Shown piece by piece: positions 1-33,838 of a DNA stretch of 33,838 bases; position 1 is the first letter of the stretch; each line of letters begins with the position of its first letter. The stretch is from contig JAMOBD010000060.1 in the NCBI GenBank assembly GCA_039908345.1, positions 1 to 33,838 on the forward strand. The letters run 5' to 3'. Source of the stretch: Magnetospirillum sp. WYHS-4. Its GTDB lineage: Bacteria; Pseudomonadota; Alphaproteobacteria; Rhodospirillales; GLO-3. Both the position numbers and the translations under genes were made by a program. The notes under the pieces were generated by a model. The model made no database searches, was not told the DNA's origin, and worked only from the letters and a program-made list of their open reading frames with translations.

Positions 1-491
1 AACGACAGAGAAAATGTTCCACTACATTTTTCGCCAGGTCCGGATTTCAGGCCAAAAAACCCAATATTTTCAATAGGGGCCTCTCCCAAAACGCCCCTCC
101 ACTGTTCAAGTTGGGTCTTAATAGGACTTCTAAACTGTTACGAGGTGTAACCTAGAATGGAACAGCCCGCAATAATTATATCCGGTACCCGCCGCCGGGT
201 CGCAAATCAGCTCGCCTTCCCTCGGGTCCAGCAGGCTCACCATGAAATCGACCACCGGGCGCGGCCTGAAGAACTGGCCAGGCCCTTGATGTCGTCGCCG
301 ATCTTGGACAGCCGCAAGGGGCCATCATCCCGGCAGCCGGGACCTCATCTCGGCAGGGGCGAGCATGGGGATATCCGCTGGTAAGGATGTAAGGAAACAA
401 TAGAGTCCTGCATCCGCGTATTCAAGGGGCATACCAACCGGCCAGATGAGGCTCGATCCCCGTGGAAGCGTCACGATACACTGAAAATAGT
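1..491. other. Region without an intact gene
   Basis: No complete gene is supported here. The first 160 bases are AT-richer than the rest of the window and show no coding signal that I recognise. A methyltransferase remnant lies at about 163-316 and is listed separately. From 317 to 491 only short open frames occur, none with a convincing ribosome binding site or recognisable protein. The stretch looks like degraded accessory DNA next to a tRNA gene, a common place for integrated elements to decay. Confidence 0.5.
163..316 (-). pseudogene. Remnant of type I restriction-modification DNA methyltransferase (HsdM-like)
   Basis: Read on the minus strand, the segment encodes DDIKGL, then after a one-base frame change GQFFRPRPVVDFMV, and further on LICDPAAGTG. 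Together these match the SAM-binding start of N6-adenine methyltransferases of the HsdM family (consensus GQFFTPRPVVDFMV followed by DPAxGTG). The frame change lies near 277-282, where the expected GGC-CAG has lost one G. Sequence after the GTG motif no longer resembles the family, so only about 50 codons survive. No hsdS or hsdR is seen. The motif match is direct; family assignment is by recognition; decay of a former R-M locus is inferred. Confidence 0.6.
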
Positions 492-578
492 TGGTGCCCG
501 CTGCCGGACTCGAACCGGCACGCCCTTGCGGACTACGGATTTTAAGTCCGTTGCGTCTACCAATTCCGCCAAGCGGGC
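492..578 (-). tRNA. tRNA-Leu (anticodon UAA)
   Basis: The minus strand folds as a class II tRNA. The 7-bp acceptor stem pairs GCCCGCU with AGCGGGC, the discriminator is A and the CCA end is encoded at 494-492. The anticodon stem ACGGA/UCCGU encloses the loop CUUAAAA, giving anticodon UAA for Leu UUA codons. A variable arm of leucine type and a T arm with GGUUCGAGUCC are present. The length of 87 nt including CCA fits tRNA-Leu. It lies downstream of the small exported protein gene on the same strand, beyond that gene's terminator. Confidence 0.95.
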
Positions 579-620
579 CCAAGCCGGGAACCCTAGGCCG
601 GGCGGGGGCGGGGTGGCAAG

Positions 621-660
621 CGGGAAAGAAAAAGGGCCGCGGGATGCTCTCCCGCGGCCC
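621..660 (-). terminator. Rho-independent terminator of the small exported protein gene
   Basis: A perfect 11-bp stem (634-644 with 650-660) with a 5-nt loop is followed, on the minus strand, by a T-rich tract (TTTTTCTTT). It lies 26 bp after the stop of the gene at 687-875 and separates it from tRNA-Leu. Confidence 0.85.
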
Positions 661-686
661 CGATCCGGCCCGTTGGCCGGGCGGCG

Positions 687-875
687 TCAGGACTTCGGCG
701 CGACCGGAACGTCGATCACCACGTCGTCGATGGCCTTCTTGGCGTCGGCGCAGGGCACCGGCGAGATGAGCACGCGCTCGTAGTCGGTGATGACATACTG
801 CTCGGCGGCCATGGCGACACCGGAAACGGCGACGGCAGCCGCGGTCAGCGCGATCGCGAAAACGTTCTTCAGCAT
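687..875 (-). CDS. Small exported protein, 62 aa, unknown function
   Basis: This short protein starts with a clear Sec signal peptide: positive start MLKN, a hydrophobic core rich in Ala and Val, and a likely cleavage site at VAMA-AEQ around residues 21-23. The mature part of about 39 residues contains a single Cys in the segment SPVPCADAKKAIDD and ends in VPVAPKS. I do not recognise the family. An AAAGGAT ribosome binding site lies 7-8 bases before the ATG, a promoter-like pair lies at 938-965, and a strong terminator follows, so it reads as a stand-alone expressed gene. The mature product should be periplasmic. Function cannot be assigned from sequence. Confidence 0.7.
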   Translation of the reverse strand: MLKNVFAIALTAAAVAVSGVAMAAEQYVITDYERVLISPVPCADAKKAIDDVVIDVPVAPKS

Positions 876-937
876 CGGGGGTATCCTTTCTGTTGTGGCG
901 TCCCGGAAAATCCGGGCCTCGATAATTAGCTATACCT

Positions 938-965
938 AATATAAGCGTATTATGAGGTTCCGCAA
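938..965 (-). promoter_or_regulatory. Candidate sigma70-type promoter for the small exported protein gene
   Basis: On the minus strand, TTGCGG (965-960) and TATATT (943-938) are separated by 16 bp in an AT-rich stretch upstream of the gene at 875. The predicted leader is about 55 nt and contains a small CCCGGA-AAA-TCCGGG hairpin (902-916). Confidence 0.5.
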
Positions 966-992
966 GACCATGATTCCGCAAAGGCGTTCACG

Positions 993-1010
993 ATCTCGCG
1001 AGTGCGAGAT
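993..1010 (-). terminator. Hairpin just after the carboxypeptidase gene, possible terminator
   Basis: A perfect 7-bp stem, ATCTCGC with GCGAGAT around a 4-nt loop, starts 10 bp after the dac stop codon. No T-run follows on the minus strand, so intrinsic termination is uncertain; it may only protect the 3' end. Confidence 0.35.
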
Positions 1011-1019
1011 GAGCCGGCG

Positions 1020-2242
1020 TCAGCGGGCGACGGCCATCATCAGGCGCCGTTCGGTATCGAGGGCGCCTTCCAGCATGGCGGGATTGAGCACCAGGCACCA
1101 TTCGCCGCGCCCCCGGGCGGCCAGGCAGGTCTGCACAGCCTTTTCCTCCTTCAGGCCGGCGATCAGGCCGCGATAGACGATCAGGCCGCCCATGGCGTGC
1201 AGCACCACCGCCTGGCTGCCGCCGCCGGCGTCCCGGCCCAGGCGTTTCTGGGCCTGGCCCAGGCGTTGGCGGGTTTCGCGTTCGCTGTGGCCGAAGGCGA
1301 CTTCCAGGGCCCAGCCCTTGGGCAGGGCCTTGCGCTTGCCGCCGTAGCTCGACGAGGCGCCGGGCACGCCGCCCTTGCAGACGCTGCCCGACAAATCCGG
1401 GACGACGGCCCCGCCGTTGGGCAGATCGGCCAGGCTGGGGGCCGGCTCGCCGGGCTCGCCTTTCTTGAAGGCGGCTTCCATCAGGCGGGCCATGGCGGCG
1501 TCGCGTTCCTTGCGCCCCGGCGCCCCCATCACCACGGCGACGAGGCGTCGTCCGCCCCGTTGGGCGGTGGCGACCAGGTTGTAGCCGGCGGGACAGGTGA
1601 ATCCGGTCTTCATCCCCTCGGCCCCGGAAAAGGAGGTGAGGAAACCGTTGACCGTCGGCAGCGTTCCCCGTCCCCAGTCCATCTGGCGCTGGGCGAAAAG
1701 GGGATAGAGGTCGGGAAAGCGCTTGCGCAAGGCCAGGGCGAGGATCGCCATGTCGCGGGGCGTGCTCAGATGTCCCGGCGCGGTCAGCCCGGTGGCGTTC
1801 TGGAAGCTGGAGGCGGTCATGCCCAACTGGCGGGCGGTGGCGGTCATGCGTTGGGCGAACTCGGCCTCGCCGCCGGCCAGATGTTCGGCGATGGCCACGG
1901 CGGCGTCGTTGGCGGAACGCACGATCAGCGCCTTCACCGCTTCGGCGAGGGTAAGGCTGCCGCCCGCCTTGAGGCCCAGGACGCTGCCCTGCTGGCCGGC
2001 GGCGCGCGGCGAGACGGCGATGCGGGTATCGGCCTTGGCGCGGCCTTCGTCGACGGCGGCGAAGGCCAGATAGACGGTCATCAGCTTGGTCAGAGATGCC
2101 GGATGGCGTTGCTGGCCGGCATTTTCCGCCGCCAGCACCCGCCCGGAGCCCGCGTCCACCACCAGATGGGCCGGCCCGGCCGGTTCCTTGGCGGCGGCGG
2201 GCCAAGCCAGCAGCAGGACGGACAGGACAAGCCCCCACCGGG

Positions 2243-2246
<4 letters not shown>
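1020..2246 (-). CDS. D-alanyl-D-alanine carboxypeptidase (penicillin-binding protein, S11 family)
   Basis: The 408-aa protein removes the terminal D-Ala from peptidoglycan pentapeptides in the periplasm. A signal peptide spans residues 1-19 ([12 protein letters not shown]). All three serine DD-peptidase motifs are present: SLTK at 51-54 with the nucleophile, SAN at 111-113, and KTG at 213-215. The C-terminal ~90 residues (WALEVAFG, later [13 protein letters not shown] and CLVL) look like a SPOR-type domain, which would bind septal peptidoglycan; this is inference from pattern. The start was chosen because its ATG overlaps the uvrB stop as ATGA, indicating translational coupling; frames further upstream lie inside uvrB. 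The family resembles DacC/DacF, but I cannot choose a paralogue. Confidence 0.93.
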
Positions 2247-4354
<2,108 letters not shown>

Positions 4355-4356
4355 GG

Positions 4357-4372
4357 GCCGCTATATAGCGGC
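4357..4372 (-). promoter_or_regulatory. Palindrome with TATATA immediately upstream of uvrB
   Basis: GCCGCTATATAGCGGC is a perfect 16-bp palindrome that ends 2 bp before the uvrB ATG. Its centre, TATATA, lies 7 bases from the ATG on the minus strand, the distance expected between a -10 element and the first transcribed base. It could be the -10 of a leaderless uvrB mRNA, an operator, or both. No good -35 is visible. Confidence 0.4.
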
Positions 4373-4405
4373 TCGGGCGCCGGTTGGCGAGGGGCGGGTC
4401 GGGGG

Positions 4406-4423
4406 GGGGGATCAGGCCGGCGG
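4406..4423. repeat. 18-bp direct repeat, copy 1 (uvrB side of the nucleotidyltransferase gene)
   Basis: GGGGGATCAGGCCGGCGG occurs here and again, identical, at 4777-4794. This copy lies 1 bp past the nucleotidyltransferase stop and is preceded by more G, making a run of ten G at 4401-4410. Confidence 0.85.
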
Positions 4424-4424
4424 G

Positions 4425-4724
4425 TCACGACGCTTCATAGATGACCTCGGCCTCGCGGACGACCCGGTCGCGGAAATGGCGGCTGAGGAAGCCGGGAGTG
4501 TTCAGGTCCACCCGGCGCCCCAGCATATCGGCCAGTTCGTCCTGCATGGCGAAGAACTCCAGGCCCGGTTCCAGGCCGGGGACGAACTCGACCAGGATGT
4601 CCAGATCGCTGTCGGGCCCGAAGTCGTCGCGCAGAACGGAACCGAACAAGGCGAGCCGTCGCACATGGTGCGCCTTGCAGAACCCTTCGATCCGCTTTCC
4701 GTCGATGGACAGCCTGGCCGGCAT
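4425..4724 (-). CDS. MNT-type minimal nucleotidyltransferase domain protein
   Basis: The 99-aa protein carries the nucleotidyltransferase signature: GS at 28-29 followed by SDLDILVEF, whose two metal-binding Asp residues are at 40 and 42, and a third carboxylate likely in RRVDLNT. Such proteins belong to the MNT family, usually antitoxins that AMPylate or otherwise modify a HEPN (HepT) toxin. No HEPN gene (RX4-6H motif) is adjacent, so this is an orphan or acts with a partner elsewhere. The start at 4724 was chosen because GGAGG lies 5 bases before it; an upstream in-frame start at 4751 lacks a site. It is flanked by an 18-bp direct repeat. The fold assignment is firm; the biological role is inferred. 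Confidence 0.85.
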   Translation of the reverse strand: MPARLSIDGKRIEGFCKAHHVRRLALFGSVLRDDFGPDSDLDILVEFVPGLEPGLEFFAMQDELADMLGRRVDLNTPGFLSRHFRDRVVREAEVIYEAS

Positions 4725-4776
4725 CGGAACCTCCCGTCGGAAGGACAGCATAGCATAGTCGCGCCCTTGCCGGGCA

Positions 4777-4794
4777 GGGGGATCAGGCCGGCGG
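4777..4794. repeat. 18-bp direct repeat, copy 2 (TPR-gene side)
   Basis: Identical to 4406-4423. On the minus strand this copy covers the last codons and the TGA stop of the TPR protein gene, so copy 1 is a duplicate of that gene's 3' end. Confidence 0.85.
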
Positions 4795-6156
4795 CGGATG
4801 AAGCTCGTCCCACAGCCGGTCTACCAGGGCAGTGAAGTCCTCGTCGGGGGGCACGGGATCGATGGCGGATTCTTTGAGTCTAGCCTGCCGTCGTGCGTCG
4901 CCGCCCAATTTCAGCGCCTCGCGCAATGGCGCTTCAGCTTCCTGCCGCCGGTCCAGCAGGAATAGGATGTAGGCCTTGTTGCCGAGGTAGATGGAATTGT
5001 CCGGTAGAACGACCAGGGCGGCTTCCACCTCGGCCAGGGCTTCCGCCAACTTTTTGCGGGCGTCGTCGTTCTGGCCGCTCGCTTGCCAAGCCTTCTTGGC
5101 CAAATGAAATAATTGGGACCCCTTGTTATTGCGGGCCCTGGCGACCTGTTCGCGGAGCGCTGGTTCGGTAGCGCTGCCGAAGCGGTCGATGGCTCGTCTG
5201 TAAACGTCAATGGCCGCCTGGGGCCCTTCGGTCTTGCCGACCGCCACTCCCATATTGACCAGGGCTTTGGCAACCCATTCATGGAGCGCCGGTTCGGAGG
5301 CGTCGCCGAAGCGGTCGATCAGGTCCTTGTAGACGGATATTGCAGCTTTATAGGTTCCATTCTTTCCGTGCGCCCATGCTTGATTGAACAACGCACGGCG
5401 GACGCTGATCGAATCTATTTCTGGGTCCATCGCCGCCTTTTTATAATAATTGGCCGCATCCGCGAATCGGTCTAGCCCTTCGGCCTCCAGAGCAAGGTAT
5501 ATCCAGTCCGAATACTCCCTTTCTGCATCGGGCTTCTGGGCCGCTGCCGTGGCCGAGGTGCGGACGTCCCTTTCCTGTTCCGGCGATAGCTTAGGGATTT
5601 CGCTCCCGTCCAGCCGGTCTCTGAATGCCTGGATTTCTACGACCGTCAACCAGGTATTATCGCGATGCCGCCGCAACTCCTCCATCAGGGCGCGGGCTTC
5701 GGCGAGTTGGTCATGCAGATCACGTTTGGCTTGATCCACCAAGGCCGCGACTTCGGCCTTGGCATTCTGGTCCATCCATTCCTTCAGGATTTTCCGGGCC
5801 TTTTCACCGGCGCTGTGCCAGCCGACGAACAGGCCCACGGCGGAGACGATGGCGATGAAGATCGCCAGCCAGTCGGCCGAGTTCATCAAATCCCCGATCC
5901 GCCCGTCCTGGGCAGCGAAGCGGTGGTCCTGGTGGGCGCGGTCGCGGGCCAGGTCGTCCTTCAGGGACTCCAGGTCCTTGCGGGTTTCGGCGTTCCGCAG
6001 CCCCAGGTTCCGGACCTCGCGGTCGGTGTCCCAATGGCGGGAGCGCAGGTCGTCGAATTCCCCCCGTCCCACCGCGGGGTCCGGGGCCCCGGCGGTGGCC
6101 GTTGCCATCCAAAGAAGGAAGGCGATGGCGGCGAACAGGAATGTATTGCGCGACAT
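4783..6156 (-). CDS. Membrane-anchored coiled-coil TPR protein, unknown function
   Basis: The product has 457 aa from the chosen ATG. It opens with a signal peptide or first membrane segment (FLFAAIAFLLWMATATAGA), then a charged helical stretch with heptad character (about 30-85), a second membrane helix (WLAIFIAIVSAVGLFVGW, about 95-112), another long charged helix, and a C-terminal array of tetratricopeptide repeats. The repeats include two near-copies built on RFGxAxEPALxE, a widespread bacterial TPR subtype. The TPR part probably faces the cytoplasm and binds other proteins. An in-frame TTG at 6174 is a less likely start. The nucleotidyltransferase gene follows 58 bp downstream on the same strand. 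The family is not recognised beyond its architecture. Confidence 0.75.
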   Translation of the reverse strand: MSRNTFLFAAIAFLLWMATATAGAPDPAVGRGEFDDLRSRHWDTDREVRNLGLRNAETRKDLESLKDDLARDRAHQDHRFAAQDGRIGDLMNSADWLAIFIAIVSAVGLFVGWHSAGEKARKILKEWMDQNAKAEVAALVDQAKRDLHDQLAEARALMEELRRHRDNTWLTVVEIQAFRDRLDGSEIPKLSPEQERDVRTSATAAAQKPDAEREYSDWIYLALEAEGLDRFADAANYYKKAAMDPEIDSISVRRALFNQAWAHGKNGTYKAAISVYKDLIDRFGDASEPALHEWVAKALVNMGVAVGKTEGPQAAIDVYRRAIDRFGSATEPALREQVARARNNKGSQLFHLAKKAWQASGQNDDARKKLAEALAEVEAALVVLPDNSIYLGNKAYILFLLDRRQEAEAPLREALKLGGDARRQARLKESAIDPVPPDEDFTALVDRLWDELHPPPA

Positions 6157-6200
6157 GGCTATACGAGTTTCCAAAAGTACGCATCGACGACCATGGGCCC

Positions 6201-6230
6201 GTTATAGAATATCTCGAGGGAGTCGGGCAA
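6201..6230 (-). promoter_or_regulatory. Candidate promoter of the TPR protein gene
   Basis: Minus-strand TTGCCC (6230-6225) and TATAAC (6206-6201) are separated by 18 bp, giving a leader of about 40 nt before the ATG at 6156. Confidence 0.4.
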
Positions 6231-6270
6231 CGTCGACGGCATGGCGGCCGCAATTCTCATTATGGCTTGA

Positions 6271-6377
6271 CCCCTCACCCTCCCCTTGCCCCTCCCTCTC
6301 CCACAAGGGGCGAGGGAGGGGAGCGAACCGCCCGGAAAGCCCCTCTCCCCTCGTGGGAGAGGGGTTGGGGTGAGGGG
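6271..6377. repeat. Imperfect inverted repeat, REP/MITE-like
   Basis: A left end beginning CCCCTCACCCT and a right end finishing GGGGTGAGGGG are complementary. Inside, CCTCTCCC-type and GGGAGAGG-type tracts also pair, so the 107-bp unit can form a long imperfect hairpin. Sequences of this composition recur in intergenic spaces of many proteobacterial genomes. No coding sequence is contained. Only one copy lies in the window, so its repetitive nature in this genome is inferred. Confidence 0.65.
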
Positions 6378-6484
6378 GGAAAGGCGGCGCGGGCGGTCGG
6401 GACTTTTCCCTGGCCGGGCCGGAGGGTCTTCCGTCCGGCCCCTTCGTCGTGCTATCCCCGGCGGAAAGCATAAGGAAGACCGCC

Positions 6485-7729
6485 GTGCCGACATCGCTCG
6501 TCCGTCCCTTCGCGGGGCTCCGCCCGGTTCCCGAACGGGCCGCCGAAGTCATCGCGCCGCCCTACGACGTCCTCGATTCCGCCGAGGCCCGCCAGCGGGC
6601 GTCCGGAAAGCCCTGGAGCTTCCTGCACGTCTCCAAGCCGGAGATCGACCTGCCGCCCGGCACCGACGTCCATGCTCCCGAGGTCTACGCCAAGGCGGCC
6701 GAGAACCTGGACCGCCTGGTCGCGGCCGGCGTGCTGAGGCGCGATCCCAGGCCCTGCTATTACGTCTACCGGCTGAAGATGGGCGATCACGTCCAGACCG
6801 GCGTGGTGCTGGGCGCCTCGGTGGCCGCCTACGACGCCAACCGCATCCGCAAGCACGAATTCACCCGGCCCGACAAGGAGGACGACCGCGTCCGCCAGAT
6901 CGAGGCGGTGAAGGCCCAGACCGGGCCGGTCCTGCTGGCCCACCCGCCCGCGCCCGCCGTGGATGAGGTGCTGGCCCGCGTCGCCGCCGGAACCCCGGCC
7001 TACGACCTGGTTGCCGACGACGGCATCGGCCATGCCCTCTGGGTCATCGACGCCGACGCCGACATCGCGGCCATCACCGAAGCCTTCGACGCCATGCCGG
7101 CGCTCTATATCGCGGACGGGCACCATCGGTCCGCCTCGGCATCGCGCGTCGCCGCCAGGCTGCGCGCCGCCCATCCGGACGCGGGCCCCGAGGCGCCCTG
7201 GGAATCCTTCCTCACGGTCTCCTTTCCCAAGGACCAGATGCTGATCCTGGACTACAACCGGGTGGTCCGCGACCTGAACGGCCTGAGCCGGGAGGACTTC
7301 CTCGCCAAGGTCGGCGAGGCCTTCGACGTGGAGAAGGCCGACGGCCCCGCCAAGCCGGCGGCGCGACGGGAAGTCGGGATGTACCTGGGGGGCGCGTGGC
7401 GGCGGCTGCGCTTCAAGGCGGAACCGGGGCCGGAGGTGTCGCCGGCCGACCGGCTGGACGTGGCCCTGCTGGCCCGCCACCTGCTGGAACCGGTGCTGGG
7501 CATCCTGGATTCCCGCCGCGACAAGCGCATCGACTTCGTGGGCGGCATGCGGGGGCTGAAGGAACTGGAACGGCGGGTCGATTCCGGCGAGATGGCGGTC
7601 GCCTTCGCGCTCTTTCCCACCAGCATGGACGAACTGATGGAAGTGGCCGAAGCCGGCCAGGTCATGCCGCCCAAGTCCACCTGGTTCGAACCCAAGCTGG
7701 CCGACGGGATGGTGTCCCTGGTGCTTTAG
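6485..7729 (+). CDS. DUF1015 family protein
   Basis: The 414-aa protein matches the DUF1015 family along its length: an opening PFAGLRPVPERAAEVIAPPYDVL, a central IRKHEFTRPDKEDDR, the conserved ADGHHR motif, and an ending with FEPKLADGMV. The biochemical role is not established; in many genomes members sit near serine or 3-phosphoglycerate metabolism genes, which is not the case here. Translation should begin at GTG 6485, because AAGGAAG lies 6 bases upstream and the family's conserved start (VRPFAGLRP) follows at once; an ATG at 6449 has no binding site. The gene faces the DUF2971 gene and the two stops are 7 bp apart, so it borders the accessory island. Confidence 0.88.
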   Translation: MPTSLVRPFAGLRPVPERAAEVIAPPYDVLDSAEARQRASGKPWSFLHVSKPEIDLPPGTDVHAPEVYAKAAENLDRLVAAGVLRRDPRPCYYVYRLKMGDHVQTGVVLGASVAAYDANRIRKHEFTRPDKEDDRVRQIEAVKAQTGPVLLAHPPAPAVDEVLARVAAGTPAYDLVADDGIGHALWVIDADADIAAITEAFDAMPALYIADGHHRSASASRVAARLRAAHPDAGPEAPWESFLTVSFPKDQMLILDYNRVVRDLNGLSREDFLAKVGEAFDVEKADGPAKPAARREVGMYLGGAWRRLRFKAEPGPEVSPADRLDVALLARHLLEPVLGILDSRRDKRIDFVGGMRGLKELERRVDSGEMAVAFALFPTSMDELMEVAEAGQVMPPKSTWFEPKLADGMVSLVL

Positions 7730-7736
7730 GCGCCGG

Positions 7737-8741
7737 TCACCTCAGCGGCGCGGACTGCTGGCGAACCTTCACGTCGGCCCCCTTGCGGGCGAAAAACGCC
7801 TCGAGCGAGTCCTTATTCCGCGAATCGGCACGGGGGCCGAGGATGACCTCGGTCAGCACCGGAACCGGACCGCCCTTCGCCGCCTCTCCAGCCTCTTTGG
7901 TACGATCCTTCATCCGCAATCGGTAGGGCAGAGGGATATAGGGGGTGAACACGCCGCGCCGGGAATGATGGCGTATGTCCGCCGTTTCGTCGCCCTTCAC
8001 GAAAACACGGGCGATCCGCCATTCGTCCTCTTCGTGAAAGAAGTTGTGTTTGAACCGCATCATGAACGGCCCGAGATGGACGAGGGTGGTGGTAATCAGG
8101 TATTGCACAATCTTTTCAGCATTTTGAACCTTACGTAGGTTTTTTAGTTCCCTGGATTTCACAAGAGTTTCCAGAAAGTCGATGGCCCGCCTGGAAATAT
8201 CCTCCAGCGGAGTGTCGTCATACATGACGCGAATGCGTGTCCATTCCCCGGTTTCGTTCTGGTCCTTCCCGGTCCAGGAAACGTCGAATTTCAGCGCGAC
8301 TCCGGTTCCGTCAGCCGCATAAGCACGCCACTGGGATATCTTTCTCTCCGTCTCGCAGAAGCTGACAGAATAATAATCGAAATGATTCATCCAATCGGCA
8401 AAGCGCTCCGTGACAAAAGCAACTGGACAGGCGAGAAAGCCATCCAATGTATTTGTCTTGATTTTACGGCAGTTACGCTTGTTGTCGGCAGTAATTTTGT
8501 TATTAAATGCTGAGCTAACCACCTGGACGGAATGTGATATTTCCGACAGGTCGTTGGTGTATCGAAGATCTGTTGCCCACAGCACTCCGCCTTCAAGAAT
8601 GGAATGCAGAACATCTGGCGGGGCGTAATGGACCAGGGATTTTGGAGGAGTGCTCTTTTTATTGCTAATTGACGCCAGATCATCGTGCAACTTCTTTGCG
8701 CTATTATCGATAAATGTTGTTATTTCTTTCATATTTTTCAT
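7737..8741 (-). CDS. DUF2971 family protein, fourth gene of the GTPase island
   Basis: The 334-aa protein shows DUF2971 hallmarks: SLVHYAPPDVLHSILEGGVLWATDLRYTNDLSE near residues 35-65, the SVSFCE segment, ISQWRAYAADGTGVALKF in the middle, and EVILGPRAD near the end. The family has no proven activity but is frequent in mobile and defence-type neighbourhoods. The gene is far richer in A and T than its surroundings, particularly over 8440-8760, which points to horizontal acquisition. It begins 7 bp after the stop of the upstream membrane protein gene. A perfect TATAAT lies 6 bases before the ATG, and no good ribosome binding site is seen. A second in-frame ATG lies 9 bases later at 8732. Confidence 0.8.
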   Translation of the reverse strand: MKNMKEITTFIDNSAKKLHDDLASISNKKSTPPKSLVHYAPPDVLHSILEGGVLWATDLRYTNDLSEISHSVQVVSSAFNNKITADNKRNCRKIKTNTLDGFLACPVAFVTERFADWMNHFDYYSVSFCETERKISQWRAYAADGTGVALKFDVSWTGKDQNETGEWTRIRVMYDDTPLEDISRRAIDFLETLVKSRELKNLRKVQNAEKIVQYLITTTLVHLGPFMMRFKHNFFHEEDEWRIARVFVKGDETADIRHHSRRGVFTPYIPLPYRLRMKDRTKEAGEAAKGGPVPVLTEVILGPRADSRNKDSLEAFFARKGADVKVRQQSAPLR

Positions 8742-8747
8742 TCTATT

Positions 8748-8753
8748 ATTATA
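8748..8753 (-). promoter_or_regulatory. Perfect -10 box in front of the DUF2971 gene
   Basis: TATAAT on the minus strand ends 6 bases before the DUF2971 ATG, so a transcript from it would be leaderless or nearly so. It overlaps the stop of the upstream gene. No convincing -35 is present at 16-18 bp, and the local AT-richness raises the chance of coincidence. Confidence 0.35.
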
Positions 8754-9246
8754 ACCTAGGAACCAAAAATACGGCTACATCAACGACAATGGCCAAGCCG
8801 CCTGTGACAAACCTGACCACGAACATCGGGGTGGACAGGTTTCTGATGTTGCGCCCCACTTCGATCGATCTTCTGATCCCATCGCGTTCAATATTGGCCA
8901 CTTCCCCCCGCCGGCCCGCCTCGTCATCGGATAGCGTAAGCTCGAGAGCCATCAGGCCTTTTCGGATGCGGTCGAGAAGCGTGGGGCGAAGCCAACGATA
9001 CAGGCCGACGAACAGTATATGAAAGAGTACGACGCCGCCGATCACGCCGAACTGCCAATCCCCGGACCAGAGACCGGGAAGAAACCGCAATTCAATGACC
9101 TGCTTTCCGCCCAGGCCACGAACGACCAAGTATATGACCGAAGCTACCGTGACCACATACAAGACCATGTCGAGTGCTATGAGCCCACGAAAGATCCATG
9201 CATCCTTCATCAAGCCGACTGCCGCATCCGCCCGTCTTTCAGCCAT
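8749..9246 (-). CDS. Small three-helix membrane protein B, GTPase island
   Basis: The 165-aa protein has three predicted membrane helices: about 18-45 (IALDMVLYVVTVASVIYLVV), 63-87 (FGVIGGVVLFHILFVGLY), and 141-163 (VVRFVTGGLAIVVDVAVFLV). Between helices 2 and 3 lies a charged soluble segment of about 55 residues (DRIRKGLMALELTLSDDEAGRR). I do not recognise a family. The layout mirrors the gene just upstream. The start overlaps the end of that gene by 8 bp, implying coupled translation. It probably forms a membrane component working with the GTPase encoded two genes upstream; that role is inferred from operon structure only. Confidence 0.75.
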   Translation of the reverse strand: MAERRADAAVGLMKDAWIFRGLIALDMVLYVVTVASVIYLVVRGLGGKQVIELRFLPGLWSGDWQFGVIGGVVLFHILFVGLYRWLRPTLLDRIRKGLMALELTLSDDEAGRRGEVANIERDGIRRSIEVGRNIRNLSTPMFVVRFVTGGLAIVVDVAVFLVPRL

Positions 9247-9874
9247 GGAAGCCGCCTTGCCCTAGTCCCGAAAAGAGGGTGGATATGGCCCACAACGCGG
9301 CGTTCCCAACCCCCACCAACACCAGAGCCGACATGACGATGTCGTATCGCTCCTTGAGCGGCCCTTCGAAATAGGCAAGGTCGGAATCCGCCCGGGCCGA
9401 GCGCAGAACCCGTTCGAAATGTACCCGCTGTTCCGCTGCCAGGTTGGTACCGCAACGCTTGATGGCGGCAAGCGCCTGCCGCGTCGGCTCGGTCACCTTT
9501 TTCATTTCGAGAAAGGAATGCACCCGATAGACGCCGAAGGTGAGGAACGGAAACGCAATCCCGAAGACAATACCCAACAAGACAGCAAGATCAGGCACAA
9601 TGTGAACTATAGGCAATACCGCACCCTGCGAGGCTGTTGTTAGCCGAACCCATCCAATATAAATCAATACAACCGAATGAAAGGCCATGGCAATTGCAGC
9701 AAAAAGCGACCCGACAAACAGAACTTTTTCCGCCCCCCGAAGCCAACTCAGTTTCCCAGATGCATACTGTATTCTTGATGTAAGAACGGATATGTTTCCA
9801 ACATCGCTGTCCGGTTGGGATGCGGTCGTCCCAGCCTGGGGACCGTCCTTCGCCTTTTCGACGGGGAAACTCAT
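9239..9874 (-). CDS. Small three-helix membrane protein A, GTPase island
   Basis: The 211-aa protein has a polar N-terminal tail of about 45 residues and three predicted membrane helices: about 50-75 (VLFVGSLFAAIAMAFHSVVLIYIGW), 88-115 (VPDLAVLLGIVFGIAFPFLTF), and 183-205 (IVMSALVLVGVGNAALWAIS). A charged soluble stretch of about 65 residues lies between helices 2 and 3. No family is recognised. The start codon was fixed by GGTGGAGGG a few bases upstream and by the overlap with the GTPase stop codon (TGATG). Its stop lies inside the start region of membrane protein B. Overlaps on both sides suggest coordinated production of a complex, which is inference. Confidence 0.75.
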   Translation of the reverse strand: MSFPVEKAKDGPQAGTTASQPDSDVGNISVLTSRIQYASGKLSWLRGAEKVLFVGSLFAAIAMAFHSVVLIYIGWVRLTTASQGAVLPIVHIVPDLAVLLGIVFGIAFPFLTFGVYRVHSFLEMKKVTEPTRQALAAIKRCGTNLAAEQRVHFERVLRSARADSDLAYFEGPLKERYDIVMSALVLVGVGNAALWAISTLFSGLGQGGFHG

Positions 9875-10716
9875 CAGGCCCTCCACCGGTTCAGGCAGGC
9901 ATCGACCGTATCGAGGAACGTATTGTTGATGGCTTCCTTCTGGTCCGGCACCGTCCCGGAATGGGGGGGGATGTGCCCCTTGAAGCTCTGGCCAGCGCCA
10001 TCGCGCCGGCCAGCCCACACCGGTACCACGTGATATTCTTCCAGGTTGGGAAGCCTGTTTTGGACGGCTTGGCCGTAACGGCTGTCGGCACCGTAGTGGA
10101 TCTTGATTCTTTCCCAGAACGGATACACGAGGTCGTGCTTGTTCACCGCGATGACAAGCCACTTGATCTTCTCGGGGCTCGGCATACTGTCCAGCCATGT
10201 CCTGAGGAAATCCTCGTCGTCGGCCCGGAACCATTCCAGATAAGAAGCATCGACGATGCCCTTCGCCTCGTCGGAATAGGGCGCGTAGGGGCAGTTTCGC
10301 GAGGCCGTCTCGTTGAACCCGTAGGAGACGACGTTGATGAGCCCCGAAACCTTGTGCTGGAATATGGCGTCCCAGGCCTTCTGGTGGCCGCTGGCGTGGC
10401 TCAGGTTCCCCGGAACGTCGTAGACCACGATGGAGCGATTACCCCCCATCCTGGCCGGCAGCGACCTCATGTCGATGGTGTGTTCGGTTTCCCGCTCCTG
10501 CTCATGGGAAAAGACCTGATCGGCGATGCTGGACTTGCCGGTTCCGGTGTTCCCGATCAAAAAGCCGATCCGCCCTTGGTCCGTCAGCCGCCGTTCCTCC
10601 GCGTCCCTGGGAAACAATCGCCCGAGGAGTATTTCCACGGCTCGATCAACCGGCGCTTCGCGTCTGCCGATCAAGTGGTGATCCGCTCCAGCCATTCCGT
10701 CGAGTCCGTCAGCCAC
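9874..10716 (-). CDS. P-loop GTPase, first gene of the four-gene island
   Basis: The 280-aa protein carries the motifs of a TRAFAC-type GTPase: G1 GNTGTGKS at 55-62, G3 DVPG at 100-103, and G4 NKHD at 192-195, which specifies guanine. Candidate G2 threonines are at 77 and 80. There is no membrane segment and no fused effector domain. I cannot place it in a named family. Translation is set at GTG 10716, because AGGGGAGG lies 5-6 bases upstream; an upstream TTG at 10734 precedes that site and is unlikely. The stop overlaps the start of membrane protein A by 1 base. The likely role is a nucleotide-controlled switch acting on or through the two membrane proteins; this is inferred from context. 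Confidence 0.82.
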   Translation of the reverse strand: MADGLDGMAGADHHLIGRREAPVDRAVEILLGRLFPRDAEERRLTDQGRIGFLIGNTGTGKSSIADQVFSHEQERETEHTIDMRSLPARMGGNRSIVVYDVPGNLSHASGHQKAWDAIFQHKVSGLINVVSYGFNETASRNCPYAPYSDEAKGIVDASYLEWFRADDEDFLRTWLDSMPSPEKIKWLVIAVNKHDLVYPFWERIKIHYGADSRYGQAVQNRLPNLEEYHVVPVWAGRRDGAGQSFKGHIPPHSGTVPDQKEAINNTFLDTVDACLNRWRA

Positions 10717-10805
10717 GCCGTCCTCCCCTTGCAACCGAATGGAAAAATCCAGCCTGCCCTACACCGAAATACCCGCTCGACGATTACGATGTTGTGACGG
10801 ATGCC

Positions 10806-10834
10806 TCTATGCCATATGCATGAACCAAGTTCAA
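10806..10834 (-). promoter_or_regulatory. Candidate promoter of the GTPase island with overlapping palindrome
   Basis: Minus-strand TTGAAC (10834-10829) and CATAGA (10811-10806) are separated by 17 bp, about 90 bp upstream of the GTPase start. A perfect inverted repeat, TGAAC-CAA-GTTCA (10821-10833), overlaps the -35 and could be an operator. No regulator is encoded in the island. Confidence 0.4.
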
Positions 10835-10970
10835 TTATATTCACGTGTCTAAATATACCGTTAACTCTCTGGCCGTGTATCCGCCTGGGTTCCTGGCTGT
10901 CTCCGCCGGGGCGGCCATGGCGCGGTATTGCCATTTTCATATTAGCCCCCAATAATTTAGCGGCCACTAA

Positions 10971-12047
<1,077 letters not shown>

Positions 12048-12049
12048 GC

Positions 12050-13246
12050 ATGAACATCCACGAATACCAGGCCAAGCGGCTGCTGGCCGAATTCGGCGTC
12101 GCCGTCCCCAGGGGCGAGGTCGCCTATACCCCCGCCGAGGCGGAAGCCGCCGCCAGGAATCTGGGCGGCCCGGTCTGGGTGGTGAAGTCCCAGATCCACG
12201 CGGGCGGACGCGGCGCCGGCCGCTTCCAGGACGATCCCGGCGGCAAGGGCGGCGTGCGGGTGGTCAAGTCGGTGGACGACGTGGTCGCCAGCGCCAAGGC
12301 CATGCTGGGCCACGTGCTGGTCACCAGGCAGACCGGCCCGGCGGGCAGGGAGGTCAAGCGCCTTTACATCGAGGAAGGCTGCGACATCGCCCGCGAACTG
12401 TACCTGGGCGCCCTGATCGACCGCGCCACCTCCTGCATCACTTTCATGGCCTCCACCGAGGGCGGCATGGAGATCGAGGAGGTGGCCCGCAAGACGCCCG
12501 AGAAGATCGTCAAGGTCGCCATCGACCCGGTGATGGGCATGCAGGCCTTCCATGCCCGCAAGCTGGCCTTCGGCCTGGGGCTGGAAGGCAAGCAGGTGGG
12601 GGCGGCCGTCAAGTTCATGATGGCCATGTACGACGCCTTCACAGGCCTGGACGCCAGCCTGGTGGAGATCAATCCCCTGGTGGTCACCGGGGCGGGCGAG
12701 GTGATCGCCCTGGACGCCAAGATGAACTTCGACGACAACGCGCTGTTCCGTCGCAAGAAGGTGGCCGAGCTGCGCGACGCCGACGAGGAAGACCCGGCCG
12801 AACTGGAAGCCGCCAAGTACGATCTCAACTACATCCGCCTGGACGGCAACATCGGTTGCATGGTCAACGGCGCCGGGCTGGCCATGGCGACCATGGACAT
12901 CATCAAGCTCTACGGCGGCGAGCCGGCCAACTTCCTGGACGTGGGCGGCGGCGCCACCCGCGAGCGGGTGACGGAAGCCTTCAAGATCATCCTCCGCGAT
13001 CCCAAGGTGGAAGGGATTCTCGTCAACATCTTCGGCGGCATCATGCGCTGCGACGTGATCGCCGAAGGCGTGGTGGCCGCGGCCAAGGAGGTGAGCCTCA
13101 ACGTGCCTCTGGTGGTGCGCCTGGAAGGCACCAACGTGGACCTGGGCAAGAGCATCCTGGCCCAGTCGGGCCTGCCGATCCTGTCCGCCGACAATCTTGC
13201 CCAGGCCGCCGAGACGGTGGTCAAGGCCGTGAAGGAGGCCGCATAA
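12050..13246 (+). CDS. sucC: Succinyl-CoA synthetase, beta subunit
   Basis: SucC with SucD converts succinyl-CoA to succinate while making ATP or GTP. The 398-aa protein has the family start [12 protein letters not shown], an N-terminal ATP-grasp domain ([14 protein letters not shown]), LVEINPLVV, and a C-terminal CoA-ligase domain with FLDVGGGA and [16 protein letters not shown]. The length is normal. The start lies 2 bp after mdh, and 1 bp separates its stop from the sucD ATG, so the three genes are co-translated. Confidence 0.98.
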
Positions 13247-13247
13247 C

Positions 13248-14123
13248 ATGGCCGTGCTCGTCGACAAGACCACCAAGGTCATCTGCCAGGGCTTCACCGG
13301 CGCCCAGGGGACCTTCCATTCCGAACAGGCCATCGCCTACGGCACCCGCATGGTGGGCGGCGTGACGCCCGGCAAGGGCGGCACCCGGCACCTGGATCTG
13401 CCGGTGTTCGACACGGTGGCGGACGCGGTCGCCAAGACGGGGGCCAACGCTTCCGTGATCTACGTCCCGCCGCCCTTCGCGGCCGATGCCATCCTGGAAG
13501 CCATCGACGCCGGGGTCGCCTTGGCGGTCTGCATCACCGAAGGCATTCCGGTCCAGGACATGCTGCGGGTGAAGCGGGCGCTCAAGGGGTCCGGCACCCG
13601 CCTGATCGGCCCCAACTGCCCCGGCATCATCACTCCGGGCGAATGCAAGATCGGCATCATGCCGGGCCACATCCACACCCGCGGCAAGGTGGGCATCGTG
13701 TCCCGCTCGGGCACTCTCACCTACGAGGCGGTGGCCCAGACCACGGCGGCCGGGCTGGGGCAGTCGACCTGCATCGGCATCGGCGGCGATCCGATCAACG
13801 GCACAAATTTCGTCGATTGCCTGGACCTGTTCCTGGCCGATCCCGAAACCCAGGCCATCGTGATGATCGGCGAGATCGGCGGCTCGGCCGAGGAGGACGC
13901 GGCCGAATTCCTCAAGCGGTCCAAGGTCAAGAAGCCGACCGTGGGCTTCATCGCCGGCATGACGGCCCCGCCGGGGCGCCGCATGGGCCATGCCGGGGCC
14001 ATCATCTCGGGCGGCAAGGGGACGGCGTCCGACAAGATCGAGGCCATGCGGAGCGCCGGCATCCACGTCGCCGATTCTCCCGCCGCCATCGGCAGTACGA
14101 TGTTGAAAGTCCTGAAGGGCTGA
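13248..14123 (+). CDS. sucD: Succinyl-CoA synthetase, alpha subunit
   Basis: The 291-aa alpha subunit binds CoA and carries the phosphohistidine. Seen are the CoA-binding start ([19 protein letters not shown]), the VTPGKGG loop, the [10 protein letters not shown] segment, and the active-site histidine in [15 protein letters not shown]. The length fits the family. It follows sucC directly. The next gene is not sucA, as in most genomes, but a small hemerythrin-like gene. Confidence 0.98.
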
Positions 14124-14165
14124 GCCATATGGGAGAGGGAGCCCGCCGAAGGATGGGGGATATGG

Positions 14166-14579
14166 ATGGCCAAGGTGGAACTGCTGGACACATTCGTCAT
14201 CGGCCATCCCCGCATCGACGCGGACCATCAGAAGCTGATCGATCTGGTCAACCAGCTGGACGATGCCGTGACCAACGGCGAGTTGAAGTCCTGCAAGGTG
14301 CTGTTCGACGACTTCATCGAGGCGGCCCGCGACCACTTCGCCCGCGAGGAACAGGTTCTCAGGGCGGCCGGTTTCCCTCGGCTCACCCAGCACTGCGTCT
14401 ACCACTGGGGCCTGTTGCAGCGGGCCCATTCGGTGCGCCGGATGTGCGGCGACATGACCGACATGGCGGACATCCGCGACTGCTTCGACAGCCTGGTTTC
14501 CTTCATGGTCGACGACGTCATCCTGGGGGACATGGACTTCAAGTCCTTCCTCCAGGAACGCGGTTTGGCACGCCACTGA
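14166..14579 (+). CDS. Bacteriohemerythrin-like protein with one altered iron ligand
   Basis: The 137-aa four-helix protein matches bacteriohemerythrins, which bind O2 at a di-iron centre. Ligands visible are His21 (DADHQKL), His57 and Glu61 (HFAREE), His76 and His80 (HCVYH), and Asp122 (ILGDMDF). The sixth position, normally His in the HIxxxD motif, is Asp117, in DVILGD. The site may therefore still hold metal but with changed chemistry. Most of these proteins are O2 carriers or sensors; here it is a stand-alone domain without signal peptide or membrane helix. It lies between sucD and sucA, 42 bp after sucD, in the same direction, suggesting expression with the TCA genes. A second ATG at 14162 is out of frame. 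Confidence 0.88.
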   Translation: MAKVELLDTFVIGHPRIDADHQKLIDLVNQLDDAVTNGELKSCKVLFDDFIEAARDHFAREEQVLRAAGFPRLTQHCVYHWGLLQRAHSVRRMCGDMTDMADIRDCFDSLVSFMVDDVILGDMDFKSFLQERGLARH

Positions 14580-14610
14580 GCCCCTCTCTTCCATCCTCCA
14601 TTCCAGGGAA

Positions 14611-14632
14611 GGCGGGGACTCGCATCCCCGCC
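14611..14632 (+). promoter_or_regulatory. Hairpin between the hemerythrin gene and sucA
   Basis: GGCGGGGA and TCCCCGCC form a perfect 8-bp stem around CTCGCA, ending 10 bp before the sucA ATG. No T-run follows. It could modulate sucA translation or mark an mRNA processing point. Confidence 0.5.
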
Positions 14633-14642
14633 CACCATCGTC

Positions 14643-17561
14643 ATGGCTGAAACACTGGACAGTTTCCTTTCCGGCACCAACGCCACCTTCATGGCGGAAC
14701 TCTACGCCCGCTACCTGGACGACCCCGGCGCCGTCGATCCGAGTTGGAGTTCCTTCTTCGACGGCCTGCACGACGATGCCCGCGCCCTGCTGGACGACAT
14801 GCAGGGCGCCAGTTGGGCGCCGTCGGACCGGACGGTGATCGGGCGTGCGACGGCGGGCGCTTCGCTTTCCGACCTGGCAGGGGGCACCGCGCCCCTGCAG
14901 CCGGCCGGCGCCGCCGCCCGCGGCATCCGCGACGCGACGCGGGATTCGTTGCGTGCCCTGATGCTGATCCGCAGCTACCGGGTGCGCGGCCACCTGATCG
15001 CCCGCTTCGATCCCTTGGGCCTGGAAGGCAACGCCTACCATCCGGAACTGGACCCGAAGACCTATGGCTTTGCCGAAGCCGACATGGACCGGCCGATCTT
15101 CATCGACCACGTGCTGGGCCTGGAAAGCGCCACCTTGCGCGAGATCATGAAGGTGCTGAAAGGGACCTACTGCGGGTCCATCGGCGTCGAGTTCATGCAT
15201 ATCCAGGACCCGGACGAGAAGGCCTGGATCCAGCGCCGCATCGAGAGCGTGCGCAACCGCACCGAATTCACCCTGAAGGGCAAGCGCGCCATCTACGAAC
15301 GCCTGGTGGAAGCGGAAGGCTTCGAGCAGTTCCTCCACGTCAAGTACGTGGGCACCAAGCGCTTCGGCCTGGACGGCGGCGAATCCCTGATCCCGGCGCT
15401 GGAGCAGATCCTCAAGCGCGGCGGCCAATTGGGCGTCAAGGAGGTGGTGCTGGGCATGCCGCATCGCGGCCGGCTCAACGTGCTGGTCAACGTGATGCAC
15501 AAGCCCTATGCGGCGATGATCTCGGAATTCCAGGGCAATCCGGCGAATCCGGAGGACGTCCAGGGGTCGGGCGACGTCAAGTACCATCTGGGCACTTCGT
15601 CGGATCGGACCTTCGACGGCAACGTGGTCCATCTGTCGCTCACCGCCAATCCGTCCCACCTGGAAGCGGTCGACCCCGTGGTGCTGGGCAAGGTGCGGGC
15701 CAAGCAGACCCAGCGCGGCGACATGGGCCACAAGCAAGTCATGGCCGTGCTTCTGCACGGCGACGCGGCCTTCGCCGGCCAGGGCCTGGTGCCCGAATGT
15801 CTGGGGCTATCGGAACTGAAGGGCTACAGGACCGGCGGCACCATTCACATCATCGTCAACAACCAGATCGGTTTCACCACGGCGCCCAAGTATTCGCGCT
15901 CTTCGCCCTATCCGTCGGACGTGGCCAAGACGATCCAGGCGCCCATCTTCCACGTCAACGGCGACGATCCGGAAGCGGTGGTGCACGTGGCCCGCATCGC
16001 CATGGAATTCCGCCAGGAATTCGGGCGTGACGTGGTCATCGACATGTTCTGCTACCGGCGCCACGGCCACAACGAGGCCGACGAGCCCATGTTCACCAAC
16101 CCGGTGATGTACCGGACCATCGCCAAGCATCCGACCACCTGCCGGATCTACGGCGGCCAACTGGTGGAGGAAGGGGTGCTGACCCGCGAGGAGGCCGACG
16201 GCATCGTGGCCGACTTCCGTGCCCGCATGGACGAAGCCTACGATGCCGGGCGCAGCTACCGTCCCAACAAGGCGGACTGGCTGGAAGGCAAGTGGATGGG
16301 CCTGGTGCAGTTGACCGGCGAGGAGGAACTGCACGAGTTCGAGACCGCCGCCCCCATGGACCTGCTGCGCGAGGTGGGACGGGTGATTTCGGAGGCGCCC
16401 AAGAACTTCGTCCTCAATGCCAAGATCGCACGTCAACTCGAAGCCAAGCGCCAGATGATCGAGACCGGCCACGGCGTCGACTGGGGCACCGCCGAGGCCC
16501 TGGCTTTCGGTACCCTGCTGACGGAAGGCAATCCGGTCCGCCTGTCGGGCCAGGACTGCGGGCGCGGCACCTTTTCCCACCGCCATGCGGTGCTGGTCGA
16601 CCAGGAGAACGAGGAACGCTACATTCCGCTCAACAACATCCGGCCCGGCCAGGCCCATTTCGAAGTCCTGGACAGCCCGCTGTCGGAAGCCTCCGTGCTC
16701 GGCTTCGAGTACGGCTATTCGCTGAGCGACCCGCAGACCCTGGTGTTGTGGGAAGCCCAGTTCGGCGACTTCGCCAACGGCGCCCAGATGATTATCGACC
16801 AGTTCATCTCGTCGGGCGAGTCCAAGTGGCTGCGCCTGTCGGGCTTGGTCATGCTGCTGCCGCACGGCTACGAGGGCCAGGGGCCCGAGCATTCCTCGGC
16901 GCGACCGGAACGCTACCTGCAACTCTGCGCCGAAGACAACATGCAGGTCTGCAACCTGACCACCCCGGCCCAATATTTCCACGCGCTCAGGCGCCAGTTG
17001 CGGCGGAACTTCCGCAAGCCGCTGGTGATCTTCTCGCCCAAGTCCCTGTTGCGCCACAAGCTGGCGGTTTCCGAACTGGGCCTGATGGGGCTGGGCACCG
17101 AATTCCACCGGGTGCTGCCCGAAATGGATCGCTTGGTTCTGGACAAGAACATCAAGCGCGTCGTGCTTTGCTCCGGCAAGGTCTACTACGACCTGCTGGA
17201 GGCGCGCCGGGGCCAGGGCATCAAGGACGTGGCGATCGTGCGCATGGAACAGCTCTATCCCTGGCCGCGCCAAAGCCTCCTGCAGCAGCTCGCCCGCTAT
17301 CCCAACGCGGAAGTGGTCTGGTGCCAGGAGGAGCCCGCCAACATGGGCTATTGGACCTTCGTCTATCCGCGCATCGAGAACATCCTGGACGACCTGGACG
17401 GCAAGGCGCGGCGGCCGGTCTATGCCGGGCGCAAGGCCTCGGCTTCGCCGGCCACCGGCCTGCTGAAGACCCACAAGGTGGAACAGGGGGGCCTGTTGAG
17501 CCAGGCCCTCGAGGCTCCGCTCGAGACCATCCCGCAACCCTTCCGGCGCATCGAGCGCTGA
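14643..17561 (+). CDS. sucA: 2-oxoglutarate dehydrogenase E1 component
   Basis: E1 uses thiamine diphosphate to decarboxylate 2-oxoglutarate and transfer the succinyl group to lipoyl-E2. The 972 aa cover the whole family. Seen are the N-terminal E2-binding helix (NATFMAELYARYLDDP), VRGHLIARFDPLG, the ThDP-region motifs GMPHRGRLNVL and GGTIHIIVNNQIGFTT, CYRRHGHNEADEP, the transketolase-like GRGTFSHRHAVL, LLPHGYEGQGPEHSSARPERYLQ, and the C-terminal CQEEPANMGYW. The sequence appears undamaged throughout. No strong Shine-Dalgarno sequence precedes the start; a hairpin ends 10 bp upstream. sucB begins 18 bp after the stop. Confidence 0.98.
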   Translation: MAETLDSFLSGTNATFMAELYARYLDDPGAVDPSWSSFFDGLHDDARALLDDMQGASWAPSDRTVIGRATAGASLSDLAGGTAPLQPAGAAARGIRDATRDSLRALMLIRSYRVRGHLIARFDPLGLEGNAYHPELDPKTYGFAEADMDRPIFIDHVLGLESATLREIMKVLKGTYCGSIGVEFMHIQDPDEKAWIQRRIESVRNRTEFTLKGKRAIYERLVEAEGFEQFLHVKYVGTKRFGLDGGESLIPALEQILKRGGQLGVKEVVLGMPHRGRLNVLVNVMHKPYAAMISEFQGNPANPEDVQGSGDVKYHLGTSSDRTFDGNVVHLSLTANPSHLEAVDPVVLGKVRAKQTQRGDMGHKQVMAVLLHGDAAFAGQGLVPECLGLSELKGYRTGGTIHIIVNNQIGFTTAPKYSRSSPYPSDVAKTIQAPIFHVNGDDPEAVVHVARIAMEFRQEFGRDVVIDMFCYRRHGHNEADEPMFTNPVMYRTIAKHPTTCRIYGGQLVEEGVLTREEADGIVADFRARMDEAYDAGRSYRPNKADWLEGKWMGLVQLTGEEELHEFETAAPMDLLREVGRVISEAPKNFVLNAKIARQLEAKRQMIETGHGVDWGTAEALAFGTLLTEGNPVRLSGQDCGRGTFSHRHAVLVDQENEERYIPLNNIRPGQAHFEVLDSPLSEASVLGFEYGYSLSDPQTLVLWEAQFGDFANGAQMIIDQFISSGESKWLRLSGLVMLLPHGYEGQGPEHSSARPERYLQLCAEDNMQVCNLTTPAQYFHALRRQLRRNFRKPLVIFSPKSLLRHKLAVSELGLMGLGTEFHRVLPEMDRLVLDKNIKRVVLCSGKVYYDLLEARRGQGIKDVAIVRMEQLYPWPRQSLLQQLARYPNAEVVWCQEEPANMGYWTFVYPRIENILDDLDGKARRPVYAGRKASASPATGLLKTHKVEQGGLLSQALEAPLETIPQPFRRIER

Positions 17562-17579
17562 ACGACGGACGAGGACGAC

Positions 17580-18896
17580 ATGGCGACGGAAATCAAGGTA
17601 CCCTCCCTGGGCGAATCGGTAGCCGAGGCGACCGTGGCGAAGTGGCTGAAGGCGGCGGGCGACGTCATCGCCGCCGACCAGCCCCTGGTCGAGTTGGAAA
17701 CCGACAAGGTGACGGTGGAGGTCAACGCGCCCTGTGCCGGCGTGCTCGCCGAGATCCTGGCTCCGGTCGGGGCCGAAGTGGCGGTGGGGGCCCTGCTGGG
17801 CCGCATCGCCGAAGGGGCCGGCGCCGCCGCTGCCCCGGCGCCGAAGAAGGCCGAGCCTGCCCCGGCCCCCGAGCCGGCGGAGGAGGAACCCCTTTCGCCC
17901 GCGGTGCGCAAGCTGATCGACGAGAACGGCCTGAACCCGTCCGCCATTCCCGCTTCCGGCAAGGACGGCCGCTTGACCAAGGGCGACGTGCTGGCCTATC
18001 TGGAAAAGGCGGCGGCGCCCGCTCCTGCCCCGGCTTCGGCTCCGGTAGTGGTCGCTCCGGCTCCGGCCCAGTATCCGGCCCGGCCGGCCGGCCCGCGCGA
18101 GGAAAAGGTCAAGATGACCCGCCTGCGCCAGCGCATCGCCCAGCGCCTCAAGGAAGCGCAGAACACGGCGGCCATGCTGACCACCTTCAACGAAGCCGAC
18201 ATGACCGCCGTGATGGCGTTGCGCGCCCAGATGCAGGACTCCTTTTCCAAGAAGCACGGCGTCAAGCTGGGCTTCATGTCCTTCTTCGTGAAGGCGGCCG
18301 TGGTGGCCTTGCGCGAATTTCCGGCGGTCAACGCGGAAATCGCGGGCGACGAGATCGTCTACAAGAACCACTACGACATCGGCGTCGCGGTGGGCACCGA
18401 ACAGGGCCTGGTGGTGCCGGTGCTGAAGGACGGCGATGCGCTTTCCTTCGCCGACATCGAGAAGGCCATCGCCGATTTCGGCAAGCGCGCCCGCGACGGC
18501 AAGCTTACCATGGAGGACCTGTCGGGCGGCACCTTCACCATCACCAACGGCGGCATTTACGGCTCCTTGATGTCGACGCCGATCCTCAATCCGCCCCAGT
18601 CGGGCATCCTGGGCATGCACAAGGTTCAGCAGCGGCCGATGGTGATGCCCGACGGCAGCATCCATGCCCGCCCGATGATGTACCTGGCGCTTTCTTACGA
18701 CCACCGTATCGTGGACGGGCGCGAGGCGGTCTCCTTCCTGGTGCGGGTCAAGGAATGCATCGAAAACCCCCAGCGCATCATGCTGGATGCGTGGGCGGCG
18801 GGCCGGGCGGCTATGTGGCGGCCATCAAGGCGGCGCAGAAGGGACTCAAGGTGGCCTGCGTGGAAAAGCGCGGCGCCCTGGGCGGTACCTGCCTGA
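17580..18896 (+). CDS. sucB: Dihydrolipoyl succinyltransferase (E2), reading out of frame into lpd
   Basis: The E2 core transfers succinyl from lipoate to CoA. The lipoyl domain has its lysine at 43 (ETDKVTVE), followed by an Ala/Pro linker, the E3/E1-binding domain ([18 protein letters not shown]), a second linker, and the catalytic domain with [13 protein letters not shown]. The normal end is reached at about residue 404 (QRIMLDA, 18791). Instead of a stop codon, the frame runs on for 34 unrelated residues rich in Arg and Trp into the lpd sequence in the wrong frame and stops at 18896. The gene has therefore lost its own stop by a deletion at the lpd junction, or the assembly is wrong here. 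The catalytic part itself looks intact. Confidence 0.9.
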
Positions 18897-20158
18897 ACGT
18901 CGGCTGCATTCCCTCGAAGGCCCTGCTCCAGTCCTCCCACCATTACGAGATGGCGGCGCACGGTTTGGCGGTGCATGGGGTACAGGTGGGCAAGCCGGTC
19001 CTCGACTTGGCGGCCATGATGAAGCGCAAGCAGTCGGTGGTTTCCGGTCTCACCAAGGGGATCGAGTTCCTGTTCAAGAAAAACAAGGTCGACTACGTGG
19101 TCGGCGCGGCGACGCTTCAGGATGCCGGCACGGTCACGGTCGGCGACAAGACCCTGAAAGGCCGCAACATCGCGATTGCCACCGGTTCCGACGTGGCGCC
19201 GCTGCAGGGCGTCGCCATCGACGAAAGGCGCATCGTCAGTTCGACGGGGGCGCTCGCCCTGGAAACGGTGCCCGGCCATCTGGTGGTGGTGGGCGCCGGG
19301 GTGATCGGCCTGGAACTGGGCTCGGTCTGGCGGCGTCTGGGCGCCGAGGTCACCGTGGTCGAGTTCATGGACACCATCCTGCCCGGCATGGACCTGGACG
19401 TTCGCAAGACCATGCAGCGCAGCCTGGAAAAGCAGGGTCTCAAGTTCCGCCTGTCCCACAAGGTGGCATCCGCCAAGGCGGGCAAGGACGGCGTGACCCT
19501 GTCCGTCGAACCCAGGGACGGCGGCGGCGCCGAGGCCCTGAAGGCCGACGTGGTGCTGGTGGCCATCGGCCGCCGGCCCTACACGGAAGGCCTGGGCCTG
19601 GACAAATTGGGCGTCGAGATGGACCCGCGCGGCTTCGTCAAGGTGGACAGGCAGTTCCGCACCAACGTTCCCGGCATCCATGCCATCGGCGACGTGATCG
19701 GCGGGCCCATGCTGGCCCACAAGGCGGAAGACGAAGGCGTGGCCCTGGCTGAGATCCTGGCGGGCGGCAAGGCGCATGTGGACTACAACACCATTCCCGG
19801 CGTGGTCTACACCCACCCCGAAGCGGCCTCGGTGGGGCGCAGCGAGGACGCCCTGAAGCGGGACGGCGTCGCCTACAAGGCCGGCAAGTATCCTTTCTCG
19901 GCCAACAGCCGGGCCTTGGCCAACGGCGATGCGGAAGGCTTCGTCAAAGTGCTGGCCGATGCCAGGACCGACCGGCTGCTGGGCGTGCATATCGTCGGGC
20001 CCAACGCCGGCGACCTGATCCAGGAGGCGGTATCGGTGATGGAATTCGGCGGCGCCGCCGAGGACATCGCGCTCACCTGCCATGCCCATCCCGGCCTGGC
20101 CGAGGCGGTGCGCGAGGCCGCCATGATGGCGGCCTCGGGCAAGGCCATCCATATGTGA
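18755..20158 (+). CDS. lpd: Dihydrolipoamide dehydrogenase (E3) with missing native N-terminus
   Basis: E3 reoxidises lipoate with FAD and NAD. Homology begins abruptly at 18791 with [12 protein letters not shown]; the usual start codon and about ten residues, which form the first beta strand of the FAD fold, are absent. The rest is complete: redox disulfide CLNVGC (46-51 counted from 18755), NAD-binding [19 protein letters not shown]-binding [14 protein letters not shown], and the catalytic His-Glu segment [13 protein letters not shown]. An in-frame ATG at 18755, inside sucB, would give 467 aa but with an unrelated lead of 12 residues ([12 protein letters not shown]) that cannot replace the strand. 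Either a functionally damaging deletion or an assembly error joins it to sucB. The stop lies in a 42-bp repeat. Confidence 0.85.
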
Positions 20159-20197
20159 CTCGTTGGCCGGTATCGAGCGGCCATTGCGGCCGCGGCC
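20156..20197. repeat. 42-bp interspersed repeat, copy 1
   Basis: This stretch matches 29216-29257 at 40 of 42 positions. It contains GTTGGCCGGTAT followed by the GC palindromic part CGGCCATTGCGGCCG. This copy spans the lpd stop codon and the last base of the convergent SDR gene's stop codon. Confidence 0.8.
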
Positions 20198-20967
20198 TAC
20201 TCCTTCCTCGGCATCCGGGTCAGGGCGATGTCCACCCACGACGGCGGCAGGACCATCATCAGCCAGGCGACCAAGGCCATGGGCCGGGGGAAGGTGATGC
20301 GGCCCCGGTCGCGAGCCAGGCCCCGGCGGATGATGCGGGCCGCCTTGACGGCATCCATGAAGAACGGCATGGGAAAGCGGTTCTGCGCCGTGATGCGGCT
20401 TTCCACGTAGCCGGGGCAGATGACCGACACCCGGATGCCTTCGGGGGCGAGGCTGCCGCGCAGGGCCTCCCCATAGGCCTTCACGGCCGCCTTGCTGGCC
20501 GAATAGGCCGGCGCGTTGGGCAGGCCCCGGTAGCCGGCGATGGAACTGACGATGGCGATCTGGCCGCGCCGGCGCCGGCGCATGGGGATCAGGACCGGCC
20601 AGACGGTGTTCAGCACCCCGGCCATGTTGACGGCGAAGATTTCCCGCGTCCGCGTTTCCTCGTCCGCGGCGGCGGCCTCGCTGGTGCCGCCCGAGACGCC
20701 CGCGTTGGCGATCGCCAGATCGAGAGGGTGGCCGGCGGCCTCGATGGCTTCCACCCAGGCGCCCATGGCGGCGCGGTCGCGCACGTCGGCGATGCGGGCA
20801 TCCACCTCCGCCCCCTTGCGCCGACACCTTTCCGCCACCGCCTCCAGCCGCTCGCGGCTGCGCCCGGAAAGGGCCAGGAACACGCCGGGCGCCGCGTATT
20901 CGAGCGCCAGGGCCTCGCCGATGCCGCTGGACGCGCCGGTGATGAGGATGGACTTGGGCGTCTTCAT
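20197..20967 (-). CDS. Short-chain dehydrogenase/reductase (SDR)
   Basis: The 256-aa protein is a classical SDR oxidoreductase using NAD(P). It shows the nucleotide-binding motif TGASSGIGEAL, NAG (IANAGVSG), the catalytic Ser in IVSSIAGYRG, and the YSASK catalytic Tyr-Lys pair, followed by VICPGYVESR. The C-terminal part carries a hydrophobic stretch (ALVAWLMMVLPPSWVDI) that may touch the membrane. The substrate cannot be deduced. The ATG at 20967 lies 6 bases after a TATAAG element and there is no ribosome binding site of note, so the mRNA may be leaderless. It diverges from yicC and converges on lpd. Confidence 0.9.
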   Translation of the reverse strand: MKTPKSILITGASSGIGEALALEYAAPGVFLALSGRSRERLEAVAERCRRKGAEVDARIADVRDRAAMGAWVEAIEAAGHPLDLAIANAGVSGGTSEAAAADEETRTREIFAVNMAGVLNTVWPVLIPMRRRRRGQIAIVSSIAGYRGLPNAPAYSASKAAVKAYGEALRGSLAPEGIRVSVICPGYVESRITAQNRFPMPFFMDAVKAARIIRRGLARDRGRITFPRPMALVAWLMMVLPPSWVDIALTRMPRKE

Positions 20968-20973
20968 GAGAGG

Positions 20974-21003
20974 CTTATACCAGACGCCCGATTGCGGTAT
21001 AAG
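20974..21003. promoter_or_regulatory. Symmetric divergent promoter region between the SDR gene and yicC
   Basis: CTTATACC and GGTATAAG form an 8-bp inverted repeat separated by 14 bp (20974-20981 and 20996-21003). Each arm provides TATAAG as a -10 box for the gene on its own side, 6 bases before the SDR ATG and 7 bases before the yicC ATG. Both transcripts would then begin at or next to the start codon. Each -10 occupies roughly the -35 position of the opposite promoter (TTATAC), so the two probably compete for polymerase. The repeat could also be a regulator site. Confidence 0.55.
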
Positions 21004-21010
21004 GTCCGCC

Positions 21011-21901
21011 ATGTCCATCGTCAGCATGACCGGCTTTTCGCGCATCCAGGGCCACGACGGCCATGTCTCCTGGACCTGGGAGGCGCGTAGCGTCAACAGC
21101 AAGGGCCGCGAGGTCCGTTGCCGCCTGCCCACCGGCTTCGATACCCTGGAAGCCATGGCCCGCGAGCGCGCCAACGGCCGCTTCCAGCGCGGCAACATCA
21201 ATATCGGCTTGACCCTGCACCGCATCCAGTCAGCCTCGGGCTATCGCATCAACACCGACCTTCTCGACCGCTTGGTGGGCCTGCTGCCCCATCTGCGCAC
21301 CAAGGTCCCCAACGCCACGCCGCCCACCCTGGACGGGCTGCTGGCCGTGCGCGGCATCGTCGAGCCCATCGAGGAAGAGGATTCGGAGGAAGCCCGCGCC
21401 GCCCTGGAAAAGGCGCTGCTGGTCGACCTGGACCGGGCCTTCGAGGCGCTTGCCGCCATGCGGGCCGCCGAGGGCGCCAATCTGAAGGCCGTGCTGGACG
21501 GCCTGTTGGACCGCATCGAAGACTTGCGCAAGGCCTCCGAAGGCTGTGCCGCCGCCCAGCCGATGGCGGTGCGCGACCGGTTCCTCGCCCGCCTGAAGGA
21601 CCTGATGGCGGGCAGTCCGCCGTTGTCCGAGGAACGTCTCGCCCAGGAGATCGCCCTGCTGGCCGGCAAGGCCGACGTGCGCGAGGAACTGGACCGCCTG
21701 GCCGCCCACGTGGATCAGGCGCGCGGCCTGTTGGCCGGGGGCGGGGCGGTGGGCCGCAAGCTTGACTTCCTGTGCCAGGAATTCAACCGCGAGGCCAATA
21801 CGTTGTGCTCCAAGTCGGGAGACGTGGAACTGACGCGCATCGGCCTTGACCTGAAGGCGACCATCGAACAGTTTCGCGAGCAGGTCCAGAACATCGAGTG
21901 A
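21011..21901 (+). CDS. yicC: YicC family endoribonuclease
   Basis: YicC proteins are endoribonucleases linked to RNA turnover and stationary-phase survival. The 296 aa match the family: start MSIVSMTGFSR, the WEARSVNSKG segment, GNINIGLTLHR, and the conserved end GRKLDFLCQEFNREANTLCSKSGD followed by LDLKATIEQFREQVQNIE. The length is standard. No Shine-Dalgarno sequence precedes the start; TATAAG lies 7 bases upstream, suggesting leaderless translation. gmk follows with its binding site overlapping the yicC stop, the usual yicC-gmk arrangement. Confidence 0.95.
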   Translation: MSIVSMTGFSRIQGHDGHVSWTWEARSVNSKGREVRCRLPTGFDTLEAMARERANGRFQRGNINIGLTLHRIQSASGYRINTDLLDRLVGLLPHLRTKVPNATPPTLDGLLAVRGIVEPIEEEDSEEARAALEKALLVDLDRAFEALAAMRAAEGANLKAVLDGLLDRIEDLRKASEGCAAAQPMAVRDRFLARLKDLMAGSPPLSEERLAQEIALLAGKADVREELDRLAAHVDQARGLLAGGGAVGRKLDFLCQEFNREANTLCSKSGDVELTRIGLDLKATIEQFREQVQNIE

Positions 21902-21912
21902 AGGGAGCGGAT

Positions 21913-22554
21913 ATGGACGTGGCGGAAGGCATTTCCAGGCGCGGATTGATGCTGGTGCTGTCCTCGCCCTCGGGGGCGGGCAAAAGCACCATTTCCCGTG
22001 AATTGCTGGCCCGGGAAACCAACCTGCGCATGTCGGTTTCCGCCACCACCCGCGCTCCCCGTCCGGGCGAGGTGGACGGCAAGGACTACTTCTTCATCGA
22101 CGAAAAGCGCTTCCATGCCATGGCGGCAGGCAAGGAATTCCTCGAACAGGCCCGCGTGTTCGACAATTTCTACGGCACGCCGCGCCAGCCGGTGGAAGTG
22201 GCCCTGCAGGCCGGCCACGACGTGCTGTTCGACGTCGATTGGCAGGGCACCCAGCAGTTGGGGGACAATGCCCGCGACGATCTGGTCAGCATCTTCATCC
22301 TGCCCCCCAGCCATGCCGAACTGGAACGTCGCCTGCGCGCCCGCGCCCAGGATACCGACGAAGTCATCCGCAAGCGCATGTCCAAGGCGGCGGCGGAAAT
22401 GAGCCACTACCGGGAATACGACTACATCGTGGTGAACCGGGTGGTGGAAGAAAGCGTCGCCCAGGTCCAGGCCATCCTGACCGCCGAACGCCTGAAGCGC
22501 GACCGCCAGGTCGGCATCCGCGACTTCGTCACCCGGCTGTGCGAGGGCGGCTGA
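21913..22554 (+). CDS. gmk: Guanylate kinase
   Basis: Guanylate kinase phosphorylates GMP to GDP with ATP. The 213-aa sequence has the P-loop SSPSGAGKST, the GMP-binding segment SATTRAPRPGEVDGKDYFF, FYGTPRQPVE, the DVDWQGTQQL segment, and the IFILPPS strand. The ATG at 21913 was chosen because AAGGGAG lies 5 bases upstream; a GTG at 21898 overlapping the yicC stop lacks a site. The stop is only 3 bp from the stop of menC on the other strand, with no terminator between them. Confidence 0.97.
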   Translation: MDVAEGISRRGLMLVLSSPSGAGKSTISRELLARETNLRMSVSATTRAPRPGEVDGKDYFFIDEKRFHAMAAGKEFLEQARVFDNFYGTPRQPVEVALQAGHDVLFDVDWQGTQQLGDNARDDLVSIFILPPSHAELERRLRARAQDTDEVIRKRMSKAAAEMSHYREYDYIVVNRVVEESVAQVQAILTAERLKRDRQVGIRDFVTRLCEGG

Positions 22555-22557
22555 ATC

Positions 22558-23603
22558 CTATCGGGGGATGAACCCCAGGCCCGGCAGTTCGGGAAGGCGG
22601 AGAGTTCCGTTCTCGACGGCCGGGGCTTGGCCGACGTCTTCGGCCAGCCAGGACGACGTCGATAGGCCATGGGCCAGGGTGCCGTCGATGTCGATGGCCG
22701 CCGCCACCTGGCAGGCCGCCAGGACGCCGACGGCGGAATCGAGGGCGGTGGTGACCACCGCTTCCATTCCCGCCGCGCGCGCCCGGTGGCCCAGGAAACG
22801 GGCGAGGCCCAGGCTGCCCAGTACCGCCGGCTTGAGCACCAGGCGCTTGACCGGCCGCGCCGCGATCACCGCTTCCGGACCCAGCCGGATCAGTGATTCG
22901 TCGAGCGCGATGGCGAAGGGGGCGGCGTCCTGCAAGGCGGCGAGCGTCACCATGTCGGCGGTGGCGCAGGGCTCTTCCAGCGCCTCGATGGGCAGATCCG
23001 CCAGGTCCGCGATGGCGGTCCGGGTCTGTTCGGCGGTCCAGGCGCCGTTGGCGTCCAGGCGCAACAGGGCGCCTTCGGGCAGGGCGCGCAGGCGCTCCAA
23101 TTCCTCCGGCCAATCGGCGATGCCCAGCTTGACCTTGAGCACCCGGTAGCCTTCCGCCAGCAGCCCCGCCGCCCGGTCCGGCGCCCCGTCGTCCAGGCCG
23201 CCCACCACCCCGTTGACCTTCACCCGGTTGCCGGCCTGGGGTTGCAGATAGCGCCGCAGCGGCTTGTGCTTGTCCTGGGCCAGCAGGTCGATGCAGGCGG
23301 TTTCCACGGCGCAGCAGGCGGCCGGGTTCCGCGGCCGGCGGTGTACCAGTCCGGCCATCAGGCCCTGAACGGGACCGCCCCGGAAACCGCCCCGCATCTC
23401 CTCCAGCGCGGCGAGGGCCTCGGCCGCGGTTTCGGTGCCGTGGCCGGGCAGGGGGGCGCAGTCGCCGAATCCCACCGGGCCTTCGGCGGTGTCCAGGCGC
23501 ACCAGGAAGCCTTCGCGGTGGGTCACGGTGCCGCGTGCGCTCCGCCAGGGCCGGCGCAGCGCCAGACGGTAGGGCAGGATGGCGAAGGCGGAGACGAAGG
23601 GCA

Positions 23604-23604
<1 letters not shown>
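22558..23604 (-). CDS. menC: o-Succinylbenzoate synthase
   Basis: MenC dehydrates SHCHC to o-succinylbenzoate in menaquinone synthesis. The 348-aa enolase-superfamily protein shows the catalytic Lys pair in VLKVKLG, metal ligands in RLDANGAW, EEPC and ALDES, and the second catalytic Lys in VLKPAVLGSL. Superfamily members can be racemases or epimerases, but linkage to menF, menD and menB supports the MenC role. The start overlaps the menB stop as TGATG. It is the last gene of the men run. Confidence 0.9.
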
Positions 23605-24422
<818 letters not shown>

Positions 24423-24435
24423 GGCGGGTTCCTCG

Positions 24436-26088
24436 TCAAAGGGCGTCGACGGCGGCGGCGACGGCCGCCCAATAGGCCTTGTGGGAGGCGACGCTTCGCT
24501 CCCGGTCGATGGCGACTTCCAGCAGATGGACGCCGCCCCTGTCGATGGCCTCGTCCAGGGCGGTGGCGAACTCGGCACCGGTGGCGGCGGAGCGATAGGG
24601 CAGGCCATAGAGCCCCGCCACCTTGCCCAGGTCGATGCCGGTGGGGGTCAGCCAGTGGTCGGCGAAGCCGGGCAGGCGAGCCTGGGGCAGGTACTCGAAG
24701 ATGGCGCCGCCGCCGTTGTTGGGCACGGCGACGACCGCATCCAGGCCGCCGTCGCGGGCCATCAACAACCCGTTCATGTCGTGGTAGAGGGCGAGGTCGC
24801 CGATCAGGCCCACCGCCGGCCCATGAGCCGCCGCAAGGCCCAGCAGGGTGGAAACGCTGCCGTCGATGCCGCTGGCGCCCCGGTTGGCCGTCAGCACGGG
24901 GCCGGCGGGGCCCTTGCCGGAAAAGGCATCTACTTCGCGCACCGGCAGGGAGTTGCCGCAAAACAGCAGCCCGGCGGTGGATGTCGCCGCCTGCACCATG
25001 TCGCGTTCGGCGATGGGGAAGGCGTCCGCCAGCCGCGTCGCGACGGCGTCCGCTTCCTGGAAGCGCTCCAGCCAGCCGGATGGGGCCGGGGGCGTGTCCG
25101 CCAGGGCCCGGCAGACCGCTCCCGCCCCGGCGCGCAGCATATGGGTCGCCCGCCGCACCGGATCGGACCAGCTTCCCCGGTCGTCGACGACGATGAATTC
25201 CGCTGCCCCGCAGCCGGCCAGGAAGCGCAGCAAAGGCTTGGACACCGGCGCCCCGCCGAAGGACAGCACCCAGTCGGGCCTCGATCCGGCGACGAACCTT
25301 TCGCCCCGCGCCCAGGCGTCGTAGCGGACCATCACCGGTTCCAGGTCATGGCTGCCGAAGCGCAGGCCCGACAGGGGGTCGGCCAGCACGGGTACCCTCA
25401 GCGTCCGGGCGAGTTCCGCGACATCGGCGGCAGGTGGGGCCGGATTGCCGGCGCAGACGATGACGCCCCGGCCGCGCAGTTCCGGCACCTCGGCCGGCAT
25501 GGCAGGGGGAAGGGATAGACGAGGCACGGCGACGGAGGCGAGCGCCGGCATGCCATCGGGCACCAGCGGCTCGCGGAAGGGCAGGTTGATATGCACCGGG
25601 CCGGGCAGGGGCCAGAGCGCCCGGTCGACCGCCCGGGCGGCAAGGTTGGGTAGGGCGGCCAGCGCTTCCCCGTCGGGAACCGGAAGGCCCAGGAAGGCCC
25701 GGACATGAGCCCCGAACAGGCGGGTCTGGTCCAGGGTCTGGTTGGCGCCGCAGTCCTGCATCTCGGGCGGACGGTCGGCCGACAGCAGAAGCAGCGGCAC
25801 TCCGGCCTGGCTGGCTTCGATGACTGCCGGATACCAGTGGGCCGGCGCGCTGCCCGAGGTGGCGACCAACGCCACCGGGGCGCCGGTCCCCTTGGCCAGA
25901 CCCAGGGCGAAGAAGGCGGCGCAGCGTTCGTCGACCTGGACCCAGGTCTTCAGCCCTTCGGTGGCCCGGGAGGCCAGGACCAGGGGCGTGGAGCGCGAGC
26001 CGGGCGAGATGACGGCATGGCGGACGCCCAGGTCGGCCAACGCCGCCGTCAGGGTGGCGGCCCAGCGGAAGTTCAGATCAGCGGCCAT
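24436..26088 (-). CDS. menD: SEPHCHC synthase (MenD)
   Basis: MenD is the thiamine-diphosphate enzyme joining 2-oxoglutarate to isochorismate, the committed step to menaquinone. In 550 aa it shows the N-terminal [54 protein letters not shown], and the ThDP-binding part [26 protein letters not shown] and [12 protein letters not shown]. The ATG at 26088 gives the family start [13 protein letters not shown] and overlaps the menF end by 11 bp. The need for 2-oxoglutarate links it metabolically to the adjacent TCA block, though it is not co-transcribed with it. Confidence 0.97.
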
Positions 26089-27454
26089 CGGGCGCTCCGC
26101 CCAGGGCATCCAGCATGGTGGCGAGCTTGAGTTCGGTTTCCGCCAGTTCGGCCTTCGGGTCCGAACCGGCGACGATACCGGCCCCGGCCGACAGAATGGC
26201 CGTGTCGCCGTTCAAGGCGGCGCAGCGGAGCACCACGGCGATGTCGCCGTCGCCCTCCGCGTCGACCCATCCGATGCCCCCGGTGTACCAGCCGATCCGC
26301 CGCTCGCCCTCGTGGGCAAGCCAGTCCATGGCGACCCGGTAGGGGCTTCCGCCCACCGCCGGGGTGGGATGCAGTCGGGCCGCCAAGTCCAGCAGCGACA
26401 CGCCGGGCCGCGCGCGGCCCGTCACCGGCGTCCAGAGGTGCTGCAACGACGAAAGCCGCAGCAGGCGCGGATGGGGCGGGTAGTCCAGTTCCTCGCAGAC
26501 CGGGCGCAACGCCGAGAGAATGGCGTCGGCCACCAGACGGTGTTCGTGGCGGTCCTTCTCGTCGGGCCGGGAGGATGGGCCCAAAGGCAGGGTGCCTGCC
26601 AAGGCGTCGCTGCGCACCTGCCTTCCCTCCAGGGCGACCAGCCGTTCCGGCGTCGCGCCGACGGCGGTGACCGAATCGTCGGCCAGAGCGAAGAGAGTGC
26701 AAGCGCCATGGCGCTCCGCCAGGCGGTCCATGATGACCGAAGGTTCGAAGGGCCGATCCGCCACCACCCGCAGGCGCCGGGTCAGGACCACCTTATCCAG
26801 CCGTCCGGCGCGGATATCGGTCAGGGCCCGCCCGACCCGCGCCAGCCAGACGGCATCTTCGGGTTCGCTGTCCAGGCGCCGCAGGGGACCTGCGGGCGAG
26901 CGATCGGGGACCCGGGTCAGCCGGTCCATCACTTCGGCCGCCCCCGCAATCCAGGAATCGGCGATGGCTTCCGCCGACCGGCGCCCGCCCGGCCGGGCGG
27001 TGAAGGTGAAGGCCGTAGTTCCCCCATGGTTCTGGAGCAGCACGGCGGGCACCACGATCTCCGCCTCGGGCAGCAGGTCGATGGCGGTCAGTCCGCCGCC
27101 CGCGGCGAAGGAGAATCCGACGAAGGCTCGGGGCCGCAAGCCGGTGGCTGCCGGGTCCCCATGCCGCCAGGCCTCCCCGGCCCGGGCCAGGAAATCGGCC
27201 AGGGCGCCGAAGCGGCCGGGGCCGCGCGCGCGCAGCTTGGCCGCCTGGCGATGGCCCAGCAGGGCCAAACCCTCCGAAGGCCGCGCGAGAAAGCGGAAAT
27301 CGGTCAGGCCGGCGGGAACCTTCGGCACCAAGCCGGCCGGCGCGGGAAGGGTCAGACTGACCAATCCCTCCTCGCGGTCGGCCAGGATGTCCAGGGCCTG
27401 CTGGCGGGCCTGGTCGAGGAAGGGAGGATGGCGGCGGACGGCTCGGACGGACAT
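26078..27454 (-). CDS. menF: Isochorismate synthase
   Basis: The enzyme converts chorismate to isochorismate, the entry to menaquinone (or to catecholate siderophores). The 458-aa protein has a divergent N-terminal half and a typical chorismate-binding C-terminal half: KVVLTRRLRV, VGATPERLVALEG, SDALAGTLPLG, HLWTPVTGR, LHPTPAVGGSP, and GWYTGGIGWVDAEGDGDIAVVLRCA. The overlap with menD favours menF over entC or dhbC. The ribosome binding site is weak. A 59-aa gene and a Crp-type regulator precede it on the same strand. Confidence 0.95.
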   Translation of the reverse strand: MSVRAVRRHPPFLDQARQQALDILADREEGLVSLTLPAPAGLVPKVPAGLTDFRFLARPSEGLALLGHRQAAKLRARGPGRFGALADFLARAGEAWRHGDPAATGLRPRAFVGFSFAAGGGLTAIDLLPEAEIVVPAVLLQNHGGTTAFTFTARPGGRRSAEAIADSWIAGAAEVMDRLTRVPDRSPAGPLRRLDSEPEDAVWLARVGRALTDIRAGRLDKVVLTRRLRVVADRPFEPSVIMDRLAERHGACTLFALADDSVTAVGATPERLVALEGRQVRSDALAGTLPLGPSSRPDEKDRHEHRLVADAILSALRPVCEELDYPPHPRLLRLSSLQHLWTPVTGRARPGVSLLDLAARLHPTPAVGGSPYRVAMDWLAHEGERRIGWYTGGIGWVDAEGDGDIAVVLRCAALNGDTAILSAGAGIVAGSDPKAELAETELKLATMLDALGGAPDGR

Positions 27455-27534
27455 CGGGGCTCGGGGTTCCCAGGAAGGCGATGGCCCGAGAACTAGCACG
27501 AGTCGGCCAAAGAGGAAATCGACCCCGGAAAACC

Positions 27535-27714
27535 CTATCCGATGGCGACGATGGCGAGGGTCTGACGATGGGCGGCGGCACGCCTTGCCCGCGGACTGCG
27601 GAAGCGGATCGGTTCCTTGATGTCGCGAAGAATCGCCGGGGCCTGCTCGCGGCCCTCCAGCCACAGGCGGCGGAGTTCGTTCCAGGTGGTGTCCAGCGAT
27701 CCGTTCTTGGTCAT
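27535..27714 (-). CDS. Small basic protein, 59 aa, unknown function
   Basis: This short gene begins MTKNGSLDTTWNELRRLW and ends RQTLAIVAIG, with a strongly basic centre (RFRSPRARRAAAHR). It has no membrane segment and no Cys. A GGAGAGG site lies 5 bases before the ATG, a good reason to think it is translated. It sits between the Crp-type regulator gene (79 bp upstream) and menF (80 bp downstream) on the same strand. No family is recognised; nucleic-acid or protein binding would fit the charge, but that is a guess. Confidence 0.55.
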   Translation of the reverse strand: MTKNGSLDTTWNELRRLWLEGREQAPAILRDIKEPIRFRSPRARRAAAHRQTLAIVAIG

Positions 27715-27793
27715 GGGGGCCTCTCCGTCGTTCTTTCGGGAAGGCTACCCCGGCGGGCATCCGGATTCAGTGATCGCCGACACAGGAAGAGCT

Positions 27794-28495
27794 TCAGTGC
27801 CGTCCATCGAGGCGCTGGGCCAGCAATTCCAGCTTGGACATGTCGGGGATGGTGACCGAGCGCCCCTTCTTGACCATGATTCCGCCGCGAATCAGTTCGC
27901 CCAGGATGCGGGCCACGGTCTCGCGAGTGGTGCCGATGCGGCTGGAGATGGTGGCCTGGGTGGGAATGGGATAGATATCGAAGGCTCCCGCCACCGCCTG
28001 GCTGGGCTTGGCCATGCGCATCAGTTCGCTACAGACCCGCTGGTGGGCGCTGAGTGTCGTGAAATCCATCAAACGTTCGGTGGAGCGCCGGATGATGGCG
28101 GTCAGGCGCCGCATGATCTGCGCGCCGATGGCCGGGTGGGATTCCAGCAGGCGCTGGAAGCTCACCGGATTGAGGGAAGCCAGTTCGCAGTCGCTGGCGG
28201 CGGTCACCGCAGCCGACCGCGCCTCGCCGTCGATGGCCGCCACCTCGCCGAAGTGGTCGCCCGGCCCGATCTCGGCGAACGAGATTTCCTTGCCCGCCAG
28301 CGAATAACCGGTCACCGTCACCCGTCCGTCGACCACGAACATGATGTCCCGGTTGTCGCTGTCCTTGTCGAAGATGAGCTGGCCCTTGGAGAACTTCTGC
28401 CAGCGGCATTCCTTGGCCAGCGCGAGGCGCTCGGCGGCGGGCATGCCGGCCAACAGGGCGATCCTCCCCAAGGCATCCCTTCCGGTTTCGGTCAT
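27794..28495 (-). CDS. Crp/Fnr family transcriptional regulator
   Basis: The 233-aa protein has an N-terminal cyclic-nucleotide-type effector domain (GQLIFDKDSDNRDIMFVVDGRV, then IGPGDHFGEVAAIDGEARSA) and a C-terminal Crp-type winged helix-turn-helix (QATISSRIGTTRETVARILGEL). GDHFGEVAAIDGEARSA resembles the phosphate-binding cassette of cAMP receptors. It lacks the Cys cluster of FNR, having only two Cys in the effector half, so it is not a [4Fe-4S] oxygen sensor. An AGGGGGA site precedes the ATG. Its position upstream of the men genes suggests, but does not show, control of them. Confidence 0.93.
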   Translation of the reverse strand: MTETGRDALGRIALLAGMPAAERLALAKECRWQKFSKGQLIFDKDSDNRDIMFVVDGRVTVTGYSLAGKEISFAEIGPGDHFGEVAAIDGEARSAAVTAASDCELASLNPVSFQRLLESHPAIGAQIMRRLTAIIRRSTERLMDFTTLSAHQRVCSELMRMAKPSQAVAGAFDIYPIPTQATISSRIGTTRETVARILGELIRGGIMVKKGRSVTIPDMSKLELLAQRLDGRH

Positions 28496-28713
28496 GGCGG
28501 AATCCCCCTTGCTTCCCTGAAGCGAGTTTGGAAGACCCGGGCCGGCAGCGCAAGAGAGAAGGGGCCGTCACAACCCGCCATGCCGCTATTGTTGCTGCCA
28601 CGGGCGCGTATCGCCCCGGCCCTCGCCCCGAACGCGCGGCCGCAGGTCTATGAGGGGCCGGTCGGAAAGTGCTACAAGGACCCATCGGCGATGACCAGGA
28701 AACGGATTCCGAC

Positions 28714-29196
28714 ATGACGACCGACGACCGCGAGACCCTCGCCCGGCAGGCCTACGAAAGGGCCTTCGACCTCGACGCCAAATACGGCTGTTGTCCCCAA
28801 TGCGTGCTCACCGCGGTGAAGGAAGCCGTCGGCGGCGTATCCGACGACCTTATCAAGGCCAGCCACGGCCTGTCGGGCGGCGGCGGCCTGATGGGGGCGG
28901 GGGCCTGCGGGGCCCTGACCGGCGGACTGGTGGCGTTGGGGACCCGCAAGGGCCGCGACGCCGACAAATTGGACAAGGGACGCGGCATGGCCAACTTCCA
29001 GGCCGGCCGCCAACTGGTCGATCGCTTCGTCGCCGAATTCGGCGGCATCACCTGCGGGGACCTGCAGAAAAGATTCACCGGCCGGACCTGGGACTTCTGG
29101 AAGCCCGAGGAATACAAGGGCTTCACCGAAGCCCGCCGCGACGAGTGCGCCCGCGCCACCGGCTTGGTCACCAAGTGGGTGGTCGAGATGCTGTGA
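28714..29196 (+). CDS. C_GCAxxG_C_C family protein
   Basis: The 160-aa protein shows the spaced cysteine signature of this family: GCCPQC, GACGALTGG, ITCGDL and DECARATG, separated by Gly-rich stretches. The cysteines may hold a redox or metal centre; family members often lie next to redox and anaerobic metabolism genes, and their function is not settled. The ATG at 28714 yields MTTDDRETLARQAYERAFD; the preceding binding site is weak. It is not in an operon. The 42-bp repeat follows 20 bp after the stop. Confidence 0.85.
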   Translation: MTTDDRETLARQAYERAFDLDAKYGCCPQCVLTAVKEAVGGVSDDLIKASHGLSGGGGLMGAGACGALTGGLVALGTRKGRDADKLDKGRGMANFQAGRQLVDRFVAEFGGITCGDLQKRFTGRTWDFWKPEEYKGFTEARRDECARATGLVTKWVVEML

Positions 29197-29215
29197 TACC
29201 GGTCAACCCTCGAAA

Positions 29216-29257
29216 TGACTTGTTGGCCGGTATAGAGCGGCCATTGCGGCCGCGGCC
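29216..29257. repeat. 42-bp interspersed repeat, copy 2
   Basis: Matches 20156-20197 with two mismatches. Here it lies between a C_GCAxxG_C_C gene and the convergent MaoC-like gene, just past a 7-bp inverted repeat ATACCGG/CCGGTAT (29196-29202 and 29227-29233). Confidence 0.8.
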
Positions 29258-29289
29258 AAGCCGCAGGAGGCGGCGCCCGGCGAGGGACA

Positions 29290-29328
29290 AGAAAAAATGC
29301 CAACCGGTCAAGTCATTGGCCGGTTGGT
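29290..29328 (-). terminator. Rho-independent terminator of the MaoC-like gene
   Basis: CCAACCGG (29300-29307) and CCGGTTGG (29320-29327) form a perfect 8-bp stem. On the minus strand the stem is followed by GCATTTTTTC, a run of six T, 45-80 bp after the maoC stop. Confidence 0.8.
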
Positions 29329-29372
29329 ATGACGCGGGAGCCGCGATATCCGGCGGCTCCCGCGACCCGGGA

Positions 29373-29828
29373 CTACTTGACCTTCTTGGACGGCACCAGG
29401 ATGGTGGCCTCGCCCACCAGGACGGGCTTGCCCTTCACGGAGCAGATGGTCTCCAGTTCGCAGAACTTCTTTTCCGGAATCAGCTTGCGGATGGTCGCCC
29501 GCGCCATCACCGTGTCGCCCGACTTGACCGGGCCCTTGAATTTCAAGGTCTGGCTGACGTAGATGCAGCCGGGCCCCGGCAAGCGGGTGCCGATCACGGT
29601 CGAGATGAAGCTGGCCGTCAGCATGCCGTGGGCAATGCGGCCCTCGAACATGGTCTCGGCGGCGAACTCGTGATTCAGGTGCACCGGATTGATGTCCCCG
29701 GAAATGCCGGCGAACAGCACGATGTCGGCATCGGTGACCGTCTTGCCGTAAACGTCCGTCATGCCTTCCTTCAGGTCCTCGAAATAGTACCCGTGGAGTT
29801 CCTCGTTCTCGGTCATGGGTTCGGCCAT
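29373..29828 (-). CDS. MaoC-like (R)-specific enoyl-CoA hydratase
   Basis: The 151-aa hot-dog-fold protein carries the hydratase-2 signature: DIVLFAGISGDINPVHLNHEFA with the catalytic Asp and His, followed by GRIAHGMLTASFIS. Such enzymes hydrate trans-2-enoyl-CoA to (R)-3-hydroxyacyl-CoA (PhaJ-like), feeding polyhydroxyalkanoate or acting in acyl-CoA breakdown. The ATG at 29828 follows AAGGA by 8 bases; upstream in-frame starts extend into the promoter. It diverges from a gene whose N-terminal domain is a clear paralogue, and a strong terminator follows it. Confidence 0.9.
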   Translation of the reverse strand: MAEPMTENEELHGYYFEDLKEGMTDVYGKTVTDADIVLFAGISGDINPVHLNHEFAAETMFEGRIAHGMLTASFISTVIGTRLPGPGCIYVSQTLKFKGPVKSGDTVMARATIRKLIPEKKFCELETICSVKGKPVLVGEATILVPSKKVK

Positions 29829-29859
29829 CGGCTGTTTCCTTCCATTTCCCGCCGTTTCG

Positions 29860-29897
29860 GTGTATTGTGCGATGCATATACTGCACCGCAATAATAC
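29860..29897. promoter_or_regulatory. Divergent control region with an imperfect TGC/GCA palindrome
   Basis: Between the two divergent MaoC-containing genes lie ATTGTGCGATGCA on one arm and TGCACCGCAAT on the other, an imperfect inverted repeat centred on TATA. TATACT (29877-29882) is a plausible -10 for the plus-strand gene. The core ATTGTGC-NN-TGCA recurs in the etfB promoter at 33034-33050, so one regulator may bind both. Confidence 0.45.
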
Positions 29898-29932
29898 CGC
29901 CGGGGACAGGTAGGCACAAGGGAGACCTTCCC

Positions 29933-31339
29933 ATGGAATACATCGAAAATCGGACCTTCGACGAAATCCGCGTCGGAGACTCGGCCAGCGTGGTCCGCAC
30001 CCTCTCGCAAGAGGACATCGAGCTGTTCGCCGTCATGTCGGGCGACGTCAATCCGGCCCACCTGGACGAGGAATACGCGAAAAGCGACATGTTCCAGAAG
30101 ATCATCGCCCACGGCATGTGGGGCGGTGCGCTGATTTCGACGGTGCTGGGGACCAAGCTGCCGGGGCCGGGCACCATCTACCTGGGCCAGACCCTGAAGT
30201 TCAAGCGGCCGGTGGGCGTCGGCGACACGGTGACCGTCACCGCCACGGTGGTCGAACGGGACGACGACAAGAAGCGCCTGGTGCTGGACTGCACCTGCGT
30301 CAACCAGGACGGCAAGCCGGTGATCGAGGGCCAGGCGACCGTCATCGCCCCTACCGAGAAGGTGCGCCGGCCACGGCCGGAACTGCCCGAGGTGCTGCTG
30401 TGGGATCGCGGGGCCCGTCTGAAGGCCATCGTCGAACGGGCCCTGGGGCAGGAACCGATTCGCGCCGCCATCGTCCATGCGGTGCGCGGCCCGTTGCTGA
30501 AGGACGCCCTGGAGGCGGCTCGCATCGGCCTGATCCGCCCGGTGCTGGTGGGACCCGAGGCCCGCATCCGCGCCGCCGCCGAAGCGGAAGGCATCGACAT
30601 CAAGGGCGTGGAGATCGTTTCCACCCAGCACAGCCACGAAGCCGCCGCCCGCGCCGTCGCCATGGCCCGCGCCCTGGAAGTCGAGGCGATCATCCAGAAC
30701 ACCCAGCCGGGCCAGTTTTCCGGCTACATCCAGGAACTGATGCTGCCGGCCGTCGAACGCCATACCGGAATCCGCACCAACCGGCGCATCAGCCACGTCT
30801 ACGTCATGGACGTGCCCAACTATCCCCGTCCGCTGCTGCTCACCGACGCCCTCATCAACACCGACCCGGCCTTCGCCGACAAGCCGGACATCGTCCAGAA
30901 CGCCATCGACCTGGCCCGCCTGCTGGGCATCGAGACGCCGAAGGTGGCCCTGCTGGCCGCCATCAACCGGGTCGATCCGCGCCTGCGGTCCACCATGGAG
31001 GCGGCGGCGCTCTGCAAGATGGCGGAGCGCGGCCAGATCACGGGCGGTATCGTGGACGGTCCGCTGACCTACGACACGGCGGTTTCCGAAAAGGCGGCGG
31101 AACAGAGCGGCCTGCGCTCGCCGGTGGCCGGCAAGGCCGACATCGTCGTCGCCCCCGACCTGGAAGCGGCGGAACTGCTGGCCAAGCAGCTCAAGTACCT
31201 GGCCGGCGCCCGTGAAGCCGGCATCGTGCTGGGCGCCCGCGTGCCCATCGTGCTGTTCGGCGTCGCCGACGACACGGCGTCCCATCTGGCGTCCTGCGCC
31301 CTGGCGGTGCTGGCGGCCCGAAGCAAGACGGCGTCCTGA
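29933..31339 (+). CDS. MaoC hydratase-phosphate acyltransferase fusion protein
   Basis: The 468-aa protein has two parts. Residues 1-150 form a MaoC-like hydratase domain with DIELFAVMSGDVNPAHLDEEYA and IIAHGMWGGALIS. Residues about 160-465 form a phosphate acetyl/butyryltransferase domain (IVHAVRGPLLKDALEAARIGLIRPVLVGP, ITGGIVDGPLTYDTAVS, GKADIVVAPDLEAAELLAKQLKYLAGA). This is the known bifunctional enoyl-CoA hydratase/phosphate acetyltransferase type, which would exchange acyl-CoA with acyl phosphate. An AAGGGAG site precedes the ATG by about 8 bases; upstream in-frame starts lie in the promoter. No acetate or butyrate kinase gene follows, so the acyl phosphate user must be elsewhere. Confidence 0.93.
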   Translation: MEYIENRTFDEIRVGDSASVVRTLSQEDIELFAVMSGDVNPAHLDEEYAKSDMFQKIIAHGMWGGALISTVLGTKLPGPGTIYLGQTLKFKRPVGVGDTVTVTATVVERDDDKKRLVLDCTCVNQDGKPVIEGQATVIAPTEKVRRPRPELPEVLLWDRGARLKAIVERALGQEPIRAAIVHAVRGPLLKDALEAARIGLIRPVLVGPEARIRAAAEAEGIDIKGVEIVSTQHSHEAAARAVAMARALEVEAIIQNTQPGQFSGYIQELMLPAVERHTGIRTNRRISHVYVMDVPNYPRPLLLTDALINTDPAFADKPDIVQNAIDLARLLGIETPKVALLAAINRVDPRLRSTMEAAALCKMAERGQITGGIVDGPLTYDTAVSEKAAEQSGLRSPVAGKADIVVAPDLEAAELLAKQLKYLAGAREAGIVLGARVPIVLFGVADDTASHLASCALAVLAARSKTAS

Positions 31340-31391
31340 AGCTGTGACGGTAACGGTTTTCCTGCCGCTCCGGCCTTGCTAGGATCGGGAC

Positions 31392-32390
31392 ATGGTCATT
31401 TCGCGACGGGTTGCGACGGTATTGGCATTTTTTCTCTGGCCGGCCCTGGGCTTGGCGGAGCCGCCGCGTCTAGCCCTGCCGCTCGCCTGCACGCCGGGCG
31501 AGGACTGCTGGATCGTCAACCATGTCGACCACGATCCCTCGCCGCTGTTTCGCGACTATGCTTGCGGCACGGCCGGCTACGACGGCCACAAGGGCGTCGA
31601 CTTCGCCATCCGCGACAAGGAGACCATGCGCTTAGGCGTTCCGGTCCTGGCCGCCGCGCCCGGCGTGGTGAGCGGGGCGCGCGACGGCATGAAGGACGGC
31701 GAGTTCCAGGGGGCAGGCGGTCCGGAGGCGGTCAAGGGCAAGGAATGCGGCAACGGGGTCAACGTCGCCCATGCCGACGGCTGGTCCACCGTCTACTGCC
31801 ACCTGTTGCGCAACAGCGTGAAGGTGAAGAAGGGGGACAAGGTGGAAGCGGGCACGCCTTTGGGCCTGGTGGGGCTGTCGGGCCAAACCGAATTCCCCCA
31901 TGTCCACCTGCAAGCCATGAAGGGCAAGGAGATCGTCGATCCCTTCCGGGGGGCGGACGAGACGGGCAAGGACTGCGGGCCGGGCCGGAACGCCCTCTGG
32001 ACCCCCGAGGTTCTCGACCGCCTGCCCTACCGGCCGACCGCGCTCTACCTGGCCGGCTTCGCGCCCAGCGAACCCAAGGTGGAAGGGGTGCGCGCCGGCC
32101 TCTATCACGATTCGGTCCTGCCGCTTCTGGCGCCGGCCCTGGTCTTCTGGGTCGATATCTTCAACGTGCGGGCGGGCGACGAACTGGCCATCCTGATCCA
32201 GGCGCCCGACGGGACGGACGTCATTCGCCACGCCAAGACCCTCGACAAGGACCAGGCCCGCCGCTTCGCCTTCGCCGGCGCGCCGCGCAAGAGCCTGTTC
32301 TGGAAGGAAGGGCTCTATCGCGGCGAAGCCATCCTGGCCCGCAAGGGCCAGCCGGACCTGCGCATCCGGCGCGAGGTGACGATCAAGTAG
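31392..32390 (+). CDS. M23 family metallopeptidase (LytM domain), exported
   Basis: The 332-aa protein has a signal peptide (VATVLAFFLWPALGLA, cleavage near residue 22) and a zinc peptidase domain of the LytM/M23 type: zinc ligands His66 and Asp70 in GHKGVDFA, and His170/His172 in FPHVHL. It probably cleaves peptidoglycan cross-links, or activates other hydrolases, in the periplasm. A C-terminal region of about 130 residues of beta character (ELAILIQAPDGTDVI) is not recognised. TAGGAT lies 6 bases before the ATG; it might be a -10 of a leaderless mRNA or act as a weak ribosome site. The adenosyltransferase gene follows 7 bp after the stop. Confidence 0.9.
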   Translation: MVISRRVATVLAFFLWPALGLAEPPRLALPLACTPGEDCWIVNHVDHDPSPLFRDYACGTAGYDGHKGVDFAIRDKETMRLGVPVLAAAPGVVSGARDGMKDGEFQGAGGPEAVKGKECGNGVNVAHADGWSTVYCHLLRNSVKVKKGDKVEAGTPLGLVGLSGQTEFPHVHLQAMKGKEIVDPFRGADETGKDCGPGRNALWTPEVLDRLPYRPTALYLAGFAPSEPKVEGVRAGLYHDSVLPLLAPALVFWVDIFNVRAGDELAILIQAPDGTDVIRHAKTLDKDQARRFAFAGAPRKSLFWKEGLYRGEAILARKGQPDLRIRREVTIK

Positions 32391-32397
32391 GCGGGCC

Positions 32398-32952
32398 ATG
32401 GTCAAGCTGACACGCATCTATACCCGGGGCGGCGACAAGGGAGAGACTTCCCTGGGCGACGGCACCCGCGTGTCCAAGCGGGACTTGCGCGTCGCCGCCT
32501 ACGGCACGGTCGACGAGGCCAACGCCTGTCTGGGGCTGGCGCGCCTTTCCTGCTCGCCCGAGGCCGACGCCATCCTGGGACGGTTGCAGAACGACCTTTT
32601 CGACCTGGGCGCCGATCTCTGCACCCCCGGAGAGGCGCCGGGCGCCCTGCGTATCGTCGCCGCCCAGGTGGAGCGCCTGGAACGGGAAATCGACTCCCTC
32701 AACGCCGCCTTGGCGCCCCTGGAATCCTTCGTCCTGCCGGGCGGCTGCCCGGCCGCCGGCCATCTGCACCTGGCCCGCACCGTGGCCCGGCGGGCCGAAC
32801 GGCTGGTCTGCGACCTGGCGGGCCGCGAGACGGTCAACCCCGAGGCCGTCCGCTACCTGAATCGCCTGTCCGACCTGCTTTTTGTGCTGGCGCGGCATGA
32901 GAACGGGCAGGGGGCCGGCGACCGGCTCTGGCAACCAGGCGCAACCCGCTGA
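32398..32952 (+). CDS. Cob(I)alamin adenosyltransferase, PduO/MMAB type
   Basis: The enzyme attaches adenosyl from ATP to cob(I)alamin, making the cofactor used for example by methylmalonyl-CoA mutase. The 184 aa show the N-terminal ATP-binding motif TRGGDKGETSLGDG, VDEANACLGLAR, LFDLGADLCTP, ESFVLPGG, and the cobalamin-site helix RTVARRAERLV ending with YLNRLSDLLFVLAR. It follows the M23 peptidase gene closely, and etfB follows with its own promoter. The adenosyltransferase-etfB-etfA order is common in alphaproteobacteria. Confidence 0.96.
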   Translation: MVKLTRIYTRGGDKGETSLGDGTRVSKRDLRVAAYGTVDEANACLGLARLSCSPEADAILGRLQNDLFDLGADLCTPGEAPGALRIVAAQVERLEREIDSLNAALAPLESFVLPGGCPAAGHLHLARTVARRAERLVCDLAGRETVNPEAVRYLNRLSDLLFVLARHENGQGAGDRLWQPGATR

Positions 32953-32994
32953 TTCCTTGAGTTTCCCCTCCAAGTGGCCTACCCGGAGGGGGCG

Positions 32995-33024
32995 TTGACA
33001 GCCCCCCCGATTTCACCGTATCGT
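32995..33024 (+). promoter_or_regulatory. Sigma70-type promoter of etfBA
   Basis: A consensus -35 TTGACA (32995-33000) and TATCGT (33019-33024) are separated by 18 bp. Transcription would start near 33031, just before the palindrome at 33034-33050. Confidence 0.6.
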
Positions 33025-33033
33025 CATCTTCTT

Positions 33034-33050
33034 ATTGTGCATTGCACAAT
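33034..33050 (+). promoter_or_regulatory. Perfect 17-bp palindromic operator candidate
   Basis: ATTGTGCATTGCACAAT is a perfect palindrome (8-bp arms, 1-bp centre) placed at about +4 to +20 of the predicted etfB transcript and touching the GGAGG ribosome site. A related site lies in the divergent maoC/pta region. TGC/GCA-rich symmetric sites are reported for PhaR-type regulators of polyhydroxybutyrate metabolism; whether one acts here is inference. Confidence 0.6.
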
Positions 33051-33069
33051 GGAGGGGGTGCGGGCGGCC

Positions 33070-33748
33070 ATGAAGGTCCTTGTCGCGGTCAAGCGGGTCA
33101 TCGACTACAACGTGCGCATCCGCGTCAAGGCGGACGGCTCGGGCGTCGAGACGGCGGGCGTCAAGATGTCCATGAACCCCTTCGACGAAATCGCCGTCGA
33201 AGAATCGATCCGCCTCAAGGAAAACCATGGGCGCTGACCGGGCGCTGCTGATCGAAACCGAGGCCGAGATCCAGCCCCTGGCCGCCGCCCGGCTGCTGCG
33301 CGCGGTGGCGGAACGGGAACGGCCCGACCTGATCCTGCTGGGCAAGCAGGCCATCGACGACGACGCCAATCAGACCGGCCAGATGCTGGCCGGCCTGCTG
33401 GGCTGGCCCCAGGCCACCTTCGCCTCGAAGATCGACGTCGACGGCGGGCGCGCCCTGGTGACCCGCGAGATCGACGGCGGGCTGGAGACCCTGGCGGTGG
33501 CGCTGCCCGCCGTCGCGACCGCCGATTTGCGGCTCAACACGCCCCGCTTCGCCACCCTGCCCAACATCATGAGGGCCAAGAAAAAGGTCATCGAGACCGC
33601 TACCCCGGCCGGCCTGGGCGTCGATGTGGCGCCGCGCCTGACCGTCCTCAGGGTGGAGGAACCGCCCGCCCGCCAGGGCGGCGTCATGGTCGCCTCGGTG
33701 GCCGAACTGGTGGACAAGATGCGCCACGAGGCCAAGGTGATCCCATGA
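33070..33748 (+). pseudogene. etfB: Electron transfer flavoprotein beta subunit, broken by an internal deletion
   Basis: EtfB with EtfA shuttles electrons from acyl-CoA dehydrogenases to the quinone pool. The first part, from [15 protein letters not shown] to SIRLKEN (about 52 codons), is normal, but the frame then stops at 33237. The rest resumes in another frame from 33227 with [15 protein letters not shown], passes [25 protein letters not shown] and [23 protein letters not shown], and ends normally at 33748. Against the usual 249 aa, some 25 residues (the VVVxSxGP nucleotide-binding strand region) are missing, and the frame shift means the lost length is not a multiple of three. This is either a real lesion or an assembly error. 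The stop overlaps the etfA start as ATGA. Confidence 0.85.
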
Positions 33749-33838
33749 CGGTCCTGGTGCTGGCCGAACACGACGACGCCACCCTCAAGCCCGCCACCCT
33801 GAACGCGGTCACGGCGGCCCGCCAGTTGGGCGAGGTCG
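33745..33838 (+). CDS. etfA: Electron transfer flavoprotein alpha subunit, partial
   Basis: Only the first 31 codons are in the window, starting [22 protein letters not shown] and continuing TAARQLGEV. This is the typical EtfA N-terminus. The ATG overlaps the etfB stop, so the pair is translationally coupled. The gene continues past the window edge; the FAD-binding C-terminal domain is not visible. Confidence 0.9.

Follow-up and report, generated by a model that had tools for sequence, protein, structure and literature searches.

The window analysed here, a contiguous stretch of 33,838 nucleotides from Magnetospirillum sp. WYHS-4, carries a hemerythrin-like gene between sucD and sucA, within a run of co-directional tricarboxylic acid (TCA) cycle genes in the order mdh-sucC-sucD-[hemerythrin]-sucA-sucB, separated by gaps of 2, 1, 42, 63, and 18 nt (Table 1). 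The original prediction had placed such a gene in the TCA operon, in the same direction as its neighbors and with short gaps, and both the gene and its arrangement were borne out. The 137-aa product scored above the cut-offs of the Pfam family Hemerythrin PF01814 (37 bits, cut-off 25.3) and of the NCBIfam hemerythrin domain TIGR02481 (68.8, cut-off 51.75). A purine-rich stretch precedes the ATG of the open reading frame, and our pattern search found neither a sigma-70 nor a terminator pattern at either junction of the gene. Because the co-directional gaps are short and the junctions hold no promoter or terminator pattern, the hemerythrin gene is probably co-transcribed with the suc genes, as far as can be judged from the DNA sequence. 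The GC and GC3 contents of the gene (0.62 and 0.89) are close to those of its neighbors (0.66-0.68 and 0.87-0.93), and the genome contains one match each for sucD and sucA, which makes an assembly chimera unlikely. Elsewhere in the window, a tRNA gene was recognized on the minus strand.

Table 1. Positions of the genes and features in the window.
Feature	Positions	Strand	Description
tRNA gene	495-578	-	Rfam RF00005, 63 bits
mdh	11085-12047	+	malate dehydrogenase; start of the co-directional run
sucC	12050-13246	+	succinyl-CoA ligase, beta subunit
sucD	13248-14123	+	succinyl-CoA ligase, alpha subunit; 42 nt 5' of the hemerythrin gene
Hemerythrin-fold gene	14166-14579	+	ORF from ATG to TGA, 137 aa, single domain
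Hairpin	14611-14632	+	perfect 8-bp stem that immediately follows a purine tract, with 10 nt left to the sucA start
sucA	14643-17561	+	2-oxoglutarate dehydrogenase E1; 63 nt 3' of the hemerythrin gene
sucB	17580-18896	+	dihydrolipoyl succinyltransferase E2

The gap between the hemerythrin gene and sucA contains a perfect hairpin. Among sucA leaders from 20 further genomes of the order, many share this layout but not the sequence of the stem, and in seven leaders the hairpin was matched by at most 0.5% of shuffled sequences. The layout, seen at 14600-14643 in the window and at seven other loci, comprises a purine Shine-Dalgarno-like tract, a hairpin of 7-10 bp, and 0-12 nt to the sucA start, and the hairpin sequence differs between families of the order. 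This looks like a conserved leader with a hairpin between the ribosome-binding tract and the start codon, and the hairpin appears to belong to sucA as a conserved feature independent of the hemerythrin gene. We rejected a terminator as there is no T run, and a mobile repeat as the hairpin is unique in the genome. No Rfam match at gathering level was found at the junction or the sucA leader in the window; a match to BjrC80 at the junction (20.4 bits against a threshold of 80) was treated as chance.

The AlphaFold model of the 137-aa protein (pLDDT 88) is a four-helix bundle with a predicted fold like that of solved hemerythrins. The solved structures closest to the model were DcrH-Hr (2avk; Z 20.0, rmsd 1.6, 133 residues aligned) and DcrH-Hr mutants. 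Thus, the proposed identity as a single-domain bacteriohemerythrin was right about the single domain and the hemerythrin fold but did not hold for the class: the protein scored 61.2 bits against NCBIfam NF033749 (bacteriohemerythrin), under the cut-off of 84, and the canonical ligand set of five His, one Glu, and one Asp is replaced by one in which the helix-D His has become Asp (HHEHHDD instead of the usual HHEHHHD). By predicted ligands and profile score alike, the protein falls outside the canonical class of O2-binding bacteriohemerythrins. Reversible O2 binding cannot be assumed for it because its canonical His ligands number four instead of five.

The predicted iron-ligand positions are H21, H57, E61, H76, H80, D117, and D122. 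D117, standing in place of the usual helix-D His (a change that the original prediction does not mention), aligns with His118 of DcrH-Hr in the last helix, one residue before the much-studied I119. In an alignment of 27 homologues, D18, H21, H57, E61, E62, H76, H80, D117, and D122 were among the invariant residues. Identity between the window's protein and its relatives does not exceed 48%, yet all ligand positions and the residues typical of its subfamily are intact, which argues that the protein is under selection. A profile was used to read the ligand positions of 129 hemerythrin domains, sampled across the order and the class and including copies from the window's own genome. Asp occupied the helix-D position in 74 domains and His did so in 54, one row being incomplete, and the remaining ligand positions were kept in nearly all domains of both kinds, hereafter Asp117 and His117. 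Within the window's genome, which has 25 hemerythrin matches, the gene studied here was the single Asp117 case among the 24 domains readable through the helix-D site; the other 23 have His.

On the tree, a single D/H change suffices to separate the two kinds (SH-aLRT 93), and the Asp117 proteins form one alphaproteobacterial branch. After removal of columns 112-124, one change was still enough, but support for the Asp117 branch dropped from 93 to 62. Branch support close to the window's protein is weak. The two kinds also differ outside the ligand set. Cys43 occurs in 60/74 Asp117 domains and does not figure among the residues common in the His117 kind, whereas Trp113, found in 48 of the 54 His117 domains, is mostly Phe or Leu in the Asp117 kind, with Phe in the branch consensus. 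The window's protein has Asp at helix D, retains the other six ligands, and groups with this branch on the tree, the features by which we define the Asp117 subfamily here. It is most likely a cytoplasmic member of a distinct alphaproteobacterial hemerythrin subfamily marked by the change from His to Asp in helix D. In a phylum-wide search, all 29 loci examined had His117; to date, Alphaproteobacteria alone have yielded members of the branch, a scope set by a single sample, and its spread could be wider.

A pseudogene or a site drifting into decay was rejected, given that D117 is fixed throughout the branch, with the other ligands retained. Six ligands kept and the seventh fixed as Asp point to a working metal site of altered chemistry, in which four His and three carboxylates would bind two irons. 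The window's protein shares the four-helix fold and six of the seven iron-ligand positions with the bacteriohemerythrins McHr and DcrH-Hr of NF033749; differences from them are the helix-D Asp, the Phe that the branch consensus has for Trp113, and the added Cys43. Changes of ligands are themselves long known in hemerythrins, so D117 alone is no proof of a new function. According to the available parts of two surveys, both covering natural changes in bacterial hemerythrins, ligands were altered in 58 of 327 sequences, mostly in helix C, with helix D accounting for 6 of the 71 changes and Glu or Asp as the new residue in 7 (PMC2556348), and variation across 106 single-domain sequences, including alphaproteobacterial ones, was noted as uncharacterized (PMC4919030). 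The substitutions reported there are mixed, and those parts describe neither an Asp117 branch nor a linkage to transporters (PMC2556348; PMC4919030). Neither the Asp117 branch nor a ferric-transport linkage was found in the open-access literature searched.

The original prediction had proposed checking whether the position of the gene is conserved in related genomes, and counted absence from all relatives as one half of a refutation; this half came true for the relatives sampled. We located sucD and sucA separately in 150 genomes of the order; in 131 pairs both genes share contig and strand, and the median distance between them is 95 bases. The gap reached at least 300 bases in 11 of the 131; two of these exceeded 16 kb, and sucA is there not beside sucD. 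One of the other nine is the gap in the window, and the remaining eight, read by tblastn, contained no hemerythrin. A hemerythrin gene therefore lies between sucD and sucA in 1/131 pairs, in the window's genome only. The closest relative compared, from another genus of the same family, has 2.9 kb between the two genes, occupied (locus L067, 7567-10163, minus strand) by a 653-aa PAS-HisKA-HATPase sensor histidine kinase and a protein of 212 aa that has no Pfam match. Elsewhere in the order, the junction holds a cupin, a CCDC90-like, or a PagL-like gene. The junction thus takes in unrelated genes occasionally. No suc genes were found beside the best homologues in the order (29 loci), beside those found in the class, or beside any of the Asp117 homologues examined, and a conserved suc linkage was rejected. 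The insertion into the suc operon itself looks like a curiosity of one genome.

These extra genes in several lineages would fit a hitchhiker: a gene with an unrelated function, inserted at a junction that tolerates newcomers and expressed by read-through alone. We consider this possible but rather unlikely, because the ligand and subfamily residues preserved at 48% identity or less indicate selection on the protein itself. It concerns the location only and is compatible with a function in iron handling.

Another explanation, put forward in the original prediction, is that an O2- or NO-binding hemerythrin is made together with the 2-oxoglutarate dehydrogenase complex and protects it or tunes it to oxygen. 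The shared direction, the short gaps, and the junctions free of promoter or terminator patterns agree with joint production. SucAB has no Fe-S cluster, which counts against a need for such protection. A precedent is Campylobacter jejuni, whose single-domain hemerythrins HerA and HerB have a TCA-related role: they protect the Fe-S enzymes Por and Oor, the latter a TCA-cycle enzyme that HerA shields from oxygen (PMC4257069). The neighbor of the window's gene, however, is SucA/SucB, an enzyme type called oxygen-stable in the same work, and HerA keeps all its His ligands and is transcribed apart from the downstream iscS-nifU (PMC4257069). The site without the fifth His, the occurrence at this junction in one pair of 131, the other genes found there in the sister genus, and relatives that adjoin iron transporters instead of TCA genes leave this proposal mostly unsupported, and we regard it as improbable.

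The neighborhoods of the Asp117 relatives suggested a different role. In one Asp117 clade, the hemerythrin is the fourth gene after a binding protein, a permease, and an ATPase, and this FbpABC-type ferric-uptake operon occurs across several families of the order as well as in two from the wider class. In 18/19 cases the Asp117 gene lies 3' of an FbpB-type gene on the same strand. The best NCBIfam matches of the ABC components of the four-gene operon were aminoethylphosphonate or polyamine transporters, all far under cut-off; the binding protein of such an operon matched solved ferric-ion-binding FbpA/FutA proteins with E values down to 1e-104, which decides for ferric iron over the former substrates. 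In a second Asp117 clade, confined to one family, the gene directly follows a FetA-FetB-like pair (8 loci), resembling the FetAB-type iron exporter. The UPF0014 permease of this pair scored 272 bits against a cut-off of 22.6, and FetB was its sole NCBIfam match, albeit under the equivalog cut-off. A protein of about 91-102 aa with a signal-like start is encoded between FetB and the Asp117 gene at five loci, one copy having a weak match to DUF3811.

Outside the window's genome, FbpA, FbpB, or FetB occurred in the fetched flanks of 27/73 Asp117 loci and 0/31 His117 loci (Fisher p 1.5e-5, with kinship ignored and flank lengths varying among loci). Either linkage occurs within a single clade on the tree, and the 27 cases thus amount to about two evolutionary events. 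The window's genome was left out of this count because it lacks these transporters altogether: the same searches found no FbpA or FetB homologue in it, while FbpA is present in 109 of the 150 genomes of the order. Placed among suc genes, the window's gene has no iron transporter next door, and its protein lies outside both transporter-linked clades. Its nearest relatives have as neighbors cytochrome b561 and a dihaem cytochrome c, an EAL/GGDEF protein, and others, with no iron transporter among them, and among other Asp117 genes the neighbors include a glycolate oxidase and a methyltransferase. In the open-access text searched, no paper on point described a gene cluster that combines a hemerythrin with FbpA or with ferric uptake.

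The fixed D117 and the transporter linkage lead us to propose, with a probability of about one half, that the Asp117 subfamily works in iron handling. Beside iron transporters, the protein would buffer, accept, or sense iron through a diiron site that may be loaded, emptied, or oxidized as cellular Fe(II) and O2 dictate. From known chemistry, a carboxylate in place of the terminal His should make the site less fit for reversible O2 binding and bring it nearer to diiron oxidases and iron-sensing hemerythrin domains. The same swap could instead mark a catalytic diiron oxidase or peroxidase, removing H2O2 or oxidizing Fe(II), and a published analogue, as cited in PMC4919030 (its reference 31), is the engineered carboxylate one residue further on in DcrH I119E (PDB 3waq). 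The transporter linkage fits storage or sensing equally well, and we think catalysis rather improbable. As for the location, the window's gene, the only Asp117 member found in its genome, was most probably inserted into the suc operon at a junction open to foreign genes and may now be expressed along with the TCA genes. We infer that this location involves no special link to 2-oxoglutarate dehydrogenase, position alone connecting them.

A function in iron handling has counterparts among other hemerythrin-like proteins. The ligands of FBXL5 are four His and three carboxylates. FBXL5 and BRUTUS both use the hemerythrin fold for iron sensing (PMC12022348). They are, however, eukaryotic and coupled to E3 ubiquitin ligases, with carboxylates at other positions. 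The RIC/YtfE proteins are larger, with an extra N-terminal domain, and no match to them came up in our searches. They constitute a different class of diiron hemerythrin-like proteins, reported in the accessible portions of two papers to donate iron (PMC9268430; PMC8117158). One could go further and see in the Asp117 hemerythrins unrecognized bacterial iron sensors or chaperones, a prokaryotic counterpart of FBXL5 and BRUTUS working with FbpABC import and FetAB export, which in the window would be wired into the TCA operon and couple iron status with 2-oxoglutarate dehydrogenase; we hold this to be quite unlikely.

Hemerythrins abound in bacteria; the usual annotation is that of an oxygen carrier, and few have a known function. 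The Asp117 branch, coherent, fixed in its ligand change, and repeatedly linked to iron transporters, offers a testable functional class, and if its proposed role in iron handling is true, many hemerythrin annotations would stand for iron-handling proteins. Ligand positions also vary beyond the Asp117/His117 split. Two Asp117 homologues (L109 and L110) have Arg for the helix-A His (RHEHHDD), further from the canonical site, and in the window's own genome, locus L190 (3899-5468, plus strand) encodes four hemerythrin-like domains in tandem, one of which has lost most of its ligands (HWLARH-).
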